64,000 nt of DNA from Candidatus Paraluminiphilus aquimaris (GTDB lineage: Bacteria; Pseudomonadota; Gammaproteobacteria; Pseudomonadales; Halieaceae): the NCBI RefSeq assembly GCF_026230195.1, contig NZ_CP036501.1, forward strand, positions 62,001 to 126,000, written 5' to 3'. The notes beneath the pieces were generated by a model that saw only the letters and a program-made list of their open reading frames with translations, did not search any database and was not told where the DNA came from. The position numbers and the translations under genes were made by a program. This document shows, one piece after another, positions 1 through 64,000 of the stretch. Within the stretch, counting starts at the first letter, position 1. Every line of letters begins with the position of its first letter.

Positions 1-241
1 CAGTTCGTAAAAAACCAGCCGCTTTGTCTAAGACGCGGGTAACATCGGTAGCCGCCTCAGCGCTTTCAACACCTAGCTTGGTGTAATACACCTTGGCGTA
101 GCGTAGATCGCGACTAACGTCGACCGCAGTAATGTTCACAAACTCTGCACGCGGATCACGAACGCTATGCAACAGGAGCTTTGCAAGCTCCTGTTGAAGG
201 TAATCGGCGACGCGCTCTGTGCGACTGAATTCTTGTGGCAA
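1..241 (-). CDS. rbfA: Ribosome-binding factor A, N-terminal part (cut by window edge)
   Basis: RbfA is a KH-like protein that binds the 30S subunit and helps 16S rRNA 5'-end maturation and cold growth. The first 80 codons are visible and begin MPQEFSRTERVADYLQQEL, typical of RbfA. They include the conserved stretch VRDPRAEFVNIT and a following DVSRDLRYAKVYY. The start appears to be TTG at 239-241, because no ATG or GTG lies in frame between it and the infB stop; a GGTAA-type Shine-Dalgarno lies just upstream. It is 16 bases downstream of infB in the same direction, the usual infB-rbfA order. The 3' part lies outside the window. Confidence 0.9.
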   Translation of the reverse strand, partial: MPQEFSRTERVADYLQQELAKLLLHSVRDPRAEFVNITAVDVSRDLRYAKVYYTKLGVESAEAATDVTRVLDKAAGFLRT

Positions 242-257
242 ACCGTTACCTACTTAC

Positions 258-2966
258 CTACAAAGAGCGAGCAACTTCATTAACGTCAAATACTTCGATG
301 AGATCACCCACCTTGACGTCCGTGTAGTTCTTCACACCGATACCGCATTCCGTACCATTACGCACCTCGTTCGCATCGTCTTTGAAGCGGCGCAACGACT
401 CTAGCTCACCCTCGTAAATCACAATGCTGTCACGCAATACGCGAATAGGCTTGGAACGGAAAACCGTTCCCTCGGTCACCATACAACCGGCGATTAACCC
501 AAACTTTGGCGATCGGAATACGTCACGCACTTCGGCAATACCCACGATTTCTTCGCGAAGCTCAGGCGAAAGCATGCCTGAGAGCGCAGCCTTAACGTCA
601 TCGATAATGTCGTAAATAACGTTGTAGTAACGAACTTCGACACCCTCATTCTCCGCCATACTCCGAGCCTTCGTATCGGCGCGTGTATTAAAGCCAAAAA
701 TCACCGCGTTACTGGTCATCGCGAGCGAAACATCTGTCTCGGTAATACCGCCGACGCCGCCGGCAACCACATTGACCTTGACCTCGTCGTTGCCCAGGTC
801 AGAAAGCGACGATTGGAGTGCCTCCAACGAGCCGCGAACATCAGCCTTAATAACGACATTCAGGGTTTGAACCTCTCCAGCCGTCATCGTTTCAAACATG
901 GAGTCCAATTTGGCCGCCTGCTGCCGCGCTATTTTGCTAGAACGCTGCTTTTCTTGTCGGAAATCGGCAATTTCACGAGCGCGCTTTTCGCTCTCAACGG
1001 CTACAAAGGGATCACCCGCATCGGGCGTGCCATCGAGGCCCAAAATCTCCACAGGAATACTCGGGCCAGCCACTTTTATTGGCTGCCCGTTCTCATCGAG
1101 CATGGCTCTGACGCGACCGTACTGAAGTCCTGCTAAGACAATATCGCCCTGGTTGAGCGTGCCCTGCTGAACTAATAACGAGGCCACGGGACCACGACCG
1201 CGATCCAGACGTGACTCAATTACAAGTCCGTTTGCGGGAACATCTGCCGGGGCTTTCAGCTCAAGCAACTCTGACTGCAGCAGCAAAGCTTCAAGCAGCG
1301 TATCAATACCCTCGCCTGTGTGCGCAGAGACAGGAATGAACTGCGTATCGCCACCCCAATCTTCAGGAATCACTTCCTTGGCGGACAACTCATTTTTGAC
1401 GCGATCTGGATCGGCGCCCTCTTTATCCATTTTGTTGATCGCAACGACCAATGGCACACCGGCAGCCCGAGCGTGCTGAACTGCTTCTTCGGTCTGCGGC
1501 ATGACTCCGTCATCTGCCGCAACGACCAAAACCACAATATCGGTCGACTTTGCACCGCGAGCACGCATGGCGGTAAACGCCGCGTGACCCGGTGTATCGA
1601 GGAAGGTGATCATCCCCATATCAGTCTTCACGTGGTAAGCACCAATGTGCTGGGTAATACCGCCCGCCTCGCCCACGGCAACACGTGAGCTTCTGATGTA
1701 ATCCAAAAGTGACGTCTTACCGTGGTCGACGTGACCCATCACGGTAACCACGGGCGCACGCAACTCTGGCGTACCCTCATGATTCGCCATGGTCTCTTCA
1801 AGCCGCTCTTCCAGCTCATCGTCTGACTTTAGCTTGATCCTATGGCCTAACTCCTCAACCACAAGGCTCGCTGTATCCTGATCGACCATTTGGTTGATGG
1901 TTGCCATGACACCAAGCTTCATGAGCTCCTTGATAACAACACCGGCTTTCACCGCCATCTGTTGCGAGAGATCGCCCACGCTGATGTTTTCTGGGAGCTC
2001 AACGTCGTAAACAATTTTCTCGGTTGGCTGCTCAAACGCATGCTGATTTTGGTCGTCACCCGAACGTCTGCGCTTTCCGCCGCGCCCGCGACCTCTTCCA
2101 GACTCGGCCGCCTCAATATCACTGAGCGACAAATTATGGCCACGCTGCTTACCACGGGCACCCGACATATTTGACCGGTCAAGTCGTCCCCGACCAGGCT
2201 TGCCACGGCGGCTATCGTCGTTATCACGTCCACCGGCGGGCTTGGGTGCGTCATGAAGCCGCTTAGGCCGCTTATCCCCCTGCGTTGCAGCTACCTTCTC
2301 AGCCGTGGCGGCCTTTTGTGCTGCTTCTTGCTCGGCCTTCTTACGCTCTTCATCAGCCTTGCGCGTAGCAACCGCCTCGTCCATTTTGCGTTGCCGCTCT
2401 TCTTCCTCGGCACGCCTACGGGCTGCAGCACGCTGGCGAAGAACTTCAGGGTCAAGATTACGAGGGTCTTCCTCTGGCTCGGGTTCGGGTTGAACCTCCA
2501 CCTCGGGTGCGGCTGCCACTTCCTCAACAACCGGCTCCTCTACAATGGGCTCCGGATCTGGCGTGGGCTCTTCAACCACTGGCGAGATAGGTTCTGGCGT
2601 CGCCGTCACTTCGGCGTCGGCAACCGCGTCTGACTCAACTGACTCAAGCTCAGCTGTCTCTTCAATTTCTGGCCGCTTCACGTAAGTGCGCTTTTTGCGC
2701 ACTTCGACGTTAACTGTCCGCTTACCGGAGCTTCCACCTGTCTTGAGCGTGCTAACTGACTTGCGCTTCAGCGTAATTTTTCTCGGCGCCTCTTCATCAC
2801 TGCCGTGGCTTCGCTTCAAATGCGAGAGCAGTGTGCGCTTATCATCGTCCGATACCGTTTCATCGGCCTTTTTGTGGGGCAAACCCGCGTCCTTCATCTG
2901 CGACAGCAGTTTCGCCGCATCGGTACCCACGGTTTTTGCCAACTGCTCTACGGTTACTTCAGCCAT
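258..2966 (-). CDS. infB: Translation initiation factor IF-2
   Basis: IF-2 is the GTPase that delivers initiator tRNA to the 30S subunit and promotes subunit joining. The 902-residue protein has the N-terminal IF2_N domain ([20 protein letters not shown]), a long charged Pro/Glu/Arg-rich linker (about residues 60-310), and a second IF2_N-like segment. The G domain starts near residue 409, with G1 [10 protein letters not shown]3 DTPGHAAF and G4 NKMDK. Beta-barrel domains and the C-terminal fMet-tRNA-binding domain follow. Length is normal for gammaproteobacterial IF2-alpha (E. coli 890). ATG start with a GAGAG-type ribosome site. It lies 55 bases downstream of nusA. Internal starts for shorter isoforms may exist but were not resolved. 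Confidence 0.98.
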
Positions 2967-3021
2967 TTCGTTTCTCTCTAATCTCGCTGTTGATCGTCTA
3001 CCCTTCTGCTTTTGAAGTCAG

Positions 3022-4521
3022 TTAGGCAGTCTCTCCCTCTTCCGCAAACCACGGTTCGCGAGCAGTCATAATGAGCTCGGCCGCCCATTCCTCGGTCATG
3101 CCTTCAATCTCCATGAGCTCATCAACACTTTGCTCAGCAAGATCTTCCATCGTCACCACTTCCATACTGGCGAGGACGTAGGCGAGTTGCTTATCCATGC
3201 CGCGCATCTCGAGTAGATCCTGTGCAGGCTCGGTCGAACCTATCTCTTCTTCAGAGGCAATAGCCATCGTCAACAGAGCGTCCTTAGCGCGCGCACGGAG
3301 CTCTTCGGCGATATCCTCGTCGAAGCCTTCAATGTCTGCCATCTCCTCCAAGGGGACGTAAGCCACTTCCTCAACCGTTGTAAACCCTTCTTCCACAAGA
3401 ACACCTGCAACGTCTTCATCGACGTCCAGTGCTTTCATGAAGGTTTCCATCACCTCTCCTGCCTCGGCTTCTTGCTTTTCAATCGCCTCATCAGTGCTCA
3501 TGACGTTGATAGTCCAGCCCGTCAGATCAGATGCCAAACGGACATTCTGGCCCCCTCGCCCAATGGCTTGCGCAAGGTTATCTTCGGCGACTGCAACCTC
3601 CATGGTATTGCTGTCTTCATCAACAACAATAGACTCCACTTCGGCCGGAGACATCGCGTTAATGACGAGCTGCGCAGGGTTGTCGTCCCACAATATGATG
3701 TCGACTCGCTCAGTGTCGAGCTCGTTTGATACAGCTTGAACACGAGAGCCTCGCATACCAACACAGGCACCAACGGGATCGATTCTCTGATCACCTGTCT
3801 TTACAGCAATCTTGGCCCGTGAGCCCGGATCGCGCGCAGCAGAACGAATTTGAATAACCCCTTCTGATATCTCAGGCACTTCAATCTTGAACAACTCGAT
3901 CAACATCTCTTTGCAAGCACGCGACATGATGAGCTGGGGGCCACGCGCTTCCTCGTTGATCTCGGTGAGTATTGCCCGAACTCTGTCATTCATACGAAAC
4001 GTTTCGCGGCCGACTAATTCTGAGCGCGGCAATAGGCCCTCGGCATTGTTGCCGAGATCCAAAATTATATTGTCGCGGGTGACTTTTTTGACGGTACCGG
4101 CCAGCAGCTCACCGAGACGGTCTTTGTACTGGTCAACCACCTGAGCACGCTCGGCTTCACGGACGCGCTGAACAATTACTTGCTTAGCCGTTTGCGCCGC
4201 GATACGACCAAAGCCTACGTTGTCGATCACCTCTTCATGCACATCACCAGGCACCAAGGACTCATCGACTTCGATCGCTTCCTCTGTGGTGAACTGAGTA
4301 CCGAGTAATGCCAGCTCAGTGTCAGGAACCACTAGCCACTTGCGCTTTGTTACGTAATCGCCGGATGTTCGGTCAATTACCACCTCGATATCTGACTCTT
4401 CGTCGTACCGCTTTTTTGTCGCAGTAGCGAGTGCCAACTCAATCGCTTCAAAGATAATGTCTTCGGAAACGCCTTTTTCATTTGAAACGGCTTCGGCGAC
4501 CATCAAAATTTCTTTGTTCAT
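3022..4521 (-). CDS. nusA: Transcription termination/antitermination factor NusA
   Basis: NusA binds RNA polymerase and nascent RNA and modulates pausing, termination and antitermination. At 499 residues it matches the long gammaproteobacterial form. It has an N-terminal polymerase-binding domain ([19 protein letters not shown]), an S1 domain near 135-200 and KH1/KH2 ([29 protein letters not shown]). Two acidic C-terminal helix-hairpin-helix repeats end [16 protein letters not shown]. rimP ends three bases upstream, so the two are translationally close. In E. coli NusA feeds back on this operon, and the same arrangement here makes that plausible. Confidence 0.98.
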
Positions 4522-4524
4522 TCC

Positions 4525-5097
4525 CTATGTCTCACTTTGATTGTCGAGGACTGCATCGCCCTCTTTAACGCTTTCATTTAATTCAGTTACGGCTGCAGGT
4601 CTAGCCCGCTCAATCCACTCTGCCGTCGGCTGCACACGAGCCCTATCGATACTATTTAGGGGTAGGAGGTATTCATGTTTGTCAACGCGGACAACAATAT
4701 CGTCGCCATCAAAACCCAAAAACCACCCTCTAAACTTTCTTCTTCCCTCGAAGGGAAATCGCAGCTTAACTTCCACAGGCTGCGCTTCATAATCCATGAA
4801 CTGCTCTCGCTTAAAGAGCAAGCGATCTATTCCCGGTGAAGACACCTCCAAGGTGTACTCCCCGACGAATGGATCCTCTACATCCAACACACCCGCAAGA
4901 TGACGACTGACTGAAGCGCAGTCATCAACGGTGACACCCAACGCTTTATCGATGTAGACACGCAACGTGGGTCTGCGATTTGGGCTCAGCAACTCCAATC
5001 CCCACAGCTTGTACCCCAACATATCAACCGTTGGTTCAAGCAGTTTGAGCAATTGGCTCTCTTTACCACCCATCGTATTCATCGCCGTCCTCGGCAA
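4525..5097 (-). CDS. rimP: Ribosome maturation factor RimP
   Basis: RimP assists 30S assembly. The protein shows the family's N-terminal alpha/beta domain (LLEPTVDMLGYKLWGLELL and RPTLRVYIDK), the motif SPGIDRLLFKREQF, and a C-terminal SH3-like domain. The listed start gives 190 residues. The family usually begins a few residues before KESQLLKLLEP, so an in-frame ATG at 5082 or 5073 may be the real start. The C-terminus carries an extra acidic tail (about 25 residues) compared with E. coli RimP. First protein gene after tRNA-fMet, as in the E. coli metY-rimP-nusA-infB operon. Confidence 0.95.
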   Translation of the reverse strand: MPRTAMNTMGGKESQLLKLLEPTVDMLGYKLWGLELLSPNRRPTLRVYIDKALGVTVDDCASVSRHLAGVLDVEDPFVGEYTLEVSSPGIDRLLFKREQFMDYEAQPVEVKLRFPFEGRRKFRGWFLGFDGDDIVVRVDKHEYLLPLNSIDRARVQPTAEWIERARPAAVTELNESVKEGDAVLDNQSET

Positions 5098-5108
5098 ATT
5101 TCAGACAC

Positions 5109-5132
5109 AAAAAAGGCCCAAACAAGGGGCCT
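5109..5132 (-). terminator. Hairpin terminator/attenuator between tRNA-fMet and rimP
   Basis: On the minus strand AGGCCC, a 7-base loop and GGGCCT are followed directly by six T (complement of 5109-5114). It sits after the tRNA 3' end and before rimP, so it would limit read-through from the strong tRNA promoter into rimP-nusA-infB. Confidence 0.8.
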
Positions 5133-5161
5133 CAAATGTAGCGCTAACCATCGCGCTATGT

Positions 5162-5238
<77 letters not shown>

Positions 5239-5323
5239 TCAAGTCTTTAATGCCCCTTGTATCGACGCCGGTATCGTCGAAGGCATTTAGACAGAACCCA
5301 CGGCCCTGTCATCAAGGTGCGGG

Positions 5324-5352
5324 AGTCTAGGGATTCAGCGCTACTGCGTCAA
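5324..5352 (-). promoter_or_regulatory. Sigma-70 promoter of tRNA-fMet/rimP/nusA/infB operon
   Basis: The minus strand reads TTGACG (complement of 5347-5352), a 17-base spacer and TAGACT (complement of 5324-5329). A C/G-rich discriminator (CCCGC) follows, the kind seen at stringently controlled stable-RNA promoters. The expected start is near 5317, about 80 bases before the tRNA. Called by eye against the consensus. Confidence 0.7.
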
Positions 5353-5574
5353 GTAACAAAGCCATAAAAGCGTCAGTAATTGGCTGGGTTGAACACCTTA
5401 AGCACTTTTGGTCTCGGCCTGGTTCGAGGACACCCTAAGGCGGTATGAAACGCAGGGTTAGCTTTCAGCCCTTTCTGAACTGCCTACGCAGTGCGTCCCT
5501 TCTTTTTGAGCTCATTGCTCGTCGGTATGCCCTGGGCCATCTGTAGCGTCTTGCGGCTTTATATTTGCCTAGCC
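5353..5574. other. Intergenic stretch upstream of tRNA-fMet promoter
   Basis: Together with the tRNA leader this forms a gap of over 300 bases between the tRNA and the peptidase gene. Apart from the promoter at 5324-5352 I see only a short hairpin at 5479-5492 (ACTGC/GCAGT, 4-base loop). I see no terminator for the peptidase gene, no RNA gene, and no open frame with a credible start. Confidence 0.5.
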
Positions 5575-6570
5575 TTACCAATCCTTGGAAGCGACAACAC
5601 CGAGCATGGATTCAGCGGCCTTGACACCATCTATGATCGCCAGCTCAAGCGCTTTTGCTGCAGCGACACCGATCGAATTAAGGCTTTTACCCGATGCGGG
5701 CGAACTGTCCTCGCTCGAGCCCTCAAAACCCGTCGAAACGGCAAAAACTGTATCCCCATCAAATTGGGTATGAACAGGTCGAATCGCTCGTGCGAGACCG
5801 TCGTGCGCCATTTCAGCCACTTTTTTAAGTTCCGACTTCGTAAGCGTCGCGTCGGTCGCCACGATCCCTATTGTTGTGTTAGTCGCAATGGGCCCTTCAC
5901 GGTCCAACATGCCCATCGCCAGATCAACCGCAGATTGGTACTCACCTGCCCTCGAACTGCGCACACCAGCAACAACCGCGCCTGAACGACTATCCACGAT
6001 TTCACCTACAGCGTTTACCGCCACCAACGCGGCAACCCTCGTTCCATTCGGTAAGACAATCACTGCACTGCCGAGCCCACCCTTCGTGACCAAATCTGGG
6101 CCGCCCAATTTACCCACTGTCGCGCCTGTACCGGCGCCTATATTCCCCGACTGGACGGGTTGCGACGAAGCGGTCGTAACGGCTTCTTTCCCCCAGTCGG
6201 CACTAGGCCGCACACCCGGGGAACCGATAGCCAAATCAAAAAGCACCGCAGCGGGCACAATCGGCACGACAACGCCCGGCATGACCTCCAACCCCTGCCC
6301 TTGGGCCTCGAGAACCGCCATAACGCCCGACGCCGCATCCAGTCCATAGGCACTTCCGCCCGTCAGAACAATCGCGTGGACTTTATCGACCAAGTTACCA
6401 GGATCAAGCAAGTCGGTCTCACGCGTACCGGGTGCAGCACCCTGAACCGAGACCGCGGCGGTCGCACCCTCTCCTGCAAAACGAACGACCGTCACGCCTG
6501 TCGCGTTTTGGGCATCGGTAACGTGGCCTACGGTTACGCCGTCAATCGCGGTAATGGTGCTATTTTCCAT
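5575..6570 (-). CDS. P1 family peptidase (DmpA/BapA-like aminopeptidase)
   Basis: Members of this N-terminal-nucleophile family are made as one chain that cleaves itself into alpha and beta subunits, and they release N-terminal L- or D-residues or beta-amino acids. The 331-residue protein begins MENSTITAIDGVTVGHVTD. It carries LTGGSAYGLDAASGVM (the GGSxxGLdaa signature) and NTTIGIVATDATLTKSEL, where the second Thr of NTT is the probable cleavage point and nucleophile. No signal peptide, so cytoplasmic. It stands alone beside the corrinoid/betaine block and may act on a small amide or peptide; the substrate cannot be read from the sequence. ATG start. Confidence 0.88.
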   Translation of the reverse strand: MENSTITAIDGVTVGHVTDAQNATGVTVVRFAGEGATAAVSVQGAAPGTRETDLLDPGNLVDKVHAIVLTGGSAYGLDAASGVMAVLEAQGQGLEVMPGVVVPIVPAAVLFDLAIGSPGVRPSADWGKEAVTTASSQPVQSGNIGAGTGATVGKLGGPDLVTKGGLGSAVIVLPNGTRVAALVAVNAVGEIVDSRSGAVVAGVRSSRAGEYQSAVDLAMGMLDREGPIATNTTIGIVATDATLTKSELKKVAEMAHDGLARAIRPVHTQFDGDTVFAVSTGFEGSSEDSSPASGKSLNSIGVAAAKALELAIIDGVKAAESMLGVVASKDW

Positions 6571-6878
6571 GGTCTTTACACCCTTTTGCTAACCTGCCTA
6601 ATTTATTTTTCTTAAAAATAATGTGCGTGGCTATGGCAATGCACTACCCGTATTTCTAGGGCCGACACCAACACCAGAAATGTACGTTTTGGGCCCTATC
6701 CACCCTTAATATACCGCCGTGTGAAACGTCCCAAAGGCCACTCGGTAACACGTCAGGGGTAGACGTGAATTCATGCGTAAAAAGTACCTGTAAATCGGTC
6801 TGAATTCTATTTCGTTTCCCGCAATCAACGAATACACTCGCCACTTTTATAACAATAAGCTTGCCAGAGGAGACGTTC
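6571..6878. other. Divergent intergenic region, peptidase / FAD-GcvT gene
   Basis: About 308 bases between two divergent starts. A TACACT at 6833-6838 could be a -10 for the plus-strand gene, but no convincing -35 lies 16-18 bases upstream. The Shine-Dalgarno AGAGGAGA is at 6866-6873. No palindromic operator, riboswitch or sigma-54 site was recognised. Confidence 0.4.
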
Positions 6879-9449
6879 ATGGCAGACCTACCAAAACATG
6901 CACGAGTCGTAGTTGTGGGCCAAGGCGGTATCGTTGGCGCATCGGTTGTTCACCACCTGATAGAAGAGGGATGGGACGACATAGTCGGACTCGAAAAGTC
7001 AGCGATTCCAACCGATATTGGTTCAACATCTCACGCCTCTGATTTTTGCTACATGACGTCTCATGACAAGCTCAATGTAGAAATCACCAACTACAGCAGA
7101 GAGTTCTATGCCAAGCGCGGTAACTACATCAAGACGGGCGGTCTTGAAGTAGCGCGTAAAGACGATGACGAGCGCATGTTGGAACTCATTCGCAAGGTAG
7201 GTTCGGGAAAAGCATTTGGTACAAATGCCTACATGATCTCGGCAGCGGAGGCGAAAGAGAAGTTCCCTCTGTTAGAAGAAGATCAAATTCAAGGCGCTAT
7301 GTGGGACCCCGATGCGGGCCTCGTCACGCCTCGGTCGCAGAAGGTGGCCGGCGATTTGGTCGATGAGGCCGTCGCCTCCGGTAAGCTCAAGGCATTTGCC
7401 TACACGCCAGCGACTAAACTCATTGTTGAAGATGGCGTGATCAAGGCAGTAGAAACGCATAAAGGCACCATCACGGCCGATTACGTTGTTCTTTGTGTGG
7501 GCATCTGGGGAAACCTTGTTTCGCAGACGGCGGGTGTAAAACTCCCGTTGATGCCGCTAGAGCACCCGCTCTTATTCTTTGGACCTTGGGATCACCTCGA
7601 AGGCACGGGCAAAGATATCGTCTACCCACTCATGCGCGATCAAGGCAACTCTGCTTACGTTCGCGATACTGGCGATCCCACAACACCTGAAGGTGGATTA
7701 CTCGAGTGGGGCTACTACGAGCCCTTTGACCCGCGGCTAGTAGACCCAACGGATATTGCGGAGCCCGGAGAGGCGCGACTTTCACCCTCAATGCGTGACA
7801 TGACGCTTGACCAGGTAATGGAGGCGTTTGAGCGCGCAATTGAGCTCACTCCTGTTCTTGGAGAATTGGGATGGGAAGAGCGTCGGTCTTTCAATGGCCT
7901 TTTGTCCATTACACCCGATAGCAGCTCCATCATTGGCGAATCAACCGAGGTGAAAAATCTCTGGTTGTGCGAAGCCGTTTGGGTAAAAGAAGGTCCGGGC
8001 GCCGGAAAGTTACTTGCAGAATGGATGACACACGGGCGTACCAAGCAAGATATCCATAGTGTGGATTCTGCACGTCACTACCCGATACAAAAAGGTGATG
8101 ACTACGTCCGCAGCCGCTGCTACGAGTCAGCACAGAAGATCTACACTCCTGCGGTTCATCCTCGCGAGCCTTTTGCTACCTCACGAGGCATGCGCGTAAG
8201 CCCGTTCTATGAGCGCGAAGTTGCCTTAGGTGGATACTTTATGGAGGTTGCCGGGTGGGAACGTGCTCACGGTTATGCCGCCAACGAGGCAACACTGCTC
8301 GAAAAATACAGAGATCAAGTGCCGGTTCGTGAAGCAGAATGGGACAACCGCCACTTCTGGGAGGTCTCGAACGCCGAGCAGCTTGCTATGAGCGATAGCG
8401 TTGGCATGATCAATCTGTCGCACTTTGCCATCTTCGATGTTGAAGGCTCGGATGCCGAAGCACTTATGGAGTATTTGTCGGTAGCTAAAGTGGGGGCCGA
8501 TACGGCTATTGGAAAAGGTGTTTACACCCACTTCCTTGATCATGAGGGGGGTATTCGCTCCGACCTCACTGTCATCCGACTGACAGAGGATTGCTTCCGC
8601 GTCGTCTGCGGTGGCGATACAGGTCATCGCGACTACATCTGGATGCGTGACATGAGTGACCGGAAAGGTTTCCCGAACGTCACGTTCCATGACCGCAGCG
8701 AAGACCTTGCAACATTGGGTCTTTGGGGACCCGACGCGCGGACCACGCTCGCCAAGCTCATGGATGACCCCGATAGCATTTCCAATGAGGCCTTCCCTTT
8801 CGCGACTACCAAGGAGATTACAGTCTGCGGTGTGAAGGTTTGGGCATTCCGAATCAGCTATGTTGGTGAGCAGGGTTGGGAGCTCTATTTCCCCTTCTCG
8901 GATGGCTTGGCCATTTGGGACGCGCTCTTTGACCTCGGTGTAACGCCTGTGGGTATCGAGACCTATGCAAACAGTCGACGGCTGGAAAAGAGCCTTAGAC
9001 TGCAAAATGCCGACCTCGAAACCGAGTACAACCTCTACGAGGCAGGACTTGCCCGTCCCAAAGTAAAAGCGGCGGACTTCCACGGCAAAGAAGCATACGT
9101 TCAACAACGCGAACTCGAGCAGCAGGCAGCTTACCTCTGCACCTTGGAGCTTGGGGACACAACCGACAGTAATGGCGTTGTTCGCTACCCAGTGGGCAAC
9201 TGGCCAATCCTCGACGTCGAGTCGAAAGAGGTGATCATTGACTCCCACGGTCGTCGCTCCTACACCACGAGCATGGCCTTTGGCCCGAGCTTGGGCGTCA
9301 ACATCGCGATGGGTTATCTACCGGCCGACAAAGCTGTCGAGGGTGACACCGTTCTCATTGAGTACTTTGGTGACCAGTACGAAGCGAAGATAATGAAAGT
9401 CGGTTACGGCGCCTTATTGGACCCTACAAACGAGCGGCCAAAAAGCTAG
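6879..9449 (+). CDS. FAD-dependent oxidoreductase-GcvT fusion, dimethylglycine/sarcosine dehydrogenase-like
   Basis: Family members oxidise an N-methyl group of dimethylglycine or sarcosine and pass the one-carbon unit to tetrahydrofolate. Residues 1-430 form a DAO-type FAD domain: Rossmann motif VVVVGQGGIVGAS near 10-22, and GSTSHASDF with His52 at the position that covalently holds FAD in this family. From about 430 there is a FAO_M/GcvT aminomethyltransferase region (GYFMEVAGWERAHGYA; MINLSHFAIFDVEGSDAEALMEYL; AFRISYVGEQGWELYFP). Total 856 residues matches mammalian DMGDH (about 860). An upstream in-frame TTG at 6861 is less likely than this ATG, which has AGAGGAGA in front. Convergent with the corrinoid methyltransferase operon, which suggests sequential demethylation of betaine. 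The exact substrate is inference. Confidence 0.85.
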   Translation: MADLPKHARVVVVGQGGIVGASVVHHLIEEGWDDIVGLEKSAIPTDIGSTSHASDFCYMTSHDKLNVEITNYSREFYAKRGNYIKTGGLEVARKDDDERMLELIRKVGSGKAFGTNAYMISAAEAKEKFPLLEEDQIQGAMWDPDAGLVTPRSQKVAGDLVDEAVASGKLKAFAYTPATKLIVEDGVIKAVETHKGTITADYVVLCVGIWGNLVSQTAGVKLPLMPLEHPLLFFGPWDHLEGTGKDIVYPLMRDQGNSAYVRDTGDPTTPEGGLLEWGYYEPFDPRLVDPTDIAEPGEARLSPSMRDMTLDQVMEAFERAIELTPVLGELGWEERRSFNGLLSITPDSSSIIGESTEVKNLWLCEAVWVKEGPGAGKLLAEWMTHGRTKQDIHSVDSARHYPIQKGDDYVRSRCYESAQKIYTPAVHPREPFATSRGMRVSPFYEREVALGGYFMEVAGWERAHGYAANEATLLEKYRDQVPVREAEWDNRHFWEVSNAEQLAMSDSVGMINLSHFAIFDVEGSDAEALMEYLSVAKVGADTAIGKGVYTHFLDHEGGIRSDLTVIRLTEDCFRVVCGGDTGHRDYIWMRDMSDRKGFPNVTFHDRSEDLATLGLWGPDARTTLAKLMDDPDSISNEAFPFATTKEITVCGVKVWAFRISYVGEQGWELYFPFSDGLAIWDALFDLGVTPVGIETYANSRRLEKSLRLQNADLETEYNLYEAGLARPKVKAADFHGKEAYVQQRELEQQAAYLCTLELGDTTDSNGVVRYPVGNWPILDVESKEVIIDSHGRRSYTTSMAFGPSLGVNIAMGYLPADKAVEGDTVLIEYFGDQYEAKIMKVGYGALLDPTNERPKS

Positions 9450-9462
9450 CAAATCCGCTATC

Positions 9463-9490
9463 AAAAAAAAGGGGCCTTGCGCCCCTTTTT
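9463..9490. terminator. Bidirectional intrinsic terminator
   Basis: Eight A, GGGGC, a 5-base loop, GCCCC and five T. The hairpin lies between the convergent stops at 9449 and 9512 and has A/T runs on both sides, so it can serve both strands. Confidence 0.88.
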
Positions 9491-9511
9491 CACTTCTTAC
9501 GCTTATTCATT

Positions 9512-11533
9512 TTAACCACGACGCCGACGTCTTCGACTCTCCGTCTGCGGTGCAGCTTTCGGTTGCGGACGCTCTAACACCGAGAACAAATTGTCGAAAG
9601 GATCCATCTTGTGTGGAAACGCCATAGCAGCGACAAAGTAGTCCTGAAAATCCGTTTCAGTGGCCGTTTCAATGCGCTCTGCCTTATTGACCGTTCGCTG
9701 AATACCCCCACGTGCGTCGTGATCTAACAAGGCTATGCGAGCACCGACACCGGCTGCATTGCCCGCAGACGACACATGATCAAGCGAACAGTCAGGAATC
9801 AATCCGAGCACCATCGCATGCTCGACGCTGATATGACTCCCGAAGGCGCCAGCAAGACGGATACGATCGACCTCAGACACACCCATTTTGTCCATGAGCA
9901 ACTTTATTCCGGCGTAGAGCGCAGCTTTTGCCAACTGGATCTGGCGAACGTCATTTTGGGTAATAACGATATCGCGTTGCGACGCATCCTCAGCAAAGTG
10001 CAACACATAAGACCACGTTCGACCGTGAGCTCTGACACGCGTCGTCCGCTCGGCAAGTGCACCGTCAACAATACCGTCCTCTGAGATAATGCCGGCGAGG
10101 AACATCTCTGCGATTACTTCGATAATTCCGGAGCCGCAAATACCGGTGATACTGAGCTCCTTCGTTGCCTCACCGAAATGGCTATCGGTCGACCAAAGCT
10201 CAGAGCCGATCACCCTAAACTTGGGCTCTAGGGTTGACCGGTCGATTCTCACGCGCTCGATTGCGCCCGCGGTAGCTCGCTGCCCCGCACTTATTTCCCC
10301 GCCCTCAAAGGCCGGCCCTGTGGGGCTTGAGCAAACCAAAAGACGATCTTTATTGCCGAGAACGATTTCTGCATTTGTGCCCACGTCCACAATCAAGCTC
10401 ATTGCATCATCCGTATCCGGACTCTCTGCAAGGATCAGGCCTGCCGTATCCGCGCCAACGTGGCCCGCAATGCACGGCAAGACGAACAATCTCGCTTGAT
10501 TGTGTGTATCGAGTCCCAAATCGCGGGCTCTTAGCGTCACAGCCTCATCGACCGTGAGCGCAAACGGGGCACCCCCTAGGTTGATTGGATTAATACCCAA
10601 AACCAAGTGATGCATGATGGGGTTGGCCACCAAGGAGATTTCAAGAATGTTATCGGTTGTCTCACCCAGCTGATCAGTTAGCTCAATAAACAGCTTGCTC
10701 AGCGCGGACTGAATCGCCGAACTCATTGCATCAGCACCCTCGGGGTGCATCATGATGTAACTAACTCGGCTCATGAGGTCTTCACCAAAGGGGATCTGAG
10801 GGTTCATGACGCTCGCGGACGACAAGACATCACCCGTAGTGAGGTCGCAGAGGTGCGCTGCAACCGTCGTCGAGCCCACATCGACTGCTACGCCTCTTGG
10901 CGACTCAAATAATCCCGACCAAATTCCTATAATTCTTCGCGACTCAAAAACAGCGACTGTCACGCCTCGATCGCCTGAGGCGAGTGCTGTCTGAAGCCTG
11001 ATAAGCTCTGACGTCTCTATGGTTAGATCCGCAAGTCCCCAGTCAGCTTTGAGTGCCGCCAACAAAAGTTTCGATTCCCCGCGTGCGTCGTCTAGCGTCG
11101 ACTCTGGCAGCGTTACAAAATAAAGCCTTGTTGCGGTGTTTAGCTGGATGTCACGATGTTCAGCGTCTTTTCGAATAATTTGTCGATGAACCTGACTCTC
11201 AGGTGGTACATCGATGATCACATCATCAAGCAGCTCAGCATGGCAGCTCAGACGCCGACCTTCAGGCAGCGGACCTTTACGTTCATTGAATTTTATTTCA
11301 GTGGCAACTGGCGCAGAGAGGTGCTCCGGTTTGGAGACCATCTCATGTTTTTGGAATGTTCCCGTCATGCAGGCAATCTGACAACGCCCACAGAGACCAC
11401 GCCCACCACAGACGGAATCGATATCAACGCCTAACGTTCGCGCAGCCTCTAGCAATCGAGTGTGCTTAGGGAACTCACCGCGCTTGCCCGAGGGTAAAAA
11501 AAGAACTTTGACCTGTTCGACCGACACGCCCAC
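9512..11533 (-). CDS. RACo-like reductive activator of corrinoid protein ([2Fe-2S] plus ASKHA/DUF4445)
   Basis: Proteins of this family use ATP to drive reduction of accidentally oxidised cob(II)alamin back to active cob(I)alamin on corrinoid proteins. Residues 1-100 are a plant/adrenodoxin-type ferredoxin with ligands in SVCGGRGLCGRCQ (C-x5-C-x2-C) and a later Cys in GRRLSCHAEL. The remainder is a DUF4445 ASKHA ATPase core with AVDVGSTTVAAHLCDL, SLIVDVGTNAEIVLG and ITGICGSGIIEVIAEM. 673 residues; the layout matches RACo rather than RamA, which has C-terminal 4Fe-4S clusters. The protein ends in an Arg tract (SRRRRRRG). Last gene of the operon, 3 bases after the methyl-THF methyltransferase gene, which fixes its likely partner as the corrinoid protein at 13493. 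Confidence 0.88.
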   Translation of the reverse strand: MGVSVEQVKVLFLPSGKRGEFPKHTRLLEAARTLGVDIDSVCGGRGLCGRCQIACMTGTFQKHEMVSKPEHLSAPVATEIKFNERKGPLPEGRRLSCHAELLDDVIIDVPPESQVHRQIIRKDAEHRDIQLNTATRLYFVTLPESTLDDARGESKLLLAALKADWGLADLTIETSELIRLQTALASGDRGVTVAVFESRRIIGIWSGLFESPRGVAVDVGSTTVAAHLCDLTTGDVLSSASVMNPQIPFGEDLMSRVSYIMMHPEGADAMSSAIQSALSKLFIELTDQLGETTDNILEISLVANPIMHHLVLGINPINLGGAPFALTVDEAVTLRARDLGLDTHNQARLFVLPCIAGHVGADTAGLILAESPDTDDAMSLIVDVGTNAEIVLGNKDRLLVCSSPTGPAFEGGEISAGQRATAGAIERVRIDRSTLEPKFRVIGSELWSTDSHFGEATKELSITGICGSGIIEVIAEMFLAGIISEDGIVDGALAERTTRVRAHGRTWSYVLHFAEDASQRDIVITQNDVRQIQLAKAALYAGIKLLMDKMGVSEVDRIRLAGAFGSHISVEHAMVLGLIPDCSLDHVSSAGNAAGVGARIALLDHDARGGIQRTVNKAERIETATETDFQDYFVAAMAFPHKMDPFDNLFSVLERPQPKAAPQTESRRRRRRG

Positions 11534-11536
11534 TCG

Positions 11537-12433
11537 TTAGCCTCGTCGACGACCTGCGCGGCCGCGACGTCCACCTGCACCCTCGGGTGCGGGCTCGCGA
11601 TACGCCCTGATCCAATTCGCACAGTCAGGATCGTGTCCCATCATGACATCACCCCCTCGCACCGCCTGCATAACCTCGGCGTGAAGTGGACTGGTAATAG
11701 CAGACGTCATACCTGCACCCATTGCCATGGTGAGAAAGGCCGCATTGACGCCATTTCTATTGGGCAGCCCGAAACTAACATTCGAGGCCCCGCAAGTGGT
11801 GTTCACCTTCAGCTCTGTTCGGAGCCGACGGACAAGCTCCATTACCTGAACCCCCGCCTGATTAATTGCACCAATAGGCATTACGAGCGGATCAACCACG
11901 ACGTCTTCATGCGAAATGCCATAATCGGCCGCACGTTCAACAATCTTCTTTGCGACTTTAAAACGTTCGTTAGGATCCTCAGAAATACCCGTTTCATCAT
12001 TTGAGATAGCCACGACCGCTGCACCGTACTTCGCGACGAGCGGAAGAACGCGCTCGAGGACTTCGTCTTCACCGGTAACCGAATTGACCAAGGCTTTACC
12101 CTGATAGACTGACAGTCCTGACTCTAGGGCTTCCACGATGGATGAATCGATACTCAATGGCACATCGGTCACTGACTGGACGAGCTGAATCGCTTCGGCG
12201 AGGATACGTGGCTCATCAGCGAGCGGAATTCCTGCATTGACGTCGAGCATGTGCGCACCCGCAGCAACCTGCGCAAGCGCATCCGCTTCCACACGACTGT
12301 AGTCGCCGTTTTTCATCTCCTCGGCGAGAATTTTCCGCCCCGTGGGATTAATACGTTCACCAATAACGACGAAACGTTGATCAAAACCGATGCGGACTTC
12401 TTTCGTGGCCGAGCTAATAATAGTGGTTGTCAT
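11537..12433 (-). CDS. Methyltetrahydrofolate:corrinoid methyltransferase (MtgA/DHPS-fold)
   Basis: This TIM-barrel pterin-binding enzyme moves a methyl group between a corrinoid protein and tetrahydrofolate. The sequence shows the pterin-binding signature FVVIGERINPTGRKILAEE, AGAHMLDVNAGIPLADEP, LSIDSSIVEALESGL and a C-terminal CGASNVSFGLPNRNGVNAAFL, all typical of MtgA/AcsE/MtvA-like members and distinct from folP at 20072. 298 residues, with about 16 extra C-terminal residues rich in Arg and Gly (EGAGGRRGRAGRRRG). Same operon as the MttB homologue and corrinoid protein; a 140-base gap precedes it. Expected to form methyl-THF from methyl-corrinoid. Confidence 0.9.
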   Translation of the reverse strand: MTTTIISSATKEVRIGFDQRFVVIGERINPTGRKILAEEMKNGDYSRVEADALAQVAAGAHMLDVNAGIPLADEPRILAEAIQLVQSVTDVPLSIDSSIVEALESGLSVYQGKALVNSVTGEDEVLERVLPLVAKYGAAVVAISNDETGISEDPNERFKVAKKIVERAADYGISHEDVVVDPLVMPIGAINQAGVQVMELVRRLRTELKVNTTCGASNVSFGLPNRNGVNAAFLTMAMGAGMTSAITSPLHAEVMQAVRGGDVMMGHDPDCANWIRAYREPAPEGAGGRRGRAGRRRG

Positions 12434-12573
12434 GAGTGTCTCCGGTGCACTTATCGCGTGTGGGTGCGCACCTATTATTGTGTATTTTTCAGTAATCGAA
12501 TATGTACCGTTCGACCGAATACCGAGGCGTTTTTGCCGAGCGTTTTTTAACGCCTGACAGCTTCTGATGCAAG
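12434..12573. other. Gap inside the corrinoid operon
   Basis: The only long gap (140 bases) in the otherwise tight operon. It contains a palindrome GGTGCGCACC (12463-12472) and a long-looped inverted pair GGCGTT/AACGCC without a T-run on the transcribed strand. It could hold an internal promoter or processing site; neither can be shown. No B12-box of a cobalamin riboswitch was seen. Confidence 0.35.
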
Positions 12574-12879
12574 CTAATTTGCTTCATCAAATCCTTTGTT
12601 TTTGACCCAGGTCTCGAGCATTGCATCGGTCACCTGAGCCTCGATTTCTTTGCCGATTGCCATAGCCAGCGCCTGAGCACTCTCATCCGACTCTATCGAC
12701 GTCGTGTGACGACGCCATTCGTCCAAATACGCGTCGCTACCGCCTTTGCCAGCTCGCATTGCTGCGCGATCAATCGCCGCTTGAAACCGATGCTCAAGGA
12801 GGTACTTCCCGCGCTCTCGGCCCCGTTTAATCAGAATTTGCGAGGGTATGTCCCGCCAAAAAACATCGATTCGCTGCAC
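12574..12879 (-). CDS. Small 'virulence factor' domain protein (unknown function)
   Basis: A 101-residue protein starting MQRIDVFWRDIPSQILIKRG, which I recognise as the small family labelled 'virulence factor' (PF13769 type). It has no assigned biochemistry. It is polar and basic in the first half (GRERGKYLLEHRFQAAIDRAAMRAG), with no signal peptide or membrane segment, and ends KNKGFDEAN. The gene lies 2 bases after the DUF1638 gene and within the corrinoid methyltransferase operon, so a role in assembly or handling of the corrinoid protein is a reasonable guess. The family name should not be read as evidence for pathogenicity. Confidence 0.75.
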   Translation of the reverse strand: MQRIDVFWRDIPSQILIKRGRERGKYLLEHRFQAAIDRAAMRAGKGGSDAYLDEWRRHTTSIESDESAQALAMAIGKEIEAQVTDAMLETWVKNKGFDEAN

Positions 12880-12881
12880 CG

Positions 12882-13487
12882 CTAACCCCCTTGTGAGACA
12901 GTAATAACCTGCGCCTCTAAGCTCTCGCCTAGCAAACCATATCCGGTATCGATTATCTCAAGCGGAAGTCCGAGCCGAGTCGCCGCCAATCTGGCTGCGT
13001 CGCGCAATTTAGCGTCAACGGTTTGGGCGAGATAAACCACTTTGCGGTAATGACCAAAAAGCATCGCTTCGATCTCTGGATGTTGATCAAGTTTCATATC
13101 GTCAATAACCAATCGATTAAAATGGCGCACTAGAAAATCAGTCAGATAAAAGGTTCCGGGCTCAGACTCTGCCAGCACATTAAAGACATCACTCGTGGCA
13201 AAAAACTCATAGCAATGAGCGCCGGGTAGCCGGTGTGCACCGAAGCGCTCGGCCACACGGTCAATGCCACCGCCCGAACCACAGTCAGCGTAGGCGATGA
13301 CAATTTTTTCGTAATCGTTGTGAAGTGTTAGGAGCACCCGCTCTAATTCACCAGCGATACGCTCAGGCCGATTGTGCAGGGCAGCGTCGAGGCACTGAAC
13401 ATCGACCTGCGACCAGTTATTGGCCTTTTTAAGCGCCGTAATCTCGGCCGCGAGTGCACCGCAACCAATAATTAAGACGCGCGACAC
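12882..13487 (-). CDS. DUF1638 protein
   Basis: 201 residues matching the DUF1638 family: N-terminal SRVLIIGCGALAAEITALKKAN, a central ADCGSGGGIDRVAERFGAHRLPGAHCYEFFA, and DFLVRHFNRLVIDDMKLDQHPEIEAMLFGHYRKVVYLAQT. Function is unknown in the family. The conserved Cys/His content (GCG, ADCG, GAHCYEF) would suit metal or cofactor binding. It sits 5 bases after the corrinoid protein gene and 2 bases before the small 'virulence factor' gene, a strong sign of joint function with corrinoid methyl transfer. No signal or membrane segment. Confidence 0.85.
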   Translation of the reverse strand: MSRVLIIGCGALAAEITALKKANNWSQVDVQCLDAALHNRPERIAGELERVLLTLHNDYEKIVIAYADCGSGGGIDRVAERFGAHRLPGAHCYEFFATSDVFNVLAESEPGTFYLTDFLVRHFNRLVIDDMKLDQHPEIEAMLFGHYRKVVYLAQTVDAKLRDAARLAATRLGLPLEIIDTGYGLLGESLEAQVITVSQGG

Positions 13488-13492
13488 GCCAT

Positions 13493-14188
13493 TTAGCCTT
13501 GTGCCACGCGACGTTCTTCGACGAGGCGCACAGCTGACACTGCAGCCTCTGCCGCATCACGGCAGTAGGCATCGGCGCCGACAGCCTCGCCGAACTCTTC
13601 GTTCAACGGTGCTCCACCCACCATCACGATATAGTCATCGCGGATACCTTGCTCTTTCAGTGCGTCAATGACGACTTTCATATACGGCATCGTGGTTGTC
13701 AGTAGCGCAGACATGCCCAGAATATCTGGCTTATGGCGCTCTAGCGCAGCCACATAATCTTCCACGGAGTTGTTAATGCCGATGTCATACACCTCAAAGC
13801 CCGCGCCTTCCATCATCATCGCAACCAGGTTCTTTCCAATATCATGAATATCACCCTTCACCGTTCCGATAACCATAGTGCCCACAGGCTTAGCACCTGT
13901 CTCGGCCAGCAACGGACGCAAAATCGACATGCCGCCTTTCATCGCGTTCGCTGCGAGTAATACCTCGGGCACGAACAAAATACCGTCGCGAAAATCGATG
14001 CCAACAATGGTCATGCCATCAACTAGCGCCTTACTCAGAACCTGTTCAGCTGACCAGCCACGCTCGAGTAAAATGTGGGTACCTTCTTCTATCTCCTCTT
14101 TCAGACCATCGTATAAATCGTCATGCATTTGTACGATGAGGTCGTCGTCAGATAGTTCGGAAAGGATGATGTCTTCTTCGTCGGACAT
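13493..14188 (-). CDS. Corrinoid (B12-binding) methyl-carrier protein, MttC/MtgC-like
   Basis: Carries the methyl group on cobalt between the substrate methyltransferase and the methyl-THF methyltransferase. Residues about 15-95 form the B12-binding-2 cap domain (LYDGLKEEIEEGTHILLERGWSAEQVL). Residues 100-225 form the B12-binding Rossmann domain with GTVKGDIHDIGKNLVAMMMEGAGF, which contains the DxHxxG base-off/His-on motif, and MSALLTTTMPYMK and IVMVGGAPLNEEF. 231 residues, slightly longer than MtgC (about 215) because of an acidic N-terminus (MSDEEDIILSELSDDD). Lies between the MttB-like and DUF1638 genes. Confidence 0.93.
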   Translation of the reverse strand: MSDEEDIILSELSDDDLIVQMHDDLYDGLKEEIEEGTHILLERGWSAEQVLSKALVDGMTIVGIDFRDGILFVPEVLLAANAMKGGMSILRPLLAETGAKPVGTMVIGTVKGDIHDIGKNLVAMMMEGAGFEVYDIGINNSVEDYVAALERHKPDILGMSALLTTTMPYMKVVIDALKEQGIRDDYIVMVGGAPLNEEFGEAVGADAYCRDAAEAAVSAVRLVEERRVAQG

Positions 14189-14212
14189 TGGTTTTGTCTC
14201 CCCTAAATTCGC

Positions 14213-15754
14213 TTAATAATCTCTATCAGCAAAGGATGCTTTTTCACGCGCCATAAAGTCCAAAAGCGCCTCGTCAATCGCTGAATCCAAAGCGGGCGCT
14301 TCGTAGTCCGCCAACATCTTCTTCCAAATACCGTTTGCTCGCTGGGCTGCATCAAGGCTGCCCTCAGCCGACCACTGCTCAAAGCTGTTGTTGTCGGCAA
14401 TAGTCGATCGATAAAACGCAGACTCGAAATTACTGAGCGTGTGCGCTGAACCTAAGAAATGCTTTCCCGGGCCCACTTCGTGGAACGCATCCATTGCTTG
14501 GGCGTTTTCCGACAGGTCCATGCCCTCCAGCAATACGGCGATCATGCTTGCCTGGTCACAATCCATTACGAACTTCTCATAACCCACAGCAAGACCACCT
14601 TCGAGCCAACCCGCTGTATGCAGCATAAAGTTAACACCCGCGAGTGCCGCCGTTTGCAACGTATTAGCTGCCTCGTAGGCCGCCTGAGCGTCGGGAAGCT
14701 TTGATCCACAGAGCCCGCCGCCACTCCGATAAGGCACACCTAGCCGACGTGCAAGTGCCGCCGTCGCGTAAATAACTTGACTGGGCTCTGGTGTACCAAA
14801 TGTTGGCGCACCGGTGGCCATGGACACAGCAGCCGCAAAGGTCCCAAAAACAACCGGACAACCTGGGCGAATTAACTGAGTCAGCGCGATACCTGCCATC
14901 GCCTCGGCCAAGATCTGTGTACAGGTTCCCGCCACCGTTACCGGCGACATCGCCCCTGCCAAAATGAAGGGGGAGACAACGCAAGATTGATTATTGCGAG
15001 CGTATACCTTCAAGGATCCGAGCATGGTGCCGTCAAACACCATAGGCGAGTTGACATTAATCAGACTGGTAAGAACACAGTTTTGGTCGACAAACTCGTC
15101 ACCAAAAACCAGCTTTGCCATATCCACCGTGTCTTGCGCGCGTCGGTAATGGGTGACCGAACCCATGAGTGGTTTGTCACTGTATTTAAAATGGCTGTAA
15201 ACCATATCGTAGTGACGCTTGTTGACTGGCAAGTCAACGGGCTCACACACCGTGCCACCCGAGTGATGAATGCCCGGCGCCATATAAGCGAGTTTCACGA
15301 AATTACGAAAATCTTCGATGGTTGAATAACGACGACCCTTGTCTAAGTCATGAGCGAATGGCGAGCCATAGGCTGGAACGAGAACCGTATTTTTGCCACC
15401 AATGACAACACTGCGTTCAGGATTACGCGCGTGCTGTATATATTCAGAGGGCGCAGAAGCCTGAATGATCTGACGACACATCCCCCTTGGAAAACGGACA
15501 CGCGTTCCATCGACGCTCGCACCTGCTACCTGAAATAGCTCGAGCACCTCGGGATCATCAAGAAAGTCTATGCCTACCTCTTCCAAGAGCTTATCCGCAT
15601 TGTCCTCAATGAGCTGCAGGCCTTCTTCGCTGAGAATTTCAACGTAAGGGATCTTTCTCTGGATATACGGAGCTGCCGCTTTTACTGAGCTGGCTCTCGC
15701 CTCCCGCCGACCCGCACGACCTCCGCCTTTTCGTCTTCCCGCTCTCTCAGACAT
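14213..15754 (-). CDS. Trimethylamine methyltransferase family protein (MttB homologue lacking pyrrolysine)
   Basis: MttB-superfamily TIM-barrel enzymes demethylate a quaternary or tertiary amine and methylate the partner corrinoid protein. Family hallmarks are present from about residue 30: IPYVEILSEEGLQLIEDNADKLLEEVGIDF, VLVPAYGSPFAHDLDKGRRYST, and FGTPEPSQVIYATAALARRLGVPYRSGG. The 513-codon frame has no internal stop, so it is a non-pyrrolysine member, the class that includes glycine betaine, proline betaine, carnitine and butyrobetaine methyltransferases. The first 24 residues are an Arg/Gly-rich extension (MSERAGRRKGGGRAGRREAR). First gene of the operon. Glycine betaine is the favoured substrate because of the dimethylglycine-dehydrogenase-like neighbour; not proven. 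Confidence 0.9.
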   Translation of the reverse strand: MSERAGRRKGGGRAGRREARASSVKAAAPYIQRKIPYVEILSEEGLQLIEDNADKLLEEVGIDFLDDPEVLELFQVAGASVDGTRVRFPRGMCRQIIQASAPSEYIQHARNPERSVVIGGKNTVLVPAYGSPFAHDLDKGRRYSTIEDFRNFVKLAYMAPGIHHSGGTVCEPVDLPVNKRHYDMVYSHFKYSDKPLMGSVTHYRRAQDTVDMAKLVFGDEFVDQNCVLTSLINVNSPMVFDGTMLGSLKVYARNNQSCVVSPFILAGAMSPVTVAGTCTQILAEAMAGIALTQLIRPGCPVVFGTFAAAVSMATGAPTFGTPEPSQVIYATAALARRLGVPYRSGGGLCGSKLPDAQAAYEAANTLQTAALAGVNFMLHTAGWLEGGLAVGYEKFVMDCDQASMIAVLLEGMDLSENAQAMDAFHEVGPGKHFLGSAHTLSNFESAFYRSTIADNNSFEQWSAEGSLDAAQRANGIWKKMLADYEAPALDSAIDEALLDFMAREKASFADRDY

Positions 15755-15991
15755 ACGAATTTCTCACTAAATTTTTACCCTGAATTTCGGTGTCATTTTT
15801 AATTCATAAATGCCGGTTACGCCAGAAAAATCGTCAGTAAATCTTGGCGAAGAACTAACACTTTTTGGTAGTAAATTAGACGGGTGCTTGAACTCAAGAA
15901 TCTCCCACGCAAAGCCAATGTTATGCGTGGTAAATATGGCGCTGGAAAACCCATCACAAAACGGCAACACCAGACGATGTACACTGTTTAA

Positions 15992-17101
15992 ATGAACGAA
16001 GTTGAGGGTGATCAGTTGGTTGCTAAACGCATTGCTGTCGTGGGCGCAGGCGTAAACGGAACGTCCATTGCAACCGCGTGCGCAAAACGGGGCTGCGAGG
16101 TTGTGCTTTTCGATGCGGGCAGTCCCTTTGCAGAAACAAGCAGTAAATCCTCTCGCATGCTTCACGGCGGTATTCGTTACCTAGAGCAAGGTCATATTAA
16201 GCTTGTGAGAGAAGCCCTAAAAGAGCGCGAGGAATGGCAGCGTATTGCGCCAGATGCAACGCGCGTCGAGAGATTCTTCTTTCCAATTTACAATGACTCT
16301 CCGCGAGGTCGTACCACGTTATTCGCAGGGGCGCTGTTATATCAATGGCTAGCAGGACGGTACTCCCTAGGTCGAAGTCAGCTTCACAGCAAAAACGAGC
16401 TATTGGAGGCCTTCCCGACCCTGAGTCCAGAAAATCTAAAAGGCGGTATTAGTTATTGCGACCTCGTAATGGATGATCAAGTGATGGCCGAGCATTTACT
16501 GGCAGAGGCTCAATCATCAGGTGTCACTCTTCATTCCCACAGCCGCGTGTCTCATTTAACAACTGAAGGATCCCTCAGGGTAAATGACGACACCTTGCAA
16601 TTTGATCGAGTCATCAACGCCGCGGGACCCTGGGCGAGTGAAATTTTGATGGAATCGAATATTGCTTCGAAATTCACGATTAGCCACGTGAGAGGCTCTC
16701 ACCTTTTGCTCGATCTAACGCTGCCTCATGCCTTGGTTTTTCAAGTGCCTGACGATGGACGCATCGTTTTTTGCATTCCTCAGTCGAAAAGCAAAGTGCT
16801 CCTAGGCACGACCGAATGTGCCCATGACCTCAAAGACCCCATAAACTGCACTGACGCTGAAACTGACTACCTCCTAGCCATCTTAAATAAACACATTCAA
16901 CCCGCCGTTAGTCGGGAGCACATAACCGCAACGTTATCGGGTGTCCGCCCCATAGCTAAAGCCCGAAATGCGCAGCTTCAGAACATGAGCAGGGCAAGCC
17001 GAGACTCGGAAATAGAAGTGGTTAACTCATTGATCAACGTCTTTGGAGGTAAGTGGACCTCCGCGAGACACCTCGGTCGTAAAGTGGCCTCTGTCATTTG
17101 A
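15992..17101 (+). CDS. GlpD-like FAD-dependent oxidoreductase, short form
   Basis: Similar to the FAD domain of aerobic glycerol-3-phosphate dehydrogenase: Rossmann motif IAVVGAGVNGTSIATACAKRG, the GlpD signature SSKSSRMLHGGIRYLEQGHIKLVREAL, SGVRPIAKARNAQ, and terminal INVFGGKWTSARHLGRKVA. At 369 residues it lacks the C-terminal helical cap of GlpD (about 500 residues). Either it is a shorter amine/hydroxy-acid oxidase-like relative, or the domain is dispensable. The ATG at 15992 has no ribosome site. A TTG at 16016 with GAGGG about 7 bases before it would give MVAKRIAVVGAG and could be the true start. Divergent from the MttB-like gene; the 237-base spacer shows no firm promoter. Confidence 0.8.
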   Translation: MNEVEGDQLVAKRIAVVGAGVNGTSIATACAKRGCEVVLFDAGSPFAETSSKSSRMLHGGIRYLEQGHIKLVREALKEREEWQRIAPDATRVERFFFPIYNDSPRGRTTLFAGALLYQWLAGRYSLGRSQLHSKNELLEAFPTLSPENLKGGISYCDLVMDDQVMAEHLLAEAQSSGVTLHSHSRVSHLTTEGSLRVNDDTLQFDRVINAAGPWASEILMESNIASKFTISHVRGSHLLLDLTLPHALVFQVPDDGRIVFCIPQSKSKVLLGTTECAHDLKDPINCTDAETDYLLAILNKHIQPAVSREHITATLSGVRPIAKARNAQLQNMSRASRDSEIEVVNSLINVFGGKWTSARHLGRKVASVI

Positions 17102-17203
17102 GCCTTTGCTCCTGACCTTCTGCTCAGGCAGGCTGTGCAAGCGACTCAAAAGACAAAAAAACTAAGATAGAAAAACCAGCATGAAGATGGAGAGTTCTTA
17201 ACG

Positions 17204-17590
17204 ATGATCACCTCGCTCTACGCCAGTCTACTCACCTTTTGGCTTGTCCTATTATCGTTTCGTGTTATCGCACTCAGAGGTAGTCCTGTCTTTAGATTTT
17301 TAAATATCGATACGTCTGACGACGACATGCTCCAGCGCGCAATTCGGGCCCAGGGCAATCTGACCGAATACGCACCGATGATGTTGATCTTGCTTTATCT
17401 ACTTGAAGTTAACGGTGGCGATACAACGATCTTACACAGCTTGGGGCTGAGTTTTCTTATCGGTCGTTTAATGCACGGCGTTTGCTTTGGTTTTATGAAA
17501 TCGAGTATGCCGCTACGAATAGGTGGTACGGTACTAACGCTCACACCGCTGTTGGTAGCAGCGGTCATGTTGGGAGTGGTGGCGATCTAA
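17204..17590 (+). CDS. MAPEG family membrane protein
   Basis: A 128-residue protein with four predicted membrane helices (about 5-24, 55-75, 78-98, 105-127). It shows the MAPEG pattern RAQGNLTEYAPMMLILLYLLE followed by LSFLIGRLMHGVCFGF, which includes the glutathione-binding Arg/Asn/Glu cluster of the family. Bacterial members resemble microsomal glutathione S-transferases or are uncharacterised (YecN/YrdI-like). It lies in a plus-strand run with the GlpD-like and NTF2-like genes. ATG preceded by GATGGAGAG. Confidence 0.88.
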   Translation: MITSLYASLLTFWLVLLSFRVIALRGSPVFRFLNIDTSDDDMLQRAIRAQGNLTEYAPMMLILLYLLEVNGGDTTILHSLGLSFLIGRLMHGVCFGFMKSSMPLRIGGTVLTLTPLLVAAVMLGVVAI

Positions 17591-17639
17591 GCGCTGTTGC
17601 ACTCTGCGAAATACCGCAGTGCCAATCGAGGACTAAGAC

Positions 17640-18086
17640 ATGACACTATCGCTCCAAGAAATCTCCGACCGCTTAGAATTGCAAGATCTCGTGACACGCT
17701 ACGCCGACATCATCGACAGGAAGGCATTTGCCGAACTGAGCACGCTATTCACCGACAATGCCGTGATCGACTATGAAGCGACTGGCGCCCCTAAGTGCAG
17801 TGTGCAAGAGATGGTTACGTTTCTTAACGAGGCAATGTCGCTTTTCCCGAATCATCAACACCTTGTAAGTAACACGCAATTTAAAGTGAATGGCGACACT
17901 GCGACAGGTCGCGTCATGTGTTTCAACCCCATGGAGATGGCTGTAGAGGGCGGAACTCAAACGTTCATTTTGGGGATTTGGTATGTTGATGAATTCGTCC
18001 GAGTCGATGATCGTTGGCTGTTCGCTTCTAGAAAACAAGAAGCGAGCTGGAACCTAAATTTTCCTGATGAACTTCGACCGAATTAG
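17640..18086 (+). CDS. NTF2-like (SnoaL-type) protein
   Basis: 148 residues with the cone-shaped NTF2 fold signature: SDRLELQDLVTRYADIIDRKAFAELSTLFTDNAVIDYEATG near residues 8-50, then NHQHLVSNTQFKVNGDTATGRVMCF and FILGIWYVDEFVRVDDRWLFASRKQEASWN. Members are small hydratases, isomerases or ligand binders, and the substrate cannot be assigned. Follows the MAPEG gene by 49 bases and is closed by a strong terminator. ATG start. The Tyr/Asp pair (RYADIID) typical of SnoaL_4 members is present. Confidence 0.85.
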   Translation: MTLSLQEISDRLELQDLVTRYADIIDRKAFAELSTLFTDNAVIDYEATGAPKCSVQEMVTFLNEAMSLFPNHQHLVSNTQFKVNGDTATGRVMCFNPMEMAVEGGTQTFILGIWYVDEFVRVDDRWLFASRKQEASWNLNFPDELRPN

Positions 18087-18110
18087 AGAGACCAAAGGCG
18101 TAATAAAGAC

Positions 18111-18146
18111 ACACAAAAAAGCCCCTATCGCGGGGCTTTTTTGTGT
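18111..18146. terminator. Bidirectional terminator with perfect 15-bp stem
   Basis: ACACAAAAAAGCCCC (18111-18125), a 6-base loop and the exact complement GGGGCTTTTTTGTGT (18132-18146). Placed between the plus-strand NTF2-like gene and the minus-strand tRNA-Leu/secG operon, it can stop transcription from both sides. Confidence 0.93.
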
Positions 18147-18158
18147 TTACCTAGTATT

Positions 18159-18244
18159 TGGTGCGGAAGGGGGGACTTGAACCCCCACAGCCATAGGCCA
18201 CTACCCCCTCAAGATAGCGTGTCTACCAATTCCACCACTTCCGC
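18159..18244 (-). tRNA. leuU: tRNA-Leu (GAG anticodon)
   Basis: The minus strand forms a class II cloverleaf with GCGGAAG acceptor, a long variable arm (GGCCTATGGC region) and encoded CCA (complement of 18159-18161). The anticodon stem-loop CTATC-TTGAGGG-GGTAG gives anticodon GAG with a T-G pair in the stem. It directly follows secG, as in E. coli secG-leuU. Confidence 0.97.
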
Positions 18245-18258
18245 AAGTCGTGTAGCGC

Positions 18259-18627
18259 TCAGTCGATCGGTAGATCGCCTGAGCCTGAATTTTCGTTTGG
18301 CTCATCGGCTAGCGGTAGATCGCCAGCAGGTGCCAGAGGTGCCGCCTCAACGGCCCCTAGAGGAACTTCAAAACCTAAATCGTCCGTTTCAGCGTATTGC
18401 TGATCCGCAATCATCGCCAAACCGATGCTCGTCGCAAAGAAAATGGCCGAGAGCCAACCTGTCGTGGACGTCAAAACATTGCTGCCGCCCGAGGAGCCAA
18501 ATACGGTTTGTGACGCACCACCACCAAATGACGCGCCTGCATCGGCACCTTTGCCGCGTTGCAGCAAAATAAGACCGATAATTGCCAGCGCCACCAAGAG
18601 GTGAACGACCAAAATAACCTGATTCAC
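18259..18627 (-). CDS. secG: Preprotein translocase subunit SecG
   Basis: SecG is the small accessory subunit of the SecYEG channel in the inner membrane. Two membrane helices are visible (NQVILVVHLLVALAIIGLILL; SAIFFATSIGLAMI), joined by the diagnostic cytoplasmic loop LLQRGKGADAGASFGGGASQTVFGS. The GTG at 18625-18627 is preferred because CGGAGA stands 7 bases in front and the protein then begins at the first helix; an upstream in-frame start at 18654 would add nine unconserved residues. The C-terminal tail is longer than in E. coli and rich in Ala/Pro/Glu. 122 residues from this start. Downstream of glmM, upstream of tRNA-Leu. Confidence 0.95.
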   Translation of the reverse strand: MNQVILVVHLLVALAIIGLILLQRGKGADAGASFGGGASQTVFGSSGGSNVLTSTTGWLSAIFFATSIGLAMIADQQYAETDDLGFEVPLGAVEAAPLAPAGDLPLADEPNENSGSGDLPID

Positions 18628-18720
18628 GTGTTTCTCCGAATAGGGCGCACGCACTATGCGAACACCACCACTAAGGGTGCGCGAGTCTACCCAAGAGGCG
18701 CGCGCGGAGCAAGACTCTTG

Positions 18721-20061
18721 TTACGCCGCCTGGCGAATTGCCTCTGCGACCTCATTTGCCAATGCGTCGATAGCCACGGTTTCATCTCCCTCCACCATGA
18801 CTCGTATCACAGGCTCCGTTCCTGATGGACGCAGCAATAGTCGGCCACGTCCAATAAGCGCTTGCTCTACCCGCTCACAGGCATCGTTAATGGCCTGGTG
18901 CGCTGCGATATCAAAACCCTTCTTAATACGCACGTTAACCAACACCTGAGGCAAGGGTGTGAAACCGGAAGTGAGCTGGCTCAAAGAACGCCCCGACGCG
19001 ACGACAGCCGCCAAAACCTGAAGTGCGGCTATTACGCCATCTCCCGTCGTGCTGAGATTGCCGCAAATAATGTGCCCCGAGGACTCACCGCCCAGACTCC
19101 AGCCCTCGGCCACCATTAATTCTTTCACGTAGCGATCACCGACTTTGGCTCTCGCCAGACGCAATCCGCTTTGCTCCAACGCCAGTTCAAGGCCCATATT
19201 CGTCATCAGCGTGCCCACTACACCCGAGTCGCTACCACCAGTGGATAATCGATGCATAGCAAGAATATAGAGTACATCGTCACCTGTAAGGAGCTGTCCC
19301 TCGCGATTCACCATCTGAAGACGATCACCGTCACCATCAAAAGCGACGCCCAGATCCGCGCCTTCCTCCATTACCCGTTGCTGAAGCGCCTCAGGTTCAG
19401 TCGAACCAACACCCTCGTTGATGTTATACCCATCGGGTTCGGCACCCATCAAGGTCACGTCGGCGCCAAGCTCTGAGAAAACACCCGGGGCGATGTTATA
19501 CGTCGCACCATGCGCGCAATCGATCACTATTTTTAGCCCTTTCAGGCTGAGCTCGTCGGGGAAGGTGGACTTGCAGTATTCAATGTAACGCCCTGCCGCA
19601 TCAGCGATACGACTCGCCTTACCGAGCTGGTCCGAGTCGACCGTTTCCATGGGCGAATCAATCATAGCCTCGATCTGAAGCTCTAGTTCATCCGATAACT
19701 TACTACCCTGGCCATTAAAGAATTTAATCCCATTGTCGTAGTAAGGGTTGTGCGATGCGCTGATAACAATGCCTGCATCGGCCTTCTGGCTGCGGGTTAA
19801 CAACGCGATACCCGGTGTCGGGAGTGGACCCACCAACTTCACATTTGCACCTGCTGCAACTAAGCCAGCCTGCAAGGCAGATTCGAGCATATAGCCCGAG
19901 ACGCGGGTGTCCTTTCCAATAACGACGGTGGGTCTGGAACCATCTGTGGCGGCGAATACTTTTCCTGTCGCCCAACCAAGCTTAAGCATGAAATCGGGTG
20001 TTACGGGCGCATCACCAACCCGCCCTCTAATCCCATCCGTTCCAAAATATTTACGCGTCAC
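18721..20061 (-). CDS. glmM: Phosphoglucosamine mutase
   Basis: Converts glucosamine-6-phosphate to glucosamine-1-phosphate for peptidoglycan and LPS precursors. The 446 residues carry the N-terminal [14 protein letters not shown], the phosphoserine loop [17 protein letters not shown] (active Ser near 103), metal loop [12 protein letters not shown], sugar loop GGESSGHII and C-terminal [17 protein letters not shown]. Length equals E. coli GlmM (445). The start is GTG with GGGGAGAGG just upstream. It follows folP by 10 bases. There is no tpiA between glmM and secG, unlike in Pseudomonas. Confidence 0.98.
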
Positions 20062-20071
20062 AACCTCTCCC

Positions 20072-20935
20072 CTAGTTGGCGCTTAGCGAAGCACCATTCA
20101 TTGCCGCCCACACTCCAAGCGCGTCAGCGGTCTCAGCGACATCGTGTACTCGGACGATAGAGGCCCCATTTTGCGCGGCCATAGCAGCCAGTACAGCGCT
20201 GGGGACTACACGTTCATTAGCCGGTCTTCCTGTCACGGCCCCGATCATAGACTTTCGCGACAAACCAACCAAGATCGGCAGCTCAAATGCGGCAAATTCG
20301 GCAAGACGGCGTAACATTTCATAGTTTTGCGAAACGGTCTTGCCAAAACCAAAGCCCGGATCAATCACAATCTGCTCGCGGTTTATGCCCGCCTCGATAC
20401 ACGCAGCGATACGCCCTTCTAAAAACCGCGATACATCGTCCACAACGTCTACATAATCGGTGTGGGATTGCATTCGATCCGGCTCCTCAGACATGTGCAT
20501 CAGTGACACAGGCAAACCCGTCGCCGCTGCCGTTTGCAATGCACCGTCGCGGCGAAATGCGCGCACGTCGTTGAGCAGGCCTCCGCCGGCGCTCGCCGCG
20601 GCGCTCATGACCTCTGGATTACTGGTATCGACCGAAAGAACAACGTCCACGTGGGCCGCAATCAGATCTATAGCACCCATAACACGATCGAGTTCTTCCT
20701 GAGAGGAGACAGGCGCTGCACCGGGACGGGTGGACTCACCGCCGATGTCCAAAATAGACGCGCCGGCGACCACCATACTCTCAGCTCTCTGAAGCAGGCG
20801 ATCGGCGTGGACTTTCGAGTCGGCAAACAATTGCCCGCCGTCTGAAAAAGAGTCGGGCGTCACATTGAGGACGCCCATGATCTGTGGCGTGGTCAAAGCC
20901 AAACGCTTTCGACCACACTGAAGTGAGGTGACCAC
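20072..20935 (-). CDS. folP: Dihydropteroate synthase
   Basis: Condenses hydroxymethyl-dihydropterin pyrophosphate with p-aminobenzoate in folate synthesis. Signatures: [90 protein letters not shown] and [14 protein letters not shown]. 287 residues, normal length. The start appears to be GTG. 18 bases downstream of ftsH and 10 upstream of glmM, the usual ftsH-folP-glmM order. Distinct from the DHPS-fold methyltransferase at 11537. Confidence 0.97.
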
Positions 20936-20952
20936 TCTACGCAGCCAACCGC

Positions 20953-22863
20953 TTAGTGCGTGACGGGGTCACCCACCGCATCGTCCCCCGAAGATGACTC
21001 AGGGTCAGACGGTGGTTCCGTTGGGCCGCTGGTCCAGTCAGAAGGTGGGTTGGGCTTTTTACCTTCCATAATGGCATCGATCTGCTCGGAGTCGATTGTC
21101 TCGTACTGCATCAGGGCATCAGCCATCATATCCATCTTACTGCGGTGTTCCTCGAGAATGCTGCGGGCTTTTTCGTAGCATTCGTCGATAATCGAGCGAA
21201 CTTCTCTATCGATCGACAGTGCGGTCTCATCCGACATGGCTTTTGACGGTTGTGCGGCTGAGCGTCCTAAAAAGACTTCTTCACCGCCCTCGTCGTACAT
21301 CAAAGGCCCCATTGCGTCGGAGAGCCCCCATTTGGTCACCATATTCCGTGCAATCTCTGTCGCACGCTGAATATCATTCGATGCACCCGTTGTGATGCCT
21401 TCTTTGCCAAGCGTCATCTCCTCGGCAACTCGTCCACCAAACAGACTCGTGATCTGACCGATAATATGGCGTCGACTGTGGCTGTAACGGTCTTCCTCCG
21501 GTAGGAACATGGTTACACCCAAAGCGCGACCGCGAGGAATAATCGACACCTTGTAGACTGGGTCGTGTTCTGGCATCAATCGTCCAACAATTGCGTGACC
21601 CGCTTCGTGATACGCCGTGTTGAGCTTCTCTTTCTCGGACATGACCATTGATCGACGCTCAGCGCCCATCATTATCTTATCCTTTGCCAATTCAAACTGT
21701 TGCATTCCCACTGTGCGCACGCCGGCACGAGCTGCAAACAACGCAGCCTCGTTGACCAAGTTCGCAAGGTCTGCACCGGAAAACCCGGGAGTGCCCCGTG
21801 CAATCTTTGAGGCCTCGACATTCTCGGCCAATGGAACCTTACGCATGTGGACTTTCAATATTTGCTCTCTACCGCGAATATCGGGCAGACCTACAGTGAC
21901 CTGGCGATCAAAACGACCGGGGCGCAGTAACGCAGGGTCAAGCACGTCAGGGCGGTTTGTTGCCGCAATGACAATAACGCCATCGTTTCCACCAAAACCG
22001 TCCATTTCCACGAGAAGCTGGTTGAGGGTCTGCTCTCGCTCGTCATGACCGCCGCCTAAGCCTGCGCCACGATGACGGCCGACGGCATCGATTTCGTCAA
22101 TAAAGATGATACAGGGCGACTGCTTCTTTGCCTGGTCAAACATATCGCGAACACGCGAGGCACCGACACCTACGAACATTTCGACAAAGTCAGAGCCCGA
22201 TATGGAGAAGAAAGGAACTTTGGCCTCACCGGCTATGGCTTTTGCTAACAGCGTTTTACCCGTACCCGGCTGGCCCACCATCAGTACGCCTCGCGGAATG
22301 CGACCACCCAGCTTCTGGAAGCGACTCGGGTCTCGCAGAAATTCCACCAACTCCTGAACATCCTCCTTCGCTTCGTCCACACCTGCCACGTCCGCAAACG
22401 TGGTTGTGATCTGATCCTCGCCCAAAAGTTTTGCTTTGCTTTTTCCAAAGCTCATCGGACCACCGCGACCACCGCCGCCGCCCTGCATTTGACGCATGAA
22501 GAACATAAACACGGCAAGAATCAAAAGAATGGGGAAGCTTGCGACGAGTAATTGCGTCCAAACCGACTGCTGCTCAGGCTTTTTACCCTCTACAACAACA
22601 TTGTGTGTCAGTAGATCATCCATCAACTTAGGATCTTCAACCATCGGCCTCACTGTTTCGAAGGAAGAGCCATCCGTGCGCTCGGCCGTGATCGTAAGCC
22701 CGTCCACCACAACCTTTGAGAGACGATTGTTCTGCACCTCTTGAATGAAGGCCGAGTAACCCAGCTGCTCTTTTTGGCCCTGAGTATTAAAGTTGTTAAA
22801 GACAGACAGCAGCACAGCTGCGATCGCCAGCCACAACAACATATTCTTCGCCATATTATTCAA
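20953..22863 (-). CDS. ftsH: ATP-dependent zinc metalloprotease FtsH
   Basis: Membrane AAA+ protease that degrades misfolded membrane proteins and, in E. coli, LpxC and sigma-32. Two N-terminal membrane helices flank a periplasmic domain (about 5-22 and 105-125). The AAA module has Walker [19 protein letters not shown], Walker [17 protein letters not shown] and the second region of homology [21 protein letters not shown]. The zinc site is [11 protein letters not shown]. 636 residues. The listed start is TTG with GGAGG eight bases upstream. An ATG at 22854 gives MAKNMLLW, which aligns exactly with the E. coli start, so either could be used. 147 bases separate it from rlmE. Confidence 0.98.
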
Positions 22864-23010
22864 ATCACCATCCTCCGGCTCGACGTGGGCGCTTTTCGGC
22901 CCAACATTATAGCGGGCTCTTCACACAACACGCATTTTTACCACGTGGAGACGCCTTAGTGATAATTCAAGGGTCTGTCTAGGCTTTACGTGAGTTTCGT
23001 CGTAATGGCT

Positions 23011-23634
23011 CTATGCACGGAAACCTTTAGCGACGACATAAACCTCTTTAGAGCGCGGTCTCGAGGCGGCTGGTTTACGACTATTTACCACCTGAAAGTG
23101 GCTCCGGACAGACTTAAGCCAGTCGTCAAAGCCTTCCCCATGGAAGACCTTTGCGGCAAAAACGCCGCCCTCGGGCAACATTTGTACGGCCAAATCGAGT
23201 GCAAGCTCAACCAGATACATTGCTTTTGGCTGATCAACCGAAACGATACCACTCATATTAGGCGCCATGTCTGACAACACCACTGACGGCACCGAATCAC
23301 CAATAACCGCCTGAATCTCGTCAAAGACAGATTGCTCTGTAAAGTCACCCTGAATGAAGTCCACACCCGCCACTGCATCCATCGGCAAAATATCGCTGGC
23401 GATGACTCTACCCTTGTGACCTACAAGTTGCGCAGCAACCTGAGACCAACCACCGGGCGCACTACCAAGGTCGACAACCGTCATTCCCGGTCGAATAAAC
23501 TTGTCTTTATCATTGAGTTCTAGGAGCTTATAGCAGGCTCGGGAGCGGTAGCCGTCAGCTTGAGCACGCTGCACGTAAACATCGTCTCGATGCTCTTTGA
23601 GCCATGCTTTACTCGAACCGCGCTTCTTTGCCAT
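23011..23634 (-). CDS. rlmE: 23S rRNA (uridine 2552-2'-O)-methyltransferase
   Basis: RlmE/RrmJ methylates U2552 in the A loop of 23S rRNA late in 50S assembly. The 207 residues show [20 protein letters not shown], the SAM site [37 protein letters not shown] and the catalytic Lys in [13 protein letters not shown] with AGGAG upstream. Divergent from yhbY and next upstream of ftsH, the standard order. Confidence 0.97.
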
Positions 23635-23711
23635 TTATAAGGACTCCTGAGTCGATGAAGGATAGAATACCATTTCACGACCCTTATATTTTACTGACCG
23701 AGAGCCTCACT

Positions 23712-24014
23712 TTGGACAATCGACTACTTAAGCAATACCGTGCGATCGCGCACAAACTCAATCCTATTGTCACGGTTGGGGGCCAGGGTTTAACCGAGGG
23801 AATTCAGACCGAGCTTGAACGCGCACTCAATGACCATGAGCTTGTGAAGATTAGGGTAAACGTGGGTGATCGCGAAACGAGAGACGACGTTATCAAGGCG
23901 TTGGTCGAGGGCTGCGGTGCAGAGCTCGTGCAGAAAATCGGCCATACGGCGACGCTACTGCGACATGTGCCAAATGCCGACCCTCGAAAATCGAACCTTC
24001 AACGTCCACTTTAA
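23712..24014 (+). CDS. yhbY: Ribosome assembly RNA-binding protein YhbY
   Basis: A CRM-domain protein associated with pre-50S particles. The sequence LKQYRAIAHKLNPIVTVGGQGLTEGIQTELERAL contains the CRM GxxGLTEG loop, followed by HELVKIRVNVGDRETRDDVIKALVEG and GHTATLLRH. The frame is open back to 23604, but family proteins start just before the first helix. TTG at 23712 (GAGAG about 7 bases upstream) gives 100 residues, close to E. coli YhbY (97); the longer form would overlap rlmE and is unlikely. A TAGAAT near 23664 may be a -10. Confidence 0.92.
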   Translation: MDNRLLKQYRAIAHKLNPIVTVGGQGLTEGIQTELERALNDHELVKIRVNVGDRETRDDVIKALVEGCGAELVQKIGHTATLLRHVPNADPRKSNLQRPL

Positions 24015-24352
24015 TGACCAACGTTCTCGAGTTCCCCAGTCGCGAAAAACAGGCCTATCAATTTTTGACCGAGCAACTCAGCACGCTGCTTCGCGACAAG
24101 GGCGCTGACCAGGAACTCATTGATCATGCAACGCTGCTATTAAATAAAGTCTACGGAGAATTGGAGGACGCCGATTTTTCTTTCTCCGTGGATCTCCCCT
24201 CTGATATTGCTATCGACGAAGCTGAGCGGCTTCAACAGCAAATCGGGTCTGGTATCGAGGCGCTACGTAAGCACCATCACAGCTTGACACTGAAGCTTGC
24301 TGCAAAGCTTCTTCTGACTGAGCTAAGGCTTTATCAGCAAGCACGAAACTAG
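24014..24352 (+). CDS. Hypothetical helical protein downstream of yhbY
   Basis: 112 residues, not recognised. Its ATG overlaps the yhbY stop (TAATG), so it is translationally coupled. Largely helical and polar: KQAYQFLTEQLSTLLRDKGADQELIDHATLLLNKVYGEL, then DIAIDEAERLQQQIGSGIEALRKHHHSLTLKLAAKLLLTELRL. No signal peptide, Cys cluster or catalytic motif is seen. Its stop overlaps the feoB stop on the other strand within the 4-base palindrome CTAG (24349-24352). Codon use looks like that of its neighbours, so it is probably real. Confidence 0.75.
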   Translation: MTNVLEFPSREKQAYQFLTEQLSTLLRDKGADQELIDHATLLLNKVYGELEDADFSFSVDLPSDIAIDEAERLQQQIGSGIEALRKHHHSLTLKLAAKLLLTELRLYQQARN

Positions 24353-26172
24353 AGTAGTAAAAGACTTACCAACGAATACACAAGCCACGCAACCAGCCAC
24401 GCAAGCACCAGGTAGCCCAGCAATAATTGCACAGCAAATCGCGCAGATTTTGCTTCGCGAGCCAGCAGCGCAACTGTGGACACACACTGCAGCGCAATCG
24501 TAAAAAAGACCACCAGGGCAACACCTGAAGCGGCGGTCAAGCCGGAGGCCGCAATTTGATCTGCGAGGGACGCAGGGTCTTCGTCAGCACTCTCAATCCC
24601 AAAGATTGTGCCAAGGGTGCCCACAAAAACTTCTCGCGCCAAGAACGACGCAATGATCGCAACACCGTAGCGCCAATCGAGACCAAGCGGTGAGAAAACG
24701 GGCTCAATGAAGCGACCAAGGGCTGCCAACCATGAAGACGATAGGTCCTCTCCGCCATTAGGGAAATATCCCAAAAACCACACAACGACCGTGACAGCAA
24801 AAATCACGCTACCGGCTTTTCGAATAAAATGAACCACGCGGTCAAGCGACTTACTCACAATAGGCTTCAAGGCGGGCATACGATATGCCGGCAGCTCGAG
24901 GATGAAGGCCTGACTCGATGTTGCAGTGTCGCCCATGCGACTGACGACAGCGGCCACAATCAGCGCTGTCATAATGCCGAAGAAATAAATACCCGACATA
25001 GCAAGACCCTGCCACCCAATGATGCCCCCTAACACGGTCTCATCGGGTATCAGAATAGCAATCAGCAGCGCATAAACAGGCAGTCTTGCGGAACACGGCA
25101 TGAGTGGAATTGCCACATAAGTCAGCAAACGCTCTTGCCGAGAGGACATGGTTCTCGCGGCGTAAATTGCAGGAATTGCGCAAGCAACCCCCGACAACAA
25201 TGGCACAAAGCTTTTGCCTGACAAGCCAAAAAAGCTCAACGGGCGGTGGCAAATCAACGCAGCACGCGCGAGATATCCAGAGTCCTCAAGCGCACCGACA
25301 ATCATCGTCAAGATGAAAACCAGCGGCGCAAAAACCAAAAAGGCGCCTAGCCCCCCAAAAATCGCGTCGTTAACAAAGTCTGCCAACACCCCGTCAGGGA
25401 GCACGGAAGAGGCCCAGCTGCCGATAGCTATCACAATCGACTCAACGCCATCCATCAACGGCGCCGCCCAAGTGAAAATGGCTTGGAAGAAGAGCGTCAT
25501 GATCATCACGAAGGCCACACCTCCGCTTAAGGTCCCTAATAACCAGTTATCCAACTTGGCTTGTCGCCGAACCAGTAGGTCGCCTTTTGGTGCAAACCGC
25601 TCTGCAATTTGAGTGGCGGTACCGCTAATCAAAGCATCCGGCGTATCACCCCAAGTGGAAATCTCAGGCGTTGAGCTCACAAGCACAGCTTCCACTTCCG
25701 ATAAACCTTTACCGGTACGTGCACTGACTGGAAACACGGGTACACCCAGGGCCTTTGACAGTCCCTGCACATCCATATCTAACCCGTCACTTTCAATGAC
25801 ATCCATCATATTAAGAAGCACGAGGAAGGGTTTTTGAGCCTGGGCACACTCCCGCGCGACCTGTAAGCAGTAGGTGGCACTTTTCTCAAGTCGCGTCGCA
25901 TCACAGACCATCGCTACGACTGCCTGCTCCTCACTTTTTAACGCTGTTCGAAGCGTGTCGATCGCAACCTGCTCCTCACCCGATACGGCAGTAAGGGAGT
26001 AAGTGCCCGGGAAATCCCAAACAGTCAGGCGGGCATCAGCTCTCAGTGCACCGGTCCCAACGTCCACCGTAATACCCGGATAGTTGGCTACTTTGTGGCT
26101 CAAGCCTGTGAGCTGATTGAAAAGAGCGCTTTTACCCGAGTTGGGCGCGCCCACGAGCAAGATATTCTTCAT
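24349..26172 (-). CDS. feoB: Ferrous iron transporter FeoB
   Basis: Main membrane protein of Fe(II) uptake, with a cytoplasmic GTPase domain. G motifs: G1 GAPNSGKSALFNQL, G2 YPGITVD, G3 DFPGTYS, G4 NMMD, then a helical GDI region to about 190. The membrane part contains the Gate motifs CAIPAIYAARTM and SCARLPVYALLIA-like PCSARLPVYALLIA, and a second Gate near FLAREVFVGTLGTIFG. 607 residues, shorter than E. coli FeoB (773) but within the range of compact FeoBs. Overlaps feoA by 4 bases. No FeoC is seen. Convergent with the yhbY-linked gene without a terminator. Confidence 0.96.
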   Translation of the reverse strand: MKNILLVGAPNSGKSALFNQLTGLSHKVANYPGITVDVGTGALRADARLTVWDFPGTYSLTAVSGEEQVAIDTLRTALKSEEQAVVAMVCDATRLEKSATYCLQVARECAQAQKPFLVLLNMMDVIESDGLDMDVQGLSKALGVPVFPVSARTGKGLSEVEAVLVSSTPEISTWGDTPDALISGTATQIAERFAPKGDLLVRRQAKLDNWLLGTLSGGVAFVMIMTLFFQAIFTWAAPLMDGVESIVIAIGSWASSVLPDGVLADFVNDAIFGGLGAFLVFAPLVFILTMIVGALEDSGYLARAALICHRPLSFFGLSGKSFVPLLSGVACAIPAIYAARTMSSRQERLLTYVAIPLMPCSARLPVYALLIAILIPDETVLGGIIGWQGLAMSGIYFFGIMTALIVAAVVSRMGDTATSSQAFILELPAYRMPALKPIVSKSLDRVVHFIRKAGSVIFAVTVVVWFLGYFPNGGEDLSSSWLAALGRFIEPVFSPLGLDWRYGVAIIASFLAREVFVGTLGTIFGIESADEDPASLADQIAASGLTAASGVALVVFFTIALQCVSTVALLAREAKSARFAVQLLLGYLVLAWLVAWLVYSLVSLLLL

Positions 26173-26426
26173 GCTGAAGGCTCACACGTCTGAATACGTT
26201 CTGCCGTGGCTCGATCGAGGCTGTAGGTGGCGCCACCGACCGCATAGACTCGCGGCGCACCGAATCCCGGTGTCATCAAACAGGTGACACGCTGTCCCGC
26301 CCGAAAGCCAATGTCCATCAACCGCCTCGTAGCGGCATCGATCTCACTGCTGTCAAAATCGTGAATAACGGCGGATTCGCCTGAGGAGAGCGACCAAAGC
26401 GATGTCTGATTTGAGGGGATCGACAT
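26169..26426 (-). CDS. feoA: Ferrous iron transport protein FeoA
   Basis: Small SH3-like cytoplasmic partner of FeoB. 85 residues with the FeoA core ATRRLMDIGFRAGQRVTCLMTPGFGAPRVYAVGGATYSLDRATAERI. It overlaps feoB and starts 22 bases after greA, in the same direction, so the feo genes look appended to the carAB-greA transcript. I found no Fur-box-like palindrome in front of it; the only structure is the hairpin at 26436-26452. Confidence 0.93.
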   Translation of the reverse strand: MSIPSNQTSLWSLSSGESAVIHDFDSSEIDAATRRLMDIGFRAGQRVTCLMTPGFGAPRVYAVGGATYSLDRATAERIQTCEPSA

Positions 26427-26435
26427 GGATACGGG

Positions 26436-26452
26436 TTAACGCAGCGCGTTAA
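26436..26452 (-). other. Short hairpin between greA and feoA
   Basis: Perfect inverted repeat TTAACGC/GCGTTAA with a 3-base loop, overlapping the greA stop and ending about 10 bases before feoA. No T-run follows, so it is not a simple terminator. It could affect mRNA processing or feoA translation. Confidence 0.45.
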
Positions 26453-26925
26453 ACGTGACGCACACTGTCAATTTCGTAGTAAATGTCACCGCTAGGTGCC
26501 TTAACAACCACCTCATCGCCCTCGGACTTACCTACGAGTGCTCTAGCAATCGGGGAGCTGACTGAAATCATATTCTGTTTAACATCCGCCTCGTCTTCAC
26601 CGACGATGCGGTAAGACACTTCCGTATCATCATCGCAGTTAATCAGATCAACAGTCGCACCAAAAAGAACACGTCCACTGTGCGCAAGGGTAGTAATGTC
26701 AATCACTTGAGCATTGGATAATTTGTATTCCAGTTCCTTGATGCGCCCCTCAGCAAAACTCTGCTGCTCACGCGCTGCGTGGTACTCAGCATTCTCTTTG
26801 AGGTCGCCGTGTTCACGTGCTTCAGCGATTGCCGCAACAATCCTTGGTCGGTCGACCTTCTTGAGTCGCTCTAGTTCTTCACGAAGCGCCGCCTCACCTG
26901 CGACGGTCATTGGGACTTTATTCAT
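26449..26925 (-). CDS. greA: Transcript cleavage factor GreA
   Basis: Rescues backtracked RNA polymerase by stimulating cleavage of the 3' RNA end. 158 residues: N-terminal coiled coil with [39 protein letters not shown], whose tip acidic pair (GDLKENAEY) is the catalytic motif, and a C-terminal FKBP-like domain with [10 protein letters not shown] and [16 protein letters not shown]. Same length as E. coli GreA. Its ATG overlaps the end of carB by 8 bases, so it is coupled to carB. Confidence 0.98.
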
Positions 26926-29900
26926 TTGCCAAACTCACATGCAGATCCTGTAACCTGCGAACTTGCCCATCGGGCTCCCGTTCCATCGACATGCAGATTG
27001 CCTCTGCTGCCGCCAGCGTCGTAGTGTAGAACACCTGGTGCTGTTCAGCACTCGACCGAATTGACGCAGAGTCTAATATCGCGGTTCGCCCCTCAGTGGT
27101 GTTGATAATCATCGATGCCTCATCGTTTTTAATGAGGTCGACAATGTGCGGGCGGCCCTCGGCTACTTTATTGACAGACCTAACCGTCAAGCCCGCAGCA
27201 CTGAGTGCTTTCGCGGTCCCTTTGGTCGCTGCCAGCGTAAAACCAGAGTCGACAAGCCGCTTCGCAACGTCAATCGCCGCGGGCTTATCCGCATCTCGCA
27301 CACTAAAAAGTGCCAAACCCGAGGTTGGCGTGACATCGCCCGCGCCGAGCTGGGCTTTGGCAAAGGCGTCGGCAAACGTCGGCCCTGTTCCCATGACCTC
27401 TCCAGTCGACTTCATTTCTGGGCCGAGAATCGGGTCAATGCCAGGGAATTTATTGAACGGCAAAACCGCCTCTTTCACACTGTAATAGCTAGGGACTACT
27501 TCCGAGGTAAAGCCTTGCGATGTGAGCGACTGGCCTGCCATACAGCGGGCCGCAATCTTCGCTAATGAAATACCGATAGCTTTAGAGACGAATGGGACAG
27601 TTCGTGACGCTCTTGGATTCACCTCGATAACGTAAATCTGGCCGTCCTGCCACGCAAGCTGAACATTCATAAGGCCCTTCACTTCGAGGGCAACCGCCAT
27701 GGCTTTCACCATATCCCGCATTTTGTCCTGGACGTCAGCGGGAAGGCTGTAAGGGGGAAGCGAGCAGGCCGAATCGCCCGAGTGAACCCCTGCCTGTTCG
27801 ATATGCTGCATGATTGACCCAATGACAACGTGTTTACCATCAGAAACCGCGTCGATATCAACCTCAATAGCCGCATTTAAGAATCGGTCGAGTAATACCG
27901 GTGAGTCGTCAGAGACCTGGACCGCATCGCGCATGTAGCGCAATAGGTCTTCTTCTCGGTAAACAATTTCCATAGCCCGACCACCCAAAACATAAGAGGG
28001 GCGGACCACGAGTGGGTAGCCAATGCTGCGCGCGGCTGCCACCGCTTCATCAACACTGCGCACTGTCGTATTCGCTGGCTGCAGTAAGTTCAGTTCCTGA
28101 ATCATTTTCTGAAACCGCTCACGATCTTCCGCTCGATCGATCTGATCAGGTGTGGTTCCAATAATAGGTACACCTGCGGCCTCAAGCGCTCGAGCAAGTT
28201 TCAAGGGCGTCTGCCCACCAAATTGCACGATCACCCCTTTGGGCTGCTCCAGATCGACAATCTCGAGTACGTCCTCTAACGTGACCGGCTCAAAAAATAG
28301 TCGATCGGACGTATCGTAATCCGTCGATACGGTTTCAGGATTGCAGTTAATCATGATGGTTTCGTAACCATCCTCCGCCATTGCTTGCGCGGCATGCACA
28401 CAGCAATAGTCGAATTCAATTCCCTGACCAATGCGGTTCGGTCCACCACCTAAGACGATAATTTTATCTCGGTCACTGGGCGCGGATTCGCATTCTTCCT
28501 CGTAGGTCGAGTACATATAAGCGGTCGCAGAGGAAAACTCTGCTGCACAGGTATCAACGCGTTTGTAAACAGGGCGCAGGCCCTTAGTGTGCCGGTATTC
28601 TCGTACCTCAGCCTCCGATAGCGCCATCACCGCGGCAATGCGCTGATCAGAGAAGCCTTTGCGCTTTAACTGTCTGAGCTCAGCGTAGCTGACATCGGCA
28701 AGCGAGCGGCCCACAAGCGTACTCTCGAGTCGGACAATGTCCTCAATCTGCACGAGGAACCAGGGGTCGACACCGGAGTACCCATAAATTTCTTCAAGCT
28801 CAAACCCCGCTCTGAAAGCGTCTGCCAAATACCAAATTCGCTCTGCACCGGGATGCGTCAGCTGCTTTACGAGCTCAGCACGCGAGTCATCATCTGTCAC
28901 CGTCAGTCTCGACTCAAATCCAGCCGAGCCCACTTCAAGACCCCTCAATGCTTTTTGAACAGACTCCTGGAATGTACGGCCTATCGCCATCACCTCCCCA
29001 ACTGACTTCATTTGCGTGGTGAGCTTCGCATCGGCGGTTGCGAACTTCTCAAAAGCAAAGCGTGGAACCTTGGTAACCACATAGTCGATCGACGGTTCGA
29101 ATGACGCTGGCGTGACACCGCCTGTAATGTCATTTGCCAATTCATCGAGGGTATAGCCCACCGCCAATTTGGCCGCGACTTTTGCTATGGGAAAGCCAGT
29201 CGCCTTTGATGCCAGCGCTGAAGAACGTGACACGCGTGGATTCATCTCAATGACCACAATTCGACCCGTATCAGGGCATTGCCCGAACTGCACGTTCGAC
29301 CCACCCGTCTCCACACCGATTTCTCGAAGCACCGCCAGCGATGCGTTTCGCATCAACTGATATTCTTTATCGGTCAGTGTTTGCGCGGGGGCAACCGTTA
29401 TGGAATCGCCCGTATGAACACCCATGGCATCCAAATTTTCGATCGAGCAAACAATGATGCAGTTGTCATTTTTATCCCGGACAACCTCCATCTCAAATTC
29501 TTTCCAACCAATTAACGACTCGTCAATGAGCAGTTCGTTGGTTGGTGATAGCTCCAGACCACGCTTACAAATGGTCTCGAATTCAACTCGGTTGTACGCG
29601 ATGCCACCACCTGAGCCACCCATTGTGAATGAGGGCCTTATGATGCAAGGGAAACCCATCCTCTCTAGGATATCGAAGGCTTCCTCAAGCGAATGTGCGA
29701 TCTCGGCACGTGGCGTATCGAGTCCAATTTTTTTCATCGCGACGTCGAACTTCTCTCGATCCTCGGCTTTGTCGATCGCCTCCTGTGTCGCCCCGATCAT
29801 CTCAACGCCGTATTTCTCAAGAACCCCCTCTGCGTCGAGCTTTAGTGCGCAGTTAAGCGCTGTTTGGCCACCCATTGTCGGTAGCAACGCACTGGGGCGC

Positions 29901-30142
29901 TCTTTCTCAATAATCTTGGCAACGGTCTGCCACTCAACGGGCTCGATGTAGGTCGAATCTGCCATAGCAGGATCCGTCATAATCGTCGCCGGATTTGAGT
30001 TCACCAAAATGACTCTGTAGCCCTCCTCGCGGAGCGCCTTACACGCTTGCGCACCGGAGTAGTCAAACTCGCAGGCTTGTCCGATAACAATCGGGCCCGC
30101 ACCCAGGATCAAGATACTTTCTAAATCAGCTCTTTTTGGCAT
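26918..30142 (-). CDS. carB: Carbamoyl-phosphate synthase large subunit
   Basis: Makes carbamoyl phosphate for arginine and pyrimidine synthesis from ammonia delivered by CarA, bicarbonate and two ATP. 1074 residues with two homologous ATP-grasp halves: N-half [34 protein letters not shown] and [19 protein letters not shown]-half [20 protein letters not shown] and [18 protein letters not shown]. An MGS-like allosteric domain from about 935 ([22 protein letters not shown]) is the usual site for UMP/ornithine control. Adjacent to carA by a single shared base and overlapping greA. Confidence 0.99.
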
Positions 30143-31308
30143 TAGACGGCGCCTCCCTTCACAACCTCGACAGCAACGTCGTCGCCCGTACCCTCACCCG
30201 CCATCGCTTCAATAAAGGCGTTAAACAAATACTTCGCATCGTGAGGCCCAGGACTGGCTTCAGGGTGCCCCTGAAAACTGTAAGCGGGGGTATCGACTCG
30301 CTTGATACCCTGCACAGTACCGTCAAAAAGCGATCGGTGTGTTACTGAGAGCGTCTCGGGCAAATCTTCATCCGAAACCGTGAATCCGTGGTTTTGGCTC
30401 GTTACCAAGACAGTCTTATTGCTTAAGTCCTGCACCGGGTGGTTTGCCCCGTGGTGACCGTGGCTCATCTTTTCGGTCTTCGCGCCACTGGCGAGCGCCA
30501 AAATCTGATGTCCGAGGCAGATCCCGAACAAAGGCTTGCCCGACGCCATCACTTTTTGAGCGAGATCAATCGCGTAATCGCATGGCTCTGGGTCACCCGG
30601 GCCATTTGACAGGAAAATACCGTCCGGCTCGAGTGCCATAACAGCGTCGAAGTCCGTTTGAGCGGGCACAACGGTCACTCGGCAACCAAGATCAACAAGA
30701 ATGCGGAGGATGTTTCTTTTTACGCCAAAATCAAGTGCGACAACGTGGTGGTGCGCTTCAGGGCGTTCAGGTGCGTCCGCCCCTAACTGCCACGTCGGTT
30801 CGCTCCAATCGTACGTCGAGGAGGTCGTAACTACTTTTGCCAGGTCCATACCTTTAAGGCCGGGAAAGGCATTGGCTGCGGCAATCGCCTCGTCTGCAGC
30901 ATCGCCCGTCAAAATGCACCCTGACTGGGCCCCTTTCTCTCGAATAATTCTCGTTAGCTTTCGTGTATCGATGTCCGCGATACACACTGTGTTGTTCGCA
31001 ACAAGGTAATCACTCAAATTTTGCTCAGAACGGAAATTCGAAGCAACCAGCGGCAGGTCGCGAATAATGAGGCCCGCTGCATGTACTGCGCTCGATTCCG
31101 CATCTGCGCTATTGGTTCCTGTATTGCCGGTATGAGGATAGGTGAGCGTTACGATTTGCTGGGCATAGGATGGGTCAGTCAAAATTTCCTGATAACCGGT
31201 CATCGCCGTATTAAAAACAACCTCTCCCACAGTCTTCCCGTCAGCGCCAACTGAGCGCCCGTGAAAAACTGTGCCGTCTGCAAGTGCCAAGACAGCGGGT
31301 TTGTCCAC
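30142..31308 (-). CDS. carA: Carbamoyl-phosphate synthase small subunit
   Basis: Glutamine amidotransferase subunit. The N-terminal domain has [35 protein letters not shown]. The class I GATase domain has [15 protein letters not shown], nucleophile Cys in [15 protein letters not shown], and the His-Glu pair in [13 protein letters not shown]. 388 residues, normal length. Start is GTG with GGAGG seven bases upstream. dapB, which often precedes carA in gammaproteobacteria, is absent here; the 259-base upstream region is shared with a divergent SDR gene and shows no promoter I would defend. Confidence 0.98.
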
Positions 31309-31567
31309 TCGATATCCTCCAGAGAGTCTTCGTACCCACGTCTGCGAGGCCCCTCTTTGCCTCCGTTTTCACTAAACGTCGCGACGTCGGATGTGTTATT
31401 GTCTCGCGCACACAACAAAGCGCCGAACTGACCAAAAAGTCGCCGACTATTTCAAGAATGCGCTAAGACTCAATTGTACGTTTACGGTCGTTTAGTGTCC
31501 ATGAAAAAGGCACGACAGTGTTCCGTTTCATCGACAAAAATCCAGACAACGGGCAAGGGCCAGAAAA

Positions 31568-32392
31568 ATGACCCAAAAAGTAGAGACTGCAGTGATCACT
31601 GGGGCAGGTGATGGTATAGGCCGCGCCCTCGCGCTGAACCTAAATGCGCGCGGCATCAATATTTATATGTGTGATATCAGCCCGGAACGGTTAGCCGAGA
31701 CTGAGGCGCTTTTGAATAGCTCGCTCAGCAGTGTTTCAACCGCCATCGTGGACTGTGGCAAGCGCGAATCTATCGAAACATGGGCACAAGAGATCGCTAA
31801 AGAGGTCACCACGGTTGAATTTTTGTTCAACAACGCCGGCGTCGGTTACGCCTCTGAGTTTCGCAATGCCGATTTAGATAACTTTGAATGGCTTATGAAC
31901 ATCAATTACTGGGGTGTTGTCTGGTCAACCAAAGCGTTTTTGCCCCTGCTTGAAGCGTCCCCCAACGGACACCTGGTGAACATATCGTCCATTTTTGGGA
32001 TGATTGGCATTGCTACCCAAAGCGCTTACAACAGCGCTAAATTCGCTGTTCGGGGCTTCACTGAGTCATTGCAGGCGGAGTATCTCGATACGTCGCTCAC
32101 CGTCACCTGCGTTCACCCGGGTGGCATCTCGACAAATATTGCGCTTCGCGCACGTGCCGACGGCGAGCATGCTGATACGTCCGCAGAGGAGCGCGACGCG
32201 TCATTCCGACAGGTTGCGAGAACATCGCCAACCAAAGCCGCTGAGATCATTATGAAAGGGGTTTTAGCCGGTCGAAAGCGTGTTTTCATCGGTTGGGATG
32301 CGTGGTTCATGCAGACCCTGACTAAGTTTCTACCAACGTCGTACCATCGCGTAACGGCCCGGATGGCATCGAAGAATAATGAGCTCAGCTGA
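31568..32392 (+). CDS. SDR family oxidoreductase
   Basis: Classical short-chain dehydrogenase/reductase of 274 residues. Cofactor loop VITGAGDGIGRALALNLNARG, an acidic residue after beta-2 (MCDISPER, favouring NAD), FNNAGVG, catalytic Ser in NISSIFGMIG and the YxxxK pair in SAYNSAKFAVRGF. The C-terminus (WDAWFMQTLTKFLPTSYHRV) resembles acyl/lipid-acting SDRs next to flavin monooxygenases. Substrate unknown. It overlaps the following MFS gene by 14 bases, so the two form one unit. ATG at 31568 follows GGGCCAG. Confidence 0.88.
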   Translation: MTQKVETAVITGAGDGIGRALALNLNARGINIYMCDISPERLAETEALLNSSLSSVSTAIVDCGKRESIETWAQEIAKEVTTVEFLFNNAGVGYASEFRNADLDNFEWLMNINYWGVVWSTKAFLPLLEASPNGHLVNISSIFGMIGIATQSAYNSAKFAVRGFTESLQAEYLDTSLTVTCVHPGGISTNIALRARADGEHADTSAEERDASFRQVARTSPTKAAEIIMKGVLAGRKRVFIGWDAWFMQTLTKFLPTSYHRVTARMASKNNELS

Positions 32393-33614
32393 CGCGACTC
32401 CCTCATCAGCGCCGAGCCGACTTAGCAGATCTTCTTTTTTCATTCTCATAACCGGCCTGCTAGCAAACGCCATTGGCCAAGCGTTTATCTTTGCGATCCT
32501 GCCACCGTTGGGTCGCGAAGTTGCGCTTAGCGAGGTGCAAACCACCTCTATCATCTCGACCTCCGCCTTAGTCTTCACCTTTTGTTCGCCGTGGTGGGGC
32601 CGACGGTCAGATCAAATAGGTCGGAAGATTGTCATCGTCATTGGCTTGACGGGCTATGCCGTTGGTACGGTGATCTTTGCCGGTGTTTTCGCACTAGGTA
32701 TGAAAGGTATCCTCTCAGGGTGGACACTTTACTTCACAGCGCTGTTTTTTCGCTGCCTGCAATCTTCTGTCATGGCCGCCACCAGCCCGGGGGTTACCGC
32801 CTATGCCGCAGACCACAGCTCACGCGCGTTCAGAACACAAACACTGGCTCGCCTGGGAACAGCCAACAGTCTTGGCGTCATAATTGGTCCGGTGCTGGCC
32901 GGCTTATTGGCTGGGTTAGGGCTTCTTTTCCCACTCTATGTCGCCGCACTTTTTACGCTCATCGCTGTCTTTACCGTATGGAAATACCTGCCTGAGGGTG
33001 AGTTCTCTGGCGTCGCACGCAAGCGTGCGCCCCGATTGTCCTTCCTCGACTCCCGCCTGCGTGTTTATCTTCTCAGCGCCATCGGTACTTTCACGGGGTT
33101 TTCAGCTATCCAGCAAACGCTCGGATTTCGAATTCAAGATAGCCTGTCACTCAGTGGGGTGGAGACCGCACAATACACAGGCGCGGCCCTCATGGTCTCG
33201 GCCTTCTTCACACTCGCACTTCAGTTATCGGTTGCACAACGGTATGCCGGTCCTGCACTCAACTTAGTGCGAATGGGGCTAGTTTGTAACTTATTCGCGG
33301 CCAGTTTTGTCGCATTAGCCCAGGGACTGACAGGCCTCATCATTGGGATGGCGTTTATGGGGGCTGGCTTGGGCTTAATTGGACCGGCCATTGCAGCGGG
33401 TGCATCGCTGGCAGTGAGTCGCGACGAGCAAGGCGGTGCTGCGGGCCTGATCACCGCCTGCCCTGCCGCCGGATTCGTTATTGGTCCCATTTTGGGAGGT
33501 GCGTTGTATCAATTGAATGCGGCGTACCCACCTATTTTTGCCGGCATCATCACTTTTTGCGTCTTGCTATATGCGCTGAAGTCTCGCGTTATTAATATCG
33601 CGCCTGAAGACTAG
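32379..33614 (+). CDS. MFS transporter
   Basis: 411 residues with about 12 predicted membrane helices and the motif-A-like loop between TM2 and TM3, WWGRRSDQIGRKIVIVIG. TM1 (FFILITGLLANAIGQAFIFAILPPLG) and the matching second-half repeat around 215-400 are typical of drug:H+ antiporter-1 members (motif C-like GLGLIGPAIAAGASL). The substrate is not evident. Shares 14 bases with the upstream SDR gene. Its stop overlaps that of the thioesterase on the opposite strand within CTAG (33611-33614), with no terminator. Confidence 0.88.
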   Translation: MSSADATPSSAPSRLSRSSFFILITGLLANAIGQAFIFAILPPLGREVALSEVQTTSIISTSALVFTFCSPWWGRRSDQIGRKIVIVIGLTGYAVGTVIFAGVFALGMKGILSGWTLYFTALFFRCLQSSVMAATSPGVTAYAADHSSRAFRTQTLARLGTANSLGVIIGPVLAGLLAGLGLLFPLYVAALFTLIAVFTVWKYLPEGEFSGVARKRAPRLSFLDSRLRVYLLSAIGTFTGFSAIQQTLGFRIQDSLSLSGVETAQYTGAALMVSAFFTLALQLSVAQRYAGPALNLVRMGLVCNLFAASFVALAQGLTGLIIGMAFMGAGLGLIGPAIAAGASLAVSRDEQGGAAGLITACPAAGFVIGPILGGALYQLNAAYPPIFAGIITFCVLLYALKSRVINIAPED

Positions 33615-34060
33615 CCAAGCATCGATATGGCGCGCCGAATGGCGACAGGAATACTTGCCGATTTGTTCAATTCGCGATCGACAAATGCGTGAGTAAACTG
33701 ACCTGTGACGCTACTTAACTCCGCGCCTTGACCAAATACACCGATCTCCCATGTGACTGATTTCTCACCCAGGCGTGCAACCCGCAAACCAAGTTCAAGC
33801 TCTTGTGGGTAGGTCAATGGAGAAAAATAGTCCGCTGAAGAATTAACGACATAACCCACTACATTATCGTGGCCAGGGCGCATACCGCCCTCTTCAATCA
33901 AGAATCGGTTCACCACCGAATCAAAAAAAGCATAGTAGGCGACGTTGTTAATATGCCCGTATATGTCGTTATCTGCCCAACGCGTGTTTAGCGGATAAAA
34001 AATGGCAAAACCGTCCCGAGGCGCGGGCGTTGCTCTCTCGCTCACGACCAACCACTCCAA
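33611..34060 (-). CDS. Acyl-CoA thioesterase, 4HBT family
   Basis: 149 residues with the hotdog-fold 4-hydroxybenzoyl-CoA-thioesterase signature FYPLNTRWADNDIYGHINNVAYYAFFDSVVNRFLIEEGG, where the Asp of WADND is the catalytic carboxylate of the family. Likely hydrolyses an acyl-CoA. Last gene of the acyl-CoA operon; it overlaps the upstream alcohol dehydrogenase gene by 19 bases, so a start slightly inside is also possible. Cytoplasmic. Confidence 0.88.
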   Translation of the reverse strand: MEWLVVSERATPAPRDGFAIFYPLNTRWADNDIYGHINNVAYYAFFDSVVNRFLIEEGGMRPGHDNVVGYVVNSSADYFSPLTYPQELELGLRVARLGEKSVTWEIGVFGQGAELSSVTGQFTHAFVDRELNKSASIPVAIRRAISMLG

Positions 34061-35190
34061 GCTTCTCGGTAAAGTCTAAGCGCCGTGGCCTCATCGACTT
34101 CCCGAGGATTGTTTATCAATAAACGCTGCTGAAACATGGCGTCCTTGGCCAACATGGGCAAATCTGTCTCGGGGATTTTTGCCTGCGCCAAAGTTGCCGG
34201 AAGGCCGCTCTCATCGATCAATACCTTGAACCAATCGATCAGGCCCTCGGAAGATTGCGTTGCGCCGGGTATGACTCGAGCTAACTCTGCGTAGAGCTCC
34301 GGGCAGGCCTCGGCGTTAAATGATAAGACGGCAGGGAGCATCAGCGAATTACTCAGACCGTGCGGTATGTGGTAGTGCCCGCCCACCGGATACGCCAGGG
34401 CATGAACCGCACCTACAGGTGCGTTGGCAAATGCCTGTCCGGCAAACATAGAACCCAACAACATCGCCTCGCGCGCCGCAACGTCTCCCGGTGTTGCGAG
34501 CACCGTACGAATGTTTTCCGAGAGTAGCTTAAGTGCACGAAGAGCAAGCATATCTGAAATGGGGTTCTTTTTGATCTTAGAGGTGTAAGCCTCGATCGCA
34601 TGAACCATGGCATCAATGCCCGTCATTGCGGAGATACTCGCCGGCAGCCCCAGCGTCAGAGAAGCGTCCAAAATGGCAACGTCGGGCAGTAAAACAGGTG
34701 AGCTCACGCCCGCTTTGGTGGTCTCACCTGTGGTGATAATCGCCACAGGGGTGACTTCAGAGCCCGTACCCGCCGTCGTAGGTGCTAAAAAGAGGGGTAA
34801 ACGGTCACCGCTCACCATACCAACACCATAGATTTCAGAGAGATCCTGCTGACCTCTCGCGAGAACGGACACAACCTTTGCCACATCCATGGAGCTACCG
34901 CCGCCCACGGCAATTACTGAATCACAGTCCCCGGCTCTAAAGGCTTCAAGACAGGCAAAAACCACCCGCTCTGAAGGGTCTGGTTCAATACCATCAAAAA
35001 CAACAACCGTATCGGCAGAAAGCTGCAAGGCGTCGATAGCGGGAGAAACCACATCCAGCTTGATGAGCTGGGCGTCCGTTACGAACAACGGTCTGCTCAA
35101 ACCCCGCTCTGCCAATAGCTCGTTGAGGTGCAAGACCGCACCGGATTGAACCCGTGTGGTCTGCACTGACTGGAAGGAGTAGCCGTCCAT
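34042..35190 (-). CDS. Iron-containing alcohol dehydrogenase
   Basis: Group III Fe-dependent NAD(P)H alcohol dehydrogenase of 382 residues. Signatures: VIAVGGGSSMDVAKVVSVLA (nucleotide binding), PTTAGTGSEVTPVAII, metal ligands in MTGIDAMVHAIEAYTSK and GAVHALAYPVGGHYHIPHGLSNSLMLP (Asp and three His). It could interconvert an aldehyde/alcohol or reduce maleylacetate-like compounds. It lies 3 bases after the quinone oxidoreductase gene in the acyl-CoA operon, so an alcohol-to-acyl-CoA route is plausible. Confidence 0.92.
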   Translation of the reverse strand: MDGYSFQSVQTTRVQSGAVLHLNELLAERGLSRPLFVTDAQLIKLDVVSPAIDALQLSADTVVVFDGIEPDPSERVVFACLEAFRAGDCDSVIAVGGGSSMDVAKVVSVLARGQQDLSEIYGVGMVSGDRLPLFLAPTTAGTGSEVTPVAIITTGETTKAGVSSPVLLPDVAILDASLTLGLPASISAMTGIDAMVHAIEAYTSKIKKNPISDMLALRALKLLSENIRTVLATPGDVAAREAMLLGSMFAGQAFANAPVGAVHALAYPVGGHYHIPHGLSNSLMLPAVLSFNAEACPELYAELARVIPGATQSSEGLIDWFKVLIDESGLPATLAQAKIPETDLPMLAKDAMFQQRLLINNPREVDEATALRLYREAWSGWS

Positions 35191-35193
35191 CGA

Positions 35194-36174
35194 TCAGAAG
35201 GTAAAGATAACTTTACCTTTGGCGCGACGCTCCATCATGGCAGCGTAGCCAGCTTCATACTCCTCGATGGGGAAGACATCCGTAACCACTGGATTTAACT
35301 TACCCTCATTGAACAAGCTCCAAAGCTCTTCCACATTCTTCTGTTGCTCTGCGGGCTCCTCGCCAAGGAAACGACCCCAGAAAACCCCGATAAGGGCACA
35401 ACCCTTAAGCAAAGTGAGATTGAGTGGAATACTGGGAATAGGACCGGACGCAAAGCCAATAACGAGATAGCGTCCGTTCCACGCCATGCTCCTTACCGCC
35501 GGCTCAGCATAATCACCGCCTACGGGGTCGTAGATAACATCCACCCCTTTTCCGCCAGTGATCTCTTTGATGCGATCTTTCATCGACTCATTGCTGTAGT
35601 TGATGACTTCGTCGGCGCCCAGTTGCTTACAAAGCTCCAGCTTTTCATCGGAGCTCGCTGCCGCAATGACTTTGGCCCCCATAACCTTACCCAACTCAAC
35701 CGCCGTACTGCCCACACCACCGGCAGCGCCCATGACAAGCAGGGTCTCACCGGCTTTGAGTTGGCCGCGCTGCTTGAGCGCGTAGTACGAGGTAAAGTAA
35801 GTCATCCCCACGCCCGCCGCCGCTGAAAAGTCGATACCTTCAGGCTTTGGCAGAAGTGCATTTTCGTTAACTACCGCCTCACTGGCGAAACCACCGACTC
35901 CACCGAGTTGGATCACGCTGTCACCAACAGACCAGCGCGTCACCGCCGAGCCAACTTCGGTCACAACACCGGCAGACTCACCGCCCGGAACAAAGGGCAT
36001 AGGCGGTTGCATTTGGTACTTCCCTTGAATGATGAGAACGTCAGGAAAGTTAAGACCAGCTGCCTTAACGTCCATTCGCACATCATTGGGACCCAGTTCT
36101 GCAGTCTCCCAGTCATGAACGAGGTTCAACTTATCTGGAAGGCCGTGCTCACTACATACAACCGCTTTTACCAT
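35194..36174 (-). CDS. NADPH:quinone oxidoreductase-like MDR protein
   Basis: Zinc-free medium-chain dehydrogenase/reductase of the QOR family. N-terminus MVKAVVCSEHGLPDKLNLVHD, substrate-entry GLNFPDVLIIQGKYQMQPPMPFVPGGESAGVV, Rossmann motif LLVMGAAGGVGSTAVELGKVMGA, and DVIYDPVGGDYAEPAVRSM. The frame is open back to 36252, but those extra residues overlap the thiolase gene and are unconserved; the ATG at 36172-36174 gives 326 residues, the normal QOR length. Probably reduces a quinone or an enoyl-type compound. Between thiolase and Fe-ADH in the operon. Confidence 0.92.
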   Translation of the reverse strand: MVKAVVCSEHGLPDKLNLVHDWETAELGPNDVRMDVKAAGLNFPDVLIIQGKYQMQPPMPFVPGGESAGVVTEVGSAVTRWSVGDSVIQLGGVGGFASEAVVNENALLPKPEGIDFSAAAGVGMTYFTSYYALKQRGQLKAGETLLVMGAAGGVGSTAVELGKVMGAKVIAAASSDEKLELCKQLGADEVINYSNESMKDRIKEITGGKGVDVIYDPVGGDYAEPAVRSMAWNGRYLVIGFASGPIPSIPLNLTLLKGCALIGVFWGRFLGEEPAEQQKNVEELWSLFNEGKLNPVVTDVFPIEEYEAGYAAMMERRAKGKVIFTF

Positions 36175-36175
36175 C

Positions 36176-37354
36176 TTAGTAGACCTCGAATAAGCCAGCT
36201 GCACCCATACCGCCGCCCACACACATGGTGATGACAACATACTTAACACCACGGCGCTTTCCTTCGATTAGCGCGTGACCAATCATTCGCGAGCCACTCA
36301 TGCCGTAGGGGTGACCAATCGCGATAGCACCGCCATCGACATTGAGCTTGTCGTTGTCAATGCCCAGCGTATCTCGGCAGTGAAGCACCTGAACCGCAAA
36401 CGCTTCATTGAGCTCCCACAGACCAATATCGTTTACCGTTAAACCGTGCTGTTTGAGGAGCTTTGGCACAGCGAAAACGGGGCCAATACCCATTTCATCT
36501 GGCTCACAACCCGCTACAGCCATACCGCGGTATGCCCCGAGCGGCTCCAAGCCGAGTGAAGTAGCCAAATCACTGCTCATTACTACCTGCGCCGAGGCGC
36601 CATCGGAAAGCTGCGAGGCATTTCCCGCTGTAATCGTTCCACCTTCAATAACGGTACGTAAACTCTTAACACCCTCTAGGGTAGAAGGACGCACGCCCTC
36701 GTCAGCTGTCACCGTTACCTCTGCGGTAGACTGCTCGCCGGTTTCCTTGTTGTAAACGATCCGCTCACAGGTTACCGGCACCAACTCTGCATCGTAGCGA
36801 CCCGCAGCATAAGCCGCGGCCGTACGCTCCTGAGACGCGAAGCCATACTCGTCCATCGCATCGCGCGAGACGCCGTAGCGAGCCGCGACTACCTCTGCAG
36901 TTTGCAGCATAGGCATGTAAATATCTTTGTGCATACCTACCAACTCATTATCGACGAGTCGGTGACCATTCATATGCTCGTTTTGAACGAGAGAAATAGA
37001 GTCCAAACCACCCCCGACAACACAGTCCATACCGTCGTGCATAACTTGCTTCGCTGCTGTCGCAACCGCCATAAGGCCTGATGAACACTGACGATCGATG
37101 GTCATGCCCGATACCGTGACAGGTAGACCCGCACGGAGCGCCGCGTTTCGACCAATATTCATACCGGACGTACCCTGAGTAAGTGCCGCACCCATGATGC
37201 AGTCTTCGACACGATCGGCTTCAATGCCCGCACGCTCAACGGCGGCGCGAATGGCGTGCCCACCCATGGTTGGCGTTTGTAAATTATTAAAACCACCACG
37301 GTACGCCTTACCAATGGGTGTCCGTGCTGTTGATACGATGACTGCTTCTTTCAT
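36176..37354 (-). CDS. Acetyl-CoA acyltransferase (thiolase)
   Basis: Degradative thiolase, 392 residues, cleaving 3-ketoacyl-CoA. All three catalytic elements are present: nucleophile Cys in [13 protein letters not shown], His in [17 protein letters not shown], and the C-terminal base Cys in [12 protein letters not shown]. Also [13 protein letters not shown]. Start ATG with GGAG-like sequence upstream (AGAAAATGA context). Fourth gene of the acyl-CoA dehydrogenase operon, 76 bases after the SDR gene. Confidence 0.94.
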
Positions 37355-37430
37355 TTTCTTCTCCGTATGCCCGTCGACGGGCTCTTAACGCTATTTGAAT
37401 GTGAGGTCGACCAAAAAAGCCGTGTTTCTG

Positions 37431-38348
37431 TTATTCGAGTGAGATTCCCTTTGCCTGAGCGGCCTTGCCAAGAAACTTGAAAGTTTGCTCGAAGCCAGCC
37501 TGCAGTTGCTTAGGCTCACTGTTGGCAATGGCATCCCAATTTGCTGCGATCGCCTCTGGCGTTTGATCCGCATCGTCGAGGTAAATGCCGTCTGTCTCAA
37601 CAATCTTTGCCACTGCATATCCACCTGCACCTGCCGCTAATATTGTTCGCGTCGGCGCATCTTTTGATACGAGGTAAAGCACGGCGGGTGTCACCGTCTC
37701 GGGGGTCATTAAATCAAATGCCTTCTCGGGAATCAGGCCCTCGGTCATACGTGTCCCAGCCGTCGGTGCCAGCGCGTTGATTTTCACATCGTTCTTAGCA
37801 CCTTCCTGTGCAAGCGTGTTCATCATGCCGATGACACCCATCTTCGCAGCGCCGTAATTAGACTGCCCGAAATTACCGTACAGGCCGCTCGATGAGGTCG
37901 TCACAACAATGCGACCATAATTTTGCGCGCGCATAATTTCCCAAACAGCCTTTGTGCAGTTAACACTGCCCATTAAGTGCACGTCGAGAACCAGCTTGAA
38001 GTCGTCAAGCGAGCCTTTACCAAAGCTCTTGTCACGCAATATACCGGCGTTATTAATGAGGATGTCTACTCGCCCCCAACGCTCCATGGTCTTTGACACC
38101 ATGTCTTGTACTTGGTCAAAGTCGGCAACATTAGCGCCGTGAGCCATCGCCTCACCACCCGCCGCTTCAATCTCCGCAACAACCGCTTGTGAGGCATCGC
38201 TACCGCCGCCGCTCCCATCGACTGTGCCACCCAAATCGTTGACAACGACTTTTGCACCACGTGCCGCCAATTGAAGCGCATGGCTTTTACCCAAGCCGTT
38301 ACCTGCACCTGTAACGATCGCAACTTGACCGTCATACCGAATTGTCAT
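37431..38348 (-). CDS. SDR oxidoreductase, MFE-2 3-hydroxyacyl-CoA dehydrogenase type
   Basis: 305-residue short-chain dehydrogenase closely resembling the dehydrogenase domain of peroxisomal multifunctional enzyme type 2: VAIVTGAGNGLGKSHALQLAARG, VVNDLGGTVDGSGGG, NNAGILRDKSFGKGSLDDF, catalytic Ser in VVTTSSSGLYGNFGQSNYGAAKMGVIGM (Y-x3-K). The C-terminal extension (residues 250-305, DGIYLDDADQTPEAIAANWDAI) is also of that type. Together with the MaoC hydratase next to it, it would replace FadB-type hydration and oxidation in a non-classical beta-oxidation. Confidence 0.9.
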   Translation of the reverse strand: MTIRYDGQVAIVTGAGNGLGKSHALQLAARGAKVVVNDLGGTVDGSGGGSDASQAVVAEIEAAGGEAMAHGANVADFDQVQDMVSKTMERWGRVDILINNAGILRDKSFGKGSLDDFKLVLDVHLMGSVNCTKAVWEIMRAQNYGRIVVTTSSSGLYGNFGQSNYGAAKMGVIGMMNTLAQEGAKNDVKINALAPTAGTRMTEGLIPEKAFDLMTPETVTPAVLYLVSKDAPTRTILAAGAGGYAVAKIVETDGIYLDDADQTPEAIAANWDAIANSEPKQLQAGFEQTFKFLGKAAQAKGISLE

Positions 38349-38373
38349 TCTCTATCCCTTTCGTTGTTTTGTA

Positions 38374-38838
38374 TTAAGCAATGAACTGCATACCCAGCCA
38401 CTCTGCATAGAGTGCTGGCGTCTCTTCACCTTCGATTTCAACAGTGACCGCCGTCTTAACTAAGAAACGATTGGCATCTTTGCGATCAACACTGAGTACT
38501 TCTGTGTGTGCGCGAATACGCTTCCCAGCTCGGACAGGCGCCAAAAAGCGAAGCTTGTCGATACCGTAGTTCACTCCCATCACGATGCCCTTAACCCCGA
38601 TAGAGTTCTCAGAACTCAACTTGGTCAACAGAGACAAGGTCAAGAAACCGTGAGCGATCGTCCCGCCAAAGGGCGACTTGGCCGCCGCCTCCTCGTCAAT
38701 ATGAATAAACTGATGGTCCTCAGTGCAATCAGCAAACGTGTTAATGCGGTCCTGCTCAACTGTCATCCAGTCGCTCGAGGGCAACTTTGTTCCTGCCATG
38801 CTGACCATGTCGTCAGGTTCAACCCAATGTGTAGGCAC
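38374..38838 (-). CDS. MaoC family enoyl-CoA hydratase
   Basis: 154-residue single-hotdog hydratase with the hydratase-2 motif QFIHIDEEAAAKSPFGGTIAHGFLTLSLL, containing the catalytic Asp/His pair of R-specific enoyl-CoA hydratases. The N-terminal WMTVEQDRINTFADCTEDHQ is typical of the family. Probably gives R-3-hydroxyacyl-CoA, the substrate form used by MFE-2-type dehydrogenases such as the neighbour at 37431. Lies 20 bases after the acyl-CoA dehydrogenase gene. Confidence 0.92.
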   Translation of the reverse strand: MPTHWVEPDDMVSMAGTKLPSSDWMTVEQDRINTFADCTEDHQFIHIDEEAAAKSPFGGTIAHGFLTLSLLTKLSSENSIGVKGIVMGVNYGIDKLRFLAPVRAGKRIRAHTEVLSVDRKDANRFLVKTAVTVEIEGEETPALYAEWLGMQFIA

Positions 38839-38858
38839 GTCTAATCTCCTTGTAGTTA

Positions 38859-40106
38859 TTAACCGTCTCTGAAGGTCGCACCGGTATCTTCTACCGCCGT
38901 ATAACCTTTGAGTTCATGACGCCCGACGACCATCCGGTGCACGGCATCCGGGCCATCTGCGAGTCGCAGTGTTCGCTGCCCCGCCCACATATTTGCCAGC
39001 GGTGTGTCGTTCGAGACACCAATCCCGCCGTGCATTTGAATAGCGTCATCAATGACCTTCAATGCCATATTGGGTACGACAGTTTTAATCATAGAAATCC
39101 AGATGCGCGCTTCTTTCGGGTCGGTCGTATCCATCATCCACGCGGTTTTAAGTGTCAATAAACGCGCCTGCTCAATGTTCATGCGAGCGTCGGCGATAAT
39201 GTCGATATTGCCGCCCAGCTTTGAGAGTGGACGACCGAACGCTGTCCGGGTTGTCGCGCGCTTGCACAGCAAATCCAGGGCCTTCTCCGCCGATCCAATA
39301 GAGCGCATGCAGTGGTGAATTCGGCCTGGGCCCAATCGCCCTTGTGAAATTTCAAAGCCACGACCGGCACCCAAAATCATGCAATCTTTGGGTACGCGAA
39401 CGTTATTTAGTTTGACCCGCATGTGTCCGTGCGGCGCGTCAACGTTATTGAAAACCGTGAGCGGGCGAACGATTTCCACCCCGGGTGTATCCATTGGCAC
39501 GAGAATCTGAGACTGCTGGAGATGCTTAGGTGCCGTGGGGTCAGTTTTAACCATGCAGATCATGACCTTACAACGAGGATCGCCGGCACCACTGGTCCAG
39601 TGCTTCTCGCCATTAATAACCCACTCTTCCCCTTCGAGTACTGCCGTCGTGCAGATGTTCGTGGCATCGGATGATGCAACATCGGGCTCAGTCATACCAA
39701 AACATGACCGAATCTCCCCGTTCAGGAGCGGCTCGAGCCACTGCTTCTTTTGCGCCTCAGTGCCGTACTTATGGATGACTTCCATGTTCCCGGTATCCGG
39801 CGCGCTGCAATTGAAAACCTCGGCACCAATATAAGAACGGCCCATCTCTTCAGCGAGGTATGCGTACTCCACCGTGTTGAGGCCTGTGCCGTTTTTATCT
39901 GTCAGGAAGAAATTCCATAGCCCTTGTGAGCGGGCTTTTGACTTCAGACTCTCCAAGATTTCGGTTTGCCGTTGGGTAAACTCCCAGGGCGACCCTATTT
40001 CGATTTGGGCCTTGTACTCCTCCTCGAGCGGAAGCACCTCGTCGTTGATGAAATTGCGAACACTTTCGAGAATGGGCGCTACTTTTTCGGAGACACCTAA
40101 GTCCAT
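38859..40106 (-). CDS. Acyl-CoA dehydrogenase
   Basis: 415-residue flavoprotein of the ACAD fold. FAD/substrate motifs CFGMTEPDVASSDATNI, WVINGEKHWTSGAGDPRCKV, the C-terminal helical domain with RTAFGRPLSKLGGN, and IQMHGGIGVSNDTPLA. It resembles the FadE/ACAD10-11-like group by N-terminal shape (LPLEEEYKAQIEIGSPWEFTQRQTEIL), which often acts on long or branched acyl chains; the chain specificity is inference. First gene of the seven-gene operon; its promoter region holds the palindrome at 40201-40215. Confidence 0.93.
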   Translation of the reverse strand: MDLGVSEKVAPILESVRNFINDEVLPLEEEYKAQIEIGSPWEFTQRQTEILESLKSKARSQGLWNFFLTDKNGTGLNTVEYAYLAEEMGRSYIGAEVFNCSAPDTGNMEVIHKYGTEAQKKQWLEPLLNGEIRSCFGMTEPDVASSDATNICTTAVLEGEEWVINGEKHWTSGAGDPRCKVMICMVKTDPTAPKHLQQSQILVPMDTPGVEIVRPLTVFNNVDAPHGHMRVKLNNVRVPKDCMILGAGRGFEISQGRLGPGRIHHCMRSIGSAEKALDLLCKRATTRTAFGRPLSKLGGNIDIIADARMNIEQARLLTLKTAWMMDTTDPKEARIWISMIKTVVPNMALKVIDDAIQMHGGIGVSNDTPLANMWAGQRTLRLADGPDAVHRMVVGRHELKGYTAVEDTGATFRDG

Positions 40107-40200
40107 GACCTACCCCTTTTTATGACGTTTTATGTGGCTTTTGAATGAGTAGATGACATTGACTGGAACGCGGTTCGAGCCGCCATCAAACTGTGATTTG

Positions 40201-40229
40201 AACATACAGTATGTTTTTTTGACGGACAA
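40201..40229 (-). promoter_or_regulatory. Promoter with overlapping TetR-like palindromic operator
   Basis: On the minus strand TTGTCC (complement of 40224-40229), 17 bases, then TATGTT (complement of 40201-40206) gives a plausible sigma-70 promoter for the acyl-CoA dehydrogenase operon. The perfect palindrome AACATAC-A-GTATGTT (40201-40215) covers the -10 and part of the spacer, the usual place for a repressor such as a TetR-family protein. No regulator gene lies next to it in this window. Confidence 0.6.
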
Positions 40230-40383
40230 GAATGTTTTGGATCGACTGGGTGAATTATGGTGAGACTGCACTGGCTGCCAGCCGCCAACTCGCGCCCCCT
40301 ATTAAAGTGAAATGGCGTATCCTGTACGACACGCAAACGCCAAATACGGGCACTGTCGAGTCATTGAGAACGAGGGATTATCC

Positions 40384-40803
40384 GTGAAAATCAGACCTTT
40401 TCACCTAGCCTTGCCTACGGCCAAGCTTGATGAAACACAAACCTTCTACTGCCAAACCCTCGGCTGTACGCTTGGGAGAACAAGCAGCGAATGGATTGAC
40501 CTGAATTTATTTGGCCATCAGCTCGTGTTTCACGTGACGGGGTCGGACCCTCTGCCAGAATCGTACAACCCAGTCGACGCTCACAGCGTGCCCATCCCAC
40601 ACTTTGGCGTCGTGCTTACGCCAGATCAGCACCGAGAACTTTGCCGCCGAATCACGGGTAAAGTGGAAATGATTATCGAGCCTTCAGTTCGGTTTGAGGG
40701 AACACCTGGGGAGCAACGAACCGTCTTTTTCAGAGACCCTAATGGCTACGCGCTGGAGTTCAAAAGTTTCGCCAACGACAACGATCTATTCGCCCCGTTT
40801 TAG
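40384..40803 (+). CDS. VOC family (glyoxalase/dioxygenase superfamily) protein
   Basis: 139 residues from GTG at 40384 (GAGGG upstream). Paired beta-alpha-beta-beta-beta modules: PFHLALPTAKLDETQTFYCQTLGCTLG, HFGVVLTPDQHRELCRRI, and RTVFFRDPNGYALEFKSF, with metal-ligand positions (HLALP, FGVVL/HFGV, ALEFK) as in glyoxalase I and extradiol dioxygenases. The frame is open back to 40312, but family members start just before the first strand. Substrate unknown. Divergent from the acyl-CoA dehydrogenase operon, with which it shares the operator-containing region. Confidence 0.85.
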   Translation: MKIRPFHLALPTAKLDETQTFYCQTLGCTLGRTSSEWIDLNLFGHQLVFHVTGSDPLPESYNPVDAHSVPIPHFGVVLTPDQHRELCRRITGKVEMIIEPSVRFEGTPGEQRTVFFRDPNGYALEFKSFANDNDLFAPF

Positions 40804-40826
40804 GGGCCTAGGCTCCAGCGAAAACC

Positions 40827-41540
40827 CTAATATTTGGCATCGTGATAGATGTTTTGTACGTCCTCACATCTATTAAGAAGGTCGAGTAGTTTCTCAAATT
40901 GTTCCAGTGCCTCCCCGGTGATCACCGTCTCCCCCTTGGGAACAAACTGAATCTCATCGACCTCAAAATCAATGTCGGCAAACTCATCGGTTAACGCATT
41001 GCGCGCTTTAGCAAACTCGGTATTTGGGGCCATCACAGTCACCATGCCCTCTTCGCACTCCACTTCGAGCACATCGACGTCTGCCATCACCAAGCAATCT
41101 AAAACAGCTTCCTCATCACCCTTAAATACAAATACGGCCGCATGCTCAAACATATGAGCCACCGTACCGGGCGTTCCAAATTTACCTTTACCCTTTGTGA
41201 ACGCTGGCCGCACTTCACCGATGGTTCGGTTCGCGTTATCGGTCAAGCAATCAACTAGCAGCATTGTCCCACCCGGACCAAATCCCTCGTAACGGGCAAT
41301 CTGGAAGTCCTCACCCACACCCGAGCCCGCTTTATCGATCGCTTTTTCGATGACATGCGAGGGAACCTGATCCTTCTTTGCTCGGTCTATTAGTGACCGC
41401 AAGGAAAGATTTGCAGAGGGGTCTGTACCGCCGGCTTTCGCCGCCATGTAGATTTCACGGCTATATCGCGAGTAAACCGCAGTTTTCATCGCGGCCGTTT
41501 TAGCCATTGAGTCTTTGCGGTTTTGGTAGGCGCGCCCCAT
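40827..41540 (-). CDS. YebC/PmpR family protein, YeeN-like
   Basis: 237-residue TACO1/YebC-type protein. Features: [74 protein letters not shown] and an acidic C-terminal domain. The N-terminus ([25 protein letters not shown]) is of the YeeN kind rather than the MAGHSKWANI start of canonical YebC. Such proteins act as transcriptional regulators or as ribosome-associated factors easing polyproline translation. The usual yebC position between aspS and ruvC is empty here (63114-63178), so this may be a second paralogue. Confidence 0.9.
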
Positions 41541-41703
41541 GCCTCATTCCTCCAAGTTGAAAGTGGCTAGTTTAAACCAGAACCCTCCCTAATGCGGAGC
41601 CTCTTTATCACGAGGTCTGTTTTTCAGCTCCGGAGAGTTCACGATACACTTACTGCCAATATCGACTCTCAACATCTTAATTTGAGGCTGCGAAAAATCC
41701 CTC

Positions 41704-42912
41704 ATGGCAAATAAAGTGAAAGGCTTTGGCCCCGGCGCGATGATCGCAGCCGCTTTTATCGGACCAGGGACCGTCACCACCGCGACACTCGCGGGGGGTA
41801 ACTTCGGTTTCACCTTGCTGTGGGCGATTGGTTTCTCTGTCATTGCCACGCTTACATTGCAAGAGATGACTGCCCGCCTTGGAGCCGTTGCCCAAGTTGG
41901 TTTGGGTGAGGCCATCGCGGCGCGCACAAACAACACTCCCTTACGGTGGCCCGCCGCGCTTCTGGTGATTGCTGCCATCGTTGTAGGAAACGCCGCCTAC
42001 GAGGCAGGCAACATTACCGGCGCCGGCGCCGGTCTGCCCAGCTGGACATTAAGCGCAGTAAATATTTGGCCACTCATCATTGGTTCGGCGGCGTTTTTTA
42101 TTTTGAACAAACAAGGCTCGTATTTCTTAGAGCAAACGCTCGGTGCACTGGTCGTGGCAATGGCTTTGGTGTTTGTCGGCACTGCTTTGTACCTACAGCC
42201 GAGCGTCTTAGCAATTGCAAAGGGTCTGTTTGTACCCTCGCTTCCAGAGAATGCGAGCCTCCTAATACTCGGAATCATTGGCACAACGGTGGTCCCCTAT
42301 AATCTTTACCTGCACGCATCCGTCATTAAACGCCACAGTAAAGAGGGCATGACACTGGCAGATGCGCGGCGAGACATTCTGGTTTCAGTTATCGGGGGTG
42401 GTGTCATTACACTCTGCATCGCCGTAACCGCCGCCGTCGTCATGCACGGTGCGGCCATAAAGACCTCGTCGTTTACACAGCTTGCACCCACATTGGCCCC
42501 GGTGCTTGGATCCGCATCGCCTCTTGTTCTTGGGGTCGGCTTTTTTGCTGCAGGCCTATCCTCGGCCATAACGGCCCCGCTCGCTGCGGCTTATGCCGTT
42601 ACTGAGGTGCTTAATCTCGATGCAAAAAAACGCGATCGAGCCTTTAAATGGTCATGGCGACTCGTGCTCGCCTTTGGCGTTATTGTCGCGTCACTGAGTC
42701 TGCGCCCTATCGAGCTTATCGTTTTCGCCCAATTTACTAACGGTATTCTTCTGCCTATCACGGCGGCTTTTATATTGTGGATTGCAAATGATCAGGCACT
42801 GCTAGGTAAACATCGCAATACACCTTTCAATAATGCCATGGGGCTTTTTGTGCTCACCGTCACCTGCGCACTCGGATTACGAAGTGTACTAATGGCCACA
42901 GGGTGGCTCTAA
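41704..42912 (+). CDS. NRAMP-fold transporter lacking the metal-binding motifs, in 5-oxoprolinase operon
   Basis: 402 residues, about 11 membrane helices, with clear NRAMP/LeuT-fold similarity: FGPGAMIAAAFIGPGTVTTATLAGGNFGFTLLW in TM1 and IIGTTVVPYNLYLHASVIKRHSKEG in TM6. Metal-transporting NRAMPs have DPGN in TM1 and MPHN in TM6; here these are GPGT and VPYN, so metal ligands Asp, Asn and Met are missing. Transport of Mn/Fe is therefore doubtful. Its stop overlaps the pxpA start, and B. subtilis has a similar NRAMP homologue (ycsG) with ycsF/kipI/kipA, so 5-oxoproline or a related compound is a possible substrate (inference). Confidence 0.85.
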   Translation: MANKVKGFGPGAMIAAAFIGPGTVTTATLAGGNFGFTLLWAIGFSVIATLTLQEMTARLGAVAQVGLGEAIAARTNNTPLRWPAALLVIAAIVVGNAAYEAGNITGAGAGLPSWTLSAVNIWPLIIGSAAFFILNKQGSYFLEQTLGALVVAMALVFVGTALYLQPSVLAIAKGLFVPSLPENASLLILGIIGTTVVPYNLYLHASVIKRHSKEGMTLADARRDILVSVIGGGVITLCIAVTAAVVMHGAAIKTSSFTQLAPTLAPVLGSASPLVLGVGFFAAGLSSAITAPLAAAYAVTEVLNLDAKKRDRAFKWSWRLVLAFGVIVASLSLRPIELIVFAQFTNGILLPITAAFILWIANDQALLGKHRNTPFNNAMGLFVLTVTCALGLRSVLMATGWL

Positions 42913-43703
42913 TGCAGAGATCCATCGACATCAACTGTGACATGGGTGAGTGGGAAACGAGTGAGACGGCTCAAACTGCGCAATGCACGCAATCGAGGGC
43001 ACAATCAGACCTTGAGCTTATGTCCTTCATCAGCAGCTGCTCCATCGCCTGCGGTGGGCACAGTGGCGATGCGCAGTCTATGCAAACGACGCTTCGAAAT
43101 GCCGTCGCTAACGGGTTGCGGGTGGGCGCTCATCCAGCCTATCCAGACAAGACCGACTTTGGCCGTCGCAGCTTGGATCTACCGCTAGACGCGCTCGCTG
43201 CGTCGCTTGAGTTACAAATCTCAACGCTAAGGGCAATCGCCATTGGTGAAGGTGCACAGCTCGCTTTTGTGAAACCGCACGGCGCGCTTTACAACGACAT
43301 GGTGAGCGATAAGTCACTTGCCGATACCGTCATTCGAACAGTAAAAGCAATCGATCCAACCCTCGCCCTGATGGGGCTTGCTGGTAGCCACCTCAAAGCC
43401 TCTTGCGAAGCGCAGGGCGTGAGGTTCATTGCTGAAGCCTTTGCGGACCGCCGATACAGCGACGATGGACAACTCACTCCACGCAATCTCCCGGGCGCAG
43501 TGATAGAGAGCCCGCAGGCCGCCACACAACAAATTATGTCGCTCCTTGAACACGGCTCAGTTGTTTCAATTGACGGAAAGTCGATTCCATTGATTGCGGA
43601 TTCGATTTGCGTTCACAGCGACACACCCGGGGCGTTTGAGCATGTTGCGACGATCAATACGCTACTGCACCACCGCAACATTAAGGTGATTGCGGGTCGA
43701 TGA
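42912..43703 (+). CDS. pxpA: 5-oxoprolinase subunit A (LamB/YcsF family)
   Basis: PxpA works with PxpB and PxpC in the ATP-dependent opening of 5-oxoproline to glutamate. 263 residues: SIDINCDMGEWE (metal Asp region), SCSIACGGHSGDAQSMQTTLRNAV, GAHPAYPDKTDFGRRSLDLP, FVKPHGALYNDM, AEAFADRRYSDDGQLTPRNLPGAVI and ICVHSDTPGAFEH. An extra 15 or so residues after GEWE (TSETAQTAQCTQSRAQSD) are not present in E. coli PxpA. The ATG at 42912 overlaps the transporter stop (TAATG); an upstream GTG at 42903 is less likely. Overlaps pxpB by 4 bases. Confidence 0.94.
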   Translation: MQRSIDINCDMGEWETSETAQTAQCTQSRAQSDLELMSFISSCSIACGGHSGDAQSMQTTLRNAVANGLRVGAHPAYPDKTDFGRRSLDLPLDALAASLELQISTLRAIAIGEGAQLAFVKPHGALYNDMVSDKSLADTVIRTVKAIDPTLALMGLAGSHLKASCEAQGVRFIAEAFADRRYSDDGQLTPRNLPGAVIESPQAATQQIMSLLEHGSVVSIDGKSIPLIADSICVHSDTPGAFEHVATINTLLHHRNIKVIAGR

Positions 43704-44464
43704 CACGGGACATGACAAATCGCATAGCAGCGAATATCCGACTTCTTGCGTTCGGGGAGAGGGGGCTGCTCGTTCAGTTCGAAGAGACCGAAAAAACACC
43801 GGCGATACGCGCGGTTTCGGCACTCAACCAACAACTACTGGCCTTGAAACTACGAGGCCTTATCAGTACGACACCCAGCTATGCGAGCTTGCTTGTCACC
43901 TTTGAGCCAGCTGCCATTTCAGGCGATCGCTTGAGTACGATTATCAGCGAGTTGTTTCAGAGCCCCTCCTCGGATTTCGTGAACGCGGGGTCAGAGGTCG
44001 ACCAAGCCTGTTGGCAGCTACCCACACTTTTTGTTGATGAACGTGACGAGGATGCGTGCGAGCTACAGGAAGAATTGGGGCTTTCTTGGGATCGAGTCGT
44101 CGCAACATTTTGCAACGCCACATACCGTGTGAACGCCATAGGGTTTCTACCTGGCTTCACCTATCTTGGCGGCTTATCCGACGCGCTCCAGTGTCGACGT
44201 CTAGAGGTGCCAAAAAGTCGTATACCGGCCTCTTCCGTGGCCATTGCAGGTAACCAAGCGGGAATCTATCCGATGGACTCACCGGGTGGATGGCGCGTAC
44301 TGGGCCGCTTACCCTTTGCTATCTTTGAGCCCACTCGCCCATCACCAGTCCTGTTCTCACCTCACGATCAAGTCACCTTTATCTCAGTATCGGCGTCGTA
44401 CTTTAACGAGCTATTGGCGAGTGCCGAGCACGGTGAGCTCAGACTGGATGACTTCAAACAGTGA
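43700..44464 (+). CDS. pxpB: 5-oxoprolinase subunit B (KipI family)
   Basis: 254 residues of the carboxyltransferase-1/KipI fold: LLAFGERGLLVQFEE, LISTTPSYASLLVTFEP, YRVNAIGFLPGFTYLGGLSDALQCRRLEVPKSRIPASSVAIAGNQAGIYPMDSPGGWRVLGR, the last containing the family's GxQxxIYP and PGGW motifs. Partner of PxpC in the 5-oxoproline-cleaving complex. About 30 residues longer than E. coli PxpB (218) with an insertion near residues 75-110. It overlaps both neighbours (GATGACA and CAGTGATTG junctions), so translation is coupled. Confidence 0.93.
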   Translation: MTRDMTNRIAANIRLLAFGERGLLVQFEETEKTPAIRAVSALNQQLLALKLRGLISTTPSYASLLVTFEPAAISGDRLSTIISELFQSPSSDFVNAGSEVDQACWQLPTLFVDERDEDACELQEELGLSWDRVVATFCNATYRVNAIGFLPGFTYLGGLSDALQCRRLEVPKSRIPASSVAIAGNQAGIYPMDSPGGWRVLGRLPFAIFEPTRPSPVLFSPHDQVTFISVSASYFNELLASAEHGELRLDDFKQ

Positions 44465-45339
44465 TTGTCACCTTCATAACCAGTGGGTTTCGAACGACCA
44501 CACAAGATGCGGGACGACCAGGATATACGCACCTTGGCATTCCCGTGAGCGGCGCGCTCGATGCGCCATCGATGGAATTTGCCAACTCTTTGGTGGGCAA
44601 CACACGTCATACGCCGGTGTTGGAGATCACCTTGAGTGGACCGAGGATTCGCTGTGAAACAGACGGCTCGATTGCCTTAGCCGGCGCTAATTTTGGCCTC
44701 CATATAAATGACAAAGAAGTGGATAGTGCTCGTCGAATCGTTGTAAAGGCCGGCGATGAGATCAGCTTCTCCCCCCCCTCTAATGGCTGTCGTGCCTATT
44801 TAGCCTTGGAGGGTAATTGGCAAGTCCAACGTTGGCTTGGCAGCGCCAGCGCACTACTCATCGGTAGTTATGAGCTCCTACCCAGCGCCGTGTGGAAATC
44901 TGGTGACGCCTTGACGACATTGCCAAGGCGAGTAGATCCATGGCCCTCGACTCACCTCGCACCACAACCTCTCACAAATAAAATAAGAGCATTCAGAGGC
45001 CCCGAGTTCCACTGGCTGTCCGAGGGCGCTCAGACGGCACTGTTCAACACCGAACTCATAGTCTGCGAACCATCAAATCGGGTTGGACTGAGAGCGAACA
45101 CGCCCTTCGGTTTCAGCGACGATTACGAAAATATTGAAATGCAATCATCCGGCGTTATGCCGGGTACGGTGCAGCTGACACCGGGTGGCCAGGCCATCGC
45201 ATTACTCGCAGACGGACAAACAATTGGAGGCTATCCCCGAATCCTTCAATGCAGCCAGTCATCAATGCGCAGACTGGGACAGCTCCGGGTGGGAGATGCC
45301 TTCTTTTTCGAAGTTCTCCCCACACCGTGTTTGACTTAG
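44461..45339 (+). CDS. pxpC: 5-oxoprolinase subunit C (KipA family)
   Basis: 292 residues of the biotin-dependent carboxyltransferase-2/KipA fold: RTTTQDAGRPGYTHLGIPVSGALDAPSMEFANSLVGN, ALAGANFGLHIND, YLALEGNWQVQRWLGSAS, SSGVMPGTVQLTPGGQAIALLADGQTIGGYPRI. Final subunit of PxpABC. The start appears to be GTG, overlapping the pxpB stop. No terminator with a T-run was found before the convergent hypothetical gene at 45387. Confidence 0.93.
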   Translation: MIVTFITSGFRTTTQDAGRPGYTHLGIPVSGALDAPSMEFANSLVGNTRHTPVLEITLSGPRIRCETDGSIALAGANFGLHINDKEVDSARRIVVKAGDEISFSPPSNGCRAYLALEGNWQVQRWLGSASALLIGSYELLPSAVWKSGDALTTLPRRVDPWPSTHLAPQPLTNKIRAFRGPEFHWLSEGAQTALFNTELIVCEPSNRVGLRANTPFGFSDDYENIEMQSSGVMPGTVQLTPGGQAIALLADGQTIGGYPRILQCSQSSMRRLGQLRVGDAFFFEVLPTPCLT

Positions 45340-45386
45340 CACGAGACCGCGTCCACCGCTCAAGCAAGCTGCGAGTTGATACTGTC

Positions 45387-45764
45387 TCACTGTCCCCCTT
45401 TTTTTGCCCGCACGCGCTCATACGGTTTCTTACTTCCTGCGCCGGATAGGGGGCGGAAACTTAAACCGGGGGACGGGTCTTTTAGCGATTCGCCTTGTGC
45501 TGAATCTGATGGGTCAGAGTCCGCTTCCTCCCGATCACCGCCAGACTGGTCGCGGTAGGCAGAGGCGGCTTTAAAACACGCGGCCATAGCGGACATGCCG
45601 GCTATTTTCTCTACATCCTCTGACCACCAAGACGCAGCACCAATACGCAGCTCGCTTACGGTCTCGTCGATAATCGAGGCACAGTCAATTTCTAGCGCCG
45701 ATGCCTGAACTGACAACGCTGAAGCAATAAGGGCTATCGATAAATGTGAGAAGCGATTACTCAT
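45387..45764 (-). CDS. Hypothetical secreted protein
   Basis: 125 residues, not recognised. A signal peptide is clear (MSNRFSHLSIALIASALSVQASA, cut after ASA). The mature part has a helical first half with two Cys (IDCASII; AACFKAA) that could form a disulfide, then a Ser/Asp/Glu-rich disordered tail (GGDREEADSDPSDSAQGE) and a basic end (KKPYERVRAKKGGQ). ATG with GGAGG about 8 bases upstream, so expression is well supported. Periplasmic or outer-surface location is likely; function unknown. Confidence 0.7.
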   Translation of the reverse strand: MSNRFSHLSIALIASALSVQASALEIDCASIIDETVSELRIGAASWWSEDVEKIAGMSAMAACFKAASAYRDQSGGDREEADSDPSDSAQGESLKDPSPGLSFRPLSGAGSKKPYERVRAKKGGQ

Positions 45765-45871
45765 GGGGCCTCCTTCTGGTGTGTTTTTTTAATTACGGCT
45801 CATAGTGTTCGCAGATCACGCTACGGGGGACCACGATTACGGCTGTAAGCGCCCCAAAATCGAACTCATGC

Positions 45872-45886
45872 GCACCATCTCGGTGC
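45872..45886. promoter_or_regulatory. NtrC-type enhancer site
   Basis: GCAC, 7 bases, GTGC (GCACC-ATCTC-GGTGC), matching the NtrC dyad consensus. It lies about 100 bases upstream of the sigma-54 element, a normal enhancer distance. Confidence 0.6.
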
Positions 45887-45972
45887 GATGACTCAATTGC
45901 ATGAGGTAAATATCGCGAATGGATCAACGCAAAATAATAATAAACTCAATAAAAACAACATCTTGAATATTT

Positions 45973-45988
45973 TGGCCCGCTTGTTGCT
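45973..45988 (+). promoter_or_regulatory. Sigma-54 (RpoN) promoter of the TorF porin
   Basis: TGGCCCGCTTGTTGCT: GG at 45974-45975 and GC at 45986-45987 are separated by exactly 10 bases, and it differs from TGGCACG-N4-TTGCW only at one -24 position. It faces the porin, whose start lies about 85 bases downstream. Confidence 0.7.
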
Positions 45989-46074
45989 CTAGTAGCGATG
46001 ACCACCTCCAACGCGCTCATCGCATAGACCGAATGGCGCACTGGTCTCTAATTTCGTTATTACTAGGAGTAAAC

Positions 46075-46809
46075 ATGAAGACAACCATTTCCCGAACTAC
46101 CAAGACTGCTGTCATCCTTCCTGCAGCGTTAATGTGCGCTCTCGCATCAAATGCTAACGCAGGCGAGTGGTCTGCGAACGCATCGGTGACCAGCAACTAC
46201 ATTTGGCGTGGCCTCACCCAAACTGAGAACGAGTCGGCTGTTCAAGGCGGCATTGACTACGCAGCAGACAGCGGCTTTTACGTCGGCACTTGGGCGTCTA
46301 ACGTTAACTATGGCGCGGGTGACGTTTACTCGTACGAGCATGACGTTTACGCAGGCTATGCGTTTAGCACGGGCGACATCAGCTGGGATGTAGGTTACCT
46401 CTACTACAACTACGACAGTGAAGCCGAGTTTGATTTTGGCGAAGTGTATGTGGGTATGGGTCTTGGGGACTTCAGCATCCAGTACAACTTATTGGCTAAT
46501 ACAGAAGCGGACGAAGCTGAAGGCCAAGACTTTGGTTTTGGCGAAGCCTATTATCTGTCACTTGATTACGGCTTTGAGTTAACAAACGGCGTTGGTGTTG
46601 GCTTGCACATAGGCCATCATGACGGTGACTTCGCCGAAGCGTTTAACGGCAACGCGAGTGGCTACACTGACTACAATGTTACGTTCAGCAAAGATGGGTT
46701 TACCTTCATGATTTCTGATACGAACGTGAAAGGTGGCGCAGCCGAAGGTGGATACGATAACGACAGCGTTAAATTTGTTGTGTCCTACGCAGTCGACATC
46801 GCGATGTAA
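46075..46809 (+). CDS. TorF family putative porin (Gcw_chp)
   Basis: 244-residue outer-membrane beta-barrel protein. Signal peptide MKTTISRTTKTAVILPAALM... ends SNANA before GEWSANASVTSNYIWRGLTQT, the diagnostic Gcw_chp/TorF opening (conserved YIWRG). The rest alternates aromatic and polar residues as short strands (YAADSGFYVGTWASNV; VYSYEHDVYAGYAF; YYLSLDYGFELTNGVGVGLHIGHHDG) and is acidic. ATG 46075 has CTAGGAG seven bases upstream; the frame opens earlier but without signal. The family often neighbours glnK-amtB, and the NtrC/sigma-54 sites found upstream fit nitrogen control. Probably passes a nitrogenous solute; not shown. Confidence 0.92.
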   Translation: MKTTISRTTKTAVILPAALMCALASNANAGEWSANASVTSNYIWRGLTQTENESAVQGGIDYAADSGFYVGTWASNVNYGAGDVYSYEHDVYAGYAFSTGDISWDVGYLYYNYDSEAEFDFGEVYVGMGLGDFSIQYNLLANTEADEAEGQDFGFGEAYYLSLDYGFELTNGVGVGLHIGHHDGDFAEAFNGNASGYTDYNVTFSKDGFTFMISDTNVKGGAAEGGYDNDSVKFVVSYAVDIAM

Positions 46810-46854
46810 CTACTGACTTCACACACCTCACTTGAGTGAGGCTGTTGTCTAAAG

Positions 46855-46882
46855 AAAAAGCGCTCCTTGGAGCGCTTTTTTT
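46855..46882. terminator. Bidirectional intrinsic terminator
   Basis: AAAAAGCGCTCC-TT-GGAGCGCTTTTTTTT: seven G-C-rich pairs extended by A-T pairs, with T-runs on both strands. Serves the porin and the convergent DUF3604 gene. Confidence 0.92.
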
Positions 46883-46919
46883 TCTGTCAATTCCAGAAGG
46901 AAGTACCACCCGCAGGAGA

Positions 46920-49100
46920 TTACCCTTCAGCAGGTATGACATTAATGGGTGAAGACCACGCACGCTCCTGCAGCGTTTTAGCCAAATCGGGACGGGGGGG
47001 AACGCCTGCTCGGACCGCATCCCAGGTTGACCAACGGCAGGTCGGGTTTTCGATCACGCGCGCGTAATAAAAGGCCCTCGCTGTTGGATCAAAATTTTGA
47101 TCTGACCACATCGCAGAGAGCTGTGCAGCACCGGTCTCAGGGTTAATTGAGCAGGTCGAGATGTCGACGCGAGCACCATTGTCAGGACAGCGATTAGTCT
47201 CAGGGTTAACCGCAGCGCCACCGGCACACGCTATATCCATCACTTCCTCATGGGTTTCACCTTGGGCATCAATCCAGCCCTTGATGACTTGCAAACGCTG
47301 CAGTGGTGCGCTCAAAGGATCGGCGGACGCCATGACAAGGAAATTAGGTGCGCGGGTGTCATCAGCAGATAACATGATGTCTCCCCCCATGGTCACGCCA
47401 CTTTCATAAGCTCGTTCGATACCATCGGCCGCATCGAGCATGCTCTCGTCGAGGTCAGCACCCGCAAAAAAGCGAACTTTGATGCGAGGGCCAGAGGTCG
47501 CAAACACTTCTTTCCGCCTGAAAGCTTCGTACAGCGAATCGCGGGTATTTTCCTCCGCCCATGCAGCCGCGAGACCAGAGGCGCCAAATGTAGGTGTTGC
47601 ACCGTTTATGTAGACCTCGCCATTAAGCTTTGAATAAGCCGTTCCACCTCTGGGCGACGGATTGGTTATCGCCAGAATACGACTACCCCAATAGAATGTT
47701 TGCGCATCTAAGCCTGTGTAGGGAACGGAGCCTCGTTGAACGGCTTCGCTTGAGAGCAAACCTAACTTGGAGACGTAATTGTCCTCCTCCACCGCAGCTG
47801 CACCGGAGTGAGTATCACTTGAGCCAATAAAACCAAACTTGTAGGGATTGGTGATGCCTGATTGCTCGAGGCTAAGACCGTTAAGGAGCGCCTCTCTTAC
47901 ATAAGACCCGTTAATCGCGCTCAGCGCGTTGGTTGCAACCCGATAAGGCATGATTTCAAAGCCCGCAAACTCATCCCGGTTCGAGAGCAGTGGGTGTGTC
48001 TCCGACGTACCTTTTACCTGTGTGATCTCTACGATAGGCTCATTGCGCATACGCTGTTCTGCATAAGCGTCGTCAAGGGGGTTTCCAGCCCAATCCTCGA
48101 GCTTGAACATCTGTCCGTTTGAACCGTTTGAATTATGGGGAATCGACATGCTTTCAATGCCCATCTCACGAAGCTCATCCATCCAGTCCCATAAATCTTC
48201 AGGGTTGACGGAGTGAAAACGTGAAAAAGGCTCACGCGGTAGTTTATCGCTGCCCCTAAAAATCACATTTCTGTGTAAGTTGCCCATATCGAGCGTAGAC
48301 GCCGTGTACTCGTAGGCCACAAAAGTGGTGAAGTTGCCGGGATCATTAAACTCTTCGGCCGCGTCAACGGTGTCTTCCCAAGCCGAGCGAACAACCTTTA
48401 GAACCGCGTCCCTATCGATGTCCCCCGAACGAATACCGGCAACCGCACTCGGTAAGAAGCTGGCGAAGGTGCCAAGCCGGCTCACCATACTCAAGAAATC
48501 GGTATCATAATTATGCGGGTCGTTCAGACCGTGATAAGACGCTGCAAAATCACTTTGAGAAAACTCCGTCACAGTCTCAGCGGAGGCCTTAACCAAGCCC
48601 AAAAACATCGCGTGGTCCGTCACGGCATAAAAGTCCAAGGGCCGCGAGAGCTGCATGTCAAAACCGCCCGGATTCGAGATCGCCTCGCCTTTGGCAAATC
48701 GGTAGGCATCGTATGGCGTAGCCTGCGTTCCCATAGCGTAGCCATCGAAAGAGTATTCGGTATGGACGTGAAGATCCCCGTAATAGGGTGACCGTTCACC
48801 GGGAGAGACAGCCTCATTAACCACTGTCTTGTTCTCGCTACTTTCCCTTTCTAGCAAAACCGTATCAGGATCAAAAACACTGGCTGACCAGTTTCCATCA
48901 GGGTCTTGCTCAATCAGTAGTTTGTCTATCTCAACTGTGCCCTGAATTACCGCCGGGTCAGTGTGCACGTCAGCCATTGCGCTGAACGCCTCACTCGATT
49001 GTTCAACTGTCTCATCGGCGCAGGCGGTTAATAGAGCAAAAAAACAAATCGTGGGCGCTAACAACCGCCCCCCAAAACTCGATTGCGGACTCGAAAACAT
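46920..49100 (-). CDS. DUF3604 (PHP-like) lipoprotein
   Basis: 726 residues. Lipoprotein signal APTICFFALLTACADE (lipobox LLTAC, Cys near 27) predicts anchoring to the periplasmic face of a membrane. The body is DUF3604, related to PHP metallo-hydrolases: YYGDLHVHTEYSFDGYAMG with the HxH metal motif, FYAVTDHAMFLG, SIPHNSNGSNGQMF, FGFIGSSDTHSGAAAVEEDNY and EVFATSGPRIKVRFFAG. Marine bacteria encode many such proteins, and substrates are unknown. Single gene; no partner on either side. The start at 49100 is ATG. Confidence 0.92.
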   Translation of the reverse strand: MFSSPQSSFGGRLLAPTICFFALLTACADETVEQSSEAFSAMADVHTDPAVIQGTVEIDKLLIEQDPDGNWSASVFDPDTVLLERESSENKTVVNEAVSPGERSPYYGDLHVHTEYSFDGYAMGTQATPYDAYRFAKGEAISNPGGFDMQLSRPLDFYAVTDHAMFLGLVKASAETVTEFSQSDFAASYHGLNDPHNYDTDFLSMVSRLGTFASFLPSAVAGIRSGDIDRDAVLKVVRSAWEDTVDAAEEFNDPGNFTTFVAYEYTASTLDMGNLHRNVIFRGSDKLPREPFSRFHSVNPEDLWDWMDELREMGIESMSIPHNSNGSNGQMFKLEDWAGNPLDDAYAEQRMRNEPIVEITQVKGTSETHPLLSNRDEFAGFEIMPYRVATNALSAINGSYVREALLNGLSLEQSGITNPYKFGFIGSSDTHSGAAAVEEDNYVSKLGLLSSEAVQRGSVPYTGLDAQTFYWGSRILAITNPSPRGGTAYSKLNGEVYINGATPTFGASGLAAAWAEENTRDSLYEAFRRKEVFATSGPRIKVRFFAGADLDESMLDAADGIERAYESGVTMGGDIMLSADDTRAPNFLVMASADPLSAPLQRLQVIKGWIDAQGETHEEVMDIACAGGAAVNPETNRCPDNGARVDISTCSINPETGAAQLSAMWSDQNFDPTARAFYYARVIENPTCRWSTWDAVRAGVPPRPDLAKTLQERAWSSPINVIPAEG

Positions 49101-49210
49101 AGATAGCGGACCTTTTACACATCGTTATTATTGGGCCTAGCATAAAACAAAAGTGATCAGACGCCACCTCTAATCAGCCAAGAAAGGTACCCACTTTTTT
49201 TGAGCCGCCA

Positions 49211-49765
49211 TCACGGATTCAGTCTTTGCTCTGACCAAACACCCGCTTTAATCAGACTTTTAGTTCGTATTTGCTGCTTCGATAAAATCAGATGATCGAC
49301 GGAAAAAGGCTGGAAGCCAATGACCGCAAAGGTGTCAGGGGGCGTCTCAGCGAGCGGCGGCGCATCGCCTGATCCTTCAGCCTCCCCGGGTGTCTTCCAG
49401 AAAAACTGAGCTCTCGCCGCCTCGGACAACCGCGACCAGACAAGCCCTCTCTGCTCTTGTGGTCCTTTGGATCCCAGAAAGATCTCACTATTGCATCGAA
49501 GCCTATACTGCTCGCGTGTATGAGTGAAATACCATCCTATCTCAACCCGCGGACAGCTTTTTAACTCGCTGATCTTCTGACTGCGCGTATCGGTAATGAT
49601 GAGGAGCGACGACTCCTCAGATCCAGCAAATCCGCGGAAGACCACCATGCGCACACGAGGCGTTCCATCATCTGCGACAGTGGCCAACTGAAAGTAACGG
49701 CTGTGCGCATCTCGTTTGTTTTTTGATATCGACTTTTCAAGTCGCTCTTGCCATGCAGGCTTCAT
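49211..49765 (-). CDS. Pyridoxamine 5'-phosphate oxidase-like FMN-binding protein
   Basis: 184 residues of the split-barrel FMN-binding fold, of the Alr4036/Npun_F5749 type: RYFQLATVADDGTPRVRMVVFRGF, LIITDTRSQKISELKSCPRVEIGWYF, EQYRLRCNSEIF and the C-terminal VDHLILSKQQIRTKSLIKAGVWSEQRLNP, which matches the PNPOx C-terminal WxxxRLxP motif. Could be a flavin-dependent oxidase or reductase; unlikely to be the housekeeping PdxH because the PLP-contact residues are not clearly kept. Stands alone, divergent from the serine hydrolase gene. Confidence 0.88.
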   Translation of the reverse strand: MKPAWQERLEKSISKNKRDAHSRYFQLATVADDGTPRVRMVVFRGFAGSEESSLLIITDTRSQKISELKSCPRVEIGWYFTHTREQYRLRCNSEIFLGSKGPQEQRGLVWSRLSEAARAQFFWKTPGEAEGSGDAPPLAETPPDTFAVIGFQPFSVDHLILSKQQIRTKSLIKAGVWSEQRLNP

Positions 49766-49862
49766 GTCGCTGGACCTTTAATCGCTGCGGATAACGTCGA
49801 AATTCGAGGATTTAAAAATACCTGATAATCTGCAGAGATTATCAACACATTGGAACATCAAG

Positions 49863-51287
49863 ATGCGAAAGATTGGTCAAAGTCTCGTTGTCATGCTGCT
49901 AGGTATCAGTTCTATCGCACATGCGAACTTCGATTACTTTGAGAACAATCGTCAGACGATTCGAAACGGCGTGCAAGCCGTGTTGAGCTGTAACGGTCTT
50001 TTCACCTCTAACCGCAGCATCGATCAAGTATTTAAAAGCGAGCTCGCTTATCTGGGTGACCGGGTTGTTGGCAACTCGGATGCAGGAAACTATGCCATTG
50101 ATACAGCGGCTAAATGGGTAGGTGTTGGTGGTGGCGACGGCCACCGCGTTCATGCTGTGTTTCGCGAGGGTATCGGCTGTGTCGTGGTTCCACCGGACTG
50201 GGATTTAGCCGATAACACGTCGCTACCGACAATCGACCTAAGCTACCGGACACCGACAAGCCATTTGCCCTGGCCCATGGGCGATGTAACCGAAAGCAAG
50301 GTCCTACCGAGCTACGTCAACGAGACCGCGCTTCAAGCCGCAGAGCGATGGGCCTTTGAGCGCAATACAACAGCACAAAATACCGTAAGCCTGCTGGTCG
50401 TCCATAAGGGCGATATCGTCCTTGAGCGCTATGCCGATGGCTTCGATAGAACAACCCGGACACGCACTTGGTCCACCGCTAAAAGCATTGCAGCAACGCT
50501 TATTGGCATGAAAGTCGATGCCGGCGAATTGTCGCTCGACGCGCCACTCGGGTTCGACTGGCTGCCCGAGGCCACAGCCGCTGAGACCGACCCAAGAAAC
50601 AAGATCACTCTGCGCCACGCCTTGCATATGAGCTCAGGACTCTACCCTGTCGACAGTTTTGGAATGGAATACGCTACGGGCTCGGGCCTTGCCTACTGGG
50701 CCGGCGCCAGCTCAATCGAGGGCATGCGTAATCGCGGATTAATTCGCGAACCCGGCACCTTTTGGGATTACGAAAACTATGACACCTTACTCGCCGTTTA
50801 CGCGCTCAAGAAAACCTTTAAGAGCCCTGAAGAGTACCTGACTTACCCCCACAGGGCGTTATTCGATCAACTTGGAATGACTAATACATTGCCGTCGACA
50901 GATCGTTTTGGCGATTTCATTTTCTCCTCGCAGGTTTACACCAATGCACGTGATCTCGCGCGCTTTGGCATGCTCTATCTTCAAAATGGTGTCTGGCAAG
51001 GTAAGCGCTTACTATCAGATGAGTGGATAGACTTCGTAAGAAAACCTGCGCCTGCCTCATCTATTAGAGGGAATGACTACGGTGGCCATTGGTGGCTAGT
51101 GCCCGACGACAGAAAGGGAGAGGTACCGCCTGACGCCTACAGCACGGCCGGCAACCGCGGTCAGTACGTCATTGTTGTGCCCAGTCATGATCTTGTTATT
51201 GTCCGTCGTGGTCTCGACTTTGGAAAACAAGGATTTAACCGCTGGGATCTCTTGCGCGAAGTTCTGAAAGCATTTCCCGCTCCCTGA
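49863..51287 (+). CDS. Beta-lactamase-family serine hydrolase, exported
   Basis: 474 residues. Signal peptide MRKIGQSLVVMLLGISSIAHA. The class C beta-lactamase/esterase domain occupies about 150-470: nucleophile motif STAK (Ser near 204) in RTWSTAKSIAATLIGMK, LRHALHMSSGLYP, the second motif Tyr in FWDYENYDTLLAVYALKK, and GNDYGGHWWL as the third motif region. N-terminal residues 22-150 contain NFDYFENNRQTIRNGVQAVLSCNGLFTSNRS, seen in 6-aminohexanoate-dimer-hydrolase-like relatives. Periplasmic esterase or amidase; the substrate is unknown and antibiotic hydrolysis should not be assumed. ATG after ACATCAAG. Confidence 0.88.
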   Translation: MRKIGQSLVVMLLGISSIAHANFDYFENNRQTIRNGVQAVLSCNGLFTSNRSIDQVFKSELAYLGDRVVGNSDAGNYAIDTAAKWVGVGGGDGHRVHAVFREGIGCVVVPPDWDLADNTSLPTIDLSYRTPTSHLPWPMGDVTESKVLPSYVNETALQAAERWAFERNTTAQNTVSLLVVHKGDIVLERYADGFDRTTRTRTWSTAKSIAATLIGMKVDAGELSLDAPLGFDWLPEATAAETDPRNKITLRHALHMSSGLYPVDSFGMEYATGSGLAYWAGASSIEGMRNRGLIREPGTFWDYENYDTLLAVYALKKTFKSPEEYLTYPHRALFDQLGMTNTLPSTDRFGDFIFSSQVYTNARDLARFGMLYLQNGVWQGKRLLSDEWIDFVRKPAPASSIRGNDYGGHWWLVPDDRKGEVPPDAYSTAGNRGQYVIVVPSHDLVIVRRGLDFGKQGFNRWDLLREVLKAFPAP

Positions 51288-51478
51288 CCCGAGAATAAAC
51301 TCTCGATGACACGTCTTTTCAGAAACCAGGCTTGGCGCTAATGAACCGGGTTCTCTGCGCGCGCGTTCCTCTCTCTAAACGGAAAGTCCAAATAGCGACC
51401 AAGTAGATAGCGGCTGGACTAGTCGCGATTTCTGAGGCTCTCACACATTATCGCCACTCAGGTTATTAGGAGTCTCTC

Positions 51479-51676
51479 ATGACCCGCCGAACTTACGAGC
51501 GCGACGGTAAAGACATTGAATCGGCAAGTGATGTCGACGAGCTCGTCTCCGATAAACGAGCTGGATGGCGCGCCAGTGCCGCAAAAGCGAGAAGACGACA
51601 GCGCCGCTACAAAAAAAGACTGACTAACGAGATCATCCACAACGATTATGCAGAGCCCCTAACAGCGGAGGATTAA
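51479..51676 (+). CDS. Small basic hypothetical protein
   Basis: 65 residues, very basic in the middle (RAGWRASAAKARRRQRRYKKRL) with acidic ends ([32 protein letters not shown]). It has an excellent TTAGGAG seven to eight bases before ATG, so it is likely expressed. The layout of an acidic N-terminus and an Arg-rich helix loosely resembles the PA3496-type small proteins of Pseudomonas, but I am not sure. It could bind nucleic acid. Its stop overlaps the thiolase stop on the opposite strand (TTAA, 51673-51676). Confidence 0.65.
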   Translation: MTRRTYERDGKDIESASDVDELVSDKRAGWRASAAKARRRQRRYKKRLTNEIIHNDYAEPLTAED

Positions 51677-52872
51677 CTGCAGCGCTTAAGCAACATTGCG
51701 CTTCCACTTCCCGCTGCACCACTTGCCGCGACGACGGCAAGCTCGCCCCCCGAACGGTAAAGCTCATCGATAGCGGTACCAATCATAATGACCCCGGTCG
51801 CACCCATTGGGTGGCCCAGTGCAATACAACCCCCATTCACGTTGACGCTATCTGGTTCGATGCCTAACTCATGATGCAACTTAACGATTGTTGCGGCGAA
51901 AGCCTCGTGGATCTCCAAGACATCAACGTCTTCCGGTGTGAGCTGATTACGCTTAAGTATCTCCGATGTGGCAGCCACGCAGCCACCTACGACCTCTAGC
52001 GGCTCCCCGCAACAGGTTACCGAGTCTAAAATCTCTACCTTGGGCCGCACTGACAGGTCGCTCTGTAGTTGCTCATCGCCGACCAGTAAGACACCGGCGC
52101 CATCACACATCGAGGGTGAGTTTGCCGCCGTATGCACATGCGAAATACCACCAATGTCATTAAAAGCGGCGCGCTGAACACTATCGGAGCCCTCAGCCCC
52201 CAGCTTGGCAAAAGCCGCGGGCATTTCCGCCAAACGCTCGCGCGTCAGACTAGGGCGTATGCATTCATCAAGTGAGACATCACCCGATGATGTTTCCACG
52301 GGCACAATCGAGGAAAATCGCGCCTGAGCCTGTGCAGCAAGTGCCCTTTGATGGCTCAAATAAGCTACCTCGTCACAGGCTTCTCGCGTGGCACCTGTCC
52401 GAGTTGCAATGAGGTCGGCGCCCGCACCCATCAACAACATCTGATGCATTACCCCAAAATCGTGATCGGCAAAAACGCGAGCCCTGTCTGCCATTAACGG
52501 TACACGTGACATCATCTCGACGCCCCCAGCAAGCACTGCTGAGGACTGTCCGGCGCCCACCTTCAATGCGGCAATTGCAACGGCATCGATACTCGACGAG
52601 CAAAAACGATTAATCGTAAGCCCGGCAATACTCGAGGGCCAGCCGGCCAACAGTGTCGAAGTTTTTGCAACGTTCGCCGCTTGCTCACCCTGTTGTGTCA
52701 CACAACCCAATACCACCTCCGATATCAGGCTGGGATCAAGTTGCACTCGCTGAGCCAGCGTCTGGTGGAGCTGCGCTAACAGTTCCGTAGGCGTTATCTC
52801 GTGCAAGCCCCCAGAGTCTTTTGCTTTCGTGCGGGGGCTTCGAATCGCGTCATAAATGAACGCCTTTTTCAC
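51673..52872 (-). CDS. Thiolase family protein missing the C-terminal catalytic Cys
   Basis: 399-residue thiolase fold. Nucleophile Cys is present in [19 protein letters not shown] and the His in [18 protein letters not shown]. However, the C-terminal CxGGGxG element of acetyl-CoA acyltransferases reads [17 protein letters not shown], so the general-base Cys is Ala and the Gly run is altered. Either it carries out only part of the reaction or it uses another base. [13 protein letters not shown] replaces the usual NEAFA. It overlaps the upstream thiolase-like gene by 4 bases and its product may work with it as a pair. Confidence 0.88.
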
Positions 52873-54104
52873 TGCCCAACACCCACCACCAAACTTGCGC
52901 AGGTGGTAGTACTCCCACCCACATTAAACGTCAGCAGATTCTCCGCCCCTGCGATTTGATACTCGCCAGCCCTACCCGACACTTGCTTTGCACAATCAAG
53001 CGCCATCCTCACGCCGGTCGCTCCTACAGGGTGTCCGAGACCAATCAGCCCACCGCTGGCATTAATAGGGAAGTCTCCGTCGAGCGCGATACGGCCCTCT
53101 TCGATTGCCTTCCAGCTCTCACCGGGTGCCGTCAGACCCGAGTGATCAATCGCCATGTATTCGGTAATGGTGAAACAGTCGTGCGTCTCTAGGCCATCGA
53201 CAGATGTCACTGCCTTCATATTGGCGCGACCGAGTGCCTCGCTAATGGTGGCAGCCGCGTGCGGAAATATGACGCCATTGCCCCGCGAGCTTGTAAGCTT
53301 TGTATCGAGTGAAATAGGCGCGGAGCGGTGCCCCCAACCTTTTATGCGAGGGATATCCGCAAGCTTCAGACCCTGCTTCTCAGCGTGCGCCTTTGCGACA
53401 TCCTCGTTGGCCAGAATGATACACGCGGCACCATCCGTAATTTGGCCACAATCGAGCTTGCGGACACGCCCTTCAATCACCGGATTGAGGGTGTCATCAG
53501 CGCTAAAGCTACCGTCGGCAAACTGCCACCCTCGAGTCTGAGCGTTGGGATTTAACTTAGCGTTGGCAAAATTTATTTCAGCAATGCGCGTCAAGTGCTC
53601 ATCACGAATACCGTGTCGCATGTCGTACTCACGCGTTATGAGATCAAACATATAGGGCCACGGAAAGTCGCAGACTTGCGCCTCATGCCCCTTCCACGTC
53701 GCCGCGCCGAGATACTCTGCACCGGTCTTACCGTTAACATTTCGCATAAGCTCAAGGCCTAGAACGCAGGCGGTGGAGTAGTGGCCCGCTTCAATATCGC
53801 GCATGGCCCCCAATATGGCCATTGACCCTGATGCGCAAGCCGCCTCATGACGCGAGGTGGGGAGCATTGCGAGCTCTGGATAAACCTGTCCAAAGAAGCC
53901 GCCGATGAGCCCTTGTCCCGCAAACAAGTCAGCAACAAAATTCCCGACGTGACCTACTTCGATTTGACCTGGCTCGATGGCGGCATCCGAAATCGCGTCG
54001 CGCAGGACCTCAGAAAACATATCGTAGACTTCGAGATCCTCACGGGCCCAGTTTCTGGAAAAGTCAGTCTGGCTACCACCCAGTATGTAGACGGCCGTTC
54101 CCAT
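52869..54104 (-). CDS. Acetyl-CoA acetyltransferase-like protein (SCP2/SCP-x thiolase type)
   Basis: 411 residues of the thiolase superfamily, non-condensing SCP-x-like branch: MGTAVYILGGSQTDFSRNW, Cys in SRHEAACASGSMAILGAM, ETHDCFTITEYMA (His-Asp-Cys replaces NEAF), GLIGLGHPVGATGVRMALD and FNVGGSTTTCASLVVG. These enzymes thiolyse sterol-side-chain or branched 3-ketoacyl-CoA in characterised relatives. Head gene of a two-thiolase unit. ATG with TAATGGGAACGG context. Confidence 0.88.
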   Translation of the reverse strand: MGTAVYILGGSQTDFSRNWAREDLEVYDMFSEVLRDAISDAAIEPGQIEVGHVGNFVADLFAGQGLIGGFFGQVYPELAMLPTSRHEAACASGSMAILGAMRDIEAGHYSTACVLGLELMRNVNGKTGAEYLGAATWKGHEAQVCDFPWPYMFDLITREYDMRHGIRDEHLTRIAEINFANAKLNPNAQTRGWQFADGSFSADDTLNPVIEGRVRKLDCGQITDGAACIILANEDVAKAHAEKQGLKLADIPRIKGWGHRSAPISLDTKLTSSRGNGVIFPHAAATISEALGRANMKAVTSVDGLETHDCFTITEYMAIDHSGLTAPGESWKAIEEGRIALDGDFPINASGGLIGLGHPVGATGVRMALDCAKQVSGRAGEYQIAGAENLLTFNVGGSTTTCASLVVGVGQ

Positions 54105-54289
54105 TATTATGTCCTTCGATTCCCATCTATTCCTGTCACTTTAACCAGAGATGTGACCTGATGCGAACTTGCGGTCGACGAAGGAGAAATTGGCGAACAA
54201 ACACGGGGCTTGCGCAACTGCGGGCTATTGATGGGTCAGATAGCGTTGATGCAAGCGCCTGATGCGCAAAGCATTCGTGCCGCTGCGCA

Positions 54290-54320
54290 AAAAAAAGCCA
54301 CCCAATGGGTGGCTTTTTTA
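54290..54320. terminator. Intrinsic terminator after tRNA-Lys
   Basis: AAAAAAGCCACCC-AAT-GGGTGGCTTTTTT, a 13-pair stem with 3-base loop and A/T runs on both sides. It follows the tRNA-Lys gene on the minus strand. Confidence 0.92.
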
Positions 54321-54324
54321 AAAA

Positions 54325-54400
54325 TGGTGGGTCGTGCTGGGTTCGAACCAGCGACCAATTGGTTAAAAGCCAACTGCTCTACCGACTGAGCTAACGACCC
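54325..54400 (-). tRNA. tRNA-Lys (TTT anticodon)
   Basis: Minus-strand cloverleaf GGGTCGT...ACGACCC with encoded CCA (complement of 54325-54327). D-arm TAGCTCAGTCGGTAGAGCA, anticodon loop CTTTTAA giving TTT, T-arm GCTGGTTCGAACCCAGC. Lies downstream of queC, as in pseudomonads. Confidence 0.97.
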
Positions 54401-54462
54401 GAAAACTGCTTCAAGAGGGCGCGAATCTTACGACTTACAGACAAAAAAGCAAGCCCTGAAAA

Positions 54463-55134
54463 TTACCGATACCGTGTCGGGTCAACGACACCTGCATCCG
54501 AGAAGCCAGCGGCTCTAATACGACAACTATCGCAAACACCGCAGGCCCGTCCCTGCTCATCAGCTTGATAACAGGAAACGGTCATGGCGTAGTCAACCCC
54601 GTGCGCTATACCCCTTCTAATGATGTCCGATTTACTCAAGTGAATTAGCGGTGTTTTCAGCTCAATAGACGCGCCCTCTACACCCGCTTTAGTGGCTACA
54701 CCTATAAGGTTTTGATACGCGGCAATGAATTCGGGACGACAATCTGGATAACCTGAGTAATCCACGGCGTTAACACCGATGTAAATCTCTGTGGCTTCAA
54801 GTACCTCTGCCCAACCCAGCGCAAGTGACAGAAAAACAGTATTGCGTGCCGGAACATAGGTGACAGGAATACCCTCCTGAGGGGTTGTTGGCACGTCAAT
54901 ATCCATATCGGTCAATGCCGATCCACCGATCGCGGACAGGTCCAGGGAGATCACTCGATGCACGACATCACCGTAGCTCGCCGCTATCGCTTTGGCCGCA
55001 TTAAGCTCTGCACGATGACGCTGCCCATAATCAAAACTTAAGCTGTAGCACTCTCGAGACTGGCTGTGGGCCATCGCAAGCAGCGTCGCTGAGTCCAACC
55101 CCCCTGACGTTAAGATCACCGCCTTCGTCGTCAT
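54463..55134 (-). CDS. queC: 7-cyano-7-deazaguanine synthase
   Basis: QueC converts 7-carboxy-7-deazaguanine to preQ0 with ATP and ammonia, for queuosine in tRNA. 223 residues: PP-loop [47 protein letters not shown], and the zinc site [20 protein letters not shown] (four Cys). Follows queE by 8 bases. GGAG-like sequence before ATG. Together with queE only part of the pathway lies here; queD and folE are elsewhere. Confidence 0.97.
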
Positions 55135-55142
55135 ATCAGCTC

Positions 55143-55787
55143 CTAACGCCCCGGCTCATCGTTCCAGAGAATTTTATGCAATTGCATTTGGAAACGGACC
55201 GGAAGTCTGTCGGCTACAATCCAGTCAGCCAAATCTGACGCGGCGATATCATGATGCGAAGGAGAGAAGAGCACATCCGAAACGCGGCTAACAAGTGCGT
55301 ACTCGTCGAGCTTGAACCTCGCCCACTCGTAATCCTCCCGGCTACAGATAACGAACTTCACTTGGTCGTTGGGCGTCAGCAACGCCACATTGCTCCAAAG
55401 ATTCCGATGCGACTCTTTCGAGTCCGGCGTCTTGATATCCACGACACGACTGACCGTCGTTGGCGTGTCTTCAATCGACATGGCACCACTGGTCTCCAGT
55501 GACACATCAAAGCCCGCGTCGCAAAGCACGTTTAAAAGGTCATTGCAGGCGACTTGCGCCAGAGGCTCACCCCCGGTCACACAAATCGTCTTGCAATCGA
55601 AACCGCCAACGCTCTCTAGAATACTGTCAAAGGACATCATTGCGCCTCCCGAGAAGGCGTATTCCGTATCGCAATACTGGCAACGTAGGGGACAGCCGGT
55701 CAAACGCACGAACACCGTTGGCAAACCCGCAGAACGAGCCTCGCCCTGTAGCGAGTGAAATATTTCAGTGATGCGTAACTGAGACAA
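55143..55787 (-). CDS. queE: 7-carboxy-7-deazaguanine synthase (radical SAM)
   Basis: QueE rearranges 6-carboxy-tetrahydropterin to 7-carboxy-7-deazaguanine. 214 residues: [26 protein letters not shown], radical-SAM cluster CPLRCQYC (CxxxCxxC), DTEYAFSGG and the glycine-rich [11 protein letters not shown]. Start appears to be TTG (55785-55787), since no ATG lies before the first conserved strand; the ribosome site is weak, so translation may depend on cpoB upstream. Directly after cpoB, a common arrangement in gammaproteobacteria. Confidence 0.95.
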
Positions 55788-55816
55788 AATTAAGGACCCG
55801 CGAACTTATTTGGTAG

Positions 55817-56644
55817 CTACTGACTATCGAGGAAGTCTTTGGCGAGCTGCGCCGCTGGATGCCCGTCTGCACCGTATTCTGAAATGACGCGCTGCAAATA
55901 CTCTCGTGAGCGCTCTTGATTCCCCTTAAGGGCATGCACCCGTCCCAACTTGTAAAGTGCATCGGGCACTTTGCGATCATTGGGGTACTGGTCTAGTAAC
56001 ACCTGAAAGTTTTGTCTGGCTGACTCTGGATCCACGGGCTCCACAACAAGGTACAGCTCACCCAACCAATAGTGCGCGTTGGGCGCAAAACGTCCAAACG
56101 GGTACTCACCAAGAAAAGCTGCAAAAGCCGTCAAGGCATCACTAAATTGACGCTCGCGCACCAATCCGTAAGCCGCTTGGTAGGCCTCCTGCTCGCCCAT
56201 CTGGGGTGCCTTAAGGGGTTCCTCAGATCCCACATTGGAATCTCCCACCGCGACCGTGTCAGCCGGTGATATTGGATCGTCCGTGGCATTGATGCCCTCT
56301 CCCGACGCAATAGTTGCAAGGCGTCGATCGACTTCAACGTAACGCTCGAGCGACTGATCCTGCAAACGCGTAAGCAAACTCGCTTGCTCCTCGACCAAAC
56401 CGTTAAGACGCCGGATCTCCTCTTCAAGTTGTTGGACCCGGAGCGCAAGCGAACGCGCATCTGAGCTCATGTCCGCTAACGGCTCTGGAGTGAGCGGTAC
56501 GCCTGACGTGTCTGCCTGCACATAGGGCACGACGCTCGACGGGGCCTGAGCTCCCTGAAGCTCGAAACTCTGCGCAGCAACCTGATGGGTAAAAATAAAA
56601 AAGCCGGCGACCAGCGCCGGCTTTGTCAAACGTCTAGAGATCAT
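55817..56644 (-). CDS. cpoB: Cell division coordinator CpoB (YbgF)
   Basis: Periplasmic TolA-associated protein linking Tol-Pal constriction with peptidoglycan synthesis. 275 residues: signal peptide MISRRLTKPALVAGFFIFTHQVAAQ, a coiled-coil trimerisation segment (LRVQQLEEEIRRLNGLVEEQASLLTRLQ, about 65-115), then TPR repeats (AYQAAYGLVRERQFSDALTAFAAFLGEYP; APNAHYWLGELYLV; VPDALYKLGRVHALKGNQERSREYLQ). It ends the tolQRAB-pal-cpoB operon, 6 bases after pal. Confidence 0.95.
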   Translation of the reverse strand: MISRRLTKPALVAGFFIFTHQVAAQSFELQGAQAPSSVVPYVQADTSGVPLTPEPLADMSSDARSLALRVQQLEEEIRRLNGLVEEQASLLTRLQDQSLERYVEVDRRLATIASGEGINATDDPISPADTVAVGDSNVGSEEPLKAPQMGEQEAYQAAYGLVRERQFSDALTAFAAFLGEYPFGRFAPNAHYWLGELYLVVEPVDPESARQNFQVLLDQYPNDRKVPDALYKLGRVHALKGNQERSREYLQRVISEYGADGHPAAQLAKDFLDSQ

Positions 56645-56650
56645 AAAGCC

Positions 56651-57217
56651 TTACTTGATCTCCACGCGTCGATTCTTGCTCCAGCTCGACTCGCCCGAGC
56701 CGTAGGCAACCGGGTTTTCTTCGCCATAACTGATCGTTTCAATTCGGTATCCTGGTACACCACTCGCAACCATGTAGTCACGGACCGCATTGGCACGACG
56801 CTCACCCAACGCGAGGTTGTACTCGCGTGTTCCCCGCTCATCCGTGTGGCCTTCCAAACGAACGTTACCGCCATCAGCCATCATTAATGCAACGTGCGCA
56901 TCAATGGCCGCGCGTGAGTCATCGGTCAACGATGAGCTATCGTAATCAAAGTAGAAAACGCTACCGACTGCAGAGGCTGCATCCATAAGGCGACGTTTTT
57001 CTTCACGCTTCTCAGCCATCGCCATGGCTTTCTGCTTTTCAACGGCGCGCTGCTCTGCGGCTGCCGCCTCCGCTGCTGCAACCTGCTCCGCCGCCGCACG
57101 TTCAGCCGCTGCCTGAGCTGCCGCCTCCTCTTTCGCCGCGTTACTTGAGCATGCGCTCACTAAAGCGGCCATCAAAACAACTGCAGCTGCTTTCCCCAAA
57201 GTGTTTTTCGTTGTCAT
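56651..57217 (-). CDS. pal: Peptidoglycan-associated lipoprotein Pal
   Basis: Outer-membrane lipoprotein binding peptidoglycan and TolB. 188 residues from the ATG at 57217 (TAGGAAAC upstream); the frame is open to 57349, but that extension has no signal. Lipobox ALVSACSS, an Ala/Glu-rich helical linker (about 27-75), then the OmpA-like domain with YFDYDSSSLTDDSRAAIDAH, NVRLEGHTDERGTREYNLALGERRANAVRDYM and the closing SWSKNRRVEI. The linker is longer and more Ala-rich than in E. coli Pal (173 residues). Confidence 0.97.
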   Translation of the reverse strand: MTTKNTLGKAAAVVLMAALVSACSSNAAKEEAAAQAAAERAAAEQVAAAEAAAAEQRAVEKQKAMAMAEKREEKRRLMDAASAVGSVFYFDYDSSSLTDDSRAAIDAHVALMMADGGNVRLEGHTDERGTREYNLALGERRANAVRDYMVASGVPGYRIETISYGEENPVAYGSGESSWSKNRRVEIK

Positions 57218-57305
57218 GGCGTGTTTCCTACACAAAGTCTGGTTTTGTATTGCATATAATGTAGCGCATATATGTCTATTTGTTGAACGAAAGTGACGAT
57301 TTTTC

Positions 57306-58598
57306 TTACCAACTAAACAACATTGGAGACCACGCGGGCTCTTGCACACTGCCGGAGCGAGCAGGAAGGCTAAATTTCACCCCTCCGTCAACGGCAACAG
57401 CACCTAACACGCTTCGTTCTCCTCGCTTTGTCGCGTAAATAACGAGAGATCCATTGGGCGCGATACTTGGACTCTCATCGAGTGACGTCTCCGTCAAAAC
57501 AGTCATTCGCTCTGTAATCAAGTCAAAGACCCCGATATGAAAACGACCATCTCTCTGGTGAACGAGCGCAACGTTACGTCCATCCTCTGCGACGCGCGCA
57601 CGCGCGTTGTAACGCCCTTCGAACGTTACACGTTCAACTTTCCCGGTGGCTAAGGTATATCGATAAATTTGAGGACGCCCTCCCCGGTCAGACGTGAAGA
57701 GCAGGGATTTTCCATCCGGCATCCAAGTCGGTTCGGTATCAATCGCATAATGACGCGTTAGTCGCGTCAGCTGCTTTGTTTCGAGATCAAGAAGGTATAT
57801 GTCGGGGCTGCCGTCTTTGGACAACACAAGCGCCATTGATCTGCCGTCGGGTGACCATACGGGGGAGTTATTCAGGCCTCGGAAATTCGTAAGCTGTTCA
57901 CGCGCCCCCGTCGCGAGCACTTGCCGATAAATCGCAGGCCGCGATGACTCAAACGAGACGTAAGCGACTTCCTTACCGTCAGGTGACCAACTCGGCGCCA
58001 AAATAGGATCTCGCCCTTCGAGTAGCACGATGGGACGCTGACCGTCGGCATCAGCAACCGTCAAGCGATAAAAGTCTTTTCCCTCAGGATTTCGGGTTAC
58101 CGACACATAAATTAAGCGCGTCGCAAAGGCGCCTTGAATGCCCGTTAACTTCTCGTAAATAGCATCCGCAACACGGTGTGCCACCATTCTCGCCTCCGAC
58201 TCGGGACCGGCCACCTGGGATGAGAAAAGCTCAGTCCCCCGATCGACATCGTAAAGTGCGAATTCAATACGCAGTTGCACACCTTTACTGACGCGGCCGA
58301 TAACCAGATAACGCGCCGCAATGGCCCGCCAATCACGGTAGAAAATGTCTTCGGTACGTGTAGGCAAGCTCAACATATCGCGGCGACTAACAGGGCTGAA
58401 CTGGCCGCTTCTGGCCAAGTCAGAGTCAATAATTTGAGCGAAGTCCACGGGCGCCGCGCCCAAACCGTCCCAAGCAAAGGGTGCCACTGCAATCGAGGTG
58501 GGGTTGTCGATGCCACGCGTCACCTGGATTTCGAGTTGTGCAACGGACGCGCCGCTAAAACAAAGAGCGCAGACAGTCAGGAAAATACGCAACAACAT
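57306..58598 (-). CDS. tolB: Tol-Pal system beta-propeller protein TolB
   Basis: Periplasmic protein that shuttles between Pal and TolA. 430 residues: signal peptide MLLRIFLTVCALCFSGASVA, alpha/beta domain (QIDSDLARSGQFSPVSR-like IIDSDLARSGQFSPVSRRD), and a six-bladed propeller with repeated SPDG/TPDG-type turns (APSWSPDGKEVAYVSFES; NSPVWSPDGRSMALVLSK; EPTWMPDGKSLLFTSDRGG; DESPSIAPNG). The ATG at 58598 has GAGG eight bases upstream and overlaps the tolA stop; a TTG at 58604 is less likely. Confidence 0.97.
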   Translation of the reverse strand: MLLRIFLTVCALCFSGASVAQLEIQVTRGIDNPTSIAVAPFAWDGLGAAPVDFAQIIDSDLARSGQFSPVSRRDMLSLPTRTEDIFYRDWRAIAARYLVIGRVSKGVQLRIEFALYDVDRGTELFSSQVAGPESEARMVAHRVADAIYEKLTGIQGAFATRLIYVSVTRNPEGKDFYRLTVADADGQRPIVLLEGRDPILAPSWSPDGKEVAYVSFESSRPAIYRQVLATGAREQLTNFRGLNNSPVWSPDGRSMALVLSKDGSPDIYLLDLETKQLTRLTRHYAIDTEPTWMPDGKSLLFTSDRGGRPQIYRYTLATGKVERVTFEGRYNARARVAEDGRNVALVHQRDGRFHIGVFDLITERMTVLTETSLDESPSIAPNGSLVIYATKRGERSVLGAVAVDGGVKFSLPARSGSVQEPAWSPMLFSW

Positions 58599-58600
58599 GA

Positions 58601-59323
58601 TCAATACCTCAAATCCTCAGGACGGAACCGCAACGGGAAACGGCGAAAGTATCGCTCGAAATCAGAAATAGATAAAACCGCCACTTCGGGAAATTGACCC
58701 ACGCGCTCAACAGCGGCAATCGCGCTGCGATCAAAGGCGTTACTCCCGCTTCCGGTCGCAACAGTAATACCCACCACCTCACCCGTGGGAACGAGGCTTA
58801 TTGTCAGCAAGGCCTCCATGCCATTTCTTGCAGAAGCTGGACGCCGCCAATTTTGCGTGATGCGGGCTTGCATCAAAGCGGCCACCTGCTGAACTTCGTC
58901 AAGCGCATCCCCCTGATCAATAGACGCCATCTGAGGGAGTTCATCTAGCCCGGCCATCAACTCCTTCTGTAGCTCAGCGAGCCGGTCCTCTTGCAGCGAG
59001 TCAGGTGTGATCTCTTCGATCGGCTCCTTTGGTGGCTCAACGAGCGCCGGGACGACTGGCTTTGGCTCGAGCGGGGCAGGTTTTGGCTTGGGCTTGGGCT
59101 TGGGCTTGGGCTTCGGTTTGGGCTTTGGTTTGGGCTTTGGTTTGGGCGGGGACTTCTTGGGCGCTTTCAACGACACCAGCGATGCCTGAACCACTTGCGC
59201 TTTCGCGACGACCGTTGCCTCACTCGTGTTCCACTCTCCCTCTATGGCGACTAAAAAGGCCACGTGAACAAGGACAGCAACAAATAAAGGGACGGCGATA
59301 ATGAGGACGCGATCAGAATTCAC
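58601..59323 (-). CDS. tolA: TolA, short form with Pro-Lys linker
   Basis: TolA spans the periplasm from TolQR to TolB/Pal. 240 residues against 421 in E. coli. An N-terminal membrane helix (about 6-27, VLIIAVPLFVAVLVHVAFLVAI) keeps a His within the helix. The middle is not the usual long Ala/Lys/Glu coiled coil but eleven KP repeats (residues 61-82) followed by Pro/Glu-rich sequence, like the TonB spacer. A short helix leads to the C-terminal domain (QARITQNWRRPASARNGMEALLTISLVPTGEV; AFDRSAIAAVERVGQFPE). Position between tolR and tolB assigns it to Tol-Pal. Confidence 0.93.
   Translation of the reverse strand: MNSDRVLIIAVPLFVAVLVHVAFLVAIEGEWNTSEATVVAKAQVVQASLVSLKAPKKSPPKPKPKPKPKPKPKPKPKPKPKPAPLEPKPVVPALVEPPKEPIEEITPDSLQEDRLAELQKELMAGLDELPQMASIDQGDALDEVQQVAALMQARITQNWRRPASARNGMEALLTISLVPTGEVVGITVATGSGSNAFDRSAIAAVERVGQFPEVAVLSISDFERYFRRFPLRFRPEDLRY
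59081..59146 (-). repeat. Hexanucleotide repeat coding (Lys-Pro)11 in tolA
   Basis: Eleven in-frame 6-base units of the plus-strand form YTT-NGG (CTTGGG, TTTGGG, CTTTGG and so on), coding alternating Pro and Lys on the minus strand. Near-identical units make it prone to slippage by whole units, which would change linker length without breaking the frame. Confidence 0.9.
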
Positions 59324-59739
59324 TGTCTTCTCGCCGGCGCCTCGGTGACCAACCCCACTGATGGCGCGCCCGCAGCCTGTAACTCTGACATAAGCGAGAC
59401 CACTTCTCCGTAGGGTACTCTCGCATCACCCCACACCATCACTGCTTTATCAGGGTTGCGTTTTAGCACAGTGGCAACACGCTGGCGCACTGTCTCAATA
59501 CTCAGTGCCTGGTCATCACTCGCGCCTAAATTGAGATACAGCTTCGCTTCGGCATCGATCGAGACAATCAAAGGCTCAGCATCACTGTCAGAGACCGGCG
59601 TTGAATTGGCTTTAGGCAAATCAACTTCCACGCCTTGCATCAATAACGGTGCCGTCGCCATAAAAATGACCAGCAACACCAGCATGACATCGATGTAAGG
59701 TACAACATTGATTTCAGCAACGGCGCGACGCGGTCTCAC
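59320..59739 (-). CDS. tolR: TolR
   Basis: ExbD-family inner-membrane protein of the Tol proton-driven motor. 139 residues: MRPRRAVAEINVVPYIDVMLVLLVIFMATAPLL, a single membrane helix with the proton-relay Asp in PYIDVMLVLLV, then a periplasmic domain with LPKANSTPVSD and KAVMVWGDARVPYGEVVSLMSELQAAG. Overlaps tolQ and tolA by 4 bases each, so production is coupled. Confidence 0.97.
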   Translation of the reverse strand: MRPRRAVAEINVVPYIDVMLVLLVIFMATAPLLMQGVEVDLPKANSTPVSDSDAEPLIVSIDAEAKLYLNLGASDDQALSIETVRQRVATVLKRNPDKAVMVWGDARVPYGEVVSLMSELQAAGAPSVGLVTEAPARRQ

Positions 59740-60440
59740 TGCCCACTCCCGCCTTTTTGCGCGTAGCTTTGCCGCTGCAGTAGGCCCGAGAACTCATCGA
59801 CAAAGGCATCATAACGGTTGAGTAGCGCATCCACTCTTGCTGCAAACCGGTTGTAGGCCAATACAGCAGGAATGGCGGCAAAAAGCCCCATTGCCGTCGC
59901 GATGAGTGCTTCAGAAATGCCCGGTGCAACCGCAGCAAGCGTTGCTTGTGAGCTTGTCGCTAACCCTCTGAAGGAGTGCATAATCCCCCAAACAGTGCCA
60001 AATAGACCGATGTAGGGACTTGTAGATCCGACGGACGCCAAAAAGGGCAAATTGTGTTCCAGCCGATCGCTCTCTCGGGTAAGCGCCACGCGCATCGCGC
60101 GTCGTGATCCCTCGACAATCGCCTCGGCGTCCATGCTGGGTTGACGCGATAGCTTTGAAAACTCCTTGAAACCGGCACGAAATAGGGCTTCACCACCGGT
60201 GATATCAGCGCCCTCATCGATCGCATTAGAGCCCTCTCGATAGAGCTGTGCGAGATCCATTCCCGACCAAAATCTATCTTCAAAATCGAGGAGCTCTGCA
60301 TCCGCACGACGTAAAATGATGACCCGCTGCACGATCATGAACCAGGATGTCACTGACGCAGCCACCAGAATGGCCATCACGAGCTTGACCGTGAAGCTAG
60401 CCCCTACTATTAGCTCGATTACACTCAGTTCATCTGTCAT
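59736..60440 (-). CDS. tolQ: TolQ
   Basis: ExbB/MotA-family inner-membrane protein that forms the Tol motor channel with TolR. 234 residues: first membrane helix VKLVMAILVAASVTSWFMIV, cytoplasmic loop with SRRAMRVALTRESDRLEHNLPFLASVGSTSPYIGLFGTVWGIMHSF (second helix, conserved), and third helix APGISEALIATAMGLFAAIPAVLAYN with the Thr lining the proton path. Overlaps ybgC by 11 bases. Confidence 0.97.
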   Translation of the reverse strand: MTDELSVIELIVGASFTVKLVMAILVAASVTSWFMIVQRVIILRRADAELLDFEDRFWSGMDLAQLYREGSNAIDEGADITGGEALFRAGFKEFSKLSRQPSMDAEAIVEGSRRAMRVALTRESDRLEHNLPFLASVGSTSPYIGLFGTVWGIMHSFRGLATSSQATLAAVAPGISEALIATAMGLFAAIPAVLAYNRFAARVDALLNRYDAFVDEFSGLLQRQSYAQKGGSGQ

Positions 60441-60873
60441 CTGTTACCTCTTTTGGTATTAGCGCCCCTTTGAGCACCTTCCTCAACCCGATCGGCATTC
60501 GCTTAGGCTTTCCGGTCTTTCCATCTGTTAACGCTGCGGTAACCTGACCGCGGGCCAACACCTGCTCCCCTCGAAGTACAGCTTGCTCAAAGACAATCGA
60601 TGCACCACCTGCAGCGATGACTTTTGCGTTCGCGACCACCTCATCATCGAGCCTCGCAGGCAACAAATAATCAATGCTCGCGGAGGTCACTACAAATACT
60701 GATCCGTCCTCCATCACAGCGGTTTTATCGACTCCCATAGAACGGATAAGCTCTGTGCGAGCGCGTTCAAAATACTTTAAATAATTCACGTAGTAGACGA
60801 TACCACCGGCATCCGTATCCTCGATGTAAATACGGATTGGCAAAGCAAACTCAAGCACCCTCTTTATCTCCAA
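60430..60873 (-). CDS. ybgC: Acyl-CoA thioesterase YbgC
   Basis: Hotdog thioesterase of the Tol-Pal cluster, acting on short acyl-CoA or acyl-ACP; its role near Tol may concern phospholipid turnover. 147 residues: [39 protein letters not shown], with catalytic Asp in EDTDAGG and the HxVYY-type segment here VYYVNY, and [37 protein letters not shown]. Overlaps ruvB at its start and tolQ at its end. Confidence 0.95.
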
Positions 60874-61936
60874 GGTCCAACGCTAAATTGGTTGAGGCGG
60901 GCTCCGAGGTTTTGCCCAAGGACTCGCCCGACCTCGGCGCTGGTAACCCAAAATGTCGATAGGCCGCGTTCGTCGCTATGCGTCCGCGTGGCGTGCGAAT
61001 AATGAGCCCCTGTTGAATCAAATAGGGCTCGATAACATCCTCGAGCGTCCCTCGCTCTTCAGATAGCGCAGCGGCCAAGCTGTCGATGCCAACTGGACCA
61101 CCCTCAAACTTCTCAATGAGCGCCAGTAAAAAACGCCGGTCCAAATGATCGAAACCTTGATCATCAACACTCAGCATGTCGAGGGCCTGCTCCGCCATTT
61201 GCTTAGAAATTAGCCCGTCGCCTTTAACCTGAGCGTAATCTCGCACCCTTCGCATTAGACGATTCGCGATTCGAGGGGTACCTCTCGATCGCTTCGCGAT
61301 TTCCAGTGCCCCGGCATCATCGGCCTCAACACCCAAGATCGATGCAGCGCGAGTAACGATATGCTTTAAATCTCCCACCTCGTAAAACTCTAAACGCTGC
61401 ACGATGCCAAAGCGATCTCTAAGCGGTGACGTGAGAAGACCGGCTCGTGTCGTGGCGCCCACCAGCGTAAACGGCGGCAAATCGAGTTTAATAGAGCGTG
61501 CGGCGGGCCCCTCACCAATCATGATATCAAGCTGAAAATCCTCCATCGCGGGGTAGAGAATCTCCTCAACATAAGGACTCAAACGGTGAATCTCGTCGAT
61601 GAACAAAACATCGTTAGGTTCGAGATTCGTCATGATAGCGGCAATGTCTCCGGCCTTCTCAAGCACGGGACCACTGGTCGTTTTCAGCTGCACGCCCATC
61701 TCATTTGCGACAATACTGGCCAGCGTGGTCTTGCCGAGGCCGGGGGGGCCAAATATGAGCGTATGGTCTAGTGGTTCTCCTCGCCCTTTAGCCGCTGACA
61801 GGAAGATTTCCATCTGTTCCTTGACAGCTGTCTGCCCAATGTAATCGTTTAATGTTTGCGGCCGAACCGCACGATCAAGTGCCGTTTCGCGATTGTCGGC
61901 GGTGTCACCCGCTACTAGTCGATCTGTCTCTATCAC
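60851..61936 (-). CDS. ruvB: Holliday junction branch migration ATPase RuvB
   Basis: Hexameric AAA+ motor that drives branch migration with RuvA. 361 residues: [26 protein letters not shown], Walker [21 protein letters not shown], Walker [26 protein letters not shown], sensor 1 [18 protein letters not shown] and a C-terminal winged helix ([17 protein letters not shown]). An extra C-terminal tail follows YRHFGLP. 27 bases after ruvA. The last 23 bases overlap ybgC. Confidence 0.98.
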
Positions 61937-61963
61937 TATGACTTCCTCGCTAACGCCATTTCC

Positions 61964-62572
61964 TCACCGCATAGCTGACTGTAATGCAGCACGAATCAAA
62001 CCCTCGCTCGTTTCGACATCCTCGGACTCGACAGCCGAAATGAGCCGCGAGGCTTCTGTCGGTTTGTATCCCAGTGCCACCAAGGCTTGCTCCGCTTCGC
62101 CACGGATATCCAATTTAGTATCTGAGGCAGGGGAAGCGACACCCTGAGTTGGCAATACATCCGAAAGCCACTGCCCAGCCTTGTCACGCATTTCAACAAG
62201 CAGCCGCTCGCCCGTTTTCTTACCTACACCAGGCAACGCCACCAGCGCATCGACATCATTTCGATTGAGACAAGCCGCAAACTGCTCGGTATCCATGCCA
62301 GAGAGTATCGCGAGCGCCAGCTTTGGACCTACGCCGTTTACTTTAATGAGATCTCGAAATAAACGCCGGTCAATCTCTCTGACAAAGCCGAAGAGCTGCT
62401 GTGCATCCTCCCGCACAACAAAATGGGTCAATAAAATGCATTCCTCGCCAACGCCCGGCAACTGATAGATCGTTGTCATGGGGACTCTGACTTCATAGCC
62501 AACGCCTCCGACGTCGATGATGACCTCTGGCGCTTGCTTGGCAATAATGATGCCGCGTAGTCGTTCGATCAT
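61964..62572 (-). CDS. ruvA: Holliday junction binding protein RuvA
   Basis: Tetrameric protein that holds the four-way junction for RuvB. 202 residues from the ATG giving MIERLRGIIIAKQAPEVIIDVGGVGYEVRVPM; the frame is open to 62701, but that part overlaps ruvC in another frame. Two helix-hairpin-helix motifs (LIKVNGVGPKLALAILSG and LVALPGVGKKTGERLLVEM) and the C-terminal RuvB-binding domain (EQALVALGYKPTEASRLISAV). Normal length. Confidence 0.97.
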   Translation of the reverse strand: MIERLRGIIIAKQAPEVIIDVGGVGYEVRVPMTTIYQLPGVGEECILLTHFVVREDAQQLFGFVREIDRRLFRDLIKVNGVGPKLALAILSGMDTEQFAACLNRNDVDALVALPGVGKKTGERLLVEMRDKAGQWLSDVLPTQGVASPASDTKLDIRGEAEQALVALGYKPTEASRLISAVESEDVETSEGLIRAALQSAMR

Positions 62573-62594
62573 GTGCTGTAAAACTCCTTGAGAA

Positions 62595-63113
62595 CTACTT
62601 GAGCCGTCGCATCGCGAACGCCTGAGCTCCGGTCGCGCGTCGCACAGCCTCTCCGCTAATATGGCAAAGCGCCGCCGCAAGCGCGTCACTCGCATCCTCA
62701 CCGGGCGTCGCAGGCAGTCGCAGCAGCCGCGTCACCATGTGCTGGACTTGGTCCTTTGTTGCGCCCCCAGTACCCACGACCGCCTGCTTTATTTGACGCG
62801 TTGCGTACTCAAAAACTTCTAGCTCACGGGTAGCGCAAATCACCATGGCGGCACCGCGTGCCTGCCCAAGCTTCAGGGCAGATCCGGCACTTTTATTCAT
62901 GAAAACTTCTTCGATCGCAGCAACCGTTGGAGAAAACTCGTCAATAATCTCGTTGAGCGCTTGAGCCAACACTTTAAGGCGCAATGCTAAGGGCTCATCG
63001 ACAGGCAACTTGATCACGCCACTACTGACGTACCGGTTACCCGCCTGTGTTACTTCGACAAGACCGAATCCCGTTTTACGGGATCCGGGATCGATACCAA
63101 GAATGACTGTCAC
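62595..63113 (-). CDS. ruvC: Holliday junction resolvase RuvC
   Basis: Dimeric endonuclease that resolves junctions. The carboxylate tetrad is visible: Asp in VILGIDPGSRKTGFG, Glu in VAAIEEVFMNKSAGSALKLGQARG, and the two Asp in PGEDASDALAAALCH. Start is GTG at 63111-63113 with GGAGGT five bases upstream, giving 172 residues (E. coli 173). Lies between aspS and ruvA; the yebC gene usually found between aspS and ruvC is missing. Confidence 0.97.
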   Translation of the reverse strand: MTVILGIDPGSRKTGFGLVEVTQAGNRYVSSGVIKLPVDEPLALRLKVLAQALNEIIDEFSPTVAAIEEVFMNKSAGSALKLGQARGAAMVICATRELEVFEYATRQIKQAVVGTGGATKDQVQHMVTRLLRLPATPGEDASDALAAALCHISGEAVRRATGAQAFAMRRLK

Positions 63114-63178
63114 CGATGACCTCCGCTCATAGCCTGATTGTGCGGCAAACAAGCAATAGAGTCATGTCATGGCAACAA

Positions 63179-64000
63179 TTACTTTTCGGGGGTACGCAAC
63201 CGTATACTGAGATCACGAAGCTGCTGCTCCGATACTTCTCCCGGTGCATCGGTCATGACGCACTGCGCTGACTGAGTCTTGGGGAAGGCAATCACGTCGC
63301 GAATGGATTGACCGTCAACCATGAGCATGACCAAGCGGTCCAAACCAAAGGCTAGTCCGCCATGAGGTGGTGCACCGTGTTTGAGTGCTGCCAACAAAAA
63401 GCCAAACTTGGCCTCCGCTTCCTCAGAGGAGATACCCAGCACATCGAACACCGCTTTCTGCATATCTTGGCGGTGTATTCGGATCGAGCCACCTCCAATT
63501 TCGCTGCCATTGAGCACCATGTCGTAAGCACGCGATAGCGCTTGCTGGGGTGCAGCTGTTAGTTCACCGACATCACACGAGGGTGCTGTAAACGGGTGGT
63601 GGATCGCCGTAAGCGAGCCATCGCCAGTCTCTTCAAACATAGGAAAATCGACAACCCACAGAGGCGCCCAGCCACTCCCAACAAGGCCCATCATTTCCGC
63701 GACCTTGAGTCTTAGAGCGCCCAAGGCATCGTTCACCACTTGGCGCTTATCAGCGCCAAAGAACACGATATCACCGTCTTCGAGGGCCAATCGCTCCACC
63801 AACTGATGGACTGTTGCTTCGGGCATAAATTTAAGGATCGGCGACTGCAAGCCTTCTACACCTGCGGCCTTGTCGTTCACTTTTATCCAAGCGAGACCGC
63901 GCGCACCGTAGTTGCCGACGTACTTAGTGAGCTCATCAATTTCTTTGCGGCTAATGGTGGAACCACCCGGCACACGGAGCGCGGCCACACGGCCTTTTAC
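63179..64000 (-). CDS. aspS: Aspartyl-tRNA synthetase, C-terminal part (cut by window edge)
   Basis: Class II synthetase charging tRNA-Asp. The visible 273 codons start inside the bacterial-specific GAD insertion ([27 protein letters not shown]) and run through [24 protein letters not shown] and [23 protein letters not shown]. Class II motif 3 follows: [24 protein letters not shown] with the ATP-binding Arg. The reading frame is open to the window end, so the start lies beyond 64000. The end [30 protein letters not shown] is typical. 65 bases separate it from ruvC. Confidence 0.97.

What the first reader, a model, noticed from the sequence alone, without database searches (positions are those of the whole stretch)
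9512..15754. Six-gene corrinoid methyl-transfer operon in an apparently aerobic gammaproteobacterium
Seen: MttB-like enzyme, corrinoid protein with DxHxxG motif, DUF1638, small PF13769-type protein, methyl-THF:corrinoid methyltransferase and a RACo-like activator, all co-directional and mostly 2-25 bases apart. Known: non-pyrrolysine MttB relatives demethylate glycine betaine, proline betaine or carnitine, mainly in anaerobes. Inference: this is a complete oxygen-exposed demethylation route feeding methyl-THF, with two uncharacterised components.
Basis: partly seen in the sequence, partly recalled or inferred. Interest (0 to 1): 0.8.

Follow-up and report, generated by a model that had tools for sequence, protein, structure and literature searches.

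The report
Split B12 methyltransferase with arginine tags
Six genes here encode a known kind of vitamin-B12 enzyme that probably strips methyl groups from an ocean osmolyte and helps make methionine, and its separate working parts share short arginine-rich tags that may hold them together.

Summary
The operon is real at the stated coordinates: mttB, corrinoid gene, DUF1638, PF13769, methyl-THF methyltransferase, RACo-type activase. The system is already described: in the aerobe Ruegeria pomeroyi, mtgC and mtgD mutants lose both glycine betaine use and methionine synthesis (PMC12478193; see also PMC5764234). This host, a Luminiphilus by its relatives, shows no MetE and no classical MetH, has one MttB and a distant mtgE; dual use is likely.

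What I found in neither paper is a shared tag. Four unrelated folds that must each meet the corrinoid protein carry an Arg/Gly-rich end: MttB N-terminus (129 of 137), MtgD C-terminus (115 of 115), activase C-terminus (90 of 91), MtgE C-terminus (42 of 42). Low-identity or fused relatives rarely do (0 of 12; 1 of 11), nor other ORFs nearby (9 of 806). The hub MtgC is acidic with a conserved acidic leader. I propose electrostatic docking; untested. A gene fusion ties PF13769 to the activase. Sister operons carry an MTHFR pair that is missing here.

The parts
14213..15754 (-). mtgB/mttB, MTTB family methyltransferase, 513 aa, only PF06253 copy in the genome
15689..15754 (-). Arg/Gly-rich N-terminal head of MtgB (first 22 codons, MSERAGRRKGGGRAGRREARAS)
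   Evidence: head found in 129 of 137 MttB sequences
13493..14188 (-). mtgC, corrinoid protein, 231 aa
14123..14188 (-). acidic leader of MtgC (first 22 codons)
12882..13487 (-). DUF1638 protein, 201 aa; methionine phenotype of the homologue in P. inhibens (PMC5764234)
12574..12879 (-). PF13769 protein ('virulence factor' by name only), 101 aa; fused to the activase in a Terrarubrum plasmid
12434..12573 (.). 140-base gap at the place where sister operons hold an MTHFR_C gene and metF2
11537..12433 (-). mtgD, methyl-THF:corrinoid methyltransferase, 298 aa
11540..11581 (-). Arg/Gly-rich C-terminal tail of MtgD (last 14 codons before the stop, GAGGRRGRAGRRRG)
   Evidence: tail in 115 of 115 MtgD
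9512..11533 (-). RACo/RamA-type corrinoid activase, 673 aa
9515..9541 (-). Arg-rich C-terminal tail of the activase (last 9 codons before the stop, ESRRRRRRG)
   Evidence: tail in 90 of 91 RACo
6861..9449 (+). convergent DAO + GCV_T protein, dimethylglycine/sarcosine dehydrogenase-like, likely next demethylation step (inferred)

Best explanation
This is an Mtg-type split corrinoid methyltransferase. MtgB moves a methyl group from glycine betaine to Co(I) of MtgC; MtgD passes it to THF, or works in reverse; MtgE, encoded elsewhere, takes it to homocysteine; the RACo-type activase, helped by PF13769 and DUF1638, re-reduces oxidised cobalt. One MtgC has to serve every partner. MtgB, MtgD, MtgE and the activase each carry a short Arg/Gly-rich end, and MtgC a conserved acidic leader; I propose that these charges dock the partners to the hub reversibly, doing what covalent linkers do in MetH. 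Shown here: the genes, the tags, the acidic leader, no MetE and no classical MetH found. Shown by others in relatives: mtgC and mtgD are needed for both GBT use and methionine synthesis. Inferred: GBT as substrate in this strain (about 0.75), dual use (about 0.8), docking of the tags on MtgC (about 0.5).
For: Family matches. No Meth_synt_2 match; PF02310 only in MtgC and one 729-aa frame; PF02574 only in two standalone frames. MtgE candidate L001 over the cut-off of NF005718 (439.5 of 338 bits). MtgB in a clade of 26, support 1.0. Azoarcus KH32C: clade member beside betA, betB and a choline transporter gene, its mtg operon among glycine betaine ABC genes. DMGDH-like neighbour. Tags: one search counts; background. 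MtgC leader mean net charge -8.5 over 22 positions. One standalone MtgC in each of 22 genomes against 0 to 7 MttB. PF13769-activase fusion.
Against: No binding or activity was measured. MtgC is acidic in its body too (mean -14.8 over about 209 positions), so the leader need not be the receptor. One activase lacked the tag by the rule and 8 MttB heads had only 3 Arg in 10. A distant system (L056) has basic mixed tails on two parts but none on its methyltransferase. The corrinoid chain 2i2x_B also has about 35 residues before its match, so a long N-terminus is not unique to tagged systems. G018, at 93% completeness, shows neither MetH nor MtgE. Substrate rests on clade and neighbours only.
Confidence: 0.7

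Rival explanations
1. The tags are a real shared feature but bind something other than MtgC (RNA, nucleoid, membrane lipid or DUF1638) and co-localise the enzymes there.
For: Tails are Arg/Gly rich and nearly free of Lys (MtgD mean 6.7 R, 5.0 G, 0.2 K in 20 residues), a composition known from RNA-binding tails (recalled). Any anionic partner would fit.
Against: The tag follows partnership with MtgC across four folds: 0 of 12 low-identity PF02574 rows and 1 of 11 low-identity MtgD-like rows have it. MtgC is the most acidic of the eight proteins compared.
Confidence: 0.33
2. MtgB here uses another methyl donor (carnitine, proline betaine, TMA, DMSP or an unknown one).
For: PF06253 paralogues are many in Alphaproteobacteria (up to 7 per genome), and other members act on other amines (PMC12478193, part 4).
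Against: Single copy in this genome, core clade, glycine betaine and choline genes around the Azoarcus relatives, DMGDH-like neighbour.
Confidence: 0.22
3. In this strain the route is mainly anabolic: GBT methyl goes to methionine rather than to methyl-THF oxidation.
For: No MTHFR pair in the operon and no canonical MetF among the matches in G000. Genome G158 has MtgC, MtgD and MtgE but no MttB match.
Against: A weak MTHFR-like gene is present (46 bits) and a 41% identical relative sits in the metF2 slot in L106, so methyl-THF oxidation may be intact.
Confidence: 0.3
4. The tails are a by-product of high GC content or relaxed ends and have no function.
For: They are short and vary in sequence; only 4 rows come from loci below 45% GC, so GC was tested weakly.
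Against: Other ORFs of the same loci rarely have them (9 of 806 against 76 of 77 MtgD); correlation of Arg number with GC is -0.23, -0.15 and 0.16; kept in MttB paralogues down to 24% identity.
Confidence: 0.04

Closest known systems
MtgBCD(E) with RamA and DUF1638, Ruegeria pomeroyi DSS-3 (PMC12478193)
   Same: Same protein families and proposed reactions; aerobic marine host; methionine and GBT use share MtgC and MtgD.
   Different: Here mtgB, mtgC, DUF1638, PF13769, mtgD and the activase form one operon; the term searches of that paper found no mention of PF13769 or of arginine tails.
Split methionine synthase of Phaeobacter inhibens (PMC5764234)
   Same: Standalone PF02574, PF00809 and B12-binding proteins with RamA-like and DUF1638 proteins.
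   Different: No operon of all parts described there; passages only were read; no mention of arginine-rich or acidic parts.
MtgABC of anaerobes such as Desulfitobacterium hafniense (as cited in PMC12478193)
   Same: MTTB enzyme, corrinoid protein and methyl-THF methyltransferase.
   Different: The solved GBT methyltransferase chain 9yce starts at the core, aligned from its residue 3 to query 35 (organism recalled); methyl-THF methyltransferase chains 1f6y and 2yci end at query 279-280 of 298.
Classical MetH
   Same: Same homocysteine, folate and cobalamin modules.
   Different: Fused; no Arg tag in the fused or two-part relatives examined (0 of 12 PF02574 rows); not found in this genome.
RACo of the CO dehydrogenase/acetyl-CoA synthase system (3zyy)
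   Same: Same domain order.
   Different: 3zyy ends 9 residues after the match to query 642 of 673, so it lacks most of the tail region.

Membership tests
Aerobic Mtg system (MtgBCDE) | MTTB-family methyltransferase without pyrrolysine codon | tested here: met
   (761 bits); no internal stop
Aerobic Mtg system (MtgBCDE) | standalone corrinoid protein with B12-binding and cap domains | tested here: met
Aerobic Mtg system (MtgBCDE) | standalone pterin-binding methyltransferase MtgD | tested here: met
Aerobic Mtg system (MtgBCDE) | standalone homocysteine module MtgE in the genome | tested here: met
Aerobic Mtg system (MtgBCDE) | RamA/RACo-type activase and DUF1638 present | tested here: met
Aerobic Mtg system (MtgBCDE) | usual absence of classical MetH and MetE in the genome | tested here: met
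   four of twelve near-complete same-genus genomes do show MetH or a MetH-like piece
Aerobic Mtg system (MtgBCDE) | glycine betaine demethylation and methionine synthesis in the cell | not testable with these tools
   needs mutants or assays
Aerobic Mtg system (MtgBCDE) | orthology to the R. pomeroyi MtgB proteins | tested here: inconclusive
   the Ruegeria pomeroyi sequences were not in hand; clade holds other Pseudomonadota
Pyrrolysine MttB | in-frame amber codon | tested here: not met
Classical MetH | one long polypeptide with all modules | tested here: not met
RACo/RamA-type activase | Fer2, linker, middle and ASKHA C-terminal domains | tested here: met
   below the cut-off of the narrower AcsV model (397 of 800 bits)

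The most novel reading that the evidence does not exclude
A general electrostatic docking code: in Pseudomonadota the enzymes that use the shared corrinoid hub MtgC, whatever their fold, carry an Arg/Gly-rich terminal tag read by the acidic hub, so new methyl donors join by gaining a tag and the modules form a reversible assembly, possibly a condensate, in place of MetH's covalent linkers.
Probability: 0.45. Interest if true: 0.85.

Novelty: new variant of a known kind. Interest (0 to 1): 0.66.

Why it matters
The gene set belongs to a system published in 2025, so the operon is not itself a discovery. The shared tags would explain how one B12 protein serves up to seven MttB paralogues, a folate enzyme, a methionine module and an activase without fusing them. 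They give a sequence mark for finding unknown clients of MtgC and a simple deletion test in established marine laboratory strains. PF13769, named a virulence factor, gets a likely role as an accessory of corrinoid activation.

Tried and rejected

Counting rules. One search dropped rows cut at the 3' end, below 50, 44 and 44% identity (MtgD, RACo, MtgE), frames of 800 aa or more, matches ending before three quarters of the query, and duplicates; rule: at least 4 Arg in a 10-residue window of the last 35. Misses: the activase of L102; 8 MttB heads with 3 Arg. Also meeting the rule: one low-identity MtgD-like row (L056), DUF1638 1 of 99, PF13769 1 of 105 (the activase fusion) and MtgC 3 of 100, of which by reading L017 and L030 are masked or broken frames. 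The two control sets share seven fused proteins. One search uses a crude gene caller (1329 ORFs, 101 loci, some of them the same contig fetched twice; identical proteins removed) and another rule (5 Arg in 10 of the last 25). At 4 Arg the background is 39 of 806, and for N-terminal heads 69 of 806 against 54 of 57 MttB. Related genomes are not independent samples.

Literature. Searches list 20 of 82, 3 of 3, 20 of 62, 15 of 64, 10 of 14 and 15 of 22 papers; among those listed I saw none whose title or abstract ties Arg-rich tails or PF13769 to this system. PMC12478193: parts 1-4 of 6 of the text read and terms searched in the whole main text. PMC5764234: passages and term searches. All other papers: listing only. 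Supplements were not available.
Full report
Observation. Pfam and NCBIfam support the names. Gaps are 24, 5, 2, 140 and 3 bases. A convergent DAO + GCV_T protein, like dimethylglycine or sarcosine dehydrogenases, lies at 6861-9449.

Host. The window lies in a 2.72-Mb single-contig genome, 98.7% complete. I therefore take the host as a Luminiphilus; its aerobic marine life is recalled, not tested.

Known system. PMC12478193 (parts 1-4 of 6 read) shows that R. pomeroyi mutants in mtgC or mtgD need methionine and cannot grow on glycine betaine even with methionine. MtgB, RamA and DUF1638 enter that model through proteomics and homology. It reports mtgC in marine Alpha-, Delta- and Gammaproteobacteria. 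PMC5764234 (passages) describes the split methionine synthase of P. inhibens, whose RamA-like and DUF1638 mutants are rescued by methionine. The window operon belongs to this system.

Methionine in this genome. PF02574 matches twice, in standalone frames of 340 and 308 aa. There is no Meth_synt_2 match. PF02310 matches only MtgC and one 729-aa frame. MTTB matches once. The 336-aa PF02574 protein (L001) passes the NCBIfam 'betaine--homocysteine S-methyltransferase' cut-off (439.5 of 338 bits), a name that PMC12478193 reinterprets as MtgE for such homologues. So methionine is most likely made by MtgC, MtgD and MtgE. Of 12 same-genus genomes at least 90% complete, 12 have MtgC (G036 in part), 10 have MtgE (G036 in part; not G010 or G018), 3 have a MetH-length frame (G006, G010, G035) and G016 a shorter MetH-like frame.

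MTHFR. Of 34 loci compared, 15 carry an MTHFR gene (metF2) between PF13769 and mtgD, as the Azoarcus plasmid does, among them HTCC2080, HTCC2207 and HTCC2148; the window and its closest relatives (L037-L046, L058) do not. I read this as loss, leaving the 140-base gap. In the 11 such genus genomes covered, canonical MetF (277-290 bits) is in G006, G010, G016 and G035, the four with MetH or a piece; metF2 type alone in G004 and G025; only a weak MTHFR-like protein (39-48 bits) in G000, G008, G017, G018 and G028. In this genome the weak one (L006) lies beside a DmdA-like gene (328 bits, below the cut-off of 410), and a 41% identical relative fills the metF2 slot in L106. I infer that it stands in for MetF2; untested.

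The tags. MtgD ends GAGGRRGRAGRRRG, the activase ESRRRRRRG, MtgE GGGRRSRRRQG, and MtgB begins MSERAGRRKGGGRAGRREARAS. Matching ends were read in related loci. Non-redundant counts: MtgD 115 of 115, activase 90 of 91, MtgE 42 of 42, MtgB heads 129 of 137 with at least 4 Arg in 10 residues and 137 of 137 with at least 3. In 101 loci, 5 Arg in 10 of the last 25 residues is met by MtgD 76 of 77, activase 68 of 72 and other ORFs 9 of 806. MttB paralogues down to 24% identity keep the head. Low-identity PF02574 rows (MetH, two-part MetH pieces, other enzymes) have none, 0 of 12; low-identity MtgD-like rows 1 of 11. G158, without an MttB match, still tags MtgD, MtgE and the activase. A haloarchaeal plasmid operon with corrinoid protein, activase, DUF1638 and MtrH shows no such ends.

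Outside comparison. The solved GBT methyltransferase chain 9yce aligns from its residue 3 to query 35; methyl-THF methyltransferase chains 1f6y and 2yci end at query 279-280 of 298; RACo 3zyy ends 9 residues after query 642 of 673. Chain 4yyc (Sinorhizobium by recall) shows the Arg head in its alignment. Corrinoid chains 1y80, 7xcn and 4jgi align from their residues 6-9 to query 16-23, so lack a long leader, but 2i2x_B has about 35 residues before its match. Deposited chains can be trimmed constructs.

The hub. Each of 22 genomes has one standalone MtgC and 0 to 7 MttB matches. MtgC's first 22 positions average net charge -8.5, its body is acidic too (-14.8 over about 209 positions), and its aligned core is the most acidic of the eight proteins compared; the tags average +4 to +6. 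The simplest reading is reversible charge docking of each partner on MtgC. This is inference; RNA or another anionic partner is not excluded.

PF13769 and DUF1638. Where genes are scattered, DUF1638 stays near mtgC and PF13769 near mtgD. DUF1638 with a complete 3' end is in 17 of 22 mtgC loci (L297-L318) and PF13769 in 5 of them. PF13769 is in 14 of 30 mtgD loci with 1.5-kb flanks, the window's own included, and in 13 of 16 wider ones. A Terrarubrum plasmid fuses PF13769 to the N-terminus of the activase, which keeps an Arg tail. PF13769 therefore probably assists activation. DUF1638 has invariant C9, H38, C69, H91 and C92 in 57 aligned sequences, which suggests a metal or redox site. Fold searches were not informative.

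Substrate. The window MtgB falls in a clade of 26 of 81 sequences with support 1.0. It includes Azoarcus KH32C, whose gene lies within 10 kb of betA, betB and a choline transporter gene and whose mtg operon lies among glycine betaine ABC genes. With the DMGDH-like neighbour this favours glycine betaine.

Verdict. As a system it is known. The shared tags are the surprise: the term searches found them in neither key paper, and no title or abstract in the capped listings names them.

Noticed in passing
L006:1273-3365 (own genome, C1 near 1,087 kb): Weak MTHFR-like gene directly beside a DmdA-like GCV_T gene; the only PF02219 match in this genome.
   Followed up: partly
L106 (Woeseiaceae AM-375-N10): A relative of the weak MTHFR-like protein (41% identity) occupies the metF2 slot between PF13769 and mtgD.
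   Followed up: partly
L330:9245-11527 (Terrarubrum flagellatum plasmid): 760-aa fusion of PF13769 with the whole RACo-type activase, ending in an Arg-rich tail.
   Followed up: yes
L056:6085-11445 (G053, same order): Distant corrinoid operon (34-39% identity) with mixed Lys/Arg/Glu tails on the MtgD-like protein and activase, an acidic corrinoid N-terminus, and a 458-aa methyltransferase without a head.
   Followed up: partly
L328:7893-12599 (Halomicrococcus gelatinilyticus plasmid): Haloarchaeal operon of corrinoid protein, activase, DUF1638 and MtrH next to FAD oxidoreductases, without Arg tags.
   Followed up: partly
G158 (L173, L208, L318, L338): Genome with tagged MtgD, MtgE and activase and an MtgC but no MttB match: apparently a pure split methionine synthase.
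   Followed up: partly
window 15992-17101 (+): 369-aa FAD oxidoreductase resembling glycerol-3-phosphate dehydrogenase but below cut-offs and shorter than those models, divergent from mttB.
   Followed up: no
plasmid hits H29-H37 (Sinorhizobium): MttB matches covering only 69% of the query in S. meliloti and S. kummerowiae plasmids; possibly shortened genes.
   Followed up: no
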